In this document: positions 1 to 64,000 of the stretch, piece by piece
How the letters are laid out: every line of letters begins with the position of its first letter
Position numbering within the stretch: position 1 is the stretch's first letter
NCBI RefSeq assembly: GCF_009811755.1
Contig: NZ_BLIV01000001.1
Span: 124,001 to 188,000 of the forward strand
Origin: Roseobacter cerasinus
Lineage (GTDB): Bacteria > Pseudomonadota > Alphaproteobacteria > Rhodobacterales > Rhodobacteraceae
Length of the DNA: 64,000 bases
Direction of reading: 5' to 3'
Notes under the pieces: model-generated
Told to the model about the DNA's origin: nothing
Database searches by the model: none
Seen by the model: the letters and a program-made list of their open reading frames with translations, nothing else
Translations under genes and position numbers: made by a program

Positions 1-112
1 GATCCAGCACGATGACCCGCGCCCCCTCCCCCGCCAGCTTCGTCGCCTGCGCGCGCCCCAGCGTTCCCAAGCCACCGGTCAGCAGCACCGTCTTCCCTGA
101 AAGACTTGCCAT
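1..112 (-). CDS. SDR family oxidoreductase, N-terminal fragment cut by window edge
   Basis: Only the first 37 codons are present; the gene runs off the left edge. The translation begins MASLSGKTVLLTGGLGTLGR, which holds the TGxxxGxG NAD(P)-binding glycine motif at the start of a Rossmann fold, as in short-chain dehydrogenases/reductases. A purine-rich RBS (GTGAGGAG) precedes the ATG. It lies 10 bases after the stop of the sugar ABC ATPase on the same strand, so it is probably the last gene seen of that catabolic operon and may be the sugar or sugar-acid dehydrogenase of the pathway. The substrate cannot be told from this fragment. Confidence 0.75.
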   Translation of the reverse strand, partial: MASLSGKTVLLTGGLGTLGRAQATKLAGEGARVIVLD

Positions 113-122
113 TCCACTCTCC

Positions 123-854
123 TCACAAAACGTCGAGTATCTCGTCCATGCTCGTATCCTCAGCCCGTTTGTCCAACACGACTTCACCACGCGCCATGGC
201 AACAATCCTGTCGCAGCACTCAAACACATGATGAATGTTGTGGCTGATAAAGATGCCGGTGATGTTCAAATCCTTCAGACTTCGAACAAAATCGATGACT
301 TTCTTGGTTTCTTTCACGGCCAGATGGTTGGTCGGCTCGTCTAGGATCATGACCCTGGACTTGAAATGCATGGCGCGCGCGATGGCGACCCCCTGGCGTT
401 GGCCGCCTGACAATTCACCCACCAAGGCATCAGGCGACCGCAGATGAAGCCCGGCGCCTGCGATGGCGTCAGTGCTCTCCGCGGCCATTTGCTTGTGATC
501 CATGACGCCGAGACCGAACAGCCGGAATTTGAGGGGTTCGCGCCCGATGAACATATTGCGCGCAATGCTCATTGTCGGAACCATCGAGTTATATTGGTAG
601 ATCGTCTCGATCCCCAGATCCATGGCGTCACGCGGGCTGCGTATCCGGACCGGCTTTCCATCGAGGTGAATCTCGCCTTCGCTGGCCAGTTGCACACCGG
701 ATAGGATGTTGATCAATGTCGACTTGCCTGCGCCGTTGTCTCCGATCAAGCCAACGGTCTCATTTGGATAGATGTCGAGAGAGACGCCTTTCAAGGCATG
801 CACGCCCGAGTACCATTTGTGCAGGTTGCGGACCGAGATGATGGGGTGCGACAT
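123..854 (-). CDS. Sugar ABC transporter ATP-binding protein (single-domain, FrcA-like)
   Basis: This is the energising ATPase of a ribose/fructose-type (CUT2) sugar importer. Walker A (GDNGAGKST) lies near residues 38-46, the signature LSGGQRQ near 148-154, Walker B (VMILDEPTNHL) follows, and the H-loop is ISHN. At 243 residues it carries one nucleotide-binding domain, as in FrcA-type subunits, not the doubled domain of RbsA/XylG. It follows the permease gene with a 1-base gap and precedes an SDR gene, so it is co-transcribed with the solute-binding protein and dehydratase genes. The sugar is not identifiable from the ATPase. Confidence 0.93.
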   Translation of the reverse strand: MSHPIISVRNLHKWYSGVHALKGVSLDIYPNETVGLIGDNGAGKSTLINILSGVQLASEGEIHLDGKPVRIRSPRDAMDLGIETIYQYNSMVPTMSIARNMFIGREPLKFRLFGLGVMDHKQMAAESTDAIAGAGLHLRSPDALVGELSGGQRQGVAIARAMHFKSRVMILDEPTNHLAVKETKKVIDFVRSLKDLNITGIFISHNIHHVFECCDRIVAMARGEVVLDKRAEDTSMDEILDVL

Positions 855-855
855 C

Positions 856-1833
856 TCAGGTCTCCACCTTGATGGCCTTGGCGCGCTTGGCGAGCCAGCT
901 GTTCACAACCACGGCGAAGATGGTCAAAAACCCGATTGCGAATTTGAACCAGTTCGCGTCGACCTGAGAGAGCACCAGACCGTTGTCGATGACGCGGATC
1001 AGGATAGCACCTATGACACCACCAAGAACGGCACCGATTCCACCGGAGAGCGCGGTGCCCCCGATGACCGCCGCGGCGACGGCCTGAAGCTCCCACCCTT
1101 CGCCGATGGACGGCAAGGGGGAGCCGAGGCGTAGCACCTGGATCATTCCGGCAAATCCCGCCAGCATCGAACACAGCATGAAACAGGCGATCTTGACCCG
1201 TGCGGTCGGAATGCCCATCGCCTGAGCCGCCGGGAGAAACCCGCCCGTTGCGCGGATCCAGTTGCCGAAATTCGTGCGGCTCATCATCAGTGATGCCAGC
1301 ACCGCGATCACGACAAACCAGACGAAGGACATGCGGAACAAGTCGCCCGGGCCGACAAAGACAGTGAACAGCCAGTTTGGCAGGTCGTTGGGCAGGAGCG
1401 GGGGAAACCCGCCCGAAATCACGATGGTCAGCGAGCGGGCGATAAAGAGCATGCCAAGCGTCGTGATGAAGCTTGGGATATTGTAGTTGATGGTCAGGAA
1501 CCCGTTGACAAAGCCGATGGCTGCGCAGGCCGCGATGCCTGCGCCAAAGGCAAGAATGAACGGCGTGCCATCCGCCATCAGAACGGCCATGACCATGGGC
1601 ATCAACGCAAAGACCGATCCGACCGACAGGTCGAATTCACCGCAGATCATGAGGATTGTGACGCCGATCACCATCAATCCGATCTCTGGCAAGATACCCA
1701 ATATACCGCGCAGATTATTGGCGCTTAGAAATACGCCACCGGATTGCACCTGGAACAGGATGACGAGCAACACCAGAAGCACGAGCGCCGCCAATTCCGG
1801 TTTTTCCATGTAGATTTTGAGCAGGCGCTTCAT
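856..1833 (-). CDS. Sugar ABC transporter permease (RbsC/FrcC-like)
   Basis: This 325-residue inner-membrane protein has about eight to ten hydrophobic segments and the BPD_transp_2 arrangement typical of CUT2 sugar permeases. The conserved stretch SGGIGAVLGGVIGAILI lies in the C-terminal third, and the protein ends in a short basic tail. A likely RBS (AAGGACC) sits upstream. It forms the channel for the adjacent ATPase and periplasmic binding protein. Stop and start of permease and ATPase genes are one base apart, which suggests translational coupling. Specificity is set by the binding protein and remains open. Confidence 0.92.
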   Translation of the reverse strand: MKRLLKIYMEKPELAALVLLVLLVILFQVQSGGVFLSANNLRGILGILPEIGLMVIGVTILMICGEFDLSVGSVFALMPMVMAVLMADGTPFILAFGAGIAACAAIGFVNGFLTINYNIPSFITTLGMLFIARSLTIVISGGFPPLLPNDLPNWLFTVFVGPGDLFRMSFVWFVVIAVLASLMMSRTNFGNWIRATGGFLPAAQAMGIPTARVKIACFMLCSMLAGFAGMIQVLRLGSPLPSIGEGWELQAVAAAVIGGTALSGGIGAVLGGVIGAILIRVIDNGLVLSQVDANWFKFAIGFLTIFAVVVNSWLAKRAKAIKVET

Positions 1834-1867
1834 CCGTCATAGGTCCTTATTCCGATGAGGCTGCCCA

Positions 1868-1888
1868 AACGCGCTGAAAGAGCGCGTT
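1868..1888 (-). terminator. Intercistronic hairpin after the binding-protein gene
   Basis: A perfect 8-bp inverted repeat (AACGCGCT / AGCGCGTT, 5-base loop) lies between the binding-protein stop and the permease start. No T-run follows, so it is more likely an mRNA-protecting or attenuating hairpin than a full terminator. Such elements commonly raise binding-protein mRNA over permease mRNA in ABC operons; that role is inferred. Confidence 0.5.
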
Positions 1889-1914
1889 CAGACCAACTTT
1901 GGTGGGTGCGGTGT

Positions 1915-2886
1915 TTAGCGCAAACCCTGAGCCGACAATTCCATGATCGCGTCAGCCTCAGCCGGCGTCACGATACCCTGGCCTGTATCGACATCTGCCG
2001 GGGCAAGATCGACGGTGTGCGCGAGATAGGCCTGCATGACCGGGATAAACCCCTGCATATATGGTTGTTGGTCCACCTGAACCTGGATGTATCCTGCCTG
2101 CATTTGCTGCACGGCTTCGGGAACGAGGTCAAAACCACCAAGCAAAACTTCGCCCGGCCCAACGCCCCGGTCCTTAAGGACGCGGGCCACCGCTGCATGC
2201 CAGAAGCCCGTGTCGAAGTAAGCAGTGGTGTCTGGGTTGGCGTTCAGATAGGCGCCCACGCGGTCCGCTGTCACGGCCAGGTCAGTTCCTGAATCGATAC
2301 GCTCAAAGCTGATATCCCGATCGGAGTTGGCCGCCTTGAAGTCTTCCATAAAGTCCAGGACGCCCCCACCCCGCGCTTCCGACCAGTTCTGGCCCGGCGC
2401 TGAAATTCCGACCAGCACCTTAATGGGTCCCTCCTCCGGGAAATGCTTCGACATCGCCTCGCCCAGAGAATACCCGGCGGGACGGAACCCCTGACCGACA
2501 AAAGCCGCACGGGCGTTTCCGGCCGCACCTTCGCTGTCATCCACATTCACGGCAATGGTGATGACATTGGCGTCGACCGCGCGCTGGACGATGTCATCAA
2601 GTGCCCGGTCGTCGACAATGGAGGTCAGCAATGCATCCGGACCGCGCGCGAGAGCCGCTTCCATATTCGCGGCTTGCTGCTCGATTGAGCCTTCGGTCTG
2701 GGTGAAGATCATCTGGCAGTTGGCCTGGATCTTGCCACAGGCATCGTCAAATCCCTTCTTGACGGCTTGCCAGAAAGTGTTCGACGCCGATGAGTGATGG
2801 GTGAACACGATATTCATGTTTTCGGCATGGGCCGCACTGCCCAGCAAAACAGTCGCCATCGCGGCTGAGGTCAGTAGTCTTTTCAT
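1915..2886 (-). CDS. Periplasmic sugar-binding protein of CUT2 ABC transporter
   Basis: The protein is 323 residues from the ATG at 2886, which has a strong RBS (GGAGGAGACCTGAG); an in-frame ATG 27 bases upstream lacks one. A cleavable signal peptide (KRLLTSAAMATVLLGSAAHA) precedes a mature part resembling the RbsB/LacI-type periplasmic binding fold. It should capture a monosaccharide or sugar acid in the periplasm and deliver it to the permease encoded next. The dehydratase gene lies 30 bases upstream on the same strand, tying the ligand to an oxidative sugar pathway. Confidence 0.92.
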   Translation of the reverse strand: MKRLLTSAAMATVLLGSAAHAENMNIVFTHHSSASNTFWQAVKKGFDDACGKIQANCQMIFTQTEGSIEQQAANMEAALARGPDALLTSIVDDRALDDIVQRAVDANVITIAVNVDDSEGAAGNARAAFVGQGFRPAGYSLGEAMSKHFPEEGPIKVLVGISAPGQNWSEARGGGVLDFMEDFKAANSDRDISFERIDSGTDLAVTADRVGAYLNANPDTTAYFDTGFWHAAVARVLKDRGVGPGEVLLGGFDLVPEAVQQMQAGYIQVQVDQQPYMQGFIPVMQAYLAHTVDLAPADVDTGQGIVTPAEADAIMELSAQGLR

Positions 2887-2916
2887 CTCAGGTCTCCTCC
2901 CTTGAGTATGCAATCG

Positions 2917-4125
2917 TCAGATATCTGTTGAGTCCGACGTTCTCCGGTAAGTCGTGAATGCCCGGTCCAGCTCCGGGTTAAGTTCCATCCCAAGCCCCGG
3001 GCCCGGGGGAACGGTGATGAAGCCGTCTTCAACCGGCGGCAACGCGGTGACGAGGTCGCGATACCAGGTGCGATAGAAGGCTCGGACGCTTTCCTGCACC
3101 AGCGCGTTGGGCGCGTTCAGTGAAAGGTGCGTTGACGCGCAAAGCACCACCGGGCCGGTGCAATCATGTGGGGCAATCGGCAGGTGCCAGGTCTCGGCCA
3201 TGGTTGCGATTTTGCGCGCCTCGCTCAGTCCGCCACACCAGCTGATGTCGAGATTGAAAATCCCCGCGACCCCGGTTTCGATCAGATCGCGAAACGCCCA
3301 GCGACTGCCCAGCGTTTCCGACGCAGCAATCGGCGCCTTGCTGGCCGCACCATAGCGCTTGAGACTTGAAAGGCTGTCCATCTTGATCGGATCTTCGTGC
3401 CAAAACGTGCCATAAGGCTCCAGCGCGCGCGCGATCTCGATGGCAGGAAGAAGCTGCCACATCAGGTGAAACTCGACCATGATGTCCATCTTGTTGCCGA
3501 CGGCCCTGCGAATCTTGTCGAAAGGCTCAAGACAGGACTTCAGGTCGGAGGGGGAGATATACTGACCGCGTGTCTTTTCCGCAGCCACATCAAATGGCCA
3601 GATTTTCATGGCCGAGATATTTTCTTCGAGCAGGGATGCGGCCAATTCGTCGGCGCAGTTCAGAAAGGCGTTCAGGTCGTCGTATCCATCCGCCGTCTCT
3701 GACCGCATCGCATAGTTGTCAGTGTTCTGTCCCGTTGCTTTCTTGATGTACTCGGTGCCAGCACAGGTGTTGTAGGTGCGGATATTCTGGCGCGTGAACC
3801 CTCCAAGCAGCTGCGCGATCGGCACGCCCGTCGCCTTGCCAAACAGATCCCAGAGCGCGATATCGAAGGCGGAGTTTCCGCGCACCTCGACACCGGTTGA
3901 CCGAAACCCAAGGTATCCCACCAGATCGGCCGAAAGCTTATCGATCTCCAAAGGATTGCGGCCAATAACTTTGGGGGCGACGGTTTCGTGGATATACGCC
4001 TCGACCGCCTGTGCGCCGAAGAAGGTCTCGCCCAGCCCGACAAGCCCTTCGTCCGTATGAACGTGCACCCACAGCAGGTTTGGGCGCTCGTCAATCCGAA
4101 TGGTTTCCAGCTTTGTGATCTTCAT
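2917..4125 (-). CDS. Enolase-superfamily sugar acid dehydratase (mandelate racemase/muconate lactonizing family)
   Basis: The 402-residue protein has an N-terminal capping domain and a TIM-barrel domain. Visible active-site candidates are metal ligands E218 (in VEFH), E244 (HEDP) and E270 (ASETLG), H220 next to the first ligand, and H320 (APHDCTG). The E-x-H variant and HEDP resemble the mannonate/galactonate dehydratase branch, which removes water from aldonic acids to give 2-keto-3-deoxy sugars. It lies between the GntR regulator and the ABC importer, so it probably acts on the imported sugar after oxidation and lactone opening. The exact acid sugar is unresolved. Confidence 0.85.
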   Translation of the reverse strand: MKITKLETIRIDERPNLLWVHVHTDEGLVGLGETFFGAQAVEAYIHETVAPKVIGRNPLEIDKLSADLVGYLGFRSTGVEVRGNSAFDIALWDLFGKATGVPIAQLLGGFTRQNIRTYNTCAGTEYIKKATGQNTDNYAMRSETADGYDDLNAFLNCADELAASLLEENISAMKIWPFDVAAEKTRGQYISPSDLKSCLEPFDKIRRAVGNKMDIMVEFHLMWQLLPAIEIARALEPYGTFWHEDPIKMDSLSSLKRYGAASKAPIAASETLGSRWAFRDLIETGVAGIFNLDISWCGGLSEARKIATMAETWHLPIAPHDCTGPVVLCASTHLSLNAPNALVQESVRAFYRTWYRDLVTALPPVEDGFITVPPGPGLGMELNPELDRAFTTYRRTSDSTDI

Positions 4126-4135
4126 TCTTGCAGCC

Positions 4136-4843
4136 TCACGTCAGCCCGGCATCAAGCAGAACCTTGGTGCTGTCATCAAAGTGACGCTTCATCAGCGTGG
4201 CCGCAGTTTGCGGATCTCCAATCGCAACTGCGTCGGCGATATCGATATGCGTCTGAACGACCTGCATCCGCTGCTCTGGCTCCGTGCGCGAGCGCCAACC
4301 AATCGGCCAGCTCTGGCGCGCCACCCCCTGAAACGCACCGACGATCATGGCAAAGACCGGGTTCCGCGACGCCTGCGCAATGGCCATGTGAAATGCCAGA
4401 TCGCTTTCCATAACGCTGTCCGGATCGTCGAGATGCTCTTTCATCGCCAAAGCGTGCTGACGGATGCGCTGCGCTTCTGCATCCGTACGACGCAGACTTG
4501 CCAGCGTCACTGTGCGCGTCTCGATTGTTCGGCGCACATCATAGATTTGCTGAATGCTGATCTGCTCGGTGAGAACACCGTGCTCCATCATCAAAGACAT
4601 GGCACCGTGATCCAGCTGCGCGACCGTGGCACGCTTGCCAGGGCTCAGGTTGATAAGGCGCATGGCCGCCAAGGATCGGAAGGCTTCGCGCACAACACTG
4701 CGCGACACGTTCAACTCTCGCGAGAGGTTATTCTCGCTTGGCAAACGGTCACCCGGTCCAAGCGCATTGACGCGAATGTGCTGCGTGATGACGCCTATGG
4801 TCTCGCTGACCCGGTTTGTCCCGTTATCGGCTTCGTCACTCAC
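4136..4843 (-). CDS. GntR-family (FadR subfamily, FCD domain) transcriptional regulator
   Basis: The 235-residue protein has an N-terminal winged helix (residues about 10-75, with LPSENNLSRELNVSRSVVRE) and an all-helical FCD ligand domain. Candidate metal or ligand residues of the FCD fold are in DLAFHMAI, THIDIADA and MKRHFDDS. FCD regulators usually sense the sugar acid of the pathway they control. It is the first gene of the minus-strand operon, 10 bases before the dehydratase gene, and is divergent from the SMP-30 lactonase gene, with a 17-bp palindrome between. It most likely represses both directions and its own gene. Confidence 0.93.
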   Translation of the reverse strand: MSDEADNGTNRVSETIGVITQHIRVNALGPGDRLPSENNLSRELNVSRSVVREAFRSLAAMRLINLSPGKRATVAQLDHGAMSLMMEHGVLTEQISIQQIYDVRRTIETRTVTLASLRRTDAEAQRIRQHALAMKEHLDDPDSVMESDLAFHMAIAQASRNPVFAMIVGAFQGVARQSWPIGWRSRTEPEQRMQVVQTHIDIADAVAIGDPQTAATLMKRHFDDSTKVLLDAGLT

Positions 4844-4857
4844 GATGCATCCCCCTA

Positions 4858-4874
4858 AACCTGTCTGACAGGTT
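4858..4874. promoter_or_regulatory. Palindromic operator, probable GntR/FCD binding site
   Basis: AACCTGTCTGACAGGTT is a perfect 8-bp inverted repeat around one base. It has the spacing and the core TGTC-N-GACA typical of FCD-type GntR operators. It lies 15 bases before the gntR start and about 63 bases before the lactonase start, placing it to control both divergent transcripts. The binding protein is inferred from position. Confidence 0.72.
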
Positions 4875-4937
4875 TGTTGATATTGATTGCTAAGTTTGTT
4901 TTAACTGCGAGTCAATAATTGTTTCGGGAGGGGACAG

Positions 4938-5828
4938 ATGACCGTCGAACTTGTTTATCCGGCAAAAAACATCGTTGGCGAAAGCATCCTGTGGGACGCG
5001 GCCCGGCAGCGCCTCTTGTGGGTTGATATCGTTGAAAAAAAGATCCACGCACTTACCCCGGCGACCGGCGAATATCAAAGCTGGCCAACCCCGGATTTCG
5101 TCACTTCGATTGGCTTGCGCAAAGACGGTGGCGCAATTGTTGGCCTGACCCGCGACGTCTGTTTGTGGGACTTCGGCGATCAGTTTCAGACGCTCGCGAG
5201 GGTCGAACCGGACCAACCGGACAACCGCCTCAACGAAGGCGTCGTCGGCCCGGACGGCGCCTTTTGGGTCGGGACGATGCAAAACAACATCGCACCTGAC
5301 GGCAGCCCCAAAGAGATGACCGCTGATACCGGTCGTCTCTATCGCTGCACACCAGATGGGCAGGTCACACCGCTCTGCGATGACTTATTTGGGCTGACCA
5401 ATACGTTGGTCTGGACGACGGGCGGCGGGTTAATCACGGCGGACACCGGAGCGAATGAAATCTACCGCTACACCTACGACCAAGACACCCGGCGGCTCTC
5501 GGACCGGCGCAGCATTGTCTCAGGATTTGAACGAGGTTTGCCCGACGGATCAACCCTGGACGCCGAGGGCTATATCTGGAACTGCCGCGTCGTCGGGGGC
5601 GGCTGTTTGCTCCGCTTTGATCCCGAAGGTCACATTCATCGAGTGGTGGACCTGCCCTGCTCATGGCCCACCAGTTGCACATTCGGCGGAGAAAACCTGG
5701 ACATTTTATATGTCACCTCGGCCCGTTTCACGATGGAGGTAGACCATCTCAAACGTCACCCCGAAGAGGGCGGTGTCTTTGCCATCAAACCGGGCATGAC
5801 AGGCACGGCGCCTTGCCTGTTTGGCTGA
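4938..5828 (+). CDS. SMP-30/gluconolactonase/LRE family sugar lactonase
   Basis: The 296-residue protein resembles the six-bladed beta-propeller lactonases that hydrolyse aldonolactones to aldonic acids. Metal-ligand signatures are visible: the N-terminal Glu in GESILWD, the Asn in GLTNTLVW and the Asp in GLPDGSTLDAEG. NRLNEGVVGPDGAFWVGTM is the characteristic propeller stretch. The start has a strong RBS (GGGAGGGGACAG). It is transcribed away from the gntR operon and should share the palindromic operator. Together with SDR and dehydratase it completes a non-phosphorylative route: sugar to lactone to acid to keto-deoxy acid. Confidence 0.9.
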   Translation: MTVELVYPAKNIVGESILWDAARQRLLWVDIVEKKIHALTPATGEYQSWPTPDFVTSIGLRKDGGAIVGLTRDVCLWDFGDQFQTLARVEPDQPDNRLNEGVVGPDGAFWVGTMQNNIAPDGSPKEMTADTGRLYRCTPDGQVTPLCDDLFGLTNTLVWTTGGGLITADTGANEIYRYTYDQDTRRLSDRRSIVSGFERGLPDGSTLDAEGYIWNCRVVGGGCLLRFDPEGHIHRVVDLPCSWPTSCTFGGENLDILYVTSARFTMEVDHLKRHPEEGGVFAIKPGMTGTAPCLFG

Positions 5829-5981
5829 TACGCATGTGTCGGTGCAGGCCCACCCCGCTGGCGGATACATCGGCGCTATGAAGCTACATCTACGCGGGCC
5901 CCGGACAGGCAAAGAAGCCAAATCGCCGATATTTTCCATTGATGTTCGAGTTGCGGCAGCGGCTTCAACTCAAAAATCTCC

Positions 5982-6018
5982 GCATATTGCCCTGGTGCGC
6001 CATGGGCAGGCAATATGC
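5982..6018. terminator. Inverted repeat between convergent genes
   Basis: GCATATTGCC and GGCAATATGC form a perfect 10-bp stem with further partial pairing (GCCC/GGGC) inside a 17-base loop. It lies between the lactonase stop and the stop of the convergent HTH-TPR gene, so it may end transcripts from both sides, although no T-run follows. The rest of the roughly 230-base gap shows nothing else. Confidence 0.45.
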
Positions 6019-6055
6019 TGTCATGCCGGCCCGGGCTCATACTCCAACCGGCCGC

Positions 6056-8146
6056 TTATGTCCGGGCGATGTGGGAGTTTGTTTGATCCAACAAACGCTG
6101 ATATCGACGCGCATTTCGAACGCCGTCGAACGCCTGGTCAAGCTTGAGCCAGTTCGCCAACCGGCTTTGCACAACTTCGGGCACGGAGAATGCAGCTTCC
6201 AGGTGGTCGAGCACGGGGCGTGTCCCTGCATTTCGGAGAGCATGGAACCGCGCTACATTATACTGAACCAGGCAATCGGTCGGAGCGATCGCAACAGCCC
6301 ATTCAGCCCAAGCCGCCCCCTGCTCAAAGCGGTTCAAATCGGCCAATAGACCCGCACCAAAGGCCATCGCACCGGCATTGTCGGGGTTGACCTCAAGTTC
6401 CGCCTCAATCAGGTGCATCGCTGTTTCCTGAGCGTCCCGCGCTTCACGCCTTTGCCCAAGGGCAAGCATCTCTTCAGCCAGAAGTCCGAAGGCACGAAAA
6501 TCATCCGGCCTGATCTGGGCAGCTTTCGCAAAGCTCTCGACAGCACCGGCACGGTCACCTTGGAGACGCTTGTTCCGCCCCTGAAAGAAATGCGCTTCAA
6601 ACAGCGTCTCGTCCATATCGATCGCGCGCTCAAGCCAAATAGCAGCCCCCGCATAGTCACCTGTCGCATACAGCGCCAAGCCCAAGGCCGCTTGCCCCAA
6701 TGGCAATTCAGGGTCCAGTTCCAGCGCTCTTTCGGCATCTTCGAAGCCTTCTTGTGCGGTCTGTGCGCCTTGGCTCCGTTCGATGCTTTGCGCCAGATAG
6801 GATCGGCAGATTGACAGCTGTGCATAAGCACGGGCGAAGTCCGGCTCCAGATCAATCGCCCGGACCAGCAAGGCTTCCGCCGCGCGCAGGGTTGGCGCGT
6901 ACATGCCGCGCAAATACAACAGGCGCGCTTTGACAAAGAGCTCATAGGCAACCGCGTTAGAGGTATCTTTTGAGGGTTCGGAAATCGGCTTGGGGCCATC
7001 CAAAACCGTTCGCGTCAGGTCCCGGGCAATCGAGTCGTGCAGGGTGAACGACACTTCAGCCGCGTGATCGTACTGCTCGGCCCAGACGACCTGGCCACTC
7101 TCCAAATGCACAAGTTGCAGAACGGCACGAATACGATCATGCGTGCTGTCCAGATCCCCTTTCAAAAGATGTGTCGCGCCCAAAGCGCCGGCGTGTTTGC
7201 AGGAAATGCTGGCATTCTGACCAAAGGCTGAGCGCGGCACCGTTCGAATCCCCGGAACACGCGCCAGATCGGTTGCGATTTCATCCAGAAGACCCGACGC
7301 CCAATGGGCCTGGGATTGGGTGCCGGGAGACATGTTCCACTGCGCCATGGCGATCACCGCAACTTTGGCTGGCGTCGCCTCGACCATCTTGTGACTTGGC
7401 TCTTGCGACGCTGGCTCCGCATCTTCTTGAACAGCAGCAACCAGCGCCAGGGACGTGCTGAAACTGTATCCATTCTCGAGCAGGCGTCGCGTGCGCAGCA
7501 ATTTGGCCTCGTCATCCATGATGCGATGTGCGTGCTTCACGTGCATTTCAAAGCCGTCGGTCCCGTGGCGGACCATGATATATTTCGAAGACTGAGGGAT
7601 CTGGCTGTCTATATCGAGCCAGGTGACATACCCATCCAGCCACGTCATGTCGCGCGAGCCGGACAGGATAAAAAAGGCGGTTTCCAACGGAAACGTCCAG
7701 GTTTCGGATCTGGATTGCCCGCAAAGAACATTGTCCTGAAAGCTGCAATCCCGGAACACATCCACCATCGTGTCTCCATTGACCTTCTGAACGGTTCTGC
7801 CAAACACTTTGGTGCCATTCTGTTCCATATGAATGTCTTCCAGAATGACCGACGGGTGCCCGAACTTGTCTGTCACCAGAACCAGCCCCATCCAGCGGCC
7901 GGTCAGATTGGCGCTACTTTCAGCGGCGGATACGCGCAACTGTTCCACGTCAACGTCCAATTCGCGGGCAATCCGCGAAAGATAGCTGAGCAGGATAGGG
8001 CCACCGCGCTCTGCCCGGTACACGGTTGGCAGGGAAACACTACCGCAAGCGGCGGAAAAAGCCTCGGCTGAGCGGAAGCTCCGTTTGCGGATGCGCCGCA
8101 ACACATCTCCGCGCACGCGGACGGACTGCCCATTGTCTGATCCCAC
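6056..8146 (-). CDS. Cytoplasmic HTH-TolB_N-like-TPR regulatory protein
   Basis: The 696-residue protein has three visible parts. Residues about 10-65 look like an XRE-type helix-turn-helix (VSLPTVYRAERG and ELDVDVEQL). Residues about 265-385 resemble the TolB-N/FlgO-like domain found in HTH or cyclase sensors (VAVIAMAQW; SGLLDEIATDLARVPGIRT). From about residue 400 to the end there are tetratricopeptide repeats (AIDLEPDFARAYAQLS; RALELDPELPLGQAALGLAL). Relatives usually have a membrane segment between the first two parts; none is visible here. The region 75-230 has no family I recognise. Function: probably transcriptional or signalling scaffold, partner unknown. Confidence 0.75.
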   Translation of the reverse strand: MGSDNGQSVRVRGDVLRRIRKRSFRSAEAFSAACGSVSLPTVYRAERGGPILLSYLSRIARELDVDVEQLRVSAAESSANLTGRWMGLVLVTDKFGHPSVILEDIHMEQNGTKVFGRTVQKVNGDTMVDVFRDCSFQDNVLCGQSRSETWTFPLETAFFILSGSRDMTWLDGYVTWLDIDSQIPQSSKYIMVRHGTDGFEMHVKHAHRIMDDEAKLLRTRRLLENGYSFSTSLALVAAVQEDAEPASQEPSHKMVEATPAKVAVIAMAQWNMSPGTQSQAHWASGLLDEIATDLARVPGIRTVPRSAFGQNASISCKHAGALGATHLLKGDLDSTHDRIRAVLQLVHLESGQVVWAEQYDHAAEVSFTLHDSIARDLTRTVLDGPKPISEPSKDTSNAVAYELFVKARLLYLRGMYAPTLRAAEALLVRAIDLEPDFARAYAQLSICRSYLAQSIERSQGAQTAQEGFEDAERALELDPELPLGQAALGLALYATGDYAGAAIWLERAIDMDETLFEAHFFQGRNKRLQGDRAGAVESFAKAAQIRPDDFRAFGLLAEEMLALGQRREARDAQETAMHLIEAELEVNPDNAGAMAFGAGLLADLNRFEQGAAWAEWAVAIAPTDCLVQYNVARFHALRNAGTRPVLDHLEAAFSVPEVVQSRLANWLKLDQAFDGVRNARRYQRLLDQTNSHIART

Positions 8147-8324
8147 TCGTCACCCTCCGATACTGATCACTTTTTACAGGAATTGATCAGGAGAAATCAA
8201 ATTGTTCAGACATTCTGATCTGTGCCTGAGCGGGACAGCGCCGACCTCTTGCGCCTAGATTTCCGCGTGGCTGGTGGCTCGTCTGAGACAACAGCCTCAT
8301 CATTTGACAACAAGGACTTAAATA

Positions 8325-9347
8325 ATGTTCATAAAATCATATTGTTACACCAGTTCCGCAGAATGCTGTAGAACTCTCATAATCGGCATGTCAGCGATCT
8401 TGGCCATGTCTAACCCGGCGGGTGCATCCCAGATTTCGCTTTTTTATGATCATCGCGTTTCAGAATTCTCTGAACCCGCCGGGGTCACGTCAATCACGGA
8501 GAAAAACTACTCTTACGACGCTGAATTTGCGCGCCACGACCAAGAATTCACATCCCGCAGCCCATGCTGTGTGACCGGTTCAGCCAAAAACGTTCTCAAA
8601 AATGAAGGGGGACGCTTTCGCAATGACGAATTCGGAAGCGTCGCCGAGATTTTTGTGGGCGATGCGGGTGCTGAACCTCGAAGCATCACAGCCGGAGGGC
8701 AACTCATCTATGCAGTTCAACCGGACTCACCAGACGCGTTGGATGGGGGCGGATTCAGAATATCGGGCACGCGACTGAACGCGATCCGGGGCTCGACGGC
8801 CAGCTTGAATTTCAGTATTTTCCTGCATGAAGTCCCAGACTTTGACGCAATCGGCGACTATGATGATTTGTTGCTGGGACCAACGGTGCTGGAGGCGCAA
8901 TACACAGCCGTCCTGTTCGGAGGCGATATTGCCAATCCGACACCTTCGCTGACGATCAACCAGTCTGGTTTTGATCGCCCGATTCCGGAACCTGATTTCG
9001 TCATGGGCAATGGATCGGCGGTGTCTTGGGATCTGGGTATTGTCGCGGACACGTTCGACTTGGGCGCTGCCGGCGTGGACGTCGATGATCTCCTTGGCGT
9101 CAGCTTCAACTGGACGGTCAAGGTGGAAAGCGAATTTGGCGGGTTTTCGGGACCTGTCCGCGCCTCGTTCTTTGACCCCTTGTCTGGCGCAGGTGGGTTG
9201 CAATTCTCTAGCGAGGCCGAGGAAGTGTTGCTCACCGCGCCCGATACGGATTTGGCGCCAGTGCCTTTGCCAGCAGGCGGGATCTTGTTGATTTCAGCGC
9301 TCGCCGGCTTGGTGACCCGCGCGAGATCGCGGCAGAGCCATGCGTGA
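8325..9347 (+). CDS. Exported protein with VPLPA-type C-terminal sorting signal
   Basis: The 340-residue protein has an N-terminal hydrophobic signal (LIIGMSAILAMSNPAGA) and ends with VPLPAGGILLISALAGLV followed by a basic tail (TRARSRQSHA). That tripartite end, VPLPA motif, membrane helix and arginine cluster, matches the VPLPA-CTERM signal handled by exosortase-like transpeptidases in alphaproteobacteria. The middle is acidic and beta-rich with no family I recognise. No exosortase gene is in the window. It is expected to be an extracellular or envelope-anchored protein. RBS AAGGAC precedes the ATG; its end overlaps the next gene by 8 bases. Confidence 0.78.
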   Translation: MFIKSYCYTSSAECCRTLIIGMSAILAMSNPAGASQISLFYDHRVSEFSEPAGVTSITEKNYSYDAEFARHDQEFTSRSPCCVTGSAKNVLKNEGGRFRNDEFGSVAEIFVGDAGAEPRSITAGGQLIYAVQPDSPDALDGGGFRISGTRLNAIRGSTASLNFSIFLHEVPDFDAIGDYDDLLLGPTVLEAQYTAVLFGGDIANPTPSLTINQSGFDRPIPEPDFVMGNGSAVSWDLGIVADTFDLGAAGVDVDDLLGVSFNWTVKVESEFGGFSGPVRASFFDPLSGAGGLQFSSEAEEVLLTAPDTDLAPVPLPAGGILLISALAGLVTRARSRQSHA

Positions 9348-9696
9348 CGCCTTGCCAATTCTGTGGGGCTACGCATGGGTCTTGCTGACTGTGGCCTTTG
9401 CCATTTTGGGCGACTACTTCCTCAAGCGCGCGGCAGATTTCGGGCATTCTATCCTGTCTGTGGATTTTTCGCTGGGGGCGGCACTTTATGTCGCCTCCAC
9501 CGCCGTTTGGTTCTTGTCGCTGAAAAACATCACACTTGCTCAGGCAGGTGTCGCATATGCGTCCATTACACTGGTGGCGGTTTGCGGCCTGAGTGCAATC
9601 GTTTTTCATGAACCTTTCGGCTTTCGAGAGGGGGTTGGTGTCGCGCTTGCCTTGTTGGCAATGGGGCTCATGATACCGGCTGGCGGGTACAACTAG
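9340..9696 (+). CDS. Small membrane transporter of SMR/EamA type
   Basis: The 118-residue protein has four predicted membrane helices (around residues 8-24, 42-58, 68-90 and 98-114), the architecture of small multidrug resistance/EamA half-transporters. The helix ending in LAQAGVAYASITLVAV resembles the conserved third helix of the superfamily. It overlaps the preceding VPLPA gene by 8 bases, so the two are probably translationally coupled, an unusual partner for this family. Such proteins act as dimers in the inner membrane; the substrate is unknown. Confidence 0.78.
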   Translation: MRDALPILWGYAWVLLTVAFAILGDYFLKRAADFGHSILSVDFSLGAALYVASTAVWFLSLKNITLAQAGVAYASITLVAVCGLSAIVFHEPFGFREGVGVALALLAMGLMIPAGGYN

Positions 9697-9754
9697 CGGC
9701 AGATGTCCCGCCAGCGCAACCGGGGCGGAAGCTCATTTTGCCTGAGGTTGGCAT

Positions 9755-10099
9755 TCAGTTGGTCGGAAATTGCACCAGACACTGCGTGGCAAAGCGGCGG
9801 AAGTCATCCAGCGTCTGCACACCGTCACGCCGATCACGCACCACGCGCAGCGCCGCCTTTTTTTGTTGCCAGTTGCCGCTCACGTGCTCCACCAGAATAC
9901 GCGCGGTGATATCCAGCATGACGTCTTTTTCCAGCTGCGAGATACGGCCTGTCGATTCCAGGGCCACGGCGGTGAAGGCCAGGGCGTTGGCACAGCGCAG
10001 GGCGGCTGCCTCCTCACCGGAATAGATCTTTTGCCCGGCCGAGCCAGGCAGGGCTCCGGCCACGCAGATCAGTGCCGCAAGGACGCAGCGCGCAATCAA
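9755..10099 (-). CDS. Small secreted hypothetical protein
   Basis: The 114-residue protein has a clear signal peptide (MIARCVLAALICVAGALPGS) and a helical mature region with two cysteines, one in the middle and one near the C-terminus. I do not recognise the family. Its start overlaps the stop of the upstream RAM-domain gene by 4 bases (ATGA), so the two are translationally coupled. It is probably a periplasmic protein. No catalytic motif is evident. Confidence 0.7.
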   Translation of the reverse strand: MIARCVLAALICVAGALPGSAGQKIYSGEEAAALRCANALAFTAVALESTGRISQLEKDVMLDITARILVEHVSGNWQQKKAALRVVRDRRDGVQTLDDFRRFATQCLVQFPTN

Positions 10100-10335
10100 A
10101 AGACCTTGAACGTCATCGTCGTCAGCGACCGCTCAATCCCTTTGATGTCCAGAAGGTTTTCATTGATGTATTTGCCGACGTCCGCACCGTCGGGGATGTA
10201 GAGCTTCATCAGCAAATCGTAGTCGCCGCTGGTGGAGTAGAGCTCCGAATGGATCTCGCGCAGGGCAATCTCCTCGGCCACCTGATACGTTGTGCCTGGC
10301 GTACAGCGGATCTGGATAAAAACGCAGGTGGCCAT
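10096..10335 (-). CDS. Stand-alone Lrp/AsnC ligand-binding (RAM) domain protein
   Basis: The 79-residue protein consists of the effector-binding alpha-beta sandwich of Lrp/AsnC regulators without the DNA-binding helix-turn-helix. Typical pieces are YQVAEEIALREIHSELYSTSGDYDLLMKL split across the fold and a C-terminal TTMTFKVF strand. The start at 10335 is chosen because AAAAGGAGCCGCC precedes it; an in-frame ATG 51 bases upstream would add a Pro-rich tail. Stand-alone RAM proteins bind amino acids or modulate Lrp proteins. It is co-transcribed with the secreted protein downstream and divergent from hisB. Confidence 0.85.
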   Translation of the reverse strand: MATCVFIQIRCTPGTTYQVAEEIALREIHSELYSTSGDYDLLMKLYIPDGADVGKYINENLLDIKGIERSLTTMTFKVF

Positions 10336-10472
10336 GGCGGCTCCTTTTGGACAGGGGGCGTACGGCCAAGCTGGCATATCCGGCACAGGCGCCGCAATCC
10401 CGAATGTGATCTCTTGGCGCGCCGTCGCAGGCTGTTATAAGGGCGCGCACTGTCCCCCGCCCCGGAGAACCC

Positions 10473-11060
10473 ATGCGCAGCCACTCATTGACCCGCGCCA
10501 CCGCCGAAACCGAGATCACCGTGACCCTCGATCTGGACGGGACAGGCGCCTATGACAACAAGACCGGGGTCGGGTTTTTCGACCACATGCTGGATCAGCT
10601 GGCCCGCCATGCGCTGATTGACCTGACCGTGCGCGCCACGGGCGATCTGCACATTGATGATCACCACACCGTCGAGGATACGGGCATTGCCATCGGTCAG
10701 GCTCTGGCTGCGGCCCTGGGCGACAAGCGCGGCATCCGCCGTTACGGGTCCTGCCTGCTGCCGATGGACGACGCGCTTGTGCGCTGCGCGCTCGACCTGT
10801 CCGCCCGGCCGTTCCTGATCTGGAATGTGGATCTGCCCTCGCCCACCATCGGCAGCTTCGATTCGGAGCTGGTGCGGGAATTCTTTCAGGCGCTCAGCAC
10901 CCATGGCGGCATTACGTTGCACATCGACATGCTGCACGGGCTGAACAGCCACCACATCGCCGAGGCCACCTTCAAATCCGTCGCCCGCGCCCTGCGTGAC
11001 GCCATTGAGGTCGATCCGCGCAAGGCCGATGACATCCCCTCCACCAAAGGCGCGCTCTGA
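10473..11060 (+). CDS. hisB: Imidazoleglycerol-phosphate dehydratase
   Basis: HisB removes water from imidazole glycerol phosphate in histidine synthesis. The 195-residue protein has the expected single-domain length. Its metal-binding histidine motifs are visible: [12 protein letters not shown] and [15 protein letters not shown] in the first half, and [19 protein letters not shown] in the second. RBS GGAG precedes the ATG. It is directly followed by hisH after one base, as in other alphaproteobacteria, and diverges from the RAM-domain gene on the other strand. Confidence 0.98.
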
Positions 11061-11061
11061 C

Positions 11062-11700
11062 GTGCTGACGGCGATCATCGACTACGAAAGCGGCAATCTG
11101 CACTCGGCCCAGAAAGCCTTTGAGCGGATGGCCCAGGAGACGGACGGCGGCGCGGTTGTGGTGACCGGCGATGCCGATGTCGTGGCCCGCGCGGACCGCA
11201 TTGTACTGCCGGGCGATGGGGCGTTTCCGGCCTGCATGGCGGCGCTCAAGGGGCACTCGGGTCTCTATACGGCCATGGTCGAGGCGGTGGAGGTCAAGGG
11301 GCGGCCCTTTATGGGCATCTGCGTCGGCATGCAGCTGATGGCCAGTTGGGGGCGCGAGTATACTGATACTGCGGGGCTGGACTGGGTGGCCGGAGAGGTG
11401 TGCAAGATCGAACCCGCGGACCGCGACCTGAAGGTGCCACATATGGGGTGGAATGATCTCGTTCTGGAGGGTGCACACCCGGTGTTTGATGGCATTCAGA
11501 CCGGCGATCACGCTTATTTCGTGCACAGCTACCACATGCAGGTCACCGACCCACGCCAGCGGCTGGCCCACGTGGACTATGGCGGCGATGTCACGGCCGT
11601 GATTGGCGCAGGCACGATGATCGGGCTGCAGTTCCACCCCGAGAAGAGCCAAACGACCGGGCTGCGGATGATCGGGAACTTTCTGCGCTGGACCCCTTAG
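11062..11700 (+). CDS. hisH: Imidazole glycerol phosphate synthase, glutaminase subunit
   Basis: HisH releases ammonia from glutamine for HisF. The 212-residue protein starts with GTG at 11062, giving VLTAIIDYESGNLHSAQKAF, the usual HisH N-terminus; a longer frame from 10996 would overlap hisB by 65 bases. The class I amidotransferase triad is visible: Cys in GICVGMQLM, His and Glu in LQFHPEKSQ. It is coupled to hisB. Its partner hisF lies 2.7 kb downstream on the same strand, separated by hisA and other genes. Confidence 0.96.
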   Translation: MLTAIIDYESGNLHSAQKAFERMAQETDGGAVVVTGDADVVARADRIVLPGDGAFPACMAALKGHSGLYTAMVEAVEVKGRPFMGICVGMQLMASWGREYTDTAGLDWVAGEVCKIEPADRDLKVPHMGWNDLVLEGAHPVFDGIQTGDHAYFVHSYHMQVTDPRQRLAHVDYGGDVTAVIGAGTMIGLQFHPEKSQTTGLRMIGNFLRWTP

Positions 11701-12066
11701 GCGCCTGCGGAGCAATATGCGCCGCAGCCCTGTGCTCTGACCGAGCGGCCTCAGAGCTGCGGAACATGCAGGGCCCGCGTCAGTAGAATCTTCACAACCG
11801 CAAAATGCAGCCCGGTTCAAAGCCCTCCCGACATTGACCTGGCCGGTCATCCGGCGCACGGCTCATGCTGATCACCGCTCAGCGCTATCGAGCTGAACCC
11901 GGTCGGACCCATCCACGACTACGGCGGGGCGCGTTGATATACGGCACCGTTTCGAGTGTGCGACATAGCATCCTTGCGCGGCGGAGGCGTGCGCCAGGGC
12001 GTCGGGTGCGTCGAAATAGAAGGCTTTCAGGCGCGGATCTGTAGATCAGATTTTCCGCATGCCGCT
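11701..12066. other. Gene-free stretch with no recognisable content
   Basis: These 366 bases follow hisH. A short inverted repeat (CTGCGG at 11705-11710 with CCGCAG at 11722-11727) could be a weak hairpin after hisH. Open frames on both strands are shadows or run through intergenic sequence and match no family I know. It may be decayed coding DNA, but I cannot support a particular origin. Confidence 0.5.
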
Positions 12067-12540
12067 CTAACCCTGCACCTGCTGGGCAACGACAAGGGGT
12101 TTGGAGCCGAAGGAGACGGTGCTGCCATCATCGCCAAGAATCGACCAACGCGCGGCAAACAGATAATAGCTGCGCGTCTCCCACCCGGCCTGATCGCGCT
12201 TGAACCGGGGGCGCCAGGCGCCCTCGATCAGAACCGGCAGGCGCAAATGATCAATCTCCGGCGGTGGTTTACCTTGGGCCGCAGCCTCTTTGATGGCCTT
12301 GGCGCGCACCTGTTTCAGCCGCGCCTCCAGCGGGCCGGCCTCTTTGACCCGGCGCCCGGCAAAAGCCACCTCGATGTTGATATTGCGGTTCACGAACCCC
12401 CGCACCACCAGGTCATTCCGGCCATTGATCATCATTTGCGGCACCAGCTCGACCTGGAGCTGACCAACCTTGTTCTTAAAGAGACCGGAGTCCTCATACT
12501 CCGGCGTCACTTCTGAGGCTGGCTTACGGCGATACGACAT
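12067..12540 (-). CDS. Conserved-looking hypothetical protein
   Basis: The 157-residue protein is basic and soluble, without signal peptide or membrane segment. It includes VRGFVNRNINIEVAFAGRR and GWETRSYYLFAARWSI. Codon use matches that of its neighbours and the start codon is ATG, so I consider it real. I do not recognise the family; the alternating beta-strand pattern suggests a small beta-rich domain. It lies on the strand opposite to the his genes, inside the cluster, and has no evident relation to histidine synthesis. Confidence 0.6.
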   Translation of the reverse strand: MSYRRKPASEVTPEYEDSGLFKNKVGQLQVELVPQMMINGRNDLVVRGFVNRNINIEVAFAGRRVKEAGPLEARLKQVRAKAIKEAAAQGKPPPEIDHLRLPVLIEGAWRPRFKRDQAGWETRSYYLFAARWSILGDDGSTVSFGSKPLVVAQQVQG

Positions 12541-12667
12541 CTGGCGGCTCTACGACTGGTCACATGGTGGGTGCCCCGCAGGCTGATGAGACCACACAAG
12601 ACATGTAAGACGCTAAGCCATGACCCTTAATGAAGCGTTGAGCCAAACCATTCTGCCGCGCAAAAAA

Positions 12668-13054
12668 CTACCGAACCCGCTGCCATGTCTGTTTCGAACA
12701 GATCAGTCCACCAGCGACACATCCTGACAGGCGCATGCTGTCCCCATTGAGGGCAATCTTGCCAAGATAGATCTTATCATTGGACGGTCGCCAGACTTTG
12801 CCGCGGTACTTGCCCTCGCCCTCGGCTGCCATGTCAATGACCAGTGTCTTGCCGATGTTTTTCGACGGGTATGCCCCATCCGCATTGAAGGTCTGATCAA
12901 TGGTGCCGCAATAGTTCGCACCGCAGGGTGCCATCCGGACAAGCGCATAGGCACCCTCATCCGGCTCAGTCTGCCACAGGCCCTCGATGGGATCCGCCTG
13001 CGCCACCCCGCAAGCCAGCACAAACGTCAACGCTGTGGTAATGTGTTTGATCAT
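12668..13054 (-). CDS. DUF2147 family secreted protein
   Basis: The protein is 128 residues from the ATG at 13054, chosen because AGGGAG lies at proper spacing; two upstream in-frame ATGs are possible. A signal peptide (MIKHITTALTFVLACGVAQA) is followed by DPIEGLWQTEPDEGAYALV, the usual opening of DUF2147, then CGANYCGTI and KVWRPSNDKIYLGKI. Members are small periplasmic proteins of unknown function, beta-barrel-like in appearance. It sits on the minus strand between hisH and hisA and is probably transcribed alone. Confidence 0.85.
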   Translation of the reverse strand: MIKHITTALTFVLACGVAQADPIEGLWQTEPDEGAYALVRMAPCGANYCGTIDQTFNADGAYPSKNIGKTLVIDMAAEGEGKYRGKVWRPSNDKIYLGKIALNGDSMRLSGCVAGGLICSKQTWQRVR

Positions 13055-13209
13055 AATCATTCTCCCTGTTCCGATCACCCTCCTTTACCCGCGACCCGGG
13101 CCGCAAGTATGACCTCGCGTCGCGTTGCAAAGAGCCGACAAAAGGTGCATCACACAGATGGGTCGCCGCCCGGCACCACATCAACCCGCTCCTAACAGGG
13201 ATGACCTTT

Positions 13210-13932
13210 ATGATCCTCTACCCCGCCATTGATCTCAAAGACGGCCAGGCCGTCCGGCTGCTGCACGGTGACATGGACCAGGCCACAGTCTTTAGCGACG
13301 ATCCTGCCGCACAGTCAAAAGCCTTTATCGATGCTGGCTGCACATGGCTGCATCTGGTCGATCTGAACGGCGCCTTCGCCGGGCGCCCGGTCAACGAAGA
13401 CGCGGTCAAAAGCATTCTGCGCAGCTGCACCGTGCCTGTTCAATTGGGAGGCGGCATCCGGGATATGGCCACAATCGAGATGTGGCTGGAAAAAGGGGTG
13501 AGCCGGGTCATTCTCGGTACTGTTGCCGTCGAAAACCCGGATCTGGTCCGAGAGGCCGCAAGGACCTTCCCCAGCCATGTGGCCGTGGGTATTGACGCGC
13601 GCAACGGGTTTGTCGCCACCAAAGGCTGGGCCGAGGAAACCGACGTGCAAGTCACCGACCTCGCCAAATCCTTCGAGGATGCGGGCGTGGCCGCGATTGT
13701 CTACACCGACATCCTGCGCGATGGCGCCATGGGCGGCCCCAACATCGAGGCGACCGCCGCACTGGCACGCGCAGTCTCCATCCCTGTGATCGCCTCGGGC
13801 GGCGTGTCCTCGCTGGAGGATCTGATCAGGTTGCGCGACTGCGGAGCAGATCTGAACGGCGCAATCTGCGGGCGCGCGCTCTATGACGGTGCCATCAACC
13901 TGACCGAAGCGGTCGCAGCCATGGGCGCCTGA
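13210..13932 (+). CDS. hisA: Phosphoribosylformimino-5-aminoimidazole carboxamide ribotide isomerase
   Basis: HisA catalyses the Amadori-type isomerisation in histidine synthesis. It is a 240-residue half-repeat TIM barrel. Catalytic Asp residues are visible in YPAIDLKDG and VYTDILRDG; phosphate-binding turns are GGGIRD and ASGGVSS. The start at 13210 is chosen because AGGGA at 13197-13201 then lies at normal distance; the ATG at 13201 overlaps that RBS. It is followed by a DUF2867 gene after 3 bases and then hisF and hisE. Confidence 0.97.
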
Positions 13933-13935
13933 TCC

Positions 13936-14418
13936 GTGTTCGCTGCTGTCATGAAGGCCAAACTGCCCGCGGAGAGCCGCCTGCACGGCTATGTAAAGCC
14001 CGGTGATTTCCTCGATTGTTACCGTGTCCAAAGTACCCTGCCCGCACTGGTCGCTGCGCGCATCATTGTCGATTTCCCACCCTGGGCCAAAGCACTTGTG
14101 GCCCTGCGCGGCATATTGACCGCCCCGTTTGGTCTGCTCAACGACGGGCCGGGTGATAGCAACTCCAAGCTGGGTCCCTTTCCGGTTGAGCACAGCAGCG
14201 ATACCGAAGTCGTCGCTGGCTTCAACGACAAACACCTCGACTTTCGCGTCAGCGTATTCAGTGCGGCAGATCAGGTCTCACTGGCCACCTGGGTGCGACC
14301 TCACAACATCGGTGGCCGAGGGTATCTGGCCGCCATCATGCCCTTCCACATCCTGATTGCCCGCAACGCGCTTGGCCGGGTCGCGGCAGCCCCCTCACCC
14401 ACCGTCGGAGCAGCCTGA
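13936..14418 (+). CDS. DUF2867 family protein
   Basis: The 160-residue protein (GTG start at 13936, or ATG at 13951) resembles DUF2867, with [30 protein letters not shown] and [11 protein letters not shown]. It lies between hisA and hisF with gaps of 3 and 2 bases, so it is translated from the his mRNA. The family is of unknown function and is not part of histidine synthesis as known; its placement inside the operon may be incidental or hint at a lipid-binding-like housekeeping role. Start choice is uncertain. Confidence 0.8.
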
Positions 14419-14420
14419 GC

Positions 14421-15182
14421 ATGCTGAAAACCCGTATCATCCCCTGCCTCGACGTGGCCGAGGGGCGCGTCGTCAAAGGCGTGAACTTTGTCAATCTGAA
14501 AGACGCGGGCGATCCGGTTGATGCGGCCATCGCCTATGACGCAGCGGGTGCTGACGAACTCTGCTTTCTAGATATCACGGCGACCCATGAGAACCGCAAC
14601 ACCATGTTCGATGTGGTCACCCGCACAGCGGAACACTGCTATATCCCGCTCACGGTCGGAGGCGGCGTGCGCACCACCGCAGATGTACGCGCCCTGCTGC
14701 TCGCGGGCGCCGATAAAGTATCTTTCAATTCTGCGGCTGTGGCCAATCCGGATGTGGTGGCCCAGGCCGCTGATCAGTTCGGCAGCCAGTGCATCGTTGT
14801 GGCCATCGACGCCAAGACCGTCAGCCCCGGCAAATGGGAAATCTTCACGCACGGCGGGCGCAAACCCACCGGTATTGACGCGGTAGACTTCGCCCGGACG
14901 GTCACCGCAAAAGGTGCTGGAGAGATCCTGCTCACCTCCATGGACCGCGACGGCACCCGTGCAGGCTTCAATCTGCCCCTCACCCGCGCAATCTCCGATG
15001 CGGTCCCCGTGCCCGTGATCGCCTCGGGCGGCGTCGGCACGCTCGACCACCTGGTCGAAGGGGTCACGCAAGGGGGGGCATCCGCCGTTCTGGCCGCCTC
15101 GATCTTCCACTTCGGGGATCACACCATCGCCGAGGCCAAGGCGCATATGGCCGCAGCCGGCATACCGATGAGGCTCACATGA
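14421..15182 (+). CDS. hisF: Imidazole glycerol phosphate synthase, cyclase subunit
   Basis: HisF cyclises PRFAR with ammonia from HisH to give imidazole glycerol phosphate and AICAR. The 253-residue TIM barrel begins [20 protein letters not shown]. Catalytic Asp residues are in CLDVAEG and LTSMDRDGT. Phosphate-binding loops are GGGVRT and ASGGVGT. It overlaps hisE by 4 bases (ATGA) at its end and follows the DUF2867 gene by 2 bases. Confidence 0.98.
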
Positions 15183-15490
15183 CCCTGCACGACCTGTTCC
15201 AGACCATCGAAGCCCGCAAGACAGCCGACCCGACCACCAGCTGGACTGCGCAATTGCTGGCCAAAGGGCCCGAAAAATGCGCCGAGAAATTTGGCGAAGA
15301 GGCGATCGAAGCCATCATCGAAGCCATAAAAGGTGACACGGCCCGGCTGACCGCCGAAGCCGCTGATGTGCTCTACCATCTTCTTGTGATGCTCGCGGCG
15401 TCCGACATCCATCTCGATGACGTCCTGGCCGAACTGCAATCCCGTCAGGCCCAATCGGGCCTCGCTGAAAAAGCAGGGCGCAGGTCCTGA
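15179..15490 (+). CDS. hisE: Phosphoribosyl-ATP pyrophosphatase
   Basis: HisE hydrolyses phosphoribosyl-ATP to phosphoribosyl-AMP. The 103-residue protein is the monofunctional form common in alphaproteobacteria. It is all-helical with the MazG-like acidic metal motif [18 protein letters not shown] and [10 protein letters not shown]. It is translationally coupled to hisF and ends the his transcript before a strong hairpin shared with the convergent CoA-binding gene. Confidence 0.97.
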
Positions 15491-15546
15491 GGGTCGGCGG
15501 GCGGGCGCCTTTGGCCGCAGGCCAAACAGAGCCGCCCGAGACCCTC
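15489..15546. terminator. Bidirectional hairpin between hisE and the CoA-binding gene
   Basis: GAGGGTC at 15489-15495 pairs with GACCCTC at 15540-15546, and inside lies the perfect stem TTTGGCC / GGCCAAA with a 3-base loop. The structure overlaps both stop codons of the convergent genes and has no clear T-run. It is placed to stop both transcripts. Confidence 0.6.
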
Positions 15547-16012
15547 ACAGCTTGCTCGAAATAACACCTGTTGCAAAACCACCCATACGCAGTTCCCCAT
15601 GCAGCCGCTGATACTCGATCTTTGGACAGCGGTTCTGCACCACCGTCACCCCGCGCGCCTCAGCCTTGGCAGCCGCCTCCGCGTGCTGCACGCCGATCTG
15701 CATCCAAATGGTCTGCAGCACCGGAAAACACACCAGAGCCTCCTCCACAATCGGCGGTACCGCTTCGGACCGGCGGAAGATATCGACCATATCCACCTCC
15801 TGATCAACATCGCCAAGCGACCCGCGAACCGTCTGCCCGAAAAGAGCTTCACCCGCATGGCGCGGATTGACCGGCACAACATCGTACCCCTTCAAACTCA
15901 GATATCGCGCCACATAATAGCTTGGGCGCACGGGGTTCATTGACACCCCAACCACGGCAACACGCCGGGTCCGGCGCAGGATTGCGCGCAACATCTCATC
16001 CGAATAGATCAT
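15545..16012 (-). CDS. CoA-binding domain protein (YccU type)
   Basis: The 155-residue protein is a single Rossmann-like CoA-binding domain. RRVAVVGVSMNPVRPSYYV is the nucleotide-binding turn; GYDVVPVNP and the C-terminal GVTVVQNRCPKIEYQRL are characteristic of the YccU-like family. Members are small cytoplasmic proteins that bind CoA or a similar nucleotide; the physiological role is unknown. It converges on hisE, sharing the hairpin between them. Confidence 0.9.
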   Translation of the reverse strand: MIYSDEMLRAILRRTRRVAVVGVSMNPVRPSYYVARYLSLKGYDVVPVNPRHAGEALFGQTVRGSLGDVDQEVDMVDIFRRSEAVPPIVEEALVCFPVLQTIWMQIGVQHAEAAAKAEARGVTVVQNRCPKIEYQRLHGELRMGGFATGVISSKL

Positions 16013-16039
16013 GAGACCGTCCTACCGGAGCAGAGCGTC

Positions 16040-16074
16040 AAAAAAAAGCGCCCGATGCAAAAAGCAAAGGGCGC
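16040..16074 (-). terminator. Intrinsic terminator on the minus strand
   Basis: The arms GCGCCC (16048-16053) and GGGCGC (16069-16074), with extra GC pairs inside, form a hairpin; on the minus strand it is followed directly by eight T residues (A-run at 16040-16047 on the plus strand). This is one of the best intrinsic terminators in the window and faces the CoA-binding gene start. Confidence 0.75.
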
Positions 16075-16125
16075 AAAAAGGTACGGAACGAGGGACAGTC
16101 GTAACATCAAAGAGCGTTCCGAGCC
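16040..16125 (-). ncRNA. Candidate small RNA ending in an intrinsic terminator
   Basis: Read on the minus strand, a stem of GGAACG/CGTTCC type (arms 16115-16121 and 16084-16090) is followed by a second GC-rich hairpin and eight U residues ending at 16040. No gene on the minus strand lies upstream that this terminator could serve: the CoA-binding gene begins only after it, and to the right the next genes are on the plus strand. Two hairpins, a U-tail and no open frame are the usual look of a bacterial sRNA of roughly 90 nt. The 5' end is a guess. Confidence 0.5.
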
Positions 16126-16370
16126 CTTCGATATGAGTTACAGATAAGCACGCAATGGTGCCTGACCAGATGCTCTCTCAAATCTGTGAACGAAGTATTA
16201 ACTTTGAGCCAAAATCCGCAAATTCGGCTCCACTTGCGAAAGAATTTATCCCGGACCGTGGCAGCCGCCAGATGACAGCATCACCTGTCTTACCGTGCGC
16301 TGCGAGATATTTTCACGATTCTCGAAATGAAAGATTGCCAAGCAGCCAACACTTCTATATTTCTAGATCC

Positions 16371-16718
16371 ATGAAAATTATGAAACCCGATATCTCCGAT
16401 CTCACCGTCGCCGCCACGCAATTCGCCGCCCTCGGTTCCGAGCAACGGCTGAGCGTGCTGCGCATATTGGTCCGAGCCGGGCCAGACGGGCTGAGCATAG
16501 GAGATCTCGGCGCTCGTACGGGCGTGACCGGCTCGACGCTGACCCATCACATGAAAATTCTCGCATCCGCAGGGCTCGTCACCCAGGTCAAACAGGGGCG
16601 CAGCATCATCTGCGCGGCCGTGGCATATGACGATGTCCAGGCCTTGTCACAGTTCCTGATCAAAGAATGCTGCGCTGACAGCCTGCACCACACATTGGAA
16701 GACCGCCGCCATGACTGA
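16371..16718 (+). CDS. ArsR-family transcriptional regulator
   Basis: The protein is 115 residues from ATG 16371 (a second ATG at 16380 is possible). The winged helix is visible in LGSEQRLSVLRILVRAG and LGARTGVTGSTLTHHMKIL. Two adjacent cysteines near the end (KECCADSLHH) could be a metal or thiol sensor site. It overlaps the permease gene by 8 bases, so both are one operon and the regulator probably senses the permease's substrate (metalloid, sulfide or thiol type). The 358-base stretch upstream holds the candidate sRNA at its far end and otherwise only an AT-rich leader. Confidence 0.88.
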   Translation: MKIMKPDISDLTVAATQFAALGSEQRLSVLRILVRAGPDGLSIGDLGARTGVTGSTLTHHMKILASAGLVTQVKQGRSIICAAVAYDDVQALSQFLIKECCADSLHHTLEDRRHD

Positions 16719-17739
16719 GACCACCCAGCGCCCGCCGCGCCCCCGCAGATTGCCCAACTCGGGCGCTTGGGGTGCCACAGTCATCCTGCTGGCGCTCGTC
16801 GGCGTGCTGGACCCAGGCGCCTTTGGCACCACAGTTCTCTTTGCGGCAAAGGCGCTGCTGCATACGGCCCCCTTCATTCTCTTCGCCGTGCTCGCGGTCG
16901 CGTATCTCAAAGCCTCCGGGGCTGAGACCCTTTTGGCCAAGGCGTTTTCCGGCAACCCGGCCCGAATGATCGTGATGGCGGCTCTTCTCGGCGGCCTCTC
17001 GCCCTTTTGCAGCTGCGAAGTCATCCCCTTTATCGCCGCGCTGCTCGCGGTCGGCGCCCCTCTTGGCGCGGTGATGGCCTTCTGGCTCGCCTCTCCTCTG
17101 ATGGATCCGGCCATGTTTGCCATCACCTCCGGTACTCTCGGATGGGAATTTGCCATCGCCAAAACCCTCTCGGCGATTGGCCTGGGCATATTGGGCGGGT
17201 TCGGTGCGCTGCTCTTTGCAAAAACGCCCGTCTTCTCTGACCCTCTGCGCAAGCGGCCCGCAGTGGGTGGGTGTTGTGGCGCCAAAGCGCCCTTCAGTGG
17301 CACCCCGGTCTGGCGTTTCTGGCAGCAGGACGACCGCCGCCAGATGTTCCAGACCACCGCGCTTGAGAACGCCCTTTTCCTGCTGAAATGGCTAACGCTT
17401 GCCTATGTGATCGAAGCGATGATGCTGCGCTATATCCCGGCCGAGCTGATTGCCAACCTGCTCGGCGGCACCGGCCTGTGGCCGATCTTCCTGGGTGCTC
17501 TGGTCGGCGCTCCTGCCTACCTGAACGGATACGCAGCTGTCCCTCTGGTGGATGCGCTGCTGGCACAGGGTATGGCGCCGGGGGCTGCCATGTCGTTTGT
17601 GATCGCAGGCGGGGTCAGCAGCATTCCCGCAGCCATTGCGGTCTGGGCGCTGGTCAAACCCAAGATCTTTGGCGCCTATCTCGCCTTCGCTCTGGTCGGC
17701 GCTGTTCTGGCCGGGCTGATCTGGCAGGTGATCGCCTGA
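16711..17739 (+). CDS. UPF0718/ArsP-type permease
   Basis: The 342-residue protein has about eight membrane helices in two halves, joined by a cytoplasmic loop with adjacent cysteines (GGCCGAKAPF). The first half has the family signature SPFCSCEVIPFIAALLAVG; the second has the matching GAPAYLNGYAAVPLVDALLA. Characterised relatives (ArsP) export trivalent organoarsenicals; others are placed beside ArsR regulators and thiol systems. The coupled ArsR-like gene supports metalloid or reactive-sulfur control. Substrate is inferred only. Confidence 0.87.
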   Translation: MTETTQRPPRPRRLPNSGAWGATVILLALVGVLDPGAFGTTVLFAAKALLHTAPFILFAVLAVAYLKASGAETLLAKAFSGNPARMIVMAALLGGLSPFCSCEVIPFIAALLAVGAPLGAVMAFWLASPLMDPAMFAITSGTLGWEFAIAKTLSAIGLGILGGFGALLFAKTPVFSDPLRKRPAVGGCCGAKAPFSGTPVWRFWQQDDRRQMFQTTALENALFLLKWLTLAYVIEAMMLRYIPAELIANLLGGTGLWPIFLGALVGAPAYLNGYAAVPLVDALLAQGMAPGAAMSFVIAGGVSSIPAAIAVWALVKPKIFGAYLAFALVGAVLAGLIWQVIA

Positions 17740-17848
17740 TCACATTCCCCACCTCGCAGGTCCAGAACGGCAATTCCTCGCCAATTCCAGCGCTTTGGCA
17801 GGGGTCGTCCCGCTGTGCTTTTGTTGTCAATTAAGACATAATTATGCA

Positions 17849-17867
17849 AAACAGTCTAAAACTGTTT
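17849..17867. promoter_or_regulatory. Palindrome upstream of kpsT
   Basis: AAACAGT-CTAAA-ACTGTTT is a perfect 7-bp inverted repeat in an AT-rich stretch about 63 bases before the kpsT start. It is AT-rich and short, more like an operator than a terminator. The regulator is unknown. Confidence 0.4.
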
Positions 17868-17929
17868 CGGAGTGGAAGCTCAACAAAGGGCCTGGTTGCG
17901 CCGCCAGACCGCAAAACGCCGGAGTACAG

Positions 17930-18589
17930 ATGCTGTCTTTCGAGAACGTGTCGAAGTCTTTTTGGACAGGATCACAGCACAAAGTGATCCTCGACCGCGT
18001 CTCGTTCAAGGTCGAGCTGGGCAATTCGCTGGGCGTGCTGGCCCCCAACGGAACCGGCAAGACAACCTTGATCAACATGATCGCAGGGCTTGAAAAACCT
18101 GACGAAGGCGAGATCCGCCGCGGCTGTAATATCTCCTTCCCGCTTGGGTTTATGGGCGGCGTTGTCACCAAGGTCTCCGCCATGGAAAACGCGCGCTATA
18201 TCGCGCGGCTCTACGGGCTGGACCCCGACTATGTGGAGAGCTTCTGCCGCTGGCTCTGCGGGTTGGGGGAGTATTTCGACCAGCCCATCGGCACCTATTC
18301 CTCCGGCATGCGCGCGCGGTTTTCCTTTGCGCTGATGCTGGCGCTCGATTTTGACATGTATCTGATTGATGAAGGCATGCCCGGCACAACAGATGTGGAA
18401 TTCAACCGCAAGGCGGGCGAAATCCTGCAGGAACGCCTGCGCACGACAACCATCATCATCGTGTCCCATCAGGCCCGAACACTGGAGAAATTCGCGCGAT
18501 CGGCAGCCGTTTTGCTCAACGGAAAGCTTCATATGTTTGAGACACTGGAAGAAGCGAAACGGCTCTATGACTACGAAACCGACAGCTAG
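17930..18589 (+). CDS. kpsT: Capsule polysaccharide export ABC transporter ATP-binding protein
   Basis: KpsT-type ATPases drive export of capsular polysaccharide across the inner membrane with KpsM. The 219-residue protein starts at MLSFENVSKSF, where GGAG precedes the ATG. Walker A is APNGTGKTT; the signature region is YSSGMRARFSFALMLA, with the Ser-Ser-Gly-Met variant typical of polysaccharide exporters; Walker B is MYLIDEGMPG. It overlaps the kpsE-like gene by 23 bases. No kpsM permease gene lies next to it in the window, which is unusual. Confidence 0.9.
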   Translation: MLSFENVSKSFWTGSQHKVILDRVSFKVELGNSLGVLAPNGTGKTTLINMIAGLEKPDEGEIRRGCNISFPLGFMGGVVTKVSAMENARYIARLYGLDPDYVESFCRWLCGLGEYFDQPIGTYSSGMRARFSFALMLALDFDMYLIDEGMPGTTDVEFNRKAGEILQERLRTTTIIIVSHQARTLEKFARSAAVLLNGKLHMFETLEEAKRLYDYETDS

Positions 18590-20192
18590 GAAGTTTCGGA
18601 TCAGGCGCAGCACGCCGCCCTCCGATGCGACCCCTGCGGCTGACGCGGCCAAACCTGCCGCAGATACGCCTCAGGCGCGCAACAAGGAATCGCCGGAGAC
18701 GACAGCCGAGACCCCCTCGCCCAAGCCAAAGCCGGAGCAGAAACCTTCCACCTCAGAGGCCGCAGCACTCGACGACATCCGAAGCGAAGGGCTGACGGGT
18801 CGACAGTTGCGCATGGCGCGCCGGGTTGCGCACAAACACGGGCTGTCACCCAAATCGGATCTCGATGCGGTCCGGTTGCTGCGCCAGCAAGGCATTGAGC
18901 CATTTCAGCGCTCGACCATGCTGGAACTGGTCGTGCCGAATACCCCCGAAGACGCAGCACGCAAGGGGCACATACAATTGCCTCAAACCACCCCGGCGGA
19001 TGACCCAAGACTGCCGTCAACGGAAACGCTGAGCCCGGCCGAGCTGCGGGACAGGCAGATCTCCGAGATCCAGAAGGATATCGCACGCCGTCGCCGCCGC
19101 AAGTCGCTGGCGTTGCTGGGGCGTTTGAGCTTCTTTGTGTTTCTGCCGACGCTTCTCGCGGCGTGGTACTTTTACGCCGTCGCCACGCCCATGTATGCCA
19201 CCAAATCCGAGTTCCTGATCCTGCAGGCCGATAGCGCAGGCGGCAGCGGGGTCGGCGGCCTGCTTTCGGGCACGCAGTTTGCCACCTCGTCAGACAGTAT
19301 CGCTGTGCAGGCTTTTCTGACCTCAAAACCCGCCATGCTGCGCCTTGATGACGAAGTGGGCTTCAAGTCGCATTTCGCGCAAGCCGGGATTGACCCGATC
19401 CAGCGCCTGTCCGAAGGGGCCACCAATGAGGAGGCATACCGGCGGTATCAGAAAAACATCAAGGTGGGGTATGATCCAACCGAGGGTATGATCCGCATGG
19501 AGGTCATCGCGGCTGATCCCGAGATCAGTGCCCGGTTCAGCCGTGCGCTGATCAGCTATGCCGAAGAAAATGTGAATGGCCTCAGCGCGCAGAAACGCGA
19601 CGATCAGATGGCCGAAGCGCGTGCCAGCTTTGACAATGCGGTGGACGAGCGGCGACAGGCGCAGGAGGCGCTTGTGACGCTACAACTGCAGGGCGACACG
19701 CTGGACCCCGAGGCGGTGATCGCCGGTCTGCGGTCCCAGATCAATCAGGTGGAGTTGCTTCTGCTCGAAAAGGAGCTGGAACTGGCCGCTCTGCTGGACA
19801 ACGCGCGTCCGAACCAGAGCCGGGTGGACGGGGCGCGCGGCGATGTGCGGCGGCTGAATGATCAGTTGGATGAGTTAAATGCGCGGATGACGGACGCCAG
19901 TCAGGGAGAGAACTCCCTGGCCCAGCTTAGCGTGCGCATTCAGATGGCGCAGGCCGATCTGGCCACCCGTGACATGCTGCTGCAATCAGCGCTTCAGCAA
20001 ATGGAACAGACCCGGATGGAGGCCAATCGCCAGGTCCGCTATCTGACCGTGAGCGTTGAACCTGTCCCCTCGCAAGAACCGAGCTATCCGCGCAAATTTG
20101 AGAATACGCTGGTGGCGTTTCTGGTGTTCGCCGGTATATATCTGATGGTGTCTTTGACTGCGTCTATCCTCCGAGAACAGGTAACCTCCTGA
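18567..20192 (+). CDS. kpsE: Capsule polysaccharide export inner-membrane protein (KpsE/Wzz-like) with long N-terminal extension
   Basis: The 541-residue protein starts inside the kpsT end (ATG 18567). After a Pro/Ala/Lys-rich disordered segment (about 1-70) comes a small domain (about 75-120, GLTGRQLRMARRVAHKHG). The first membrane helix (LSFFVFLPTLLAAWYFYAV) lies near residue 190, the periplasmic coiled-coil region follows, and the second helix (LVAFLVFAGIYLMVSL) is near the C-terminus. This two-helix layout is that of KpsE/BexC periplasmic adaptors that link the exporter to the outer membrane. Typical KpsE proteins are about 380 residues, so the N-terminal extension is extra. Confidence 0.85.
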   Translation: MTTKPTARKFRIRRSTPPSDATPAADAAKPAADTPQARNKESPETTAETPSPKPKPEQKPSTSEAAALDDIRSEGLTGRQLRMARRVAHKHGLSPKSDLDAVRLLRQQGIEPFQRSTMLELVVPNTPEDAARKGHIQLPQTTPADDPRLPSTETLSPAELRDRQISEIQKDIARRRRRKSLALLGRLSFFVFLPTLLAAWYFYAVATPMYATKSEFLILQADSAGGSGVGGLLSGTQFATSSDSIAVQAFLTSKPAMLRLDDEVGFKSHFAQAGIDPIQRLSEGATNEEAYRRYQKNIKVGYDPTEGMIRMEVIAADPEISARFSRALISYAEENVNGLSAQKRDDQMAEARASFDNAVDERRQAQEALVTLQLQGDTLDPEAVIAGLRSQINQVELLLLEKELELAALLDNARPNQSRVDGARGDVRRLNDQLDELNARMTDASQGENSLAQLSVRIQMAQADLATRDMLLQSALQQMEQTRMEANRQVRYLTVSVEPVPSQEPSYPRKFENTLVAFLVFAGIYLMVSLTASILREQVTS

Positions 20193-20193
20193 T

Positions 20194-21027
20194 ATGACCC
20201 ATGTGTCCGTCGCTGATCTGACGATTGGCAATGACCGCCCGTTGACCATTATCGCGGGCCCCTGCCAACTCGAAAGCGAAGATCACGCGCAGATGATCGC
20301 AGGCAAGATGAAAGAGGCCTGTGCGTCCGCGGGCGCGCAATATGTCTTCAAGGCCTCCTACGACAAGGCCAACCGCACCTCGCTTGATGGCGCACGCGGG
20401 CTGGGCATCGACCAAGGGCTGAAGGTGCTGCAATCGGTGAGTAAGGCGAACGGCGTGCCGGTCATTACCGATGTGCACTCCGAGGCGCAATGCGCCCTGG
20501 CCGCCGAGGCCGTCGACATCATCCAGATCCCCGCTTTTCTGTGCCGCCAGACCGACATGCTGCTGGCTGCCGGGAACACAGGGGCCGCGATCAACGTGAA
20601 AAAGGGCCAGTTCCTGGCGCCTTGGGAGATGGACAACATCGTCACCAAGATCGAATCCACCGGTAACCGCCGCATCCTGCTGACCGAGCGCGGCACGACA
20701 TTTGGCTACAACACCCTCGTGGTGGATATGCGCTCCCTGCCACAGATGGCGCAGACCGGCTACCCGGTCGTGATGGATGCCACGCATTCGGTGCAGCAAC
20801 CAGGCGGGCGCGGCGGCTCCTCTGGCGGCCAGCGCGAATTTGCCCCGGTGATGGCACGGGCTGCGGCGGCGGTCGGTGTAGGGGCCATCTTCATGGAAAC
20901 CCACCAGGATCCGGACAACGCCCCCTGCGACGGGCCCAATATGATCTATCTTGATCAGATGCCCCAGCTCATCGACACGCTGATGGCCTTTGATCGGCTC
21001 GCCAAAGAGCGCCCGCTCACCTTCTGA
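20194..21027 (+). CDS. kdsA: 3-deoxy-8-phosphooctulonate (KDO-8-P) synthase
   Basis: KdsA condenses arabinose-5-phosphate with phosphoenolpyruvate to give KDO-8-phosphate for LPS and for KDO-linked capsules. The 277-residue TIM barrel shows IAGPCQLESEDHA, KASYDKANR and the GQREFAPVMARAA stretch of the family; QQPGGRGGSSGG is the catalytic loop. It begins one base after the kpsE stop. The KDO precursor may feed the linker of the capsule exported by KpsT/KpsE; whether another kdsA exists for LPS cannot be seen. Confidence 0.97.
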   Translation: MTHVSVADLTIGNDRPLTIIAGPCQLESEDHAQMIAGKMKEACASAGAQYVFKASYDKANRTSLDGARGLGIDQGLKVLQSVSKANGVPVITDVHSEAQCALAAEAVDIIQIPAFLCRQTDMLLAAGNTGAAINVKKGQFLAPWEMDNIVTKIESTGNRRILLTERGTTFGYNTLVVDMRSLPQMAQTGYPVVMDATHSVQQPGGRGGSSGGQREFAPVMARAAAAVGVGAIFMETHQDPDNAPCDGPNMIYLDQMPQLIDTLMAFDRLAKERPLTF

Positions 21028-21039
21028 ACGGTCGCGAGA

Positions 21040-21114
21040 GGTGGCCTGAAAGCCCACCTCACCTGCTGCTCGCAGACCTTCCGTCTGGCAGGTGGGGTGG
21101 GCTTTCAGGCCACC
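21040..21114. terminator. Very long bidirectional hairpin after kdsA
   Basis: Arms 21040-21066 and 21088-21114 pair over 27 bases with a single G-T pair; the 21-base loop contains a further 5-bp stem (CAGAC at 21073-21077, GTCTG at 21083-21087). It lies between kdsA and the convergent AsmA gene and should form in transcripts from either side. It is far longer than an ordinary terminator stem and lacks a T-run. Confidence 0.75.
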
Positions 21115-21134
21115 CTTGGTCTCAGCACCCCCCT

Positions 21135-23045
21135 TCAGTCGAAGAGCTTGCGCAACAGCCGGTCCTTCACCGCATCTTCAACCGATTGACCGTTCTCTTC
21201 GGAGATCCCCAAACGCTCGCCAATCTTCTCCTTGGCCCTATTCTCCAACTCATCCACCTTTGCATCCGCCTCGGCCTTCAGCGCAGCCTCTACATCAGGC
21301 CGGATCGAAATATTCGACCACGGCCCTACAAAGCGCACGGGAATCGACACACCCTGCCCGCTGTTTGCACGCAGCGCGATAGGTGTCACGGTGTAATCCA
21401 GCGTCCGAGTGCCGAGGCCCACAACGCCTTCGCCGCTCGCACGATAGTTTGACAACTGCAGCAACAGATCGCGGTTGTTCAACACACCGCCCGCAACAGT
21501 CCAGGTGCCGCCGAGGCTGTCGAACACCGTGGTGCCGGGCGAGGTATCGCCCGAACGCATCAAACGGTCGAGGTCAATCCCAAGGATCGTCCCCTGCCCG
21601 ATCTGCAGAGATCCGTCACCCGAGAGCGACTTCATGATCGCATCAATCGAACTCCCTGAGCCCAGAAACGACAGCCGCGCATCGCCTTGCCCGGTCAGCC
21701 GATCAAGCTCCGCTGCGTCGTTCAGCAGGGGCTGCATCTGGATCGCATTCGCCGCTAGCTGCCCGCCGACCGAAAGGCCCGCGCGGTTGTTGATCACAAA
21801 CTCGCCCGTGAGCCCCCCGCCATAGGCCGCGACCTCGCGCAGCTCGAAGACCATCCGCGAATTCTCATTGCGCAAAAGCGCGCGTGTGGCCCCGAGGTCA
21901 AACTGCCCAAGATCGATGCTGCTGGCCGTCAGCGCAATTTCGCCGTTGAACGCCGCCAGACCGCCAGCATCGATCGGATCGCTGGGCCAACCGCTGTTCG
22001 CTGGGCCTCCGCTGCCGCCACCAGAACCTGCGGTGGATGCCGCCTCTCCCCCCGACAGGTCCAGATCACCCACATTGAGCTGCGCGTTGACCTGCGGCAC
22101 CCCATTGAGCCCGATGTCCGCAGCCCCGGTGATCCGGTTGGCACCCAGTCCCACGATCAGATCACGCAAAGCGAGCTGCCGGTCCGGCGTCAGCGTCAGG
22201 GTGGTGCTCAGATCAATGCTGCGGCCCAGATCGGGGGGCAGATCCGCGCCCGGCAGACCCAGCGCCTGCAGAAACGCTGCAGTGTTGGCGGTCTTCACCG
22301 TCAGCGTACCGGCCACGGCGCCAGCGGTGCTCGCCCGCCCATCAAACCCAATCGCCCCGGCCTCTGTGTCAATCGTGGCACGCAAAGTCTGCGTCTCACC
22401 GGTTATGAAGCCTGCAAACCCGTCGATGGTGGCCGCCACACCCACCGGGTTGGCCGTTGGGCGTAGTGTGGCCGCTATCTCGGCGGGACCCAGCCGTTCC
22501 GGCCAATCGAGGCTCAGATCGACACCGGAGTAAGAGACCAGATCACTGCCTTCCGCGTCATAGATCAGCGTGGCGTCTGTCACCTGCAGCCGCTCGATGC
22601 TGATCGAACGCGCGGGCCTGTCCGGCGCTGTCTCCGTCTCGATCTGCGCGGTGCCGCTGGCATCGGTAAACTGCCAGCTCGCGCGCCCGTCTGCCTTTTG
22701 CTCCAGCCGGATCGTGGGGCTTTCAGCCTCGATGTTGGTGATGCGGATATCGCCCTGCAACAGCGCCATCGCGTCGACCCCAATCGCCGCATTGGCCGCC
22801 TGCAGCATTGGCCCCTGCTCGGCCCAGTCTGCATTGCCGACCTCCAGCCCGCCGACCCGCGCGCCCAGCACCGGCCAGACGGTCAGCGCCACATCTCCGG
22901 TGATCTGCACATCCCGGCCTGTGACCCCGCGCAGCTGCTCTGCCGCAATCTTCGCAACCCGCTCGGCGGGCAGGAACAACATCGAAACCACTGCCACCAC
23001 GATCAGCAGCACCACAACGCCCAGCAGTCGCATAACCCATTTCAT
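21135..23045 (-). CDS. AsmA family protein
   Basis: The 636-residue protein starts with a single N-terminal membrane anchor ([20 protein letters not shown]), followed by the AsmA beginning [24 protein letters not shown] and a large beta-rich periplasmic region with the conserved [20 protein letters not shown] stretch. AsmA-like proteins are long beta-groove lipid-transfer or outer-membrane-biogenesis factors of the inner membrane. A Gly/Ser linker ([17 protein letters not shown]) divides the periplasmic part near residue 335. RBS GAGGTG precedes the ATG. Confidence 0.9.
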
Positions 23046-23110
23046 CCGCGCACCTCACCCTTGCTCACAGCCCCTTTTCCGGGCCCCTCACTTCCACTAT
23101 AGCGCAGATC

Positions 23111-24487
23111 ATGAGCACAAACCCACCCAATCTGCGCCCGGATCTTGCACCGCAGGCGACCCTGCGTGACGCGACCCGCTCGGGCCAGCCCACCATCGGC
23201 ATGGTCAGCCTCGGCTGCCCCAAGGCGCTGGTGGACAGCGAGCGTATCCTGACCCGGCTGCGCGCCGAAGGCTATGGCATCTCATCTGACTACGCGGGCG
23301 CGCAAGCGGTGATCGTGAACACCTGCGGCTTTCTGGACAGCGCCAAGGCCGAGAGCCTCACGGCCATCGGCGAGGCGCTTGAGGAGAACGGGCGCGTGAT
23401 CGTGACGGGGTGCCTTGGGGCTGAACCCGAATACATCACCGGCGCGCATCCGTCCGTGCTTGCCGTGACCGGCCCGCATCAATATGAACAAGTGCTCGAC
23501 GCGGTGCATGCCGCCGTGCCCCCCGACCCCGATCCTTTTGTCGATCTGCTGCCAGCCTCCGGCGTCAGCCTTACTCCGAGACATTTCAGTTATCTCAAGA
23601 TTTCAGAAGGTTGCAACCACAAGTGCAAGTTCTGCATCATCCCGGACATGCGCGGACGCCTGCAATCCCGTCCGGCCCATGCAGTGCTGCGGGAAGCGGA
23701 AAAATTGGTCGAGAGCGGGGTGAAAGAGCTGCTGGTGATCAGCCAGGACACCTCTGCCTATGGAGTTGATATCAAACACGCAGAAGACCGGGGCCACCGC
23801 GCGCATATCACCGATCTTGCGCGCGATCTGGGGGCATTGGGCGCCTGGGTGCGGCTGCACTATGTCTATCCCTATCCGCATGTGCGCCAGTTGATCCCGC
23901 TGATGGCGGAGGGGCTGGTGCTGCCCTATCTCGACATCCCCTTCCAGCATGCCCACCCGGATGTCTTGAAGCGCATGGCGCGGCCCGCTGCTGCGGCCAA
24001 GACGCTGGACGAGATAGCGGCGTGGCGGGACATTTGCCCGGGTCTCACCCTGCGCTCGACGTTTATCGTGGGCTATCCGGGGGAGACGGAGGCCGAATTC
24101 CAGACGCTGCTCGACTGGATGGATGAGGCTCAGCTCGACCGGGTTGGCTGCTTCCAATATGAAAACGTGGCAGGCGCGCGGTCGAATGCGCTGCCGGATC
24201 ATGTGCCGGATGAGGTGAAGCAGGACCGCTGGGATCGCTTCATGACCAAGGCGCAGTCGATTTCCGAAGCGAAGCTCGCCAAAAAAGTCGGCTCACTGCA
24301 AGAGGTGATCATCGACGACATCGACGCCGACGGAATAGCAACTTGCCGCACCAAGGCGGATGCGCCGGAGATCGACGGCAACCTCTTCATCGACGAGGGC
24401 ACAGACGATCTGACGATTGGCGATGTCGTCACTGTTGAGGTGGACGAAGCAGGCGAATACGACCTTTGGGGCCGTCTGCGCGGCTAG
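23111..24487 (+). CDS. rimO: Ribosomal protein uS12 methylthiotransferase
   Basis: RimO is a radical SAM enzyme that adds a methylthio group to the conserved Asp of ribosomal protein S12. The 458-residue protein has the N-terminal methylthiotransferase domain ([35 protein letters not shown], three cysteines binding the auxiliary cluster), the radical SAM motif CNHKCKFC near residues 172-179, and a C-terminal TRAM domain (after about 385). [12 protein letters not shown] rather than the MiaB form separates it from tRNA MiaB. It stands divergent from the AsmA gene. Confidence 0.97.
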
Positions 24488-24618
24488 ATGCGTCCGGTCC
24501 GAGCGGGGCGTCGCGGTGGTCAGCGGGGCAATCTGGCCTAGGTCCTTGCCTAGCTTCGCACGGGGTCGCTGACGACCAGCCATGCGCATCGCCACTCTGT
24601 CAGAGAAAGCCAGACACC

Positions 24619-24861
24619 ATGACCACACCCCCCAAGATCGCCCAGAAAGCCCCCTATCCCGTCGAGGTCACCGCCGGGAAAACCTATTTCTGGTGCACCT
24701 GCGGCCAGTCCTCAAAGCAGCCCTTCTGCGACGGATCACACAAGGACACGACCTTCACGCCGATGAAATACGAGGCTGCAGCAGACAAGACGCTGTTTTT
24801 CTGCGGCTGCAAGGCGACGTCAAAACCTCCGCTCTGCGACGGCAGCCACAACAGCCTCTGA
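24619..24861 (+). CDS. CDGSH iron-sulfur domain protein
   Basis: The 80-residue protein carries two CDGSH-type cluster motifs: CTCGQSSKQPFCDGSHK and CGCKATSKPPLCDGSH, each a C-x-C-(x2)-(S/T)-x3-P-x-C-D-G-x-H pattern binding a [2Fe-2S] cluster. Tandem-motif bacterial members are thought to act in redox or electron/cluster transfer. The ATG at 24619 gives a protein just covering the two motifs; a longer open frame upstream has no support. It is in the cytoplasm and probably transcribed alone. Confidence 0.92.
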   Translation: MTTPPKIAQKAPYPVEVTAGKTYFWCTCGQSSKQPFCDGSHKDTTFTPMKYEAAADKTLFFCGCKATSKPPLCDGSHNSL

Positions 24862-24879
24862 CCCGCCGATCTTGCGCAT

Positions 24880-24894
24880 GTTCTCTTTATGTTC
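24880..24894. promoter_or_regulatory. SOS (LexA) box upstream of the tandem-repeat protein
   Basis: GTTCTCTTTATGTTC fits the alphaproteobacterial LexA site GTTC-N7-GTTC exactly. Another exact site, with spacer ACTTTAT instead of TCTTTAT, stands before imuA at 44763-44777. It lies about 32 bases before the likely ATG of the next gene, where it would overlap the promoter. LexA binding is inferred from the consensus. Confidence 0.75.
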
Positions 24895-24925
24895 TATATT
24901 GATGGAACAGTGGAGGGAGCATGTC

Positions 24926-25276
24926 ATGTCTGTTGAACCGCAGTTTCAAGGTCTCGATGCGCCTGCGCAAGGCACACTGCCACTCACCCCGCCGCAAGCC
25001 CCCAGCGAACAGCAATTGCAGTATGCCCGCGCTCTGGCCGCGAAGACGGGTAAGGTGATCTCGCATGAGAGGGCGCGCAGCCGCTTTGCCCTCTCCGCCT
25101 GGATTGATGCGCACCGCAGGCAAGTGGTCTCCAACCGGTTTGCGCATTATCCATCGTCCAAACAGGTGGCCTTTGCCGAACGGATCGCGCGGATCAAACG
25201 GCGCGAAATCCCGCAGGAGTGCTTTCGCGACAAGCACCTGATGGCGCGGTGGATCGACAGCAACAAGCCACGCTGA
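24926..25276 (+). CDS. Small SOS-box-controlled protein with two tandem repeats
   Basis: The protein is 116 residues from ATG 24926, which has GGAGGG at good spacing (an ATG at 24902 is an alternative). After about 30 Pro/Gln-rich residues come two copies of a roughly 39-residue unit: PSEQQLQYARALAAKTG ... LSAWIDAH and PSSKQVAFAERIARIKR ... MARWIDSN. The unit resembles the small helical repeats at C-termini of some topoisomerases and helicases, so nucleic-acid contact is plausible. The strong SOS box suggests a DNA-damage role. I do not know a named family for the whole protein. Confidence 0.75.
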   Translation: MSVEPQFQGLDAPAQGTLPLTPPQAPSEQQLQYARALAAKTGKVISHERARSRFALSAWIDAHRRQVVSNRFAHYPSSKQVAFAERIARIKRREIPQECFRDKHLMARWIDSNKPR

Positions 25277-25329
25277 TCTGCGACACTCTGGCTGCTGGGC
25301 GGGGCGAAACTGACACCTATCTTTTGCTT

Positions 25330-25701
25330 ATGCCAGATACAGATGTGCTTTATAATGCTGAATGCCCGGTCTGCAGCCGCGAGATTGATCACTACGCCCG
25401 GCTCAGCGCGGCACAGGCACTGCCGTTGCGCTATGACGATCTGAACGATGCAAAAAACCTGGATGACTGGGGCGTCACCGCAGATCAGGCCGCGCAGCGC
25501 CTGCATGTGCGGCAGAATGGGCAGATCTACATCGGGTTGCCCGCCTTTATCGTGCTTTGGCAAAGCCTGCCGCGCTATCGTTGGCTGGCACGGCTGGTCA
25601 GCCTACCGGGTGTCTACCGACTTGCCTGCTGGACCTACGACGGTGTGCTGGCCCCGCTGCTTTACCGCAGCCATCTTCGTCGGCGGCGAAAAACAGCCTA
25701 A
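25330..25701 (+). CDS. DCC (DUF393) thiol-disulfide oxidoreductase-like protein
   Basis: The 123-residue protein has the DUF393 opening DVLYNAECPVCSREIDHY, with a CPVC thioredoxin-like dithiol motif at about residues 12-15. It ends with a basic tail (LRRRRKTA). Members are small thioredoxin-fold proteins of uncertain redox role. The start at 25330 is chosen because the family begins right before its D-x-L-Y-N strand; no good RBS is seen. It follows the repeat protein gene by 53 bases on the same strand and may share its SOS transcript. Confidence 0.87.
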   Translation: MPDTDVLYNAECPVCSREIDHYARLSAAQALPLRYDDLNDAKNLDDWGVTADQAAQRLHVRQNGQIYIGLPAFIVLWQSLPRYRWLARLVSLPGVYRLACWTYDGVLAPLLYRSHLRRRRKTA

Positions 25702-25800
25702 AGCGTCATGCGAAAAACCTAACTCACATAACGCTGCCTGAAATCATAGATTTCAACGCGTTACGTGATATGCGATGTTTCAAGTATTTCGTCAGACGCT
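25702..25800. repeat. Inverted-repeat element (REP/MITE-like)
   Basis: The ends AGCGTCATGCGAAAA (left) and TTTCGTCAGACGCT (right) are imperfect inverted repeats, and the centre holds a short palindrome TGAAATC-ATA-GATTTCA near 25739-25755. The stretch is more AT-rich than its surroundings and fills the whole gap between the DCC and M48 genes. It looks like a small dispersed intergenic element; no second copy is visible in the window. Confidence 0.45.
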
Positions 25801-26496
25801 CTAGAGCCCCGCCGCCGTGCGACGCACAATCTCAATGCGTTGCGCGTTGGGCGGGTGCGTCCCGAGGAAACGGTCGCCTGGATCGGGAATCCGAGTGAAG
25901 AATTTGGCCCCACGCAAAGGATCGAACCCTGACCGTGCCGTGATCACAGTGCCCAGTGCGTCGGCCTCCAGCTCAAAGTCTTTTGAATAAGTGCGCGCAC
26001 CAACGCGCGCGCCGGTCTGCTGTGCAGACTGAACCGCATCGGCGCCCCCTCCCAGCAAAACCGCGAGGCTGCCCGCAATCACCGCACCCGCCACGGCGTT
26101 CTGCTGCTGCCGTGGTATGTGGCCGGCGATGTGGTGGGCGGCTTCATGACCCAGCACAAAGGCCAGTTCGTCCACGTTGCGCGCATCGTTGATCAGGCCT
26201 TGAGTAAAGACGATAATCGGCCGACCAGAACGGTCAAGCGTCTGAAAGGCGTTCGACGGCTGGCCCGGCCGGTCATCCACACGGATGTCGAAGTCGCAAT
26301 TCACACCGGACGTGCGGGCGCGGCACTCCCGCTCGGCCACGGGCTCCATCACGCGGATGACCTGCGAAAAATTTGTGGCGGACGCGCGGGGCACATCGCC
26401 AATCGGCTCGACCACCAACGGCCCGGATGTGGTCGTCACATCACATCCGGCAAGGGTGACTGCGGCTATCACCGCAAGAAGGGGCTTCCAGGGCAT
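25801..26496 (-). CDS. M48 family metalloprotease, lipoprotein
   Basis: The protein is 231 residues from MPWKPLLAVIAAVTLAGC, a lipoprotein signal with lipobox LAGC; an ATG 15 bases upstream is possible. The zinc motif HEAAHHIAGH (HExxH) is followed by the third ligand Glu in FELEADALG, the arrangement of M48 (Ste24/HtpX-like) peptidases. It should be a lipid-anchored periplasmic protease of BepA/YcaL type, involved in envelope quality control. It is transcribed alone on the minus strand. Confidence 0.92.
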   Translation of the reverse strand: MPWKPLLAVIAAVTLAGCDVTTTSGPLVVEPIGDVPRASATNFSQVIRVMEPVAERECRARTSGVNCDFDIRVDDRPGQPSNAFQTLDRSGRPIIVFTQGLINDARNVDELAFVLGHEAAHHIAGHIPRQQQNAVAGAVIAGSLAVLLGGGADAVQSAQQTGARVGARTYSKDFELEADALGTVITARSGFDPLRGAKFFTRIPDPGDRFLGTHPPNAQRIEIVRRTAAGL

Positions 26497-26613
26497 AAAA
26501 GGCCTCCGCACTAAAACTGGATGACATCTTAGCAGCTTCCCGGCCAGCGACCAGCCCGATCAAGCCGCGGTGTCCGCCCTTGCATCGCAAGATGGACCTC
26601 GTAAGGTGAGCAC

Positions 26614-26841
26614 ATGTTTACGATCGAGCACGAATTCGATGCCACCGTAGTGACCCTGGTGGATGACGGCACCGCCCCCCTTGAAGAGGACGTCACCGTG
26701 CATGTGACGGAAAGCGCTATTCTGCTGAACCAGTATGATGCGCGATCGGATCGCACGGTCTCCATTCGGTTGTCGCCAGAACAGTGGCGCGATCTGACGG
26801 CCGCGCTGGATCTGCCGGAAGGCGTCTACCGGGCGACCTGA
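26614..26841 (+). CDS. Small acidic hypothetical protein
   Basis: The 75-residue protein is acidic and mostly beta-strand followed by a helix (SPEQWRDLTAALDLPEGVY). An RBS (AAGGTGAG) precedes the ATG. It lies 23 bases before the aminotransferase gene and is probably co-transcribed with it. I do not recognise the family. Confidence 0.65.
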   Translation: MFTIEHEFDATVVTLVDDGTAPLEEDVTVHVTESAILLNQYDARSDRTVSIRLSPEQWRDLTAALDLPEGVYRAT

Positions 26842-26864
26842 CCCGAACCAGCGGAGGGCTGCAG

Positions 26865-27731
26865 ATGAGTGTCGGCACGAATATACACACCTATTTTGAA
26901 GGTCGCTGGCACAGGGGCGATTTGCCCGTCATGGCCGCCGCCGATCACGGCGCCTGGCTTGGGACAACCGTTTTTGACGGCGCCCGCTTCTTCAATGGCT
27001 GCGCTCCGGATCTGGTGCCTCATTGCGCCCGGGTGAACCGCTCGGCGGAGGCGCTGATGATCACCCCCACTGTCTCAGTCGACGATATGGTGACCATCAT
27101 CCGCGAGGGGCTGGCGAAGTACGGACCAGAGGATGCAGTCTATATACGACCGATGTATTGGGCCATCCACGGGGACGCCACGGCCATCGTGCCAAAAGGG
27201 GATGCCACGGGGTTTGCGATCAGCCTTGAGCAGATCCCCATGGCCCCTGCCGATGCGACGGCCACGTTGGGGCGCACGCGGTTCCGCCGACCCGTGATGG
27301 AAGATGCGGTGGTCAATGCCAAAGCCGGCTGTCTATATCCCAACAACGCGCGCATGCTGGCCGAGGTACGCGCACGCGGGTTCAGCAACGCTTTGGTCGC
27401 CGATGCCATGGGCAATGTGGCCGAGACCGCCACGGCCAATATCTTCATGACACGGGATGGCGAGGTCTTCACGCCAGTACCAAATGGCACCTTTCTGGCG
27501 GGCATCACCCGGGCGCGCCACATTTCCAACATGAAAGCCGGTGGAATTGCCGTGCACGAAACGGTGTTGACCTTTGAAGATTTTCACACCGCCGATGAGA
27601 TCTTCATGACGGGCAATATGTCGAAACTCACACCTGTGACGGGCTTTGAGAACAAGACCTATCAATCAGGTCCCGTCGCACGCCGGTTGCGCGAAATGTA
27701 TTGGGACTGGGCCGCAAGCCAAACCCTTTGA
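26865..27731 (+). CDS. Class IV (branched-chain-type) aminotransferase
   Basis: The 288-residue PLP enzyme has the fold-type IV layout: N-terminal TTVFDGARFFNG, the PLP-binding Lys in VVNAKAGCLYPNN, and ETATANIFM and PNGTFLAGITRARH for phosphate binding. It is close to branched-chain amino acid aminotransferases (ilvE type), but D-amino acid or aryl-amine variants share these motifs. The start at 26865 follows GGAGGG. It follows the small hypothetical gene and precedes the bchE promoter region. Confidence 0.88.
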   Translation: MSVGTNIHTYFEGRWHRGDLPVMAAADHGAWLGTTVFDGARFFNGCAPDLVPHCARVNRSAEALMITPTVSVDDMVTIIREGLAKYGPEDAVYIRPMYWAIHGDATAIVPKGDATGFAISLEQIPMAPADATATLGRTRFRRPVMEDAVVNAKAGCLYPNNARMLAEVRARGFSNALVADAMGNVAETATANIFMTRDGEVFTPVPNGTFLAGITRARHISNMKAGGIAVHETVLTFEDFHTADEIFMTGNMSKLTPVTGFENKTYQSGPVARRLREMYWDWAASQTL

Positions 27732-27892
27732 GCAAGCCGATCTGACAACACCGTCGCGGATGGCCAGTTCGCTGATCGCGTGAGATGCGCCCATTTGACA
27801 TCCATGGGAGACGCCTCCACACAAAGATCATCGTCGCAGATGCACTCCAACAGCCAAGCCGGACCAGACAATGAGGGCGGATCAGGTTGGGC

Positions 27893-27906
27893 TTGATCCA
27901 TGTCAA
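27893..27906. promoter_or_regulatory. FnrL-like box upstream of bchE
   Basis: TTGATCCATGTCAA matches the FNR/FnrL consensus TTGAT-N4-ATCAA at 9 of 10 fixed positions. In purple bacteria bchE is typically under oxygen control by FnrL. The box overlaps the first PpsR-type site by six bases and lies about 54 bases before the bchE start. Confidence 0.55.
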
Positions 27907-27918
27907 TTTTTACTGACA
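27901..27918. promoter_or_regulatory. PpsR/CrtJ-type binding site 1 upstream of bchE
   Basis: TGT at 27901 and ACA at 27916 stand 12 bases apart, fitting TGT-N12-ACA, the palindromic site of the light/oxygen repressor PpsR. A second such site follows 8 bp after its end, the tandem layout PpsR prefers. Confidence 0.65.
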
Positions 27919-27925
27919 GATTTTA

Positions 27926-27943
27926 TGTCAGTTCTAATTTACA
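27926..27943. promoter_or_regulatory. PpsR/CrtJ-type binding site 2 upstream of bchE
   Basis: TGT at 27926 and ACA at 27941 again fit TGT-N12-ACA. The pair of sites directly precedes the bchE reading frame (ATG 27960), supporting assignment of the gene to the photosynthesis regulon. Confidence 0.65.
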
Positions 27944-27959
27944 TATTGCGAGGCCCCCA

Positions 27960-29612
27960 ATGCGCATTCTTTTCGTACACCCAAACTACAGATCCGGCGG
28001 CGCAGAGATTGCGGGCACCTGGCCTCCCGCTTGAGTCGCTTATCTGGCGGGCCATCTGAGACAGAACGGCTTTGACGATATTCATTTCATAGATGCGATG
28101 ACCGATGGGCTAACCGACGCAGAGCTTGCCAAGCGGATGCAGGCCCTTGCACCGGATGTGGTTGGTGTCACTGCGATCACACCATCGATCTATCGCGCCG
28201 AAGACGTCTTGAAGATCGCAAAAAACACCGTGCCGGATGCGGTACGTGTCATGGGTGGGGTGCATGCAACCTTCATGTACAAACAGGTCCTGTCCGAAGC
28301 GCCTTGGGTCGATGTGATTGTACGCGGCGAGGGCGAAGAGATTTGCACCGAGCTGATGCTGGCCATCCAGACAGGCCGGTTTCCGGCGGATCGCCGGAAA
28401 ATCAAGGGCCTCGCCTTTCAGGACGGGGATACAATTGTCGCCACACAGGCAGCCTCGACCGTCAAAGACCTCTCCAAGATCAAACCGGATTGGTCCGCTT
28501 TAGAATGGTCAAAGTATATCTACATTCCGCTCGGCACACGGGTTGCGATTCCCAATCTGGCACGCGGCTGTCCGTTCACCTGTTCCTTCTGCTCCCAATG
28601 GAAGTTCTGGCGCGACTATCGCGTCCGCGATCCCAAAGATGTCGTCGATGAAATCGAGGACCTGGTTGAGAACCACGGCGTCGGATTTTTCATTCTCGCC
28701 GACGAAGAGCCCACCATCAACAAGAAGAAATTCGTGGCCTTCTGCCAGGAGTTGATCGACCGTGACCTGCCAAGACGGGTGAAATGGGGCATCAACACGC
28801 GGGTCACGGATATCTACCGTGACAAGGACTTGTTGAAATTCTACCGCAAGGCCGGGCTGGTCCATGTCTCGCTGGGCACGGAAGCCGCCGCACAGATGAA
28901 GCTGGATGTGTTCAACAAGGAAACCAAGGTCGAAGAAAACAAGACCGCCATCCGCCTGCTGCGCGAGGCTGACATTCTAGTCGAAGCGCAATTCATCGTG
29001 GGCCTGGACAATGAAACGCCCGAGACGCTGGAAGAGACCTACCGCATGGCCTGGGATTGGCAGCCGGATCTGGCAAACTGGTCCATGTATACGCCCTGGC
29101 CCTTCACCCCGCTGTTTCAGGAGTTGAAGGATCAGGTCGAGATCTACGATTTCTCGAAGTACAACTTCGTCACGCCCATCATGAAGCCCGCGCAGATGGA
29201 GCGCGGAGAATTGCTGGACGGCGTCATGAACAACTACCGGCGCTTCTATTCAAAGAAGGCCCTCTTTCACTACCCGTGGCGCGGCACGGGGTTCCGGCGC
29301 CGCTATCTTTTGGGCTGCCTCTATGCCTTCCTGAAGGCCGGCTTCCAACGCACCTTCTATGATCTTGGCAAGGCGGGCTACTGGGGCCCGCAAACCAAGA
29401 CAACGGTCGACTTTCACTTCGATGAAACGCGCCAGTTGGCTGAGGCGCAAATGTCAGATTGGGAGGCCAGTGCAGACAAGGCCGCCCGCGCACGTGAGCG
29501 GCGAGAAGCGGTCAAGGCGCAGACGCTTGAGCGCAAGCAATCCTTCAAGATGCCAAATGGTGCGGACGTGAAGGCCTGCGGCGGCGGTGATCAGCAAATG
29601 GAAGATGCCTAG
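27960..29612 (+). CDS. bchE: Mg-protoporphyrin IX monomethyl ester anaerobic oxidative cyclase, interrupted by TGA at codon 25
   Basis: BchE is a B12-binding radical SAM enzyme that forms the fifth ring of bacteriochlorophyll without oxygen. From ATG 27960 the frame reads [19 protein letters not shown] then TWPPA, and codon 25 (28032-28034) is TGA where relatives have Trp (PPAWVAYL). The frame then continues without break to 29612; the intact open part starts at ATG 28098 (504 residues). The radical SAM motif [16 protein letters not shown] lies near residues 202-217 of the 550-codon frame. Reinitiation at 28098 would lose part of the B12 domain. Pseudogene, recent mutation or sequencing error are all possible. 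Confidence 0.85.
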
Positions 29613-30210
29613 GCCCGCGTCCTCCTCATCCGGCCTGATCGGCCCTAACGCTGTCCTGCAGACGATCCCTGTGCTCGACGGGCTGCTGGGGCGGGAGCGT
29701 CGGGATGACGTGTTGAGCCGCGTCGAGCTGTCGGCTGTTCCCGATGGCACACAGATGATCCCCGAAACCCTGGCCGCCGGACTGCACCGCCACATCCGTC
29801 TGATCGCGCCCGCGCAGGCCGCACGGGTGTCTACGCTGGCAGGGACAGCGACCGCGAACTACATTCTAGCTTATCGAATTCCCAAGCCTGCGCAGATCCT
29901 TTTGCGCTGCCTGCCCGCCACCCTATCTGCAAAATGTCTCTCGCACGCGATAACCAGACACGCCTGGACATTCGTGGGATCCGGGCAATTTGCGGCGCTG
30001 GATCCCTGGACATTCGACATACACAACAACCCCTTGATCCGGGCAGAGACCAGTTCCGCTTGCCTATGCCACTGGCATGCCGCCGTATTTGCCAGATTGT
30101 ATCAGGCACTGGTCTCGACCGAGTGCAGCTGTCGAGAGATCATGTGCGGGGCGCAACCCCCCGGCGGGGTTTGCAGATTTGAGATCCGGGTTGCCGGGTC
30201 GGCAGGCTAA
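29587..30210 (+). CDS. bchJ: Bacteriochlorophyll biosynthesis protein BchJ (V4R domain)
   Basis: The 207-residue protein resembles BchJ, originally proposed as 4-vinyl protochlorophyllide reductase and now regarded as an accessory factor with a V4R domain. Typical pieces are [18 protein letters not shown] near the start, [32 protein letters not shown] and [18 protein letters not shown] cysteine-rich end ([20 protein letters not shown]) matches the V4R metal-binding tail. It begins (GTG 29587; ATG 29605 also possible) inside the bchE end, keeping the bchE-bchJ order seen in photosynthesis clusters. Confidence 0.85.
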
Positions 30211-30298
30211 CAGTCCCTGCACCGCTGACGATCCCTGCGAAATCGGACACCGTTCTCATCTGCGCCCACCAATTCGGCAGCTTCCAGGTCCGGCGGCT

Positions 30299-30964
30299 CT
30301 ACAGCATCGCGGCGCGGCGGTACAGATGGGTCTGAATGCGGGAAACCATGGCCTCTGAACGCATGATCAACGCCTGCCGTGTCTTCGCCTCTTGATCTCT
30401 GGCTTTCAGGGAGAGCTCTCGCGCGTTGTCGAACCGGCTGAACGTCCGGCGTTCGATTTCGCGGCGCCGGACGCCAAAGTTAAATTCGTGCTGGCAACCG
30501 ATCAATAGGCAATGATCAACAGACACCCACAGCGGCCTGATCACCAGCAGGTTGTGGAACGGGTCGCCCTGCGCCGTGTAGTTCAACAGGACAACTTCTG
30601 TCGGCTGACGCCGCTCGACCGCGTCCCGGACCTTGGCGACTTCCGCTCTGTCTGTGTCCTTGCCCTGCAAGAACCTGCAGTTCGCCCCGATCATCGTCTC
30701 TGCGGAGTATCCTGTCAGGTATTCCAAGGCTCTGTTCACAAACACGATCGGGTGATCGACGAGATCCGGGTTTGAGATCGAAATCGGCGTTTTCATCCGT
30801 TTGGCGATGTCAAATATCTGCGCTTCTTCATCCGATACAATCGGACGGTGGCGCCTGTGATGCGCCATGACGCTGTCGAAACTGACCTCTTTCAGTGTGG
30901 GTTGGGGGACGGGGGTATTTTCGCTCTTCTCATCAAACAAGGCTGGAGCGTTGTGGACGTTCAT
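30299..30964 (-). CDS. LOV-domain blue-light photoreceptor with helical tail
   Basis: The 221-residue protein has a LOV domain at about residues 50-165. The flavin-adduct motif GANCRFLQG with Cys96 is intact, with R98 and Q100, and NYTAQGDPFHNLLVIRPL is the usual second flavin contact. The region after residue 165 is basic and helical (RRREIERRTF ... RSEAMVSRIQTH) and has no enzyme or DNA-binding domain, resembling short LOV proteins known from Rhodobacter and Dinoroseobacter. It converges on bchJ, 88 bases away, so blue light may be linked to pigment control. The N-terminal 40 residues are disordered. Confidence 0.88.
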   Translation of the reverse strand: MNVHNAPALFDEKSENTPVPQPTLKEVSFDSVMAHHRRHRPIVSDEEAQIFDIAKRMKTPISISNPDLVDHPIVFVNRALEYLTGYSAETMIGANCRFLQGKDTDRAEVAKVRDAVERRQPTEVVLLNYTAQGDPFHNLLVIRPLWVSVDHCLLIGCQHEFNFGVRRREIERRTFSRFDNARELSLKARDQEAKTRQALIMRSEAMVSRIQTHLYRRAAML

Positions 30965-30993
30965 TCAAAACCTCATGATTGTTTTTTTGGAAT

Positions 30994-31078
30994 TTTTTCA
31001 AAAATGGTTAACAGTTTGTTAACGCTGAAAAAAATCTTTGATGTTTATCTAGGGGATAAGTGATTTTTTTCAAAAATG
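30994..31078. repeat. AT-rich direct repeats and hairpin upstream of the LOV gene
   Basis: TTTTTTCAAAAATG occurs at 30994-31007 and again at 31065-31078. Between them GTTAAC occurs twice, and a perfect 11-bp inverted repeat (31026-31036 with 31062-31072, TGAAAAAAATC type) encloses a second stem (TTATC at 31045-31049, GATAA at 31055-31059). The stretch is strikingly AT-rich for this genome. It could contain the LOV promoter, a terminator or a scar of excision; I cannot decide. Confidence 0.5.
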
Positions 31079-31174
31079 CGGCAAACTCTCTACGTTGCAG
31101 CAGGTCAGTGACACACGGATATCTGTCTGACGTTGACGCCAATGGGACAGCCCGTAAAAAGTTGGCCTGGTCGG

Positions 31175-31465
31175 ATGAAGTTGCCGCCTGCAAACATCTG
31201 TATCTCCTGCGGTTCTGCCGCACCCAATGGCTCCGTTGAGCACATAGTCGCCGAGGCATTGAACGGACGTTTGAAGCTACACCCTACGCGCATCGGCACT
31301 GAGCGCTGGTCGCACTGGCCTTGCCATCTTGACCACAAAAAGACTTTCTTTCTATGGTCAAACAGAAAGTTAACGCGCGATAAATTTGTCTCGTGCAATT
31401 TGGTCCTATTGTTTGGGACCGATGCGCCCGTTAGGACCGCGCCGCAGGCCAGAGTTGAGGCATGA
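31175..31465 (+). pseudogene. Possible remnant of an HNH-type endonuclease N-terminus
   Basis: An open frame begins MKLPPANICISCGSAAPNG and continues SVEHIVAEALNGRL, which looks like the Cys-x2-Cys and EH portion of HNH-like nucleases. The following residues show no second Cys pair or catalytic core and run across a likely operator into the lacI start (ATGA overlap). A decayed fragment is the most economical reading; a small real protein is less likely. Confidence 0.3.
31370..31384. promoter_or_regulatory. Putative operator of the polyol LacI regulator, copy before lacI
   Basis: TTAACGCGCGATAAA contains TT-N2-CGCGCG-N2-AA. Two further copies lie before smoE. The CpG-centred palindrome is typical for LacI-family operators, and the position 78 bases before the lacI ATG suggests autoregulation. 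Binding is inferred. Confidence 0.6.
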
Positions 31466-32493
31466 GCCAGAGCAAGATCAAGAATATGGCGGAATTCGCA
31501 AGCGTGAGCGGTATCTCGCGCCCGACGATTTCCAAGTATTTCAACAACCCCGGGAGCGTCCGCGACAGCACCCGCATCCGCATCGAAGCGGCGCTGGAAG
31601 AGTACGACTATCGCCCGAATATCTACGCGATGAACCAGAACCGGCGGCTGACCAAGACCATTGGCATCGTCGTGCCTTTTCTTGCGGACCCGTTCTTTAC
31701 CGAGATTGCCCGCAAGATCGAGCGGCGCTGCATTGACGCGGGCTTTTCACCGACGCTGTTCAGCGCGCACGGGTCGCAAGAGCTGGAAAACAGCATTCTG
31801 GACAATCTGCGCTCCCTCAAACCGGCAGGTGTGCTGCTGGCCCCGCTGGGGCGTGCCTCTGATCGGGCCGCCATCGAGAAGTTTTGCCGCGATGTGCCCA
31901 CCGTGCTGTTTGACAGTGATCTCGAAGGCGTGGGGGCGGCCTTTGTCGGGTCGGACAACCACAGTTTCGTGACGCAAAGCGTGGAGTATCTGGTGCGCTC
32001 CGGCAGCCCGCCGTGCTTTTTCGAGATGCGCACACCCGCCAACCCCAATGCCAATAAACGCCGCATTGCCTATATCAGCATCATGGAGAGCATGGGGCTG
32101 ACGCCAGAGGTCATCAAGGTCGATGGCGAAGGCTGGGCCTTTGAGGAAATCGGCTACGCGGGCGCCATGCGGGTGCTGTCTAAGGGGAAGCTCAAACATG
32201 ACACCGTGCTGTGCAGCAACGACCGGCTCGCCATCGGGTTTCTGGCAGCGGCTTATGAGACCGGGCTGCGCGTGGGCCGCGAGCCTGGCTGCCACATGCG
32301 CGTGGCCGCCCATGACGATCACCCCTTTTCGCGCTTCACCTGCCCCTCGCTGACCACGGTGGCGCATGACTATGAGGCGGTGTCGAATCACAGCGTCGAG
32401 ACCCTCTTCAATCTGATTGACAAAGGGCACGATGACAACGACCGGACAGAACGTCTGTTCCCCGCCCGTCTGATTTTACGGACATCGGCATAG
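31462..32493 (+). CDS. LacI-family transcriptional regulator of the polyol operon
   Basis: The 343-residue protein has an N-terminal LacI helix-turn-helix and hinge (IKNMAEFASVSGISRPTISK; AALEEYDYRPN) and a periplasmic-binding-protein-like effector domain from about residue 60 (IGIVVPFLADPFFTEIA; AAHDDHPFSRFTCPSLTTV). It precedes smoE on the same strand by 102 bases. The shared motif TT-N2-CGCGCG-N2-AA before its own gene and before smoE makes it the likely repressor of sorbitol/mannitol uptake, relieved by a polyol or its oxidation product. Confidence 0.92.
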   Translation: MSQSKIKNMAEFASVSGISRPTISKYFNNPGSVRDSTRIRIEAALEEYDYRPNIYAMNQNRRLTKTIGIVVPFLADPFFTEIARKIERRCIDAGFSPTLFSAHGSQELENSILDNLRSLKPAGVLLAPLGRASDRAAIEKFCRDVPTVLFDSDLEGVGAAFVGSDNHSFVTQSVEYLVRSGSPPCFFEMRTPANPNANKRRIAYISIMESMGLTPEVIKVDGEGWAFEEIGYAGAMRVLSKGKLKHDTVLCSNDRLAIGFLAAAYETGLRVGREPGCHMRVAAHDDHPFSRFTCPSLTTVAHDYEAVSNHSVETLFNLIDKGHDDNDRTERLFPARLILRTSA

Positions 32494-32506
32494 CTAAACC
32501 CATGAG

Positions 32507-32542
32507 TTGACGCGCGAAAAATAAAAACTTGACGCGCGCAAA
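32507..32542. promoter_or_regulatory. Two putative LacI operators before smoE
   Basis: TTGACGCGCGAAAA at 32507-32520 and TTGACGCGCGCAAA at 32529-32542 share TT-N2-CGCGCG-N2-AA with the copy before lacI. Their starts are 22 bp apart, two helical turns, so two dimers could bind on the same face. They lie 54-89 bases before smoE, overlapping the likely promoter. Confidence 0.65.
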
Positions 32543-32595
32543 TATTTTTTTAATCTTTGGAGGTGGGAAATCCAAAGAACTAAGGGAGGAATCGG

Positions 32596-33897
32596 ATGTA
32601 CCAGAGAACCGCACTCAGTGCGGTGGGCGCGCTTGCGCTGACCGCCGGGGCTGCATTGGCGCAGTCCACCCTCACCATCGCAACCGTAAACAATGGCGAT
32701 ATGATCCGTATGCAGGGCTATACGGACAAGTTCACCGAGGAAACGGGCATCGCGGTGGAGTGGGTCACACTGGAGGAGAACGTGCTGCGTTCGCGTGTGA
32801 CCACGGACATCACCACCAAGGGTGGTCAGTTCGACATCATGACAATCGGCATGTACGAAACCCCGATCTGGGGTGCCAATGGCTGGCTGGTGCCGCTGGA
32901 TGATCTGTCAGATGAATATGACGCGGCGGACATTCTGCCCGCGATGGCGGGTGGTTTGAGCCATGATGGTACGCTCTATGCTGCGCCCTTCTACGGCGAA
33001 AGCTCCATGATCATGTACCGCACGGACCTCATGGAAAAGGCCGGGATGGAAATGCCCGACGCGCCCACATGGGAGTTCGTCCGTGAAGCTGCGGCGGCCA
33101 TGACCGACCGCGACGCCGACATCAACGGCATCTGCCTGCGTGGCAAGGCCGGTTGGGGTGAAGGCGGCGCCTTCATCACCGCGATGTCCAACTCCTTTGG
33201 CGCACGCTGGTTCGATATGGACTGGAACGCGCAGTTCGACACCGAGGCCTGGGCCAACACCCTGACCTTCTTCAAGGGCATGATGGACGAATCCGGCCCG
33301 GCGGGTTACGCCACCAACGGCTTCAACGAGAACCTGAGCCTCTTCAACCAGGGCAAATGCGGCATGTGGATCGACGCCACGGTTGCAGCCTCCTTCGTGA
33401 CGGGCGGCGACTCGACCGTTGCAGACTCGGTTGGCTTTGCGCTGGCCCCTGATACGGGCCTCGGCAAACGCTCCAACTGGCTCTGGGCCTGGGCTCTGGC
33501 GGTGCCAGCAGGCACCCAGCAGGAAGCCGAAGCCAAGCAGTTCATCGAGTGGGCCACCTCAAAGGACTACATCGAACTGGTGGCTGAGAACGAAGGTTGG
33601 GCCAACGTGCCGCCGGGTGCCCGCACCTCGCTTTATGAGAACCCCGAGTACCAGAAGGTGCCCTTTGCTCAGAAAACGCTGGACTCGATCCTCTCGGCGG
33701 ATCCGACCAACTCCACCGTTGAGGAGAGCCCCTATGTGGGCATCCAGTTCGCCGCGATCCCGGAGTTTGCCGGTATTGCAACCGAGGTGAGCCAGGAGTT
33801 CTCCGCCGCCTACGCAGGCCAGCAGACGGTGGAAGAAGCGCTTGAGAAAGCGCAGGCGATCACCAACGAAGCCATGGAAGCGGCAGGCTACAGATAA
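32596..33897 (+). CDS. smoE: Sorbitol/mannitol ABC transporter, solute-binding protein
   Basis: The 433-residue periplasmic protein has a signal peptide (MYQRTALSAVGALALTAGAA ending in LAQ) and the family-1 extracellular solute-binding fold (FTEETGIAVEWVTLEENVLR; GGQFDIMTIGMYE; TSKDYIELVAENEGW). With the permeases, ATPase, polyol dehydrogenases and gene order that follow, it matches SmoE of Rhodobacter. RBS GGGAGGA precedes the ATG. It should bind D-sorbitol, D-mannitol or related polyols. A hairpin between it and the first permease gene probably lowers downstream expression. Confidence 0.92.
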   Translation: MYQRTALSAVGALALTAGAALAQSTLTIATVNNGDMIRMQGYTDKFTEETGIAVEWVTLEENVLRSRVTTDITTKGGQFDIMTIGMYETPIWGANGWLVPLDDLSDEYDAADILPAMAGGLSHDGTLYAAPFYGESSMIMYRTDLMEKAGMEMPDAPTWEFVREAAAAMTDRDADINGICLRGKAGWGEGGAFITAMSNSFGARWFDMDWNAQFDTEAWANTLTFFKGMMDESGPAGYATNGFNENLSLFNQGKCGMWIDATVAASFVTGGDSTVADSVGFALAPDTGLGKRSNWLWAWALAVPAGTQQEAEAKQFIEWATSKDYIELVAENEGWANVPPGARTSLYENPEYQKVPFAQKTLDSILSADPTNSTVEESPYVGIQFAAIPEFAGIATEVSQEFSAAYAGQQTVEEALEKAQAITNEAMEAAGYR

Positions 33898-33930
33898 GCC
33901 GCCCTGAGAGGGCGGCGGTTGAGCCGCCCT
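33898..33930. terminator. Alternative hairpins after smoE
   Basis: GCCGCCCT (33898-33905) and GCCGCCCT (33923-33930) can each pair with AGGGCGGC (33909-33916), giving two mutually exclusive stems. No T-run follows. The position after the binding-protein gene suggests partial termination or mRNA protection. Confidence 0.55.
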
Positions 33931-34016
33931 CTATCCCTCACGTACCTTGAATTCGTAAGATCACAGTTCTGCAGCGCCGCCCACAAGGGCCGCTGCGCAC
34001 AGAGGAGATGTGTCAA

Positions 34017-34880
34017 ATGGCGACCAAGGCTTCCCGATCAGCCGCCCGCGTGATGATGGCCCCCGCAGTGGTGCTCTTGCTGGGCTGGATGCTGGTGCCC
34101 CTGATCATGACCTTGTGGTTTTCCTTCCGCACCTATCTGCCGCTGCGCGGCGGAGATCAGGGTTGGACCGGGTTTGACAATTACGTCCGCTTCGTGACCT
34201 CCAGCTCTTTCTGGCCTGCGATCTCGACCACGCTGATCCTTCTGATCGGCGTTCTGGCCATCACCATCATCCTCGGCGTGCTTCTTGCGATCCTGCTGGA
34301 TCAGCCGATGTGGGGCCAGGGTGTCGTCCGTATCCTCGTGATTGCCCCCTTCTTCGTGATGCCCACCGTCTCCGCGCTGGTGTGGAAGAACATCTTCATG
34401 GACCCGACCAATGGCCTGTTGGCACACCTCTGGCGCTTTTTCGGCGCGGAATCGGTCAGTTGGCTGTCAGATGTGCCGATGCTGTCGCTGATCATGATCG
34501 TCAGCTGGCAGTGGTTGCCCTTTGCCACGCTGATCCTGCTGACCGCGATCCAATCGCTTGATGGCGAGCAGATGGAAGCGGCGGAGATGGACGGCGCCTC
34601 GGTACTCTCGCGCTTCTTCTACATCGCCTTGCCCCACCTCAGCCGCGCGATAACCATCGTGATCCTGATCCAGACGATTTTCCTGCTGGCGATCTTCGCC
34701 GAAATCTTCGTGACCACCGGCGGCGCCTTCGGCACCCGGACACTGTCCTACCTGATCTTCCAGCGCGTGCTGGAAAGTCAGAACGTCGGGCTCGGCTCTG
34801 CAGGCGGCGTCTATGCGATCATCCTGGCCAATATCGTTGCCATCTTCCTGATGCGCATCGTTGGCAAGAACCTCGACTGA
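34017..34880 (+). CDS. smoF: Sorbitol/mannitol ABC transporter permease 1
   Basis: The 287-residue inner-membrane protein has six membrane helices and the MalF-type permease signature EAAEMDGASVLSRFFYIALP (EAA loop that docks the ATPase). The ATG at 34017 is chosen because GAGGAG lies 9 bases before it; the ATG at 34008 would overlap the RBS. It pairs with the next permease to form the polyol channel, energised by SmoK. Confidence 0.92.
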   Translation: MATKASRSAARVMMAPAVVLLLGWMLVPLIMTLWFSFRTYLPLRGGDQGWTGFDNYVRFVTSSSFWPAISTTLILLIGVLAITIILGVLLAILLDQPMWGQGVVRILVIAPFFVMPTVSALVWKNIFMDPTNGLLAHLWRFFGAESVSWLSDVPMLSLIMIVSWQWLPFATLILLTAIQSLDGEQMEAAEMDGASVLSRFFYIALPHLSRAITIVILIQTIFLLAIFAEIFVTTGGAFGTRTLSYLIFQRVLESQNVGLGSAGGVYAIILANIVAIFLMRIVGKNLD

Positions 34881-34898
34881 ACCCGGGAGGACGAATTC

Positions 34899-35729
34899 AT
34901 GGCACGTGCTGTCACAAACCAACGCAAGATGATCAACACCGCTGCGGCGTGGACGGTTGGTCTGCTGATCTTCTTCCCGATCCTCTGGACGATCCTCACC
35001 AGCTTCAAAAGCGAAGCCCAGGCCATCGCCGACCCGCCGATCTTCCTGTTCTTCGACTGGACGACCGAGAATTACTCCACGGTCATGGAACGGTCGAACT
35101 ATGGGCGGTTCCTGTGGAACTCGATCTTCATCGCAGGCGGCTCGACCATCCTCGGGATCATCATTGCGGTGCCTGCCGCCTGGAGCATGGCCTTCGTGCC
35201 GTCCAAGCGCACCAAGGACATCCTGCTGTGGATGCTGTCAACGAAAATGCTGCCCGCCGTGGGTGTGCTCTACCCGATTTATCTGCTCTTCATCCAGTTC
35301 GGACTGCTCGACAACGTCTATGGGCTGACCTTCGTGCTGATGCTGATCAACCTGCCGATCATCGTGTGGATGCTCTACACCTACTTCCGCGAGATCCCGG
35401 GCGAGATCCTGGAAGCGGCACGGATGGATGGGGCGACACTGAAATCCGAGATCCTCTATGTGCTCACGCCCATGGCGATCCCGGGCATTGCCTCGACCTT
35501 GCTGCTGAACTTTATCCTGGCGTGGAATGAGGCGTTCTGGACGCTGAACCTCACAGCGGCCAAGGCGGCACCTCTGACGGCCTTCATCGCCAGCTATTCG
35601 AGCCCCGAGGGCCTGTTTTACGCCAAGCTTTCCGCCGCCTCGACCATGGCAATTGCCCCCATCCTCATCCTCGGATGGTTCAGCCAGAAACAACTTGTGC
35701 GCGGCCTGACGTTCGGCGCGGTCAAATAA
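34899..35729 (+). CDS. smoG: Sorbitol/mannitol ABC transporter permease 2
   Basis: The 276-residue protein is a MalG-type permease with six helices and the EAA loop [22 protein letters not shown] strong RBS (GGGAGGACG) precedes the ATG. It starts 18 bases after smoF and ends 11 bases before smoK, within the same transcript. Length and motifs match carbohydrate-uptake (CUT1) permeases. Confidence 0.92.
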
Positions 35730-35740
35730 GGAACACGACT

Positions 35741-36745
35741 ATGGGACAGATTACGCTTCAGAACGTGACAAAGAGTTTCGGTGATGTCGAGGTGATCCCG
35801 CCGCTGGATCTCGACATTCAGGACGGAGAGTTCACGGTCTTCGTCGGGCCGTCGGGCTGCGGCAAATCCACCCTCTTGCGCCTGATCGCCGGGTTGGAGG
35901 ACATCACCAGCGGCCACATCAGCATTGATGGCAATGACGCCACCGATATTCCACCGGCCAAGCGCGGCCTCGCGATGGTGTTCCAATCCTACGCGCTTTA
36001 TCCGCATATGTCGGTGCGCAAGAACATCGCCTTCCCGATGCGGATGGCCAAAATGGATCAGGCAGAACAGGACCGGCGTATCGAGCAGGCCGCCGCCGCG
36101 TTGAACCTCACGGACTATCTTGACCGGCGTCCCGGTCAGTTGTCCGGGGGTCAACGCCAGCGGGTTGCGATTGGCCGTGCGATTGTGCGCGAACCGGCGG
36201 CGTTTCTCTTTGACGAACCGCTGTCGAACCTCGATGCCGCCCTGCGCGTTGGCATGCGGTTGGAGATCAGCGAGCTGCACAAGCGTCTCGCCACCACGAT
36301 GATCTATGTGACCCACGATCAGGTCGAAGCGATGACCATGGCCGACAAGATCGTAGTCCTGCGCGCCGGTCATATCGAGCAGGTGGGCAGCCCGCTGGAG
36401 CTTTACCGCAACCCGCGCAACACCTTCGTGGCGGGCTTTATTGGCTCGCCGAAGATGAACCTGATCGAGGGCGAGGAAGCCGGGCGCAACGGTGCGCATA
36501 CCCTTGGCATCCGGCCCGAACACATCGACGTCTCGGCCACCGATGGCCACTGGCAGGGCAAGGTCGGGGTCGCCGAGCATCTGGGCTCCGACACGTTCTT
36601 CCACATTCACGAGACCGGGCTGGCCGAGACCATCACGGTACGTGCCCCCGGCGAGGTCAACTTCCGCCACGGCGACACGATCTACATGACGCCGCGCAGC
36701 GAGCAGTTGCACCGCTTTGGTGCCGACGGACTTCGCATGGCATGA
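35741..36745 (+). CDS. smoK: Sorbitol/mannitol ABC transporter ATP-binding protein
   Basis: The 334-residue ATPase is of the MalK/UgpC type. Walker A is GPSGCGKST, the signature [16 protein letters not shown], Walker [12 protein letters not shown] and the switch His in [11 protein letters not shown]. The C-terminal roughly 100 residues form the OB-like regulatory domain ([10 protein letters not shown]). The start ATG 35741 follows AAGGA. It overlaps the dehydrogenase gene by 4 bases, so uptake and oxidation are translationally linked. Confidence 0.93.
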
Positions 36746-37515
36746 CGCGGCTGGAGGGAAAGACCGCGCTGATCACGGGCGCCGCGCGTGGCATCGGCCT
36801 TGCTTTTGCGCAGGCCTATGTGCGGGAAGGCGCGCGCGTGGCCATTGGTGACATCGACATGGCCCGCGCGACGGAAGCCGCCGCGTCTCTCGGGCCCAAT
36901 GCCATCGCGGTGGAGATGGACATCACCGATCAGACCAGCATTGACGCCGCCGTGGCCGAGACGGTGGCGCAGCTTGGCCAGATCGACATTCTGATCAACA
37001 ACGCCGCGCTCTTCACCGCAGCACCCATCACCGAGATCACGCGCGCAGACTATGCTCGGGTGTTCGATATCAACGTGGGCGGCACCCTCTTCACGCTGCA
37101 AGCCGTGGCCAAACATATGATCGCGCGGGGTGGTGGCGGCAAGATCATCAATATGGCCAGCCAGGCGGGGCGGCGCGGCGAGCCGCTGGTGGCCGTCTAT
37201 TGCGCGACAAAGGCCGCTGTCATCAGCCTCACCCAATCGGCGGGGCTGAACCTGATCGAACATGGCATCAATGTGAATGCGATCTCTCCCGGCGTGGTCG
37301 ATGGGGAGCATTGGGACGGCGTCGATGCCTTCTTTGCCAAATACGAGGACAAGGCACCCGGGCAGAAGAAACAGGAAGTGGGCGCGGCGGTGCCCTACGG
37401 GCGCATGGGCACCGCCGAAGACCTCACCGGCATGGCCGTATTTCTGGCCAGTGACGAGGCCGACTATATCGTGGCGCAGACCTACAATGTGGATGGCGGC
37501 CAATGGATGAGCTGA
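36742..37515 (+). CDS. smoS: Sorbitol dehydrogenase (SDR family)
   Basis: The 257-residue short-chain dehydrogenase has [12 protein letters not shown] (NAD-binding), the Asp of GDIDMARA favouring NAD over NADP, NNAALFT, the catalytic Ser in NMASQAG and the YCATK pair (Tyr-x3-Lys). By sequence style and operon place it corresponds to SmoS, which oxidises sorbitol to fructose (also galactitol or iditol). It overlaps smoK by 4 and mtlK by 13 bases. Confidence 0.92.
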
Positions 37516-39002
37516 TCCGCCTGTCAAATGCCACCCTTGGGCAGCTGCCGGAACACGTCCGCGTGCCCCGCTATGACCGTGCCGCGCTGACGCCCGGCAT
37601 CGTGCATATCGGTTTAGGCAATTTTCACCGGGCGCATCAGGCCTGGTATCTGCACCGGTTGTTTGACGCCGGCCTCTGCCAAGACTGGGCGATCATCGGT
37701 GCAGGCGTGCGCCCGCAGGATGCGGCGCAGCGCGACAAGCTGGCGGCCCAGGACTGGCTAACCACCCTGGTGGAGCTAGACCCCAGCGGCAGCGCCGCTG
37801 AGGTCACCGGCTCGATGATCGGCTATGCGCCGGTACAGGAAGGACATGCCGCGCTGATCGCGCAGATGGCCGATCCGGCGATCCGGATTGTTGCCCTCAC
37901 GGTGACCGAGGGCGGTTATTACACCGATCCGGCCAGCGGCGGCTTTGATCAGGGGCACCCCGATATCCAGCATGACGCGGTCCGGCCCGACACCCCGCGC
38001 ACGGCATTTGGCGCGATGATCGCAGCACTCAAACACCGCCGGGCTGCGGGCCATGGGCCCTTCACCGGCCTGTCCTGCGACAACCTGCAGGGCAACGGGG
38101 ATATCCTGCGGCGCACGCTGGTCTCGCTGGCGGCACTTTCGGATCCGGATCTGGCGGCTTGGATCAATGAGGCCTGCAGTTTCCCAAACTCCATGGTGGA
38201 TTGCATCGTGCCCGCCACCGGCCCCAAGGAGATTGCGCTGGCGCAGAGCTTTGGCATTGACGACCGTGCGCCGGTCACGCATGAGACCTTCCGTCAATGG
38301 GTGATCGAAGATGACTTTTGCGCGGGCCGACCGGACTGGGACAGTGTGGGCGCCACCTTTACCAATGATGTGCACAGCTACGAGGCGATGAAGATCCGCA
38401 TTCTCAATGCCGGTCATCAGGTGCTGGCCAACGCGGGCGAGATCCTCGGGTTGGAGACCATCGCCGATTGCATGGGTGATCCACTGATCAGCGCGCTCTT
38501 CCGCAAGGTCCAGACCGAAGAGATCGCGCCGCATGTGACGGCGGTACCCGGCATGACCCCTGCGGCTTATGTAGCGCTGATCGAGACCCGCTTTGCCAAC
38601 CCCGCCATTGTCGACACGACGCGGCGTGTGACCTTTGACGGCTCCTCCCGGCACACCGGCTTTATCCTGCCCACGCTGCGCGAGGGGCTGGCGGCGGGCA
38701 CCAGCGTCGAAGGGCTGGCCCTGGTCGAGGCGCTTTGGGCGCGGATGTGTGAGGGCACGCGGGAAGACGGCTCTCTGATCGCACCCAACGACCCGTTCTG
38801 GCCGCAGCTCAACACAGCCGCACGCGCGGCGCGCAGCCGCCCCGCCGCCTGGCTGGAACAAGGCCAGTTCTATGGCGATCTTGTGCAGGCAGCACCCTTT
38901 GCGGACGCCTTTGAGCGGTGGCTGGGGGCGCTGTGGTCCGAGGGCTGTGAAGCGACCCTCGACACCTACCGGCAACACGGCAGGATACCCGAGCAGGCGT
39001 AG
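37503..39002 (+). CDS. mtlK: Mannitol 2-dehydrogenase (long-chain polyol dehydrogenase)
   Basis: The 499-residue protein belongs to the polyol-specific long-chain dehydrogenases. The NAD-binding part begins GIVHIGLGNFHRAHQAWYL; the catalytic Lys-Asn-His group is in KIRILNAGHQVLAN near residue 297. It oxidises D-mannitol (and arabinitol/sorbitol in relatives) to the ketose in the cytoplasm. It starts inside the smoS end. The operon ends at a strong hairpin, with no xylulokinase or fructokinase gene following, unlike the Rhodobacter operon. Confidence 0.93.
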   Translation: MDELIRLSNATLGQLPEHVRVPRYDRAALTPGIVHIGLGNFHRAHQAWYLHRLFDAGLCQDWAIIGAGVRPQDAAQRDKLAAQDWLTTLVELDPSGSAAEVTGSMIGYAPVQEGHAALIAQMADPAIRIVALTVTEGGYYTDPASGGFDQGHPDIQHDAVRPDTPRTAFGAMIAALKHRRAAGHGPFTGLSCDNLQGNGDILRRTLVSLAALSDPDLAAWINEACSFPNSMVDCIVPATGPKEIALAQSFGIDDRAPVTHETFRQWVIEDDFCAGRPDWDSVGATFTNDVHSYEAMKIRILNAGHQVLANAGEILGLETIADCMGDPLISALFRKVQTEEIAPHVTAVPGMTPAAYVALIETRFANPAIVDTTRRVTFDGSSRHTGFILPTLREGLAAGTSVEGLALVEALWARMCEGTREDGSLIAPNDPFWPQLNTAARAARSRPAAWLEQGQFYGDLVQAAPFADAFERWLGALWSEGCEATLDTYRQHGRIPEQA

Positions 39003-39046
39003 GCCCCCGCGCCGCAGACCGGTGTCCCGGTCTCCGGCGCGGGGGC
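39003..39046. terminator. Strong hairpin after mtlK
   Basis: GCCCCCGCGCCG (39003-39014) pairs perfectly with CGGCGCGGGGGC (39035-39046), and inside AGACCGG pairs with CCGGTCT. It lies right after the mtlK stop and ahead of the convergent dnaE2 end, so it may serve both. There is no T-run. Confidence 0.7.
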
Positions 39047-39150
39047 TTGGCGCTCCACCGCACAGGGTCGGGTGTGCGGCATCTGTCGCAAAGGGCCCCA
39101 TGCAGACGCAGTTGACACACGACTTGGATTTAAGACCTGCGACCTGCCTG

Positions 39151-42100
39151 TCAGTGAAAGTCCCGCGATTTGGGAATGATCCGCACGTCGCGCGGGTGAC
39201 GCTGCGTGCGGCCCACAACGGGGCGGCGGACTTCATCCGCCCGGGCCAGCGGCACCTCCATCGGATCATTCGAAAGACACACCAACGCGTCCGTCCGGTC
39301 AATCAGCTGATGCGCCACCACATGGATCACATTGCCATCACACTGCACCACACCGCGCACATCGATCAGCCGCGCCTGCATGATCACCTTGCGAAAGGCC
39401 ACCATGACCTTGGGCCAGACCACCAGATTGGCCACACCCGTCTCATCCTCCAGCGTGATGAAACAGACCCCCTTCGCACTGCCCGGACGCTGACGGATCA
39501 GAACAATCCCAGCCATCGAGACAGACTGGCCGTTGTGCATACGCGCCAAATCACCCGCAGGCGTGTAGCGTTGCCGCGCCATGCTGCGGCGCAGGAAGGA
39601 CATGGGGTGCGCCTTCAGCGACAGGCGCAGGGTCTGATAATCCGCCACCACATGCTCACAGCGGGGCATCTGCGGCAGGGTGAACCGCGCCTCAGACCCC
39701 TCATCGCGAGTCTTGGCAAAGAGCGGCAGATCCGGCGCGTCGCGCAGCGCCCGCGTCTCCCACAGCGCCTGCCGCCGGTCGAGCCCCATGGAGCGGACCG
39801 CATCCGCCGCCGCCAGTTTGCGCAACGAACCTGCATCGACACGGGCGCGGCGCTTGAGGTCTTCGAAATCCGCGAAGGCGGTCTCACGCGCGGCCATGAT
39901 CCGCTCGGCCACCGCCTGCGCCATGCCATCGACCTGTCGCAGCCCCAGACGCACGGCGAAGCGCCGTTCGCCCAGCGGTTCCAGCGTATTGTCCCAGTCG
40001 CTGAAGTTCACATCCGGCGCGCGCACCTCGACCCCGTGTTCCCGCGCATCGCGCACGATCTGCGCGGGCGCATAAAACCCCATGGGCTGCGAATTCAGAA
40101 GTGCTGCGCAGAAGACATCCGGATAGTAATGCTTGATCCAGCTCGACACATAGACCAGATGCGCAAAGCTCGCCGCATGGCTTTCGGGAAAGCCATAGTC
40201 GCCGAAGCCCTTGATCTGATTGAAACACCGCGCGGCAAACTCCGCGTCATAGCCGCGTTTGATCATGCGGCCCACCATCTTGTCTTCCAGCTCCCCGATG
40301 GTGCCCTTGGAGCGGAAGGTGGCCATCGCCTTGCGCAGCTGATTGGCCTCGTCGGGCGAGAATTCGGCGGCGACCATGGCGATCTTCATCGCCTGCTCCT
40401 GAAAGATCGGAACGCCCAAGGTGCGGCTGAGAATTTTCTCCAACTCATCCGGTTCGTGGTCGGGGCCGGGTGACGGATACTCCACGGTTTCCTGGCCATT
40501 CCGCCGACGCAAATAGGGATGCACCATGTCGCCTTGAATAGGCCCGGGCCGCACAATGGCGACCTGGATCACCAGATCGTAGAATGTCTTGGGCTTGAGA
40601 CGCGGCAGCATGTTCATCTGCGCCCGGCTTTCCACCTGGAAGACCCCGATGCTGTCGCCCTTGCTGAGCATGCCGTAAACCGCATCATCGTGTTCAAGGC
40701 TGGCGAGGGTATGGGTCTCGCCGTAATGCGCTTCGATCATGTCGAAGCACTTGCGGATGCAGGTCAGCATCCCCAGCGCCAGCACATCGACCTTGAGGAT
40801 GCGCAGCTCTTCGATGTCGTCCTTGTCCCATTCGATGAAACTGCGGTCTGCCATGGCGCCATTGCCGATGGGCACCGTGCGCGTCAGCGGTGTTTCGGTG
40901 AGGATGAACCCACCCACATGCTGGGAGAGGTGGCGCGGCATGCCGATCATCTGATCGGCCAGCTTGATCGTGCGCGCCATCAGCGGGTCGTTCAGGTCCA
41001 GCCCCGCCTCTTCGGCCTCGCGCACACCCACCTCGCGCCCGAAACTGCCCCAGATGGTCTTGGCCAGGGCCGAAGTGATGTCCTCCGACAGCCCCATGAC
41101 CTTGCCCACCTCACGCACCGCCATGCGCGGGCGATAGTGGATCACGGTCGCGCAAAGCCCGGCGCGGTCGCGCCCGTATGTTTCATAGATATGCTGGATG
41201 ACCTCTTCGCGACGCTCATGTTCGAAATCCACGTCGATGTCGGGCGGCTCCTTGCGCTCTTCGCTGATGAAACGTTCGAAGAGCAGATCATTGGTGGCGG
41301 GGTCGACGGCGGTGATCCCCAGCACATAGCAGACGGCGGAATTGGCTGCAGACCCCCGGCCCTGGCAGAGAATGGGTGGTTTGCACTCGTACCGGGCGTA
41401 GTTCACAATCTGCTGGATGGTCAGGAAATATTTGGCGATCTCCAGCTTGCCAATCAGAGCCAGTTCCTTGCGCAGCACCTCTTGCGTCTTCTGCGGCACG
41501 CCTTCGGGATAGCGCTGTGCGGCACCCTGCCATGTCAGCTCTTCCAGATACGCCTGCGGGCTGCGGCCTTCGGGTACGGTTTCGCGCGGGTATTCATAGC
41601 TCAGATCGCGCAGATCGAAGGTGCAGGCATCGGCCACTTCGCGCGTAGCGGCGATGGCATGGGGCCAGTCGGCAAAGAGCCGGATCATCTCGGCAGGGGA
41701 TTTCAAGTGCCGCTCCGCATTGGCGTGCAACAGAAAGCCCGCCTGAGTGATGGTCGTCTTATGCAGGATGCAGGTCATCACATCCTGCAGCGGGCGGCGA
41801 TCTGCGGCATGGTAGTGCACGTCGTTGGTGGCCAGAATGCACAGCCCCTGCGCCTGCGCCATCTGGTCCAGCTGGTTGATCCGCGCCCGGTCGTCGCCAC
41901 GATAGAGATAGCTGGCCGCGATATGACGCAGGCCCGGCAGGCGGCGGGTCAAACGCGGCAGCCCGGCGGCAAAGCGGTCGAGATCAGGCGGCGGCAGAGC
42001 GATGAGCTGCACGCCCTCCGAATAGGTCGCCAGATCATCGAGGGTGATATCGCACTGCCCCTTGCCCTGCCAGGCACCGCTTGCGTCCTGCATTTTGCCT

Positions 42101-42447
42101 TTGGAGAGCAGCTCGCAGAGGTGCCCATAAGCCGTGCGGTCGCGCGGATAGGCGAGGAATTCTTCGCCCGTGATCAGCTGTAGGCGGCAGCCGATCACCG
42201 GTTTGATCTTGGCTTTCAGCGCCTCGGCGTGCAGGCGCACGACCCCGGCCATGGTGTTGAGATCGGCGCAGCCAAGCGCGTCATAGCCCAGGTGATTTGC
42301 CGTGCGCGCCAGATCCACAGCATCAGACGCGCCGCGCAGGAAGGAGAAGCAGGTGGTGATCCCCAGCTCGACAAAGGGGCTGCGCGGGTTGGAGTGGAAC
42401 GCCTCTTCCAGCGTGCGCCGGGGGCGCTGGTTGTCCATTTCAGGCAT
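39151..42447 (-). CDS. dnaE2: Error-prone DNA polymerase (DnaE2/ImuC)
   Basis: The 1098-residue protein is the C-family polymerase of the SOS mutasome. It has an N-terminal PHP domain (ELGITTCFSFLRGASDAVDL), the polymerase core with PDIDVDFEHERREE as two of the catalytic Asp residues, the helix-hairpin-helix region (GMAQAVAERIMAARE) and an OB fold (VSMAGIVLIRQRPGSAKG). Length fits DnaE2 rather than the longer replicative DnaE1. Start at 42447 or 42438. With ImuB and ImuA it performs translesion synthesis. It is separated from imuB by a 189-base gap filled by a repeat. Confidence 0.96.
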   Translation of the reverse strand: MPEMDNQRPRRTLEEAFHSNPRSPFVELGITTCFSFLRGASDAVDLARTANHLGYDALGCADLNTMAGVVRLHAEALKAKIKPVIGCRLQLITGEEFLAYPRDRTAYGHLCELLSKGKMQDASGAWQGKGQCDITLDDLATYSEGVQLIALPPPDLDRFAAGLPRLTRRLPGLRHIAASYLYRGDDRARINQLDQMAQAQGLCILATNDVHYHAADRRPLQDVMTCILHKTTITQAGFLLHANAERHLKSPAEMIRLFADWPHAIAATREVADACTFDLRDLSYEYPRETVPEGRSPQAYLEELTWQGAAQRYPEGVPQKTQEVLRKELALIGKLEIAKYFLTIQQIVNYARYECKPPILCQGRGSAANSAVCYVLGITAVDPATNDLLFERFISEERKEPPDIDVDFEHERREEVIQHIYETYGRDRAGLCATVIHYRPRMAVREVGKVMGLSEDITSALAKTIWGSFGREVGVREAEEAGLDLNDPLMARTIKLADQMIGMPRHLSQHVGGFILTETPLTRTVPIGNGAMADRSFIEWDKDDIEELRILKVDVLALGMLTCIRKCFDMIEAHYGETHTLASLEHDDAVYGMLSKGDSIGVFQVESRAQMNMLPRLKPKTFYDLVIQVAIVRPGPIQGDMVHPYLRRRNGQETVEYPSPGPDHEPDELEKILSRTLGVPIFQEQAMKIAMVAAEFSPDEANQLRKAMATFRSKGTIGELEDKMVGRMIKRGYDAEFAARCFNQIKGFGDYGFPESHAASFAHLVYVSSWIKHYYPDVFCAALLNSQPMGFYAPAQIVRDAREHGVEVRAPDVNFSDWDNTLEPLGERRFAVRLGLRQVDGMAQAVAERIMAARETAFADFEDLKRRARVDAGSLRKLAAADAVRSMGLDRRQALWETRALRDAPDLPLFAKTRDEGSEARFTLPQMPRCEHVVADYQTLRLSLKAHPMSFLRRSMARQRYTPAGDLARMHNGQSVSMAGIVLIRQRPGSAKGVCFITLEDETGVANLVVWPKVMVAFRKVIMQARLIDVRGVVQCDGNVIHVVAHQLIDRTDALVCLSNDPMEVPLARADEVRRPVVGRTQRHPRDVRIIPKSRDFH

Positions 42448-42487
42448 GGTGCAAGCCTATGAGCCATCTAGCCCGGCCGCCAAGGCC

Positions 42488-42616
42488 GGGCAGCGCCCGA
42501 CCCTCCCCCCGGGGAGGGCGCACTACGTGCTTCCTCGTGCTCTCGCACGCTCCGGCCTCAAAAGGTCCACTGGACCTTTTGCAAGACGGCCTCCGCCCCA
42601 GGGTCGGTCGCTGCCC
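42488..42616. repeat. Palindromic intergenic element between imuB and dnaE2
   Basis: The ends GGGCAGCGCCCGACCCT (42488-42504) and AGGGTCGGTCGCTGCCC (42600-42616) are inverted repeats with one mismatch. The centre has a perfect stem AAAAGGTCCA / TGGACCTTTT (42560-42580) and a CCCTCCCC/GGGGAGGG stem lies near the left end. It looks like a dispersed REP/BIME-type unit. Its presence splits a cassette that is usually tightly packed. Confidence 0.7.
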
Positions 42617-42636
42617 TTGGATCCCTACCCACCCGC

Positions 42637-44157
42637 TCACGCAAAACACCCGTGCACGAACCAACGCGGATCACCGCCACGCCCATCCTCATGCAGACCT
42701 TCGCGGTAGAGCCAATAGCGGCCACCCGCCTGATCTTCGATGCGGAAATAGTCACGCAGCCGTGTGCCGGGCCGGTCGCGCCACCACTCTGGTGCGATGC
42801 GTTCCGGCCCGGCATAGCGCACCACCCGGTGGGTCTGGCGCCGCCAGACAAACTGCGCCGGCGGGCCTTCCGGCACCGCGTAAAGTACGCGCACCTCCTC
42901 GGGCGGGTGCAACAGGCGTATGGGGCGCGCCTGCACAGCGGTGGCCCCCGCGCCCTGCTCCGCCGCCCACACCGCCGCGCGTTCCGGCAGGTGGCTTTCG
43001 CGCAACTGCGGGCGTTTCACCGCGCGCGGGCCAAGCCGCGCGGTCAGCCGGTCGATCAGATGCGAGAGCGGCACACCGCCTTCACCACCTCCGCCCAACT
43101 GGGTCTGCACCGTCGCGATGGGCTCAACCCGCCGCGCCTCCAGCGTGATCAGATCGAAGCCAAACCCGGGGTCGAGCCGCTCCAACCGGTCCTGAAACAG
43201 ACGACACAGGTGCACAGGTTCACGGCTGGGGGCAGCCGTGGCGACCTCCAGCCGCCGCACCTCGCCATCGGTGCGGTAGACCACAAGGTGCAGCTGGCGG
43301 CAGCCCAGGCCTTGATGCTCCAGCTGCGCGCAGACCTCTTCGCAGAGCTGCGGCACATAGGCCGTCGGGTCCTGGATCGGCTCAGGCAACCGCGCCTGCG
43401 CCAAGATCGGCGCGCGGGCCTCGACACTGGCCACAGGCTCGGCCAGCCGCCCCATGGCCTGATCCAGCCGCATCGGCGGGTTCATCTCCAGCGCGCTGCG
43501 GGCAAAGCGGCGGGTCAGCGACAGGCGCGGCACCTCGGCCAACTGCCCGATGGTCTTCAAGCCCAGCCGCCTGAGCAACAGCACCGTCTCCGCCTCCAGC
43601 CGCAGGGCCGCCACCGGCAAGGCGTGCAGATCAGCCGCGCAGCTCTCTTCCGTGCAGATCGCCCGCACCGGGCCAAACCGCGCCAGCGCCCAGGCCGCAC
43701 CCCATGTGGGCGCCACCGCCAGCCGGGCGCTCAAGCCGAGCGTAGACAAACGCGCCTCCATCTCGGTCAGCATCGCCGCCTCGCCGCCCATCAGATGATC
43801 GCTGCCGGTCGTCTCCAGGATCAGCCCATCTGCGCCATCCACAACCGTCCAGGGGCACCAGCGGCGCGCCCAAAGCGACAGGCGTTTGAGCGCCTGCGCA
43901 TCGCCCGCGAGATCGGCATATTCCACGCGTAACTCCGGGCAGACCGCGCGCATATCGACCACCCGCGCGCCCGTGGCGATGCCCGCCAGACGCGCCGCGC
44001 GGTTGGTGGCGTGGATCACCTGCCCATGTGGGCCATCGGCCACAAGAGCCGTGGGCAGATCCTCAGAGGGCGCGTTTCCGGTGCGCTCCATCTGCCGCTG
44101 CCACCGCTCCATCGCGACCTGGGGCAAGGATATGGATACGATCCGCCGCCCGGTCAT
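42637..44157 (-). CDS. imuB: Y-family polymerase-like mutasome protein ImuB
   Basis: The protein is 506 residues from MTGRRIVSISLPQ, the usual ImuB start; an upstream ATG would extend it further into imuA. It is a Y-family fold without catalytic residues: the first acidic position is replaced (SISLP instead of DxD-type) and VVDGADGLILETTG lacks the SxDE pair. A helix-hairpin-helix region follows (LGLKTIGQLAEVPRLSL). ImuB is the hub that binds the beta clamp, ImuA and DnaE2. It overlaps imuA by 95 bases. Confidence 0.93.
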   Translation of the reverse strand: MTGRRIVSISLPQVAMERWQRQMERTGNAPSEDLPTALVADGPHGQVIHATNRAARLAGIATGARVVDMRAVCPELRVEYADLAGDAQALKRLSLWARRWCPWTVVDGADGLILETTGSDHLMGGEAAMLTEMEARLSTLGLSARLAVAPTWGAAWALARFGPVRAICTEESCAADLHALPVAALRLEAETVLLLRRLGLKTIGQLAEVPRLSLTRRFARSALEMNPPMRLDQAMGRLAEPVASVEARAPILAQARLPEPIQDPTAYVPQLCEEVCAQLEHQGLGCRQLHLVVYRTDGEVRRLEVATAAPSREPVHLCRLFQDRLERLDPGFGFDLITLEARRVEPIATVQTQLGGGGEGGVPLSHLIDRLTARLGPRAVKRPQLRESHLPERAAVWAAEQGAGATAVQARPIRLLHPPEEVRVLYAVPEGPPAQFVWRRQTHRVVRYAGPERIAPEWWRDRPGTRLRDYFRIEDQAGGRYWLYREGLHEDGRGGDPRWFVHGCFA

Positions 44158-44737
44158 GGCCAACCCTCCAGGTGCCGGGTTTCTTGGTGCGGGATTTGAA
44201 CAGCTCCGCCTGCCAGCGCGCCACACCAGGCGACTGTGCATCGTGCGGATGAGGAGCCGACGGGAGCGACGTGATACGCCAGCGGTCGCGCGCGGCGCTG
44301 ACTTCGGGCGGGGCTGCGCGGCGGATCAGCCAGCAGGAGACCCCCGCCGCCTCGGCCCGCATCGCAAGCCGCTTGGTCGCTGTGAAACTGAGCGCCTTTG
44401 GCGCGCCCCAGATCTCGCCCACCACAGCACCGAGCGCGTGACAGCGCAGCCCTTCCTCCATCGCCCAGAGCGCATCGGAGGAATGGCTCACATGCACCCA
44501 GATCAGCTGCCGCTCCGCGCCCATCCCCGGCGGGTAAGGCTGCCCCGCCTCCTTGGCAGAAAGCCGATCCTGCACCCAGAGCACAGGTGCTGCGGATTTG
44601 GGCAGACGCGCCAGCACAAAGCCCATGGCCGCCGCATCGGTCACCGTTGTGGCAAAGACTTCCGAAAGGGCAACAGGCCGCACCTGGCCCGGCCCGGTCA
44701 TGCCCTGAAGGCGCTTTATGGAAAGAGGGGTCGACAT
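44063..44737 (-). CDS. imuA: SOS mutasome protein ImuA (RecA-like)
   Basis: The protein is 224 residues from MSTPLSIKRLQG. It is a shortened RecA-like/SulA-like protein (VLWVQDRLSAKEAGQPYPPGM; WAMEEGLRCHALGAVVGEIW; LSFTATKRLAMRAEAAGVS) lacking a normal Walker A. The ATG at 44737 is preferred because an ATG at 44761 would abut the SOS box at 44763-44777. It is the first gene of the imuA-imuB-dnaE2 operon, and its last 95 bases overlap the imuB start in another frame. Confidence 0.9.
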   Translation of the reverse strand: MSTPLSIKRLQGMTGPGQVRPVALSEVFATTVTDAAAMGFVLARLPKSAAPVLWVQDRLSAKEAGQPYPPGMGAERQLIWVHVSHSSDALWAMEEGLRCHALGAVVGEIWGAPKALSFTATKRLAMRAEAAGVSCWLIRRAAPPEVSAARDRWRITSLPSAPHPHDAQSPGVARWQAELFKSRTKKPGTWRVGHDRAADRIHILAPGRDGAVAAADGAHRKRAL

Positions 44738-44762
44738 GCGCCACTGAACAACCTTCGCCAAT

Positions 44763-44777
44763 GTTCACTTTATGTTC
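44763..44777. promoter_or_regulatory. SOS (LexA) box upstream of imuA
   Basis: GTTCACTTTATGTTC fits GTTC-N7-GTTC exactly and lies 26 bases before the imuA ATG. This is the expected LexA site of alphaproteobacterial imu operons and serves as an internal reference for the second SOS box at 24880. Confidence 0.88.
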
Positions 44778-44968
44778 TTATTCGATTCGGCGAGATTTTG
44801 CCAGTCTTATCCCGCTGACCGATGCAAAAGAGGCCCTTCCCTTGGCATGACAAATCTGTACATAGGGTCGCCTCAACACCACCTTGCCACCGTGCACGTG
44901 GCGTTCCGGCGGAAACGCCGGGCCGTATCCTCCCCACTCCAGCGGAGCATTTTCAGGAAAGTCGTCCC

Positions 44969-46237
44969 ATGCTGCAGGACCAGGCCCTCGCCATCGACTT
45001 TGGCACCTCCAACACCGCCGCTGCCCTGCTGCAGGACGGCGCGATCCACAGGCTCGCTGTGGAAGATGGCCAGCCCACGTTGCCCACGGCGGTGTTCTTT
45101 CCGGCAGACGAAGGCCCGATGAAAATCGGCTCCGCTGCGATCACGGCCTTGATCGACGGAGAAGAAGGGCGCTTCATGCGGGCGCTGAAATCGGTGCTGG
45201 GCGATCCGCTGCTGCACGAACGCCGCCTGATCTCGGGCCGGCGGCGCAGCGTGGCGGAGATCATCACCGCATTTCTGCAGCACATTCGCCAATCCGCAGA
45301 GCGGCAGACCGGCCAGCCGTTCCGGCGCGCGCTCTCCGGGCGCCCGGTGCAGTTCCACTCCGCCGACCCCGCCAAGGATGCGCAGGCCGAAGTGGATCTG
45401 CGCCACTGCTATCACGCCGCCGGGTTCGAAGAGGTGTCTTTCCTGGCCGAGCCGGAAGCCGCCGCCCTCGCCGCTGCCACCCCTGATGCGAAGGGCCACA
45501 TCCGGCTGATCGTCGACATCGGTGGCGGCACCTCTGATTTCACGGTTGTCCGACAGGATGCCGCGCGCACCGCAGTTCTTGCCAGCCACGGGCTGCGCCT
45601 TGGGGGGACAGACTTTGACCGCGTGATTTCAGTCAAGGAGGTGATGCCCCATCTCGGCCTGGGCAGTCAGCTGCGGCGCGAGATGGGGGACGGCCTGCTG
45701 AGCGTGCCCACCGCCCCTTTCATTGATCTGGCCACCTGGGCCAAGATCCCCTTCCTTTACACACCCGCAACCCGGCGCATGGCCGCGGACATGCTGCGGT
45801 TGTCTTGCGCGCCAGAGCAATTGGGGCGCTTTGCGCAGGTGCTGGACCTGGAGCTGGGTCACGACATCGCCTTCGCCGTGGAAGCTGGCAAGATCAGCGC
45901 CACCACAGGGTCGGACAGGCCTGTCATTGACCTGTCTTGCCTTGCTGACGGGCTTGCGCTGCCAGTGACCGCGAGCGGGATCGAAACAGCTCTGTCAGAT
46001 CATCAGGCGCAGATCAACCAAGCGGTCCGGGACACGCTGGCGCGGGCGGCGGTGCGCCCCGATGACGTAGCGCAAGTGGTGCTCGTGGGAGGCTCAAGCC
46101 TGATGTCAATGATTGATCGGGAGGTCCGGCAGATATGTCCAGCCGCAAATATCGCCTGCTCCGACGTATTCACCGCTGTTGTGGATGGCCTTGCACTTGC
46201 AACCGGCCCCTCAGACAAGCTTGTCCGCGCTGGCTGA
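44969..46237 (+). CDS. Hsp70-family protein (YegD-like)
   Basis: The protein is 422 residues from MLQDQALAIDFGTSNTAAAL. The actin-like ATPase motifs are present: phosphate 1 IDFGTSNT, phosphate 2 IVDIGGGTSDFTVV, and the adenosine motif VVLVGGSSLMSM. It lacks the Hsp70 substrate-binding domain and lid, as YegD-like proteins do. Role is probably chaperone-like but undefined. It is divergent from imuA, sharing the short intergenic region with the SOS box. Confidence 0.9.
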   Translation: MLQDQALAIDFGTSNTAAALLQDGAIHRLAVEDGQPTLPTAVFFPADEGPMKIGSAAITALIDGEEGRFMRALKSVLGDPLLHERRLISGRRRSVAEIITAFLQHIRQSAERQTGQPFRRALSGRPVQFHSADPAKDAQAEVDLRHCYHAAGFEEVSFLAEPEAAALAAATPDAKGHIRLIVDIGGGTSDFTVVRQDAARTAVLASHGLRLGGTDFDRVISVKEVMPHLGLGSQLRREMGDGLLSVPTAPFIDLATWAKIPFLYTPATRRMAADMLRLSCAPEQLGRFAQVLDLELGHDIAFAVEAGKISATTGSDRPVIDLSCLADGLALPVTASGIETALSDHQAQINQAVRDTLARAAVRPDDVAQVVLVGGSSLMSMIDREVRQICPAANIACSDVFTAVVDGLALATGPSDKLVRAG

Positions 46238-46784
46238 TTACTGGCGAAACGCCCCGCCAGACCTCAATCAAATACCGGCAAATTGACTAAATGGCTGCAA
46301 ATCAAACTTGCTTCAACAGTGCTGAACTCGCAAAGCGCATCCTAAGTCTGTTCGGCCCGGGATCACATGAGAGACGCACAACCTATTAAAAATATTTACC
46401 TTTTGGACCTTGTTGGAGGCGCCAGACTATCAATGGGACTGCGACTTTTGGACTTATTCTTCGGGCCCACCTGAAGCGCGACGAGATCGTTTCTTCACGG
46501 CCCAATTATGAATGCCTTCATCAGGCATTAACCGCCGAATGCTAGCTAGGCGTTTGGTTTTACACGCGTGTTTTAACAAGTGGTAGGAGGGTGACATGCG
46601 CCGGGATTGGCCCACATCGCGCGTGCGCAATGCTCTGTTGGCACATGTTGCGTAGCGAGGGTTTTGACAGCATCGGCACCCGCGCGTGCTATTGGTCACA
46701 TCCAAGAGGGTGCGAGGCTGATCTAAGGCAACGGTTGCGGACGCTCCGCCCGCTCGGATCGATGGCGTCAGGACGCGCGCACCC
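46238..46784. other. 547-base gap without a recognised gene
   Basis: The stretch has lower GC near 46370-46420 (TTAAAAATATTTA) than its surroundings. A minus-strand open frame at 46454-46819 matches no family I know and overlaps the next gene on the opposite strand, so I do not call it. An RBS-like GGAGGG occurs near 46586, with an ATG at 46595, but no sizeable frame follows. Confidence 0.4.
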
Positions 46785-49418
46785 ATGAAACAGGTCAGCT
46801 TTACGACCCGGTTTCTCAAGCTGACCCTGCTCGGCTACGTCTTTTCGGTCATGAGCGTGGCGGCTGCGATCTGGTTCGCTTCCGCACCCGCTCTGCATCA
46901 AATGCAAGAGGACGCCAAACGAGCGCATCTGGAAACCAAGGCGAATGTGATCGCCAACCTGCTGGATGACATCCTGGACGAAGCGGAATTTGTGGCCCGC
47001 TCGCCCGAGATCATCAACTACGTGATGGGGTTTGAAGGCCGGTCGTCCCCGGCGCAGAGCGCACTGCTGAGGTTACAGAACGCACAGAACGCACAGAACG
47101 CACAGAACGCACAGAACGCACAGAACGTCCGCCTGATCAGACCGGATGGTCAAGTGATCCTCTCTGTTGGTGAGAAAGACGCCAACTCTCCCTTCCTGCC
47201 GGTCGAAGCCATCGAGGGGCTGGACAATATGATCGGAGGGCGCTCCGAAGTTGCACCACGCATATCCTACAGACCCGCGGGCGAGACCTATCGTGCCCAT
47301 TTTCTGGTCACGATACCCATCGTCTCCACAGGTCTGGTGGAGGGTCTGCTGGCCTTCGAGCGCCAGATGGATCTGACGCATGTGCTGAGCGCGGGACAAT
47401 CGGCACCCAAGACCATCATCGCCACGCAATTCCAAAACGAACACTGGGAAACGTGGCACAGCGACGCCGGGCCAACCCTGTCGACACCGATGCCGGGCGC
47501 GGATTTCTATCTGATTGTCGACACGGATTCGGCGATGGTCCAGACCGTCGGACGAGCACTGGTGCTGACCGGGATCGGGGTGGCTCTTCTGGCATTGATC
47601 CTGCCGTTCAGTCTGATGGCGGTCTCAGGCATGCGCGCGATTGTGCGCCCGCATGAAGAGCTGGAACGGTCGCGCCGCGTGCTCGCAGTCAAGCAGAGTG
47701 AACTCGCGGAGTTGGCCCAGATCGCGCAACTGGCCAGCGAGAGCATCACAGTCACCGATGAGCACGAGACGATTCAATGGGTCAACAGCGCCTTCACGGA
47801 TTTGACCGGCTATACGCAAGAAGAAGCGGTTGGACAGCGCCCGGGCGCGCTGCTTCAGGGCCCCAACACAGACCCGACCACACGGCAGATGCTGCGCAAT
47901 GCCATCAAGGCCGGGCGTGCGGTTCAGGTCGAGATTCTGAACTACCGCAAGGATGGCCGCCCCTACTGGATCAATCTTGGCATCTCTCCGCTGAAAGCCT
48001 CCCCGACGAAGGGCCGCCGGTTCGCAGCCATCGCAACGGACATCAGCAGCGCGAAGGAGGCTCAGGCAAAACTGGCCGAAGCCCAAGCCGAGACCGAACG
48101 GCAATCGCTGCATGACGCGCTCACCGGGTTGCCCAACCGGCGGTTCCTCGACAATCTGCTTGAGGACGAGGTCACCAATGCCAATGGCCCCCGGACGCTG
48201 ATCCGGATCGACCTCGACCACTTCAAGAATGTGAATGATACGCTGGGTCACAACGCCGGAGATTTCGTTTTGCAGGAGGTTGGGCGCATCCTGCGGTCGG
48301 GCATCCGGCCGGGGGATGTGGCAGTGCGGGTCGGCGGAGACGAATTTGTGATCCTGCTGGGGCGCGGCAGCACGTCGGAGCAAGCCACGCTGCTGTCAGA
48401 ACGCCTGCTGGGCGAAATCCGCAAGGAAATGGATTTTGAAGGCAAGATGTGCCGCGTCGGGGCCAGTTTTGGCGTGGCCTCGGCGATCGGCGGGTTGATC
48501 CAGAACTGCGATCTGCTCAAAAGCGCGGATTCTGCGCTCTATACAGCCAAGGAACTCGGGCGAAACACCACCACCGTCTACACACCGCAACTGCATAGTA
48601 TTGTGAACGAAAAGCGGTTGCTCTCCGCCGAAATTCAGCGGGCGCTCAGCATCGGTGAGTTTGAACCGTTCTTTCAGCCGCAGTTCGACGCGCAAAGCGA
48701 GGAGCTGGTCGGGATCGAGGCGCTGGCGAGGTGGGATCACCCAACACGCGGGCTGCTCTCGCCCGCGCAATTCCTGCGGATCGCCAATCAGCTTCGGCTT
48801 ACGCCAGAAATTGATCGACAGATTTTCCGCGCCGGGCTTGCGCGGGTCTGCGAATTGAACGCCGAGGGTCTCCTCGTGCCGAAAATCGCCTTTAACATGG
48901 ATGTCCATCAGATTGTGAGCAATCGGATTGAGGACATCGTGGCCGATTTCGACCTTGGGCAGACCCGGATCGCGGTAGAAGTTCTTGAAAGCGTCCTGGT
49001 CGAAGAGCAGGACCACAACTTCGTCGACCGGATCGACGGCCTGCGCGCGCAGGGCTTTCAGATCGAGGTCGATGATTTCGGCTCGGGTCATGCCTCGGTG
49101 ATCGGTCTCAAACACCTGCACCCGCATGTCATGAAACTGGACCGCATGCTTGTGCAGCCGGTCGATAAAGACCCGACGGCGCGCGAACTTGTCCGCAATA
49201 TGATCGAGATGGGAAAGGCTCTGGGCATTTCTGTCACCGCTGAAGGTGTTGAGACCGCCGAGCATGCTGCCATCATGACCGAGCTTGGCTGTGACACGCT
49301 GCAAGGGTTCTACTTTGCCCGCCCGATGGACTATGAGGATTTCCGCGTTTTCGCCCGTGCCAGCCAGCCCCAGGAGGTATTGCATCTGCCGCCACTCAAG
49401 GCCAAAAACAGTGCCTAA
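46785..49418 (+). CDS. Membrane PAS-GGDEF-EAL cyclic-di-GMP protein
   Basis: The 877-residue protein has an N-terminal membrane helix (about 15-35), a periplasmic sensor to about residue 250, a second helix (VLTGIGVALLALILPFSLMA), a PAS domain (about 320-430), a GGDEF domain with intact VGGDEF and an inhibitory RxxD site five residues before it (RPGDVAVRV), and an EAL domain (IEALARWDHP). Both cyclase and phosphodiesterase motifs look intact. The sensor region carries a short tandem repeat (QNA). It is probably transcribed alone and controls surface or motility traits. Confidence 0.93.
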   Translation: MKQVSFTTRFLKLTLLGYVFSVMSVAAAIWFASAPALHQMQEDAKRAHLETKANVIANLLDDILDEAEFVARSPEIINYVMGFEGRSSPAQSALLRLQNAQNAQNAQNAQNAQNVRLIRPDGQVILSVGEKDANSPFLPVEAIEGLDNMIGGRSEVAPRISYRPAGETYRAHFLVTIPIVSTGLVEGLLAFERQMDLTHVLSAGQSAPKTIIATQFQNEHWETWHSDAGPTLSTPMPGADFYLIVDTDSAMVQTVGRALVLTGIGVALLALILPFSLMAVSGMRAIVRPHEELERSRRVLAVKQSELAELAQIAQLASESITVTDEHETIQWVNSAFTDLTGYTQEEAVGQRPGALLQGPNTDPTTRQMLRNAIKAGRAVQVEILNYRKDGRPYWINLGISPLKASPTKGRRFAAIATDISSAKEAQAKLAEAQAETERQSLHDALTGLPNRRFLDNLLEDEVTNANGPRTLIRIDLDHFKNVNDTLGHNAGDFVLQEVGRILRSGIRPGDVAVRVGGDEFVILLGRGSTSEQATLLSERLLGEIRKEMDFEGKMCRVGASFGVASAIGGLIQNCDLLKSADSALYTAKELGRNTTTVYTPQLHSIVNEKRLLSAEIQRALSIGEFEPFFQPQFDAQSEELVGIEALARWDHPTRGLLSPAQFLRIANQLRLTPEIDRQIFRAGLARVCELNAEGLLVPKIAFNMDVHQIVSNRIEDIVADFDLGQTRIAVEVLESVLVEEQDHNFVDRIDGLRAQGFQIEVDDFGSGHASVIGLKHLHPHVMKLDRMLVQPVDKDPTARELVRNMIEMGKALGISVTAEGVETAEHAAIMTELGCDTLQGFYFARPMDYEDFRVFARASQPQEVLHLPPLKAKNSA
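47076..47127 (+). repeat. 9-base tandem repeat inside the GGDEF-EAL gene
   Basis: Five full copies of CAGAACGCA and a partial sixth encode (Gln-Asn-Ala)5-Gln-Asn. Since the unit is a multiple of three, copy changes by slippage lengthen or shorten the periplasmic sensor helix without frameshift. Confidence 0.95.
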
Positions 49419-49629
49419 AAGCTACGCCTCGGCTGGCTCCAGAGGTGTTGAACAAGTCCGAAGACCGGGGCGCCTCTCATCCCATCTCGTGATCGCTTCA
49501 ACGCGGTATTTTCTCGACCCGGCAAATGAGATCCGGCATAGAACAAGCAATCCCCAGGCGCCTTCGCGCTTTGGTGAGATAGGCACCCTGACACCACGAA
49601 AAGTGCCGAAAGAGATTATCTCCTGATCT

Positions 49630-51198
49630 TCAGCCGTCACGCAGCCGCAGCACCGCGATCCAGGGGAAGTCTTCGCCCCGTTGCCTGCGCGGTTTGAGCA
49701 GGCCGTCGCTGTCAATCCCCACCCGTTTTGACTTCACTGAGTTGTCCACGTTCCCGCCCACTGTGGTCAGGGAGCCATCGGTCTGATCCACCTCAATTAC
49801 GAAGTCGGAATGCGAGGGGTAGTAGCCGTCGATCTTGAGGTGATCCAGGGCAGCAGCCAGATGGAACCGCGCAGCGGTGGCGCGCCCGTAGTGCACGATA
49901 TCACCGGGCCGGGGCGCATATTGCTCCGGATCCATCAGATCGAAGAGCGGGGTCGCCAACCGCTCCTCCACCAGGTCCTGCACATATTTCCAATGAGCCT
50001 GCGCGCCCTTGAATCGGTCCGCACCAACGCCCTGCTCGGCGATGGCCCAACTGATGAAAGCCGCGGACCAAGCGGGGTTGCCCGTACTTCCGTCCGCGAA
50101 TGTAACCACCGATTGGCCGTGATAGGGCAACCCCAGCGCCCTCCAGTAGTCCCCCACCCGGCTGAAGTGGCTATCCGCATTCTCTTTATGCTTGCCGTTT
50201 TCAAAATGTGTCAGTTCGCCCTTCAGAGTCGACAAAAGCCGCACGCGCAGACCGCTTGATGTAACCGATGACGCAGCCCTGCCAGCGCCATCAAAAACCG
50301 GGGACCAACCGCCGAAGTGGATCGCATGCGCCTGCGGCAACGATGTGCCTGGCGCAAAGCCGTGAAAATGCACATCTTCAGCGGCTTCATTGCCAAAGAC
50401 GGCAACCGCGTTGGCCACCACATGATTGCCCCATTGCGACAGCGCCGTGGAGGACGACAGGAACGGGTTGAGGAAATGCGTGGCGCCGCCCAGCACACCG
50501 CTTTGCCCCGCAACCCGTGCGTTGAGATAGTCGGTCACGATGGTCTGGATCTGCGATGTTGCCGCACTCAGACCGGCCCAGCTGCCTGTCGCATTGATGG
50601 CGGAGAACTGAGACGGCTGGTCCATAACCGCCTGAAGGCTGCCTGGGAACCGGCCGTGGGCAACCCGGTTCAATATGGTCTCAACAACGGCCTGCACCCC
50701 ACCGGTCAACTGCGCGGCACCATATTGGCCAAAATGCCCCACCTCGCTTTGCGCCACCCGCGCCAGCGCGTCGAGATCCTGCGGCGTGATCTCAATCCGG
50801 ATCACACCCGCCGGTGGCGCCGCCGCAACGGCAGGCGTTGGTCCGGTTGGTGTTGAAGCGGGAGGTGGGGACGCCGATCCATCCGGATCCGACGCCGACG
50901 TGGCTGCCTGCGCGACGCCCTGCGCCTCCATCATCCGGTTCAGCCGAGCTGCAACACGGGCCTGTTTGGCCAATTCCGACGCTGCAAGCGCCTGCAACGC
51001 GCTGACCGCCTGCGCCAGTCGCCCCAGCCGCCAAGCCTCCGACATGCCTTGCAACTTGTCAGCCACGGTGATCTTGGCGTTCAACTCCTGTTGCAGCTGA
51101 TCCCGCGCAGCGCCGCTCGCGGTCGCCAACTCCATCTGCAGATCAATGATCGCCGTTGTCAGCTGCGTAATTTCAGCCCGGTACGGATTGTCTGACAT
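49630..51198 (-). CDS. SleB-type hydrolase fused to DUF2272 domain
   Basis: The 522-residue protein has an N-terminal coiled coil (about 1-95), a Pro/Thr-rich linker (about 100-125), a cell-wall-hydrolase-2 (SleB-like) domain (about 130-290: ALARVAQSEVGHFG with the catalytic Glu; AVVETILNRVAHGRFPGS; FSAINATGSW), and a C-terminal DUF2272 domain (about 325-520: NPAWSAAFISWAIAEQG; PRPGDIVHYGR; GNVDNSV). There is no signal peptide, so it may act after special export or lysis. It follows a lipoprotein gene by 34 bases on the same strand. Confidence 0.78.
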   Translation of the reverse strand: MSDNPYRAEITQLTTAIIDLQMELATASGAARDQLQQELNAKITVADKLQGMSEAWRLGRLAQAVSALQALAASELAKQARVAARLNRMMEAQGVAQAATSASDPDGSASPPPASTPTGPTPAVAAAPPAGVIRIEITPQDLDALARVAQSEVGHFGQYGAAQLTGGVQAVVETILNRVAHGRFPGSLQAVMDQPSQFSAINATGSWAGLSAATSQIQTIVTDYLNARVAGQSGVLGGATHFLNPFLSSSTALSQWGNHVVANAVAVFGNEAAEDVHFHGFAPGTSLPQAHAIHFGGWSPVFDGAGRAASSVTSSGLRVRLLSTLKGELTHFENGKHKENADSHFSRVGDYWRALGLPYHGQSVVTFADGSTGNPAWSAAFISWAIAEQGVGADRFKGAQAHWKYVQDLVEERLATPLFDLMDPEQYAPRPGDIVHYGRATAARFHLAAALDHLKIDGYYPSHSDFVIEVDQTDGSLTTVGGNVDNSVKSKRVGIDSDGLLKPRRQRGEDFPWIAVLRLRDG

Positions 51199-51232
51199 GG
51201 CTCAGTCCCCCAAAATAGCTTGATAAAATGGT

Positions 51233-52045
51233 CTAGAAAACTCCCACCAAGGCCCGATAGGCCGCGTTGATGTCCGTGACATGCCGGTCGATCCGCTCAG
51301 CCGACTCGGCCAGCAAGCTCAGCCCCGACTGACCCGCCGCCCCGGCCTCGACCCGCGTTTGCAACAGCGCCAGATCCTTGCGAGTCTGGTCAATCAACAG
51401 CACCCAGTCGGCCAGCATGCTCCGGAATGTCTCCAGTTTGTCGACGCTGCCGCCCGAAAGTGCAGTCGCCAGCCGGGCGGTCTGGTACATATCGGCGGTG
51501 TCGTCGCGAATGATCGCCAGGAAAGTGTCGACCGTCGCGGTGTTGTCCCGCACGTTGCGCACGAACTCATCCCGGTCGGCCCGGGCAAGCGACAGATTGG
51601 CCAGAACCTGCGTGGCGCCGATCACCGCGCTAACCTTGCCGCCCGCGCCCGGCCCTGCAACCAGCGTCGCGGTGTTGGCGGAGGCGGCGTTCAGACGGTC
51701 GATCTCGTCCTGTTGCAGACTGAGGGTATTGTTGTCCGCATAGCGCGCCAGGACTTCGTTGAAGGTTGTGGCTGCGGCAAACCCTTCCATGATGGTCAGG
51801 CTCAGCGGTGAGAGCGCAGTGGGCGAGTAGACATCGGCAAAGTCAGGGTCGAAACTGGCGGCATCCGTACGCCGCTTGCGGTCCATCTTGTCGTACTGAT
51901 TGTAGGCATCCACAACCTGCTCCGACGCCGCGCGTGCCGCGTCATAGGATTGTTTGTAGTCCTGAAACGCCGCTGACCCCGGCACCGTACAACCTGCCAG
52001 AAACAGGCAAACGCCCCATAGAATACATCGACGCAAAATAGACAT
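51233..52045 (-). CDS. Lipoprotein of unknown function
   Basis: The protein is 270 residues from MSILRRCILWGVCLFLAGC, a lipoprotein signal with lipobox LAGC; a longer frame starting upstream is not supported. The mature part is almost wholly helical (SYDAARAASEQVVDAYNQYD and long heptad-like stretches). I do not recognise a family. It is co-transcribed with the SleB-DUF2272 gene, so it may anchor or assist that hydrolase at the outer membrane. No catalytic motif is evident. Confidence 0.75.
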   Translation of the reverse strand: MSILRRCILWGVCLFLAGCTVPGSAAFQDYKQSYDAARAASEQVVDAYNQYDKMDRKRRTDAASFDPDFADVYSPTALSPLSLTIMEGFAAATTFNEVLARYADNNTLSLQQDEIDRLNAASANTATLVAGPGAGGKVSAVIGATQVLANLSLARADRDEFVRNVRDNTATVDTFLAIIRDDTADMYQTARLATALSGGSVDKLETFRSMLADWVLLIDQTRKDLALLQTRVEAGAAGQSGLSLLAESAERIDRHVTDINAAYRALVGVF

Positions 52046-52319
52046 GCCGACCTGCCTGAAATAGCTCAAATAATAAGCAAAGGGTGACACAGCCTCCCTT
52101 TTCGCGTCAAGCGAGCAGATCATTCGGTGCCCGCACTCTGCAGTCGACAAGAAACCCTCTGGGGTTCTTAGGGCAGATCAGCGCAAGCGACATCAGCTGT
52201 GAAATCAATCAAAACAGAGACTTACGAGCGGAAGAATGGATACCCCATGCCGCAGCCGCAGTCTGGCGTGGGTGTGGCCGAGAAACGTCACTCCCGCCCC
52301 TTTGGACGCCGCTAGACGC

Positions 52320-53093
52320 TCAGGACAGCCTCCCGAACGTCAGGATTGCACCGCCGCTGTCGTAGAGCAGTTTGACCCCCGCCAGAAACAAAAACCCGTA
52401 GACCAGACGCGTGAATATGGTCTGTGCAATGACGCGGTGCAGGATCAGGCCAAGGCCAATTCCCACCACCAGCATCGGTGCAAGAAGCAGGCTCACCTGC
52501 AGGCTTTCCGTCGAGAACTGCCCCATCCCGGCATAGCTCACCGTCTTGATGGCGTTCATGGCAAAGAAGAACATGGTGTTGGTCCCGACAAAGACCGATT
52601 TCTGCATGTTCTGCCGCAGCAGGATGCCTTTCACCGGCGGCCCGCCCGCATGGGCGACAAAGCTGGCGAACCCCGACAAGGCCCCCAGCGCAAGGATGGT
52701 GGCGCCGGACGACGCCCCCACCCCGCGCCCACGGGTCTGCGCCAACAGGAATTGCGCCACAAAGACCAGTGCCAGCACGCCGACGGCAAACCGGATGAGA
52801 TCGGCGCTCATCCAGTGAAAGGAGATCGCACCCAGGATCAGCCCCGCCCCCGCACCGGGCAGCAGCATCCGCACAACTGCTCGGTTCCAACGGTGACGAT
52901 ACTGCCAGACGATGATCAGATCCATGGCCAGCAGCACCGGCATGAGGATCGCCACCGCCACCTGTGGCGCGATGTAGAGGCTCATCAGGGGCACCGACAT
53001 AACCCCAAGCCCGCCGCCAAACCCGCTTTTGGAGATGCCCGTGATCACCACCGCAAGCGCGGATACGATGTAGAAGGAAGATGTCAGATCCAT
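52320..53093 (-). CDS. TSUP family (TauE/SafE-like) transporter
   Basis: The 257-residue protein has about eight membrane helices, with the TSUP half-repeats AVVITGISKSGFGGGLGV and GFASFVAHAGGPPVKGILL. Members export sulfite, sulfoacetate or other anions. It is divergent from a LysR gene that probably controls it. The 274-base stretch before its stop, toward the lipoprotein gene, shows nothing recognisable. Confidence 0.9.
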   Translation of the reverse strand: MDLTSSFYIVSALAVVITGISKSGFGGGLGVMSVPLMSLYIAPQVAVAILMPVLLAMDLIIVWQYRHRWNRAVVRMLLPGAGAGLILGAISFHWMSADLIRFAVGVLALVFVAQFLLAQTRGRGVGASSGATILALGALSGFASFVAHAGGPPVKGILLRQNMQKSVFVGTNTMFFFAMNAIKTVSYAGMGQFSTESLQVSLLLAPMLVVGIGLGLILHRVIAQTIFTRLVYGFLFLAGVKLLYDSGGAILTFGRLS

Positions 53094-53150
53094 GGGCGCG
53101 ATATAACAAGGCGCAATAAATCATGAAAACGGTTTAAAAAGATCAAATAA

Positions 53151-53165
53151 ATCGTATTCTACGAT
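53151..53165. promoter_or_regulatory. LysR-type palindrome between TSUP and LysR genes
   Basis: ATCGTA-TTC-TACGAT is a perfect 6-bp inverted repeat ending two bases before the lysR ATG. It contains a T-N11-A core, as LysR sites do. Its place suggests autoregulation and control of the divergent transporter gene, 58 bases away. Confidence 0.6.
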
Positions 53166-53167
53166 AC

Positions 53168-54019
53168 ATGCGCGATCTCAACGCCCTCGAAAGCTTTGTC
53201 GCTGCCGCCGAGACCCTGAATTTCTCGACCGTGGCAGGCAGGCGGAACACCGTTCAATCCGCAATCAGCGCCCATATCCGCAAGCTGGAGCAGGAGCTGG
53301 GCTGCGCCCTCTTTGATCGCGGACGCGGCAAGCCCATGTCGCTGACGCCTGAGGGTGAGGCCTTTGTGGTTTATGCCCGTCGGATCCTCGGCCTTTCGGA
53401 TGAGGCGGTGAAGGCCCTGCGCGGGGCGCGTACGTTGCACCGGATCAGACTGGGCACAACCGTGACACTGGCGATGTCGGTGGTCACGCAGGCGCTGCGC
53501 AGCTTTGCCGCGCAGACGCCGGACGTGCAAATCCATATTCAATGTGAGCGCAGTGATGCCTTGCTCGCCTTGCTGGATGCGGGCGAGATCGACCTTGCTT
53601 TCATGATGGATCAGGGGCGCCGCCCCGGGCGCGAATTCGTCGAATCCAACGCGCTGGTCTGGGCAGGCATTGAGGAGGTCGATCTGCCGGACACGCAGGA
53701 TGTGCCGCTGGTCTTTCTCACCGACGGTCGCGACTTGCGTAGCTATGCCTTTGAAGCCTTGGATGGCGCGGGCCGCACAGGTTATCTTGCACATCTCAGC
53801 CCGCACCCGATTGGGGTGCGGGCCTTTGTACTGGCCGGTCTGGCCGTGACGGTGATGCCCGCTGTGGCGGTCGGCCCGCCGCTCTGCAATCTGGGGCCGC
53901 GTCTGGGGCTGCCAGCGCTGAAAAGCATTGGCCTGTCGCTCTACCGCGATCCAAGCCGGTCAGGGCCGGAGATCACCCGCTTTGCTGCGGCCCTGCAGGA
54001 TCACCTGCGCGCGCCCTGA
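53168..54019 (+). CDS. LysR-family transcriptional regulator
   Basis: The 283-residue protein has the LysR winged helix (LNALESFVAAAETLNFSTVA; NTVQSAISAHIRKLEQELG) and a substrate-binding domain (about 90-283) with IRLGTTVTLAMSVVTQALR. It is divergent from the TSUP transporter and overlaps the convergent glycerate kinase gene by 19 bases at its end. The ligand is unknown; a sulfonate or organic anion is plausible from the neighbour. Confidence 0.92.
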   Translation: MRDLNALESFVAAAETLNFSTVAGRRNTVQSAISAHIRKLEQELGCALFDRGRGKPMSLTPEGEAFVVYARRILGLSDEAVKALRGARTLHRIRLGTTVTLAMSVVTQALRSFAAQTPDVQIHIQCERSDALLALLDAGEIDLAFMMDQGRRPGREFVESNALVWAGIEEVDLPDTQDVPLVFLTDGRDLRSYAFEALDGAGRTGYLAHLSPHPIGVRAFVLAGLAVTVMPAVAVGPPLCNLGPRLGLPALKSIGLSLYRDPSRSGPEITRFAAALQDHLRAP

Positions 54020-55188
54020 GCCACCGCCGGGCGATCTGCCAGCCGCCAGCCCACAATCATCATGCGCATGGCGTCCTCAGCTGCACGGCGCAGCAGCTTT
54101 TCGCCCTTGTCGATGGCCTCATCCAGCGAACAGGGCCGCTTGATGATGGAGGCGAAGGCATCGATCCCGTTGTCCAGTGTCTCGCGCACGCCTTTGCCGA
54201 TGGTTCCAGCCAGCGCAATGGTCTGGATGCCGCGCTCCTGCGCGCGACGGGCCACTTCGCAGGGCACCTTGCCATAGGGTGACTGCCCGTCGAGCGACCC
54301 TTCGGCGGTGATCACCAGATCGGCCTGCTCGAGCATCTGATCAAAGTTCAGATATTGCATCACGATGTCAAAGCGCGGGTGCAGCGTGGCCCCGGCAAAG
54401 GCAACCAGCCCGGTGCCCAACCCTCCCGAGGCACCGGAGCCGTTCGCCTTACCCAGCCGCAAGCCCATCTGCCGGTGGATCAGGGCGGCATAGCGTTCAA
54501 GGCCCGCCTCCAGCTCCGCGACCTGCTCCGGGCTCGCGCCTTTCTGCGGGCCAAAAACACGGGCAACCCCTTTGGGGCCGAGCAGAACGTTGTGCCAGTT
54601 TACGGCCACGTCAATCGAGACATGGGCCAACCGCGGATCCAGCTCGCTGGTGTCGATATCTGCAAGACGTTTCAGTTCGTATCCGCCGAAGCCGATCTCC
54701 TGGCCCTCGGCGTCCAGCAGGCGCGCGCCAAGCGCCTGCGCCATGCCCGCGCCGCCATCGTTGATACCGCTGTCACCGCAGCCCACAAGGATCCGGTCTG
54801 CGCCATGATCGAGAGCGCGCAAGATCAACTCGCCCACGCCATAGCTTGTCGTGCGTCCCGGATCGCGCATGGATTTTGGCACAAGGCTCAGGCCCGCAGC
54901 GGCGGCCATCTCCAACACCGCGGTTCGGCGCCAGGACCCGCCCATGATGCCAAAAAAGGACGACACCGGCTGGCCTACTGGCCCCGTCACCGTCGCCTCG
55001 TGCAGGTGCCCGCCGGTGGCGTTCACAAGCGCTTGAGTGAAGCCTTCGCCGCCATCGACCATCGGTGCCTCCAGCACCTCTGCCGAGGGCAGTGCCGCGC
55101 GCACGCCCGCGCTGATGGCTTGGGTCACGTCATCGACGGACAGGGACTCCTTGAAGCCGGAGGGTGCTATCAGAATGGTGAAAGTCAT
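54001..55188 (-). CDS. glxK: Glycerate 2-kinase (GlxK type)
   Basis: The 395-residue protein belongs to glycerate kinase type 1, which phosphorylates D-glycerate to 2-phosphoglycerate. Characteristic pieces are LIAPSGFKESLSVDDVTQAI, PMVDGGEGFTQALV, GCGDSGINDGGAGMAQALG and TAEGSLDGQSPYGKVP. RBS AAGGAGATAGAG precedes the ATG. It lies downstream of an SLC13 transporter gene on the same strand, 96 bases apart, suggesting joint use in glycerate or dicarboxylate metabolism. Symbol assigned by family resemblance. Confidence 0.92.
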   Translation of the reverse strand: MTFTILIAPSGFKESLSVDDVTQAISAGVRAALPSAEVLEAPMVDGGEGFTQALVNATGGHLHEATVTGPVGQPVSSFFGIMGGSWRRTAVLEMAAAAGLSLVPKSMRDPGRTTSYGVGELILRALDHGADRILVGCGDSGINDGGAGMAQALGARLLDAEGQEIGFGGYELKRLADIDTSELDPRLAHVSIDVAVNWHNVLLGPKGVARVFGPQKGASPEQVAELEAGLERYAALIHRQMGLRLGKANGSGASGGLGTGLVAFAGATLHPRFDIVMQYLNFDQMLEQADLVITAEGSLDGQSPYGKVPCEVARRAQERGIQTIALAGTIGKGVRETLDNGIDAFASIIKRPCSLDEAIDKGEKLLRRAAEDAMRMMIVGWRLADRPAVAQGARR

Positions 55189-55284
55189 TTCTCTATCTCC
55201 TTGAATTTGCGTCTAAAAGAAGAACGGCGGGGAGATATTTTTATTCCGCGCGACAGGTTATTTCTCCTGCTTCCGGAGCACTTT

Positions 55285-56943
55285 TCAGCGCAGGCCGAGC
55301 ACGTCGGTCAGCCTGTGCAACCCGCGTTGCGCATCTTGTCCAGCCGCGTCAATTTCCGCCCCCAGCCAGCGGATCACGCGTGGCTGATCGCGGTCCGACG
55401 ACTGGGAAAGTGCAGCACCACGTTGCCCGGTTAGGGCCGGGCGTGCGACCGGGCGCAGAACGGCACGAGGCACCGGCTCCGAGAGTTCAACCTTCTGTAT
55501 GACGGCAAACGCGGGGTCGGTCGGGCGTTGCAGTTGCATGGGCCAAAGCGTGATCGCAACGCAGAAAAGCGGCACCACAACCGCAGGCATCAGCGGTACA
55601 GCGAGACGGACGAGATCGCGCTGCGAGAAGGTCGGCATATCGAGAGCGCCATAGATCGCGACCGGTTTGGCGCTGGCCATCATTGTCTGGCAGAAGCCGG
55701 TGCCCATGACCGCAACCAGCACAATCAGCGCCGGATCGTGCCCGAAGGCAGCAATCGGCAAGGCCACGGCGGGGATCAACACCGCCGCCCGGGCGCTGCG
55801 CGAAGTGATCACCAGATGTGAGAGGACCGCGACGCCAGCCATAAAACCAACAGCCACCGCCTGGCTGCGCGCCAAGTCTTCCGGCAGCACGGCGAGCATG
55901 CCCTCTGCGAGCCACCGATCCGCGCCGCTTGTGATCATCGCCTCGGCAATCACAATTGTGGCCGTGAGATAGAGGATCAGTTCCACATCGACGTCGCGGA
56001 AAACCTCCTTGGTCTTGCGGTCGGTGAAGGGGCGCGACAGCAACAGTAACGCCCCTGCCAGGGTGATCACGACGATGGACATCCCGTGCAGGCTGGTCGT
56101 CGTCCACAACGCCAAAAGCGCCACGAGCATCAGCGCGAGGCGTCTCTGGCGGGTGGTAAGCGGGGCCCCGGGTTGGCGCAGCACCATCGGCATGTTGTGC
56201 AGGTCCGCAGGCACGAAGAGCCACAAGATCAGCGCCGTGGCCAGCAGGCAACACACCAGCGACACCGGCAGCCCCAGCATCAGCCACTCCAGATAGCCGA
56301 TCCTGGGTCCACCTGCGCTGGCAATGGCGTCAACCGCGATCAGATGCGCGCCTGCGCCCAGCAAGGAGCCTCCGGCGGACAGCAAGATCACCGTGGGGAA
56401 CAGCAGAGCGAGAGGGCGCCGCAGACGTGGGTCGGGCAGCTGTGCCGCCAGGGCCAGAAACACTGGCAGCAGAAGGGCTGCGCGCCCGGAGGTAGAAGGG
56501 ATGAAAAATGCTGTGGCCGCAATCAGGACAGTCAATACGTAGCTGAGCGCCGCAAAGCTGCGCACGCGGGTCAGGGCACGGGCCACCAGATGCTCCATCA
56601 GCCCGCTGGATTTCAGCACCGATGCAATCACGAAGGCCGCCATCAGCAACCACACCAACTCGCGCCCCAGCGCAGCAAAGAGCTGCTGCTCGTGCAGCGT
56701 GCCGGTCAGCACAAGGGCAAGCGCTGCGGCCAAGGCGACGAGCGCATCCGGCAGCCGCGTCATGGTCCAGCCGATGACGGCCAGCGCGGTCACGGTCAGC
56801 GCGTGGCGCTCCTGCGCGTCAAGGGACTCCGGTAGCCAAAGCAGGCACGACGCCACAGCCAGCGCAATCGGCCCGGCCAGCAACTCAGATCTATGGAAGA
56901 CGTTGGCGGGGAAACACTTTAGGGGCAATGAGGGGCTGATCAT
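55285..56943 (-). CDS. SLC13 (DASS) family anion transporter
   Basis: The protein is 552 residues from MISPSLPLKCF (GGAAGGACACGCC before it); an ATG 15 bases upstream has no RBS. It has about eleven membrane helices, arranged as in divalent-anion:sodium symporters (FVIASVLKSSGLMEHLVARAL; FIPSTSGRAALLLPVFLALA; VLSHLVITSRSARAAVLIP). The C-terminal roughly 75 residues are a soluble tail not typical of the family. Substrate could be a dicarboxylate or glycerate, given the adjacent glycerate kinase; sulfate is also possible. Confidence 0.85.
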   Translation of the reverse strand: MISPSLPLKCFPANVFHRSELLAGPIALAVASCLLWLPESLDAQERHALTVTALAVIGWTMTRLPDALVALAAALALVLTGTLHEQQLFAALGRELVWLLMAAFVIASVLKSSGLMEHLVARALTRVRSFAALSYVLTVLIAATAFFIPSTSGRAALLLPVFLALAAQLPDPRLRRPLALLFPTVILLSAGGSLLGAGAHLIAVDAIASAGGPRIGYLEWLMLGLPVSLVCCLLATALILWLFVPADLHNMPMVLRQPGAPLTTRQRRLALMLVALLALWTTTSLHGMSIVVITLAGALLLLSRPFTDRKTKEVFRDVDVELILYLTATIVIAEAMITSGADRWLAEGMLAVLPEDLARSQAVAVGFMAGVAVLSHLVITSRSARAAVLIPAVALPIAAFGHDPALIVLVAVMGTGFCQTMMASAKPVAIYGALDMPTFSQRDLVRLAVPLMPAVVVPLFCVAITLWPMQLQRPTDPAFAVIQKVELSEPVPRAVLRPVARPALTGQRGAALSQSSDRDQPRVIRWLGAEIDAAGQDAQRGLHRLTDVLGLR

Positions 56944-57069
56944 GGCGTGTCCTTCCAACTGTGGGGCGCATGGGAAGGAGAACGTGGGCGCGCCGTGGTT
57001 ATTCCGCCCATGATGTCACAAAACTGACATATGGGCACAAAACCGCGTGGTGATGATGTGGCGAAAAGG

Positions 57070-58491
57070 TCAGTCCAGAAGCGCGGGCGCGCTGTTGGCC
57101 GGTGCCGCACAGATGGGTGCAAACTGCACCAGCCCGGCCCCAAAGACGTCATCTGGCCCGGCCTCGCCCAGATCGAGCGCAGTGTCTTGCAGGAAAGCTT
57201 TGACCTCAGCTGCTGCCAGCTCGGGCCGCGCCGACATCAGCATGGCCGCCGCCGCTGTCACGAAGGGGGCGGCAAAGGACGTCCCGGTCTTGGTCCGCAC
57301 CCCGCGAATGGAGGCAGCGGTCCAGACCTCGACGCCGGGGGCTGCCAGATCCACATGCGGCCCGCGCCCCGCCCGCCGGTAGATCCGCCCTGAGCCATCC
57401 ACCGCCGTGACCGTCAGCACCGGCGCGTAGCCGCCCGGAAAGACTGGCGCCGCGCGCGGCCCGTCATTGCCAGCCGCAGCCACGATCAGGATCCGTTCCT
57501 CGGTCAACCGCTCCACCATCTGCTCCAGCAGCACGTTATGCGGACCCGCCAGGCTCATGTTGATGATATTGACCTCGGCCTCGGCCAGCCGGTCCATCGC
57601 CTGCACCAGGCTGAACACATCGCTGCGCTCATCCCGGCCCGCGCGGTGAAAGGCATCCACGGCCAGCAGATCCGCCTGTGGCAGCAGCCCATGCGCCCGC
57701 CCTGTCCGCGACCCGATCAGGATGGCGGCCACGGCCGTGCCATGCTGCGCGCCGGATGGTGTGCGCTCCTGCCCGTCGATCTCAAGAACCGTCAGGCGCC
57801 CGCCGTCGAACGCTTCGTGCTCCGGGTTGATCCCGGTATCGATCAGCCCGATGCGGGCGGTGATCTGGTGGCAGGCACCCTGCTCCGCCACTGGCGGGAC
57901 CCAGCCGACCTGGTCGAAGAAGGCGCAATGCAGGCCGGTGCAGGCCGGTACGATCCCCTGATTGCTGCGATAGAAATGATTGAAATCCGCCGCCTGTCCC
58001 GAGGGCAACTGCCGAATATTGGCCAAGGCCGTTTCCAGCGTCGTGCCCGTCGGGACCCGCAAACGACGCAGGGTGCTGCCCGCTGCGGCAATCTGCACTT
58101 CGCCCAGAACCTCGTATCCCGCTGCCGTCAGTGCCGCCAGATCCGCAGCCGAAAGATCGAGGACCACGATCTCATTCGCTGCCCGTGTGGCAAGGGGTTG
58201 CGGCTGCGGTGCGGGCGCGGCAGGGGCCGGTGACGGGCGGCCAAAGAGCCGATCCAGAAAGCTGCCCTCGCCGCCTGATCGGGGCCCGCGCCCGTTGCCC
58301 CGGCCATCATCATCGTCGTCATCATCATCATCATCGTCATCGCGGTCACTATCACTGTCGCTATCGCTGTCACTGTCCCCATCGTCGTCGTCGGCCCAGG
58401 CAGCGGTGACAAACGGGCCTTCCGGCCAGGCGGCTGGCACCGCCAGAACCATCATCAGGGACAGAATGATATGAAACGGCAGACCTTGCAC
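57070..58491 (-). CDS. S8 (subtilisin-like) serine protease with acidic run
   Basis: The 473-residue protein starts with a signal peptide (residues about 1-33) followed by an Asp/Ser tract (about 34-62), a Pro-rich linker and a small domain (about 105-175, inhibitor-like prodomain). The catalytic triad is Asp218 (GLIDTGINPEH), His250 (SGAQHGTAVAA) and Ser405 (GTSFAAPF), with oxyanion Asn342 (AAAGNDG). It should act in the periplasm or outside the cell. The acidic tract may bind calcium. It is divergent from an ECF sigma/anti-sigma pair. Confidence 0.9.
   Translation of the reverse strand: MQGLPFHIILSLMMVLAVPAAWPEGPFVTAAWADDDDGDSDSDSDSDSDRDDDDDDDDDDDDGRGNGRGPRSGGEGSFLDRLFGRPSPAPAAPAPQPQPLATRAANEIVVLDLSAADLAALTAAGYEVLGEVQIAAAGSTLRRLRVPTGTTLETALANIRQLPSGQAADFNHFYRSNQGIVPACTGLHCAFFDQVGWVPPVAEQGACHQITARIGLIDTGINPEHEAFDGGRLTVLEIDGQERTPSGAQHGTAVAAILIGSRTGRAHGLLPQADLLAVDAFHRAGRDERSDVFSLVQAMDRLAEAEVNIINMSLAGPHNVLLEQMVERLTEERILIVAAAGNDGPRAAPVFPGGYAPVLTVTAVDGSGRIYRRAGRGPHVDLAAPGVEVWTAASIRGVRTKTGTSFAAPFVTAAAAMLMSARPELAAAEVKAFLQDTALDLGEAGPDDVFGAGLVQFAPICAAPANSAPALLD
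58305..58394. repeat. Low-complexity GAT/GAC-rich tract in the protease gene
   Basis: Ninety bases of near-repeated trinucleotides (ATC/GTC on the plus strand) encode the Asp/Ser run. Such tracts slip easily; all changes by three bases keep the frame. Confidence 0.9.
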
Positions 58492-58637
58492 AGGTGACCC
58501 TCCAGTTCAGCTACATTTTGCACGATCCCTGGCCAGATTGCGACGTGTTGTTGCGCCTCGGCGGGGGATTGCCATATTGGTAACGCAGGCAGCCCGCCGT
58601 CTATTCCACCCCGTTTTGCGAAAGTGCTCACACAGAG

Positions 58638-59168
58638 ATGTCAGACCAGTTTGCAGACGACATCATCGCCTTCCTGCCCAACCTGAGGCGGTTCGCGATC
58701 TCGCTTTGCCGGTCGCCGGATACGGCGGATGACTTGGTGCAGATCACGGTGGAGCGGGCCTTTGCAGCGCGGCACCAGTTCACTCCGGACACGCGGCTCG
58801 ATGCCTGGCTGTTTCGCATACTGCGCAACGCCTGGATCGACATGACCCGCCGCACCAAGACCCGAGGGACGCAGATTGACATTGACGACGCCCCCGAGGC
58901 CAAGACCGTTGACGGCACCCAGGTGACGGAGACCAGTCTGATGCTGACCGCCGCAAAACAGGCGATTGATACGCTGCCCGAAGAGCAACGCGATGTCATT
59001 CTCCTTATCTGTGCGGAAGAGCTGAGCTACAAGGAAGCCTCCGAGGTGTTGGGCACCCCCATCGGGACGGTGATGAGCCGGCTGTCGCGCGCCCGACTGG
59101 CCATTGCAAAAAAACTGGGAATAAACCCCAAACCGGCCCGTTCTTCAGGCAGTCAAGGAGACAGCTGA
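58638..59168 (+). CDS. ECF RNA polymerase sigma factor
   Basis: The 176-residue protein has region 2 (FLPNLRRFAISLCRSPDTADDLVQITVERAF; WLFRILRNAWIDMTRR) and region 4 (AIDTLPEEQRDVILLICAEELSYKEASEVLGTPIGTVMSRLSRAR), split by a short linker, with no region 1 or 3. It directs RNA polymerase to a small stress regulon. The anti-sigma gene starts one base after its stop, so the two are translationally coupled. It diverges from the S8 protease, a likely target. Confidence 0.95.
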   Translation: MSDQFADDIIAFLPNLRRFAISLCRSPDTADDLVQITVERAFAARHQFTPDTRLDAWLFRILRNAWIDMTRRTKTRGTQIDIDDAPEAKTVDGTQVTETSLMLTAAKQAIDTLPEEQRDVILLICAEELSYKEASEVLGTPIGTVMSRLSRARLAIAKKLGINPKPARSSGSQGDS

Positions 59169-59169
59169 G

Positions 59170-59940
59170 ATGCAACATCCTGAATTCACTGATGAAGAGC
59201 TGATGGCTTATGCCGACGGCGAACTGGCCGAAGACCGCGCCACCGATCTGGATCTGGCGCTCGCGGCGGAGTCCGATCTGGCGGAGCGATTGGCGCTTTT
59301 TGTCGACACGCGCATGTTGTCGAAAGAAGCGCTGGAACCAATGCTGGCCGAGCCTGTGCCGGAGCATCTGGTCGCTCAGGTGCAGGCCTTGGCTGCAGCC
59401 GGCCAGACGCCAGACGCGCCAACCGGCGAGACGGTTGTCGCCTTTCCAGACAAGCGCGCCGCGCCTGCCGCACCGCCGCTGTGGAAGCTGCCTCTTGCCG
59501 CAACGCTGGCGCTGGCTGTTGGTCTGGGGGCGGGGCTCAGCCTCGCTCCGACCGGAGAGACCGGAGGCGTCGGTCTGCAGATCGCAACGCTGACGGACCC
59601 GCAGATTATCGACGCGCTGCATACGGTTGCGTCTGGCGATGACCTGCTTTTGCAGGATGGCAGCCGGATTGCACCCGTGGCCACCTTCATGGACGGCAGC
59701 CAGGCCCTGTGCCGTGAGTTTGAGCTGGACCGCACGGATGGGCTAACCGTCGTCTCGGTGGCCTGTCACCGCAGCGGTGGGTGGGATGTGCAGATGGCGG
59801 TTGCGAGCGCCGCCGCGACCGAAACTGGCTACGCACCCGCCTCCTCACTTGAAATTCTCGACGCCTATCTGGCAGCGAATGAGGCGGGCCCACCGCTGGA
59901 TCTGCAGGCTGAGGCAGAGGCGCTGCAATCGCTGCGCTGA
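59170..59940 (+). CDS. Membrane anti-sigma factor
   Basis: The 256-residue protein has an N-terminal cytoplasmic anti-sigma helical domain (FTDEELMAYADGELAEDRA, about residues 5-80), one membrane helix (LPLAATLALAVGLGAGLSL, about 107-125) and a periplasmic domain (about 140-256) with two cysteines (ALCREFELD; SVACHRSGGW). It lacks the His-x3-Cys-x2-Cys zinc motif. It should hold the ECF sigma factor at the membrane. It ends at a clear intrinsic terminator. Confidence 0.88.
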   Translation: MQHPEFTDEELMAYADGELAEDRATDLDLALAAESDLAERLALFVDTRMLSKEALEPMLAEPVPEHLVAQVQALAAAGQTPDAPTGETVVAFPDKRAAPAAPPLWKLPLAATLALAVGLGAGLSLAPTGETGGVGLQIATLTDPQIIDALHTVASGDDLLLQDGSRIAPVATFMDGSQALCREFELDRTDGLTVVSVACHRSGGWDVQMAVASAAATETGYAPASSLEILDAYLAANEAGPPLDLQAEAEALQSLR

Positions 59941-59968
59941 TCCTTTTCAACAGATCTGACGCATCTGA

Positions 59969-60004
59969 AAATCCCGCCAGTTTGGGCGGGATTTTTCTTT
60001 TTTT
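59969..60004 (+). terminator. Intrinsic terminator after the anti-sigma gene
   Basis: AAATCCCGCC and GGCGGGATTT form a perfect 10-bp stem with a 6-base loop, followed by a T-rich tract to 60004. It is the cleanest rho-independent terminator on the plus strand in the window. Confidence 0.9.
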
Positions 60005-60131
60005 GAAAACGACTTACGCCGTTCATCTACAGTTCATTTTCCTTTACGGGATCGTTCATCCGATCAACAGGATACCGATATCCAAGCTGCCTAGATTGAG
60101 GATCAGACGCACCAAGACAAAGGAAAATGAC

Positions 60132-61235
60132 ATGACCCTGCACACTGCAAAACCCGACGTGACCCTGCTGCATCTGAACGCCAAATGGGCCTTCACCACC
60201 CGGCGGGTGGACCACGATGATGTGGCGGGCCTGAACCCGGCTGTCGAACATGGGGTCGCGGGCGATCTGGTTCTATGCGAGATCATCGAGATCAACCAGC
60301 ACCAGAAAATTCAGCTGGCCCGTGGCCGGGCCTCCACCAGCTATCTCGGCGACAAGGTGGTGCTGTGCATTGGCGACCGCTATGCGCCGGATCAGTTTGA
60401 AGGGGCTGCGCGCATCACCTCCGAAGGGGCAGATCTGCTGGCCGGTGGCGGCGTTGTCGGCACGATGGAGCACGCCCATGCCCGTATGCTGGAGCCCACC
60501 AGGCTGCGCCCCATCGCGCTGCTGACCGACCGCGATGGCGAGGTTATCAACATTGCGCGCTACAGCCTGCAGGCAAAGGCGATCCCCGAGCATGTGACCG
60601 TCATCGGTGTCTTCGGCGCCTCGATGAACGCGGGCAAGACCACGGCTGCGGTGAGCCTTGCGCATGGTCTGTCGCGGGCAGGCTTCAGCGTTGCGGGTAT
60701 CAAGGCCACCGGCACTGGGGCTTTCGGCGACTTCAACGCCTTTGAGGACGCGGGCGTCAGCGCCATGGACTTCACCGACGCCGGTATGCCCACCACCTAC
60801 CGGATGCCGATAGATCGTGTCGAACAGGGGTTCGAAACCCTCGTGGGCACTGCCGGGGCCAATGGCGCTGACATCGTCGTTGTGGAGATTGCCGACGGCG
60901 TCTTCCAGCAGGAAACTCAGGAGATTCTGGCCGGATCGCGCATTCGCGATCGTATGGATGCGATCCTCTTTGCCACGCCGGATGCGTTGGGGGCTGTCGG
61001 GGGTATGCGGGTGCTGGCGGACTACGGGCTGAGGCCGTTTGCCATCTCCGGCAAGCTGACGCAATCGCCGCTGGCGATGATGGAGGCGCGGATGGCGACC
61101 GGCGTTCCGCAATTGTCGCGCGAAGATCTCTGCACGCCTGAGGCGGTGATGGCTGTGGCCGGGCCAGTGCTGCGGCAGACCCGCAGCACCCCCACCAGGC
61201 CCCCGGCTGCACTCGAAAGCATGACCGCCGCTTGA
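60132..61235 (+). CDS. Uncharacterised P-loop NTPase
   Basis: The protein is 367 residues from MTLHTAKPDVTLLHLNAKWA (AAGGAAA before it). Residues about 1-150 are a beta-rich part with AKWAFTTRRVDHDDVAGL and GDRYAPDQFEG. A nucleotide-binding domain starts at about 155, with Walker A GASMNAGKTT (162-171) and switch-like GIKATGTGAFGDFNAFEDAG, VVVEIADGVFQQET and TPDALGAVGGMRVL, in the style of SIMIBI-class enzymes such as MobB or dethiobiotin synthetase. I know similar unassigned proteins but no function. It is transcribed alone between terminators. Confidence 0.75.
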   Translation: MTLHTAKPDVTLLHLNAKWAFTTRRVDHDDVAGLNPAVEHGVAGDLVLCEIIEINQHQKIQLARGRASTSYLGDKVVLCIGDRYAPDQFEGAARITSEGADLLAGGGVVGTMEHAHARMLEPTRLRPIALLTDRDGEVINIARYSLQAKAIPEHVTVIGVFGASMNAGKTTAAVSLAHGLSRAGFSVAGIKATGTGAFGDFNAFEDAGVSAMDFTDAGMPTTYRMPIDRVEQGFETLVGTAGANGADIVVVEIADGVFQQETQEILAGSRIRDRMDAILFATPDALGAVGGMRVLADYGLRPFAISGKLTQSPLAMMEARMATGVPQLSREDLCTPEAVMAVAGPVLRQTRSTPTRPPAALESMTAA

Positions 61236-61256
61236 ATGTAGCTGCCTCAATATTGC

Positions 61257-61289
61257 AACACGGGCCGCATAGAGCATGCGGCCCGTGTT
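61257..61289. terminator. Hairpin terminator after the P-loop NTPase gene
   Basis: AACACGGGCCGCAT (61257-61270) pairs perfectly over 14 bases with ATGCGGCCCGTGTT (61276-61289), with a 5-base loop; a short T-rich stretch follows. It separates the NTPase gene from the two-component system. Confidence 0.8.
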
Positions 61290-61400
61290 GTGCTGTTTCG
61301 GGCTGACCCGTAGGCCTGTGGCAGCAGCGCCGGGAATCTGCGATGAACCACGGCATGATCTCTCAGCCGCCCGGCGGTGCACCCTTCTGGAGTTGACCCT

Positions 61401-62966
61401 ATGCGCATTTCCAACCTGCTGCGTGGCCTTGCCGCCCTGATGCTGATCATCGCGCTCAGCGGCGCAGCCCTCGCCTATTGGAGCGCACAGCAGGCCGCCT
61501 ATTTCAACGCACGGATCAATCTGGCGCATAAGTCCTACGAGGCGCATCTGCAGCTGAGCGGCAACACCTATCAGCTCTTCAAGCAATACGGCGACGCGAT
61601 GCTCATCGGCGACCGGGACAAGGGCGCCGGAGAGGCGGAGCTGATCCGGCTGATCCGGGCCAACGTGCGCGACATCCGCGCTCTGATCGGGCAGGAGATC
61701 GACCTGGTAGGCGAGGAGGAGATCAGCGAGCTGCAGCTGCTGTCGCGGATTGAGCGCAAGATCGAAGGGCTGATCACCCGCTTTGAAGCGGTCCGGAAGG
61801 AGACCGGTGCCGAGCAGTTTGGGCGCAATTGGGCGGATATGTCGACCATGCTGGATGACGAGATTGACCGCGAATTCCACCTGATGATCAACGCAGCCCT
61901 GGCCGAAGAACTGGAGGAGGTGGAAGAGACCCGCGCCGCCGCCGCACGCCATCTGAAAACAGCGAACGTTGTCACGCTGCTGCTGGTGATCCTGGCGCTT
62001 GGAGTCGTGACTGGCGCGCTGTGGATCTACACCACCCAGATCATCCGGCCCATGGGACGGCTGATGCAGGGGGTCAACGCGCTGGCAGAAGGTCATTTCG
62101 ATCATCGGATGCAGGTGCGCGGCCGCCATGAGATTGCGGAGATCGGCGGCGTCATGGACACGATGGCAGCCATGGTGGAAGCACGAACCCAGTCGCTGAC
62201 CACCCAGAACTCCGAGCTTGAAGAGGCCGTGCGCACCCGAACCGCCGCGCTGGAAAGTCTGTTGCAAAAGTCGCGTGTGGCCGAGAACGCGCGCCGTCAG
62301 ATGCTGGCGGATGTCAGCCATGAGCTGCGCACGCCGCTGACCATCATTCAGGGCGAAAGCGACGTGGCCCTGCGCGGAGAGGATAAGACGCCCGAAGAAT
62401 ACCGCGAGGCGCTGCGGCGCACGCGCGAGACCGCGCGGCACACCAATCTGCTGGTGGATGATCTGCTGTTCATCTCGCGCGAGGAATCCGGCAAGAGCCG
62501 GTTGAAGCTGGAACGCGTGGATCTGGCAGAGCTGCTGAAAACCACTGTCGAAGTCTTTGACCGGGACATTCCCGTTCTTGCAGATGAGGAGGATCCGCAG
62601 ATGTCGCTGGATGCCGCACGCATTCGCCAGTGCATTGCCGCGATGATCCAGAATGCGCGCCGCTACGGCGGCCCCGATGTGGTTGTGCGCCTGCTGCGCA
62701 CCGCCACCGGTTTTCGCATCAGCGTGGAAGACAACGGCCCCGGGCTGCCCGACGCGGAGAAAGAGAAGGCCTTTGAACGCTTCTTCCGCGGTTCAAACGC
62801 CGCTGACCGCTATGAGGATGGCGCCGGTCTCGGGCTTCCGGTTGTCCGGTCCATCGCGCGCGCACACGGCGGCAGTGCGCTGCTGAAAGACCGTCCGGGC
62901 GGCGGACTTTCGTGCATCATGGAGCTGCCGATGGTGCCCCCCTTGCGCGTGGTGGCGCAATCCTGA
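61401..62966 (+). CDS. Sensor histidine kinase
   Basis: The protein is 521 residues from MRISNLLRGLAALML. It has two membrane helices (about 7-28 and 188-210) around a helical periplasmic domain, a HAMP domain (about 212-265), a coiled-coil, the phosphorylated His307 in DVSHELRTPL, and the ATPase domain with N box MIQNARRYG, G1 VEDNGPGLP and G2 GAGLGLPVV. It lies before the response-regulator gene on the same strand. The stimulus is unknown; the periplasmic four-helix-bundle look fits small-molecule sensing. Confidence 0.95.
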   Translation: MRISNLLRGLAALMLIIALSGAALAYWSAQQAAYFNARINLAHKSYEAHLQLSGNTYQLFKQYGDAMLIGDRDKGAGEAELIRLIRANVRDIRALIGQEIDLVGEEEISELQLLSRIERKIEGLITRFEAVRKETGAEQFGRNWADMSTMLDDEIDREFHLMINAALAEELEEVEETRAAAARHLKTANVVTLLLVILALGVVTGALWIYTTQIIRPMGRLMQGVNALAEGHFDHRMQVRGRHEIAEIGGVMDTMAAMVEARTQSLTTQNSELEEAVRTRTAALESLLQKSRVAENARRQMLADVSHELRTPLTIIQGESDVALRGEDKTPEEYREALRRTRETARHTNLLVDDLLFISREESGKSRLKLERVDLAELLKTTVEVFDRDIPVLADEEDPQMSLDAARIRQCIAAMIQNARRYGGPDVVVRLLRTATGFRISVEDNGPGLPDAEKEKAFERFFRGSNAADRYEDGAGLGLPVVRSIARAHGGSALLKDRPGGGLSCIMELPMVPPLRVVAQS

Positions 62967-63085
62967 ACTCTGCAAAAAACTGACGATCAGACCACGCGCT
63001 CGGGAATAAGACACAGGCCGATCCGTTTGTCCTATCAGTGCGGGTGAAAAACCCCCGCCAGGGACGTTGGAAAGGCGCATTGATC

Positions 63086-63757
63086 ATGAATATCCTGCTG
63101 ATTGAAGACGAGCTGCGGGTTGCCGATTTCATTCGGCGGGGTCTGAAGGCCGAAGGCTGGGCGGTAGAGCACGCAAGCGATGGCGAGACCGCGCTGGACA
63201 TTCTTCAGGACCGGGACTTTGACGTGATCCTGCTGGATCTGATGCTACCGGGGATTAGCGGCCAGCAAGTGTGCCAGACCATGCGGGCCCGCAACAACAC
63301 AACGCCGGTGCTGATGCTGACAGCGCTCGATTCCGCCGATGAGCGGGTGGCTGGCCTGCGCCTCGGCGCGGATGACTACCTGCCCAAGCCCTTCGATTTT
63401 GACGAGCTGATCGCGCGGCTGCAGGCGCTGCACCGGCGCGCCACGGGCTATGCCAGTGATGCGGACGCGACCCTGATGCGGTGTGAAGGGCTGGTCTATG
63501 ACTGCTCTGCCATGGTGCTGACGGTTGACGGCGTTCCGGTGGAGCTCTCCGCAAAGGAGCGCGACCTGATCGCGGTGCTGATGAAAAGCCGCAACAAGGC
63601 GCTCAGCCGCGAGCGCATCCTGAGCGCGGTCTGGGGCACCCATGAAGATCCGATGACCAATGTGGTCGATGTCTACATCGGGCGCCTGCGCAAGAAGCTT
63701 GGCCCTTACGGCAGCCTGATCACAACCGTGCGTGGTGCAGGTTACCGGTTCGGCTGA
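63086..63757 (+). CDS. OmpR-family response regulator
   Basis: The protein is 223 residues from MNILLIEDELRVADF, where ATG 63086 is preferred over upstream in-frame ATGs because it begins the receiver domain. The receiver has phospho-acceptor Asp51 (VILLDLMLPG) and Lys101 (YLPKPFDF). The winged-helix DNA-binding domain covers about 130-223 (VELSAKERDLIAVLM; DVYIGRLRKKLG). It is the partner of the preceding kinase, 119 bases upstream. The transcript ends at a 14-bp hairpin. Confidence 0.96.
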   Translation: MNILLIEDELRVADFIRRGLKAEGWAVEHASDGETALDILQDRDFDVILLDLMLPGISGQQVCQTMRARNNTTPVLMLTALDSADERVAGLRLGADDYLPKPFDFDELIARLQALHRRATGYASDADATLMRCEGLVYDCSAMVLTVDGVPVELSAKERDLIAVLMKSRNKALSRERILSAVWGTHEDPMTNVVDVYIGRLRKKLGPYGSLITTVRGAGYRFG

Positions 63758-63782
63758 GGCACATGTTTTGAACCAAGAAAAG

Positions 63783-63823
63783 GGCGCGCTGTCGGGCTGG
63801 GGATATGGACCCGACAGCGCGCC
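63783..63823. terminator. Bidirectional hairpin after the response regulator
   Basis: GGCGCGCTGTCGGG (63783-63796) pairs perfectly over 14 bases with CCCGACAGCGCGCC (63810-63823), with a 13-base loop. It lies between the response regulator and a convergent gene entering from the right edge. Confidence 0.7.
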
Positions 63824-63834
63824 GCCACCTGACC

Positions 63835-64000
63835 TCAACGGCTGAGATCAGGTGAGACCAGAAGATCACCGGGCTTGCCGGTGTCGACGATTTGCCCCGC
63901 ATCGATCACCCACAGAACGTCCATCTGCCGAGCAATCCTCGGGTTGTGGCTGATCAACAGCGTGGTCGCATCGCAAAGCGTGACCAGCTTTTGCACCAGC
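63835..64000 (-). CDS. ABC transporter ATP-binding protein, C-terminal fragment cut by window edge
   Basis: The last 55 codons are visible, ending in DLLVSPDLSR and a TGA stop. The H-loop LLISHNPRIA, preceded by a D-loop-like distal end and followed by VLWVIDAGQIVDTGKPGDLL, is the typical C-terminal end of ABC ATPases. The gene runs in from the right edge on the minus strand. Import or export type cannot be told; the end with a D-A-G-x-I-V turn fits many exporter-type ATPases (for example CydC/MsbA style). Confidence 0.75.
   Translation of the reverse strand, partial: LVQKLVTLCDATTLLISHNPRIARQMDVLWVIDAGQIVDTGKPGDLLVSPDLSR

Follow-up and report, generated by a model that had tools for sequence, protein, structure and literature searches.

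A candidate SOS-induced protein with two topoisomerase III tail-like repeats and clamp-type N-terminal motifs in Roseobacter cerasinus and its relatives

The small gene, its promoter and the LexA-type site

The window, i.e. the whole stretch of DNA analysed (64,000 nt of Roseobacter cerasinus), carries on its plus strand a gene for a small protein of 116 residues (24926-25273, with the TGA stop codon at 25274-25276) for which relatives were found elsewhere. The gene is preceded by a rimO-like gene and followed by genes for a DCC1-like thiol-disulfide oxidoreductase (25330-25701, plus strand; Pfam PF04134, E 1.3e-20) and an M48-type peptidase. In front of the ATG at 24926 lies a purine stretch, GGAGGGAG (24912-24920), which by eye resembles a ribosome-binding site. 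Further upstream, where the sequence-only reading had placed it, is an exact GTTC-N7-GTTC site, the LexA-type box GTTCTCTTTATGTTC (24880-24894, plus strand), 31 nt from the ATG. This box sits inside the 17-nt spacer of a promoter-like arrangement: the -10-like hexamer is TATATT (24895-24900) and the -35-like hexamer is a poor TTGCGC (24872-24877), with only 3 of 6 matches to TTGACA. When the family was aligned on the site, its consensus read CTTGAAAA-T-GTTC-N7-GTTC-TATATT, that is, a promoter made of TTGAAA, 17 nt and TATATT with the LexA-type site filling the spacer; 78 of 149 loci had at least four of the six bases of each sigma-70 hexamer.

Conservation of the site was determined on three overlapping sets of relatives. 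The first consisted of 18 places, found in 17 of 59 genomes; 12 of the 18 other members of the genus had a match. The second was drawn from 295 genomes that represent the family at close to one per genus, 68 of them with a match; of its 84 places, the fragments G264:C68, C87, C78 and G254:C129 were left out and the places coding for long proteins (G064:C367 twice, G109, and G251 twice) were handled separately, two of the 68 genomes (G109 and G251) having long proteins only and one (G254) a fragment only. The third was the best 80 of 516 named relatives, among which the nearest matches to the small protein were Roseobacter contigs. The site was present in 18/18, 71/74 and 79/80 of these sets, respectively. 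The SOS control proposed from the window alone had been staked on such conservation before orthologues, and it was found: once duplicates of upstream sequence were removed, 149 of 153 distinct loci had an exact copy in the 260 nt ahead of the gene. On the same 153 loci, the pattern read backwards was seen once, its other-strand version GAAC-N7-GAAC also once, and the variants with a 6-nt or an 8-nt spacer five times and never. Over 886 kb flanking the 80 named loci, the gene strand has the site three times. By eye, three of the loci (L125, L156 and L182) have the site with one mismatch each, and no LexA-type site was found upstream of L172. In 19 of the 153 loci (e.g. L063, L090 and L124) a third GTTC half-site occurs 11 nt further on; three half-sites in a row would permit two overlapping LexA sites.

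The bare pattern is by itself weak evidence. It was found five times in the window, where shuffles gave 1.65 on average, and it is not enriched in the whole genome (90 occurrences versus 110 for the pattern read backwards). What places the site far above chance is its conservation upstream of relatives. Being almost invariant across genera and plasmids, it marks the gene as a steady part of the SOS response rather than a stray, and we regard the small gene as in all likelihood under LexA control.

Other LexA-type sites of the genome were considered as well. The matching control site announced for the imu cassette does exist: a GTTC-N7-GTTC at 44763-44777 stands before the minus-strand imuA-, imuB- and dnaE2-like ORFs. 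Sites were also seen ahead of the recA-like, UvrD-like and lexA genes (L192, L193, L201); lexA was recognized by its PF01726 match (59.6 bits) and adjoins a LexA-type site on contig C7, while the other names (imuA-, imuB-, dnaE2-, recA- and UvrD-like) are what we take the translations to be. In front of imuA, recA, lexA and the UvrD-like gene, the site points against the direction of the gene; in the small-protein family it points the same way as the gene (forward in 149 loci, reversed in one). We know of no reason why the direction should matter to a LexA dimer. Two further sites, at L197 (G000:C3, about 238.7 kb) and L199 (G000:C4, about 110.5 kb), have directly behind them related small ORFs of about 90-126 codons that share a stretch like IETLWSIVxxFVDLG, and a similar site and leader were noticed at L205 (G000:C12, about 8.5 kb). 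L197, L199 and perhaps L205 may be members of another small SOS protein family. For D. shibae, the predicted sites given in PMC6473078 include those of recA, lexA, dprA and others.

Two helical repeats and their kinship with topoisomerase III tails

That the protein consists of two tandem helical repeats, as first proposed from the window alone, was borne out by sequence comparison and by an AlphaFold2 model. The unit is of about 41 residues: repeat 1 covers residues 24 or 25 to about 66 (24998-25123) and the better conserved repeat 2 residues 74-116 or so (25145-25273). Alignment of residues 24-66 with residues 74-116 scored 54, the best of 2000 shuffles reaching 25, and hhalign paired the repeat 1 profile with the repeat 2 profile at 98.2% (E 3e-14). 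By these comparisons the two units are true, homologous repeats. The AlphaFold2 model was built from 75 sequences, namely the window protein plus 74 relatives from the third set above (L077, L096, L108, L111, L112 and L125 being omitted); its mean pLDDT is 81.2 and its pTM 0.51, with helices at residues 28-41, 53-63, 78-91, 97-100 and 103-113 and a low-confidence N-terminus in which residues 8-16 are below 50.

The protein is basic (net charge +10, pI 10.9), and so is the family (median pI of 10.2 over 146 relatives). No family of Pfam, NCBIfam or PHROGs was above cut-off for the window protein, for which the earlier statement that it belongs to no named family thus stands, with the reservation about some of its relatives given at the end. 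Foldseek found no match in the PDB at E < 0.001; the best began at E 1.8, included homeodomains and are meaningless. A fold match to an uncharacterised Aeromonas phage protein (E 2.5e-4, TM 0.37, rmsd 8.3) and one to a GIY-YIG protein (E 0.023) were set aside as too weak, and weak matches to TyeA and to an Arc-like repressor were taken as chance. No sequence relatives were found in phage records and viral contigs.

The sequence-only reading had likened the repeat to units at the ends of some topoisomerases and helicases. The first half of this comparison was upheld: hhalign aligned the repeats of the small protein with the C-terminal repeats of plasmid topoisomerase III (Topo III) at 98.5% (E 1.9e-15), and we consider the two almost certainly akin. 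The helicase half found no support, since its sole sign was a Pfam match to the helicase HA domain (PF03457) at 13.8 bits, below the cut-off of 28.4. Outside the small proteins, type IA topoisomerases have the unit at their C-terminal end. Examples on plasmids are topB of Xanthomonas and a topoisomerase fragment of Variovorax; further ones are long proteins of Rhodobacteraceae and other Alphaproteobacteria. Four proteins examined with Pfam have the topoisomerase domain. Because no PDB fold match was significant, the case for DNA binding is built on charge and kinship, from which we judge that the small protein probably binds DNA.

Some relatives of the unit deserve mention in their own right. 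In a plasmid-type Topo III of Rhodobacteraceae (L133:50-2410), the last repeat scored 65.4 bits with the small-protein model and closely resembles repeat 2, as if a segment had been swapped between the genes. Two small proteins of distant Alphaproteobacteria, with 106 and 153 residues (L139/L052 and L140/L049), contain a single unit each, in one case behind a basic N-terminal segment.

N-terminal motifs and genomic settings

The low-confidence N-terminal segment of the window protein contains, at residues 15-20 (24968-24985), the hexamer QGTLPL. Clamp-type motifs in the N-termini of this family, like its plasmid branch, are features that the earlier reading did not mention. PMC11139829 gives the beta-clamp consensus as Q-phi-x-[L/M]-[F/L], along with a hexamer form, and places the motif of Hda in a disordered N-terminus; according to PMC3836487, the QFKLPL of Caulobacter HdaA is required for DnaN binding. 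Since QGTLPL has a glycine at position 2, where the consensus of PMC11139829 calls for an aliphatic residue, it reads as a weaker version of the motif, and clamp binding by it is putative.

Motifs were counted in 129 unique N-termini, with the caution that the counts are inflated by the common ancestry of the relatives. Q..LP[LIM] was found in 38 (shuffle mean 0.39, maximum 4 in 2000 shuffles) and Q[LHASMPFTI][SDG][LM]F in 11 (shuffle mean 0.17, maximum 2 in 2000 shuffles). Among the first 35 residues of 918 neighbouring ORFs, the former occurred once and the LF type never. The strict QL[SD]LF was seen in a single N-terminus, a value equalled by 24 of the 2000 shuffles. When the N-termini were thinned to 76, 21 retained one motif or the other and 55 were without a strict clamp motif. 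L077 and L190 were skipped in the count and the N-terminus of L125 was entered by hand; start codons were set by rule, so that some are wrong (e.g. L033, L147, L172 and L187), and that of L001 was taken from an upstream ATG.

Three kinds of N-terminus can be distinguished. The first, mostly in chromosomal copies, bears QxxLPL, an LF motif or both; the second is an NDYHxLP tail, a few members of which begin with QLSLF, QHSLF, QADLF or QSDLF; the third, that of the plasmid-type copies, is short, at some ten residues. The two types of clamp motif occur in separate branches. The plasmid branch is a supported clade (41 rows, 99/95), in a tree calculated from few columns and whose bootstrap had not settled, and its N-termini have no clamp motif. 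For this reason, docking on the clamp cannot be a function common to the whole family. For the chromosomal branch, we hold it to be possible, at slightly under even odds.

The genomic settings of the different kinds are also dissimilar. In the window, the DCC gene begins at 25330 on the same strand, about 53 nt past the stop codon of the small gene. By tblastn, a DCC gene is next on the same strand for 52 of the 72 unique clamp-motif/LF proteins, for 2 of the 52 in the no-motif class, for none of the 26 in the NDYH (DYH) class and for 10 of the 26 duplicate rows; by ORF picking it is found at 30 of 81 loci, and the figures thus vary with the method. As had been suggested, the DCC gene is a possible operon partner, and a transcript common to both genes is plausible from their arrangement. 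A gene for a strawberry-notch helicase faces the small gene in 22 of the 52 members of the no-motif (plasmid) class, in none of the clamp-motif/LF class and in 0 of 26 of the NDYH class, many loci of which have only 1.5 kb of flank. In the plasmid copies L141 and L146, the surrounding stretch carries genes for the strawberry-notch helicase, toprim, DUF2493, RadC, DUF932 and SSB proteins, a setting unlike the chromosomal one.

Matches were present in 179 plasmid records, 99 of them typed as conjugative; the 179 include 24 from Xanthomonas and 4 from Variovorax, and those from these two genera that were read are topoisomerases or unnamed proteins. A link with the ImuA-ImuB-DnaE2 mutasome was sought through co-occurrence and not retained: ImuB was counted by hand in 57 of 68 genomes with a match (a figure in which G109 and G251 are entered for their long proteins and G254 for a fragment) versus 169 of 227 without, which shows no clear link. 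The ImuB matches, at 1e-40, may include DinB-type polymerases.

Possible mode of action and comparison with known systems

The explanation that we favour, with a probability of roughly 0.45, is that of a LexA-induced, basic, probably DNA-binding protein which, in the chromosomal branch, would be docked on the sliding clamp. Going by the conserved site and the geometry of the family promoter, LexA bound within the 17-nt spacer would keep the small gene off; DNA damage, through LexA cleavage, would release the promoter and let the protein accumulate. The kinship with Topo III tails suggests that the two helical repeats bind DNA, single-stranded or forked, or else a protein of the fork, as might be expected of a tail domain from an enzyme working on single strands. 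Within the chromosomal branch, the enriched motif of the disordered tail (QxxLPL or QxxLF type) would dock the protein on the DnaN clamp and so bring the repeats to the stalled fork, where it could compete with other users of the clamp or recruit them. In the plasmid branch, whose tail is motif-free, the DNA that the repeats serve during the SOS response would be that of the plasmid itself. The site, the promoter geometry, the repeats, their kinship and the motif enrichment are what the sequences show; induction, DNA binding, clamp binding and the effect on the fork are what we infer from them.

The strongest competitor, which we also consider a real though tentative possibility, dispenses with the clamp: the protein would be an SOS-induced DNA-binding protein whose repeats coat or bridge DNA at sites of damage, the N-terminal motif being a chance feature inherited within a few lineages or serving another partner. 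The strong LexA site, the basic repeats and the relationship to Topo III tails agree with it, and the majority of thinned N-termini without a strict motif, together with the plasmid branch devoid of any, speak in its favour. It does not account for motif counts far above those of shuffles and neighbouring ORFs, or for the presence of two motif types in separate branches. More removed, and in our view unlikely, is a plasmid-derived origin, in which the protein would be a putative helper, of the leading-region type, for incoming or rolling DNA, adopted by some chromosomes; it might protect or process single-stranded DNA, or damp the SOS response of the host as PsiB does. The abundance of matches in plasmid records, many of them conjugative, and the facing strawberry-notch helicase with RadC, DUF932, toprim and SSB genes nearby would fit such a role, and leading regions carry SSB, methyltransferase and anti-SOS genes according to PMC11541004, but the window copy occupies a fixed chromosomal place among the rimO-like, DCC and M48-type genes.

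The homology to Topo III tails could also evoke a decoy or regulator which, by its copied tail, would act on a resident Topo III. We rejected this for the present genome and judge it highly improbable: its one type IA topoisomerase (PF01131), an 854-residue protein that is presumably Topo I, has no tail repeat. Finally, a chance occurrence of the GTTC-N7-GTTC site before a gene outside LexA control, as the unenriched bare pattern of the genome might suggest, is scarcely credible in view of the 149 relatives with the site against a single one with it reversed.

Little work has been done on the SOS regulons of marine Rhodobacteraceae, and the small gene is one further candidate member. If the clamp tag works, a non-polymerase protein would form a direct link between the SOS response and the sliding clamp, and the repeats in plasmid Topo III tails would gain a first testable role. 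It is conceivable, though doubtful, that the protein stands for an undescribed class of SOS effector, in which a LexA-induced protein would load Topo III-type repeats on the sliding clamp as a damage-inducible competitor or adaptor of marine Rhodobacteraceae. Such an effector would brake or remodel stalled forks, and would be taken from, or common to, conjugative plasmids, where the repeats are used with no clamp tag attached. Among the papers found, no title or abstract opening names the small protein, which is no proof of its being undescribed.

Four known systems invite comparison. Pfam DUF3072 (PF11272), a name under which no literature was found, is matched weakly by 18 of 75 relatives, at E up to 1 (best 1e-5), and was not listed for the window protein at E up to 10. 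YebG is an enterobacterial SOS-induced DNA-binding protein; it is small, basic and LexA-controlled, traits that the small protein appears to have as well. A YebG match was listed for none of the 75 relatives and for the Variovorax topoisomerase fragment alone (E 0.082). Hda/HdaA and other beta-clamp ligands likewise have a QxxLPL-type motif in a disordered N-terminus ahead of a folded part, and the best Hda-like protein of the genome (L213) begins with MAEQLGFELP; the small protein differs from Hda/HdaA in having no AAA+ domain and, in the window, in the residue at position 2 of its motif. The last is the tail of plasmid Topo III (TopB), where the same unit of about 41 residues is present in two or more tandem copies; unlike Topo III, the small protein is without a Toprim or topoisomerase domain (Pfam) and stands alone behind its LexA-type site.
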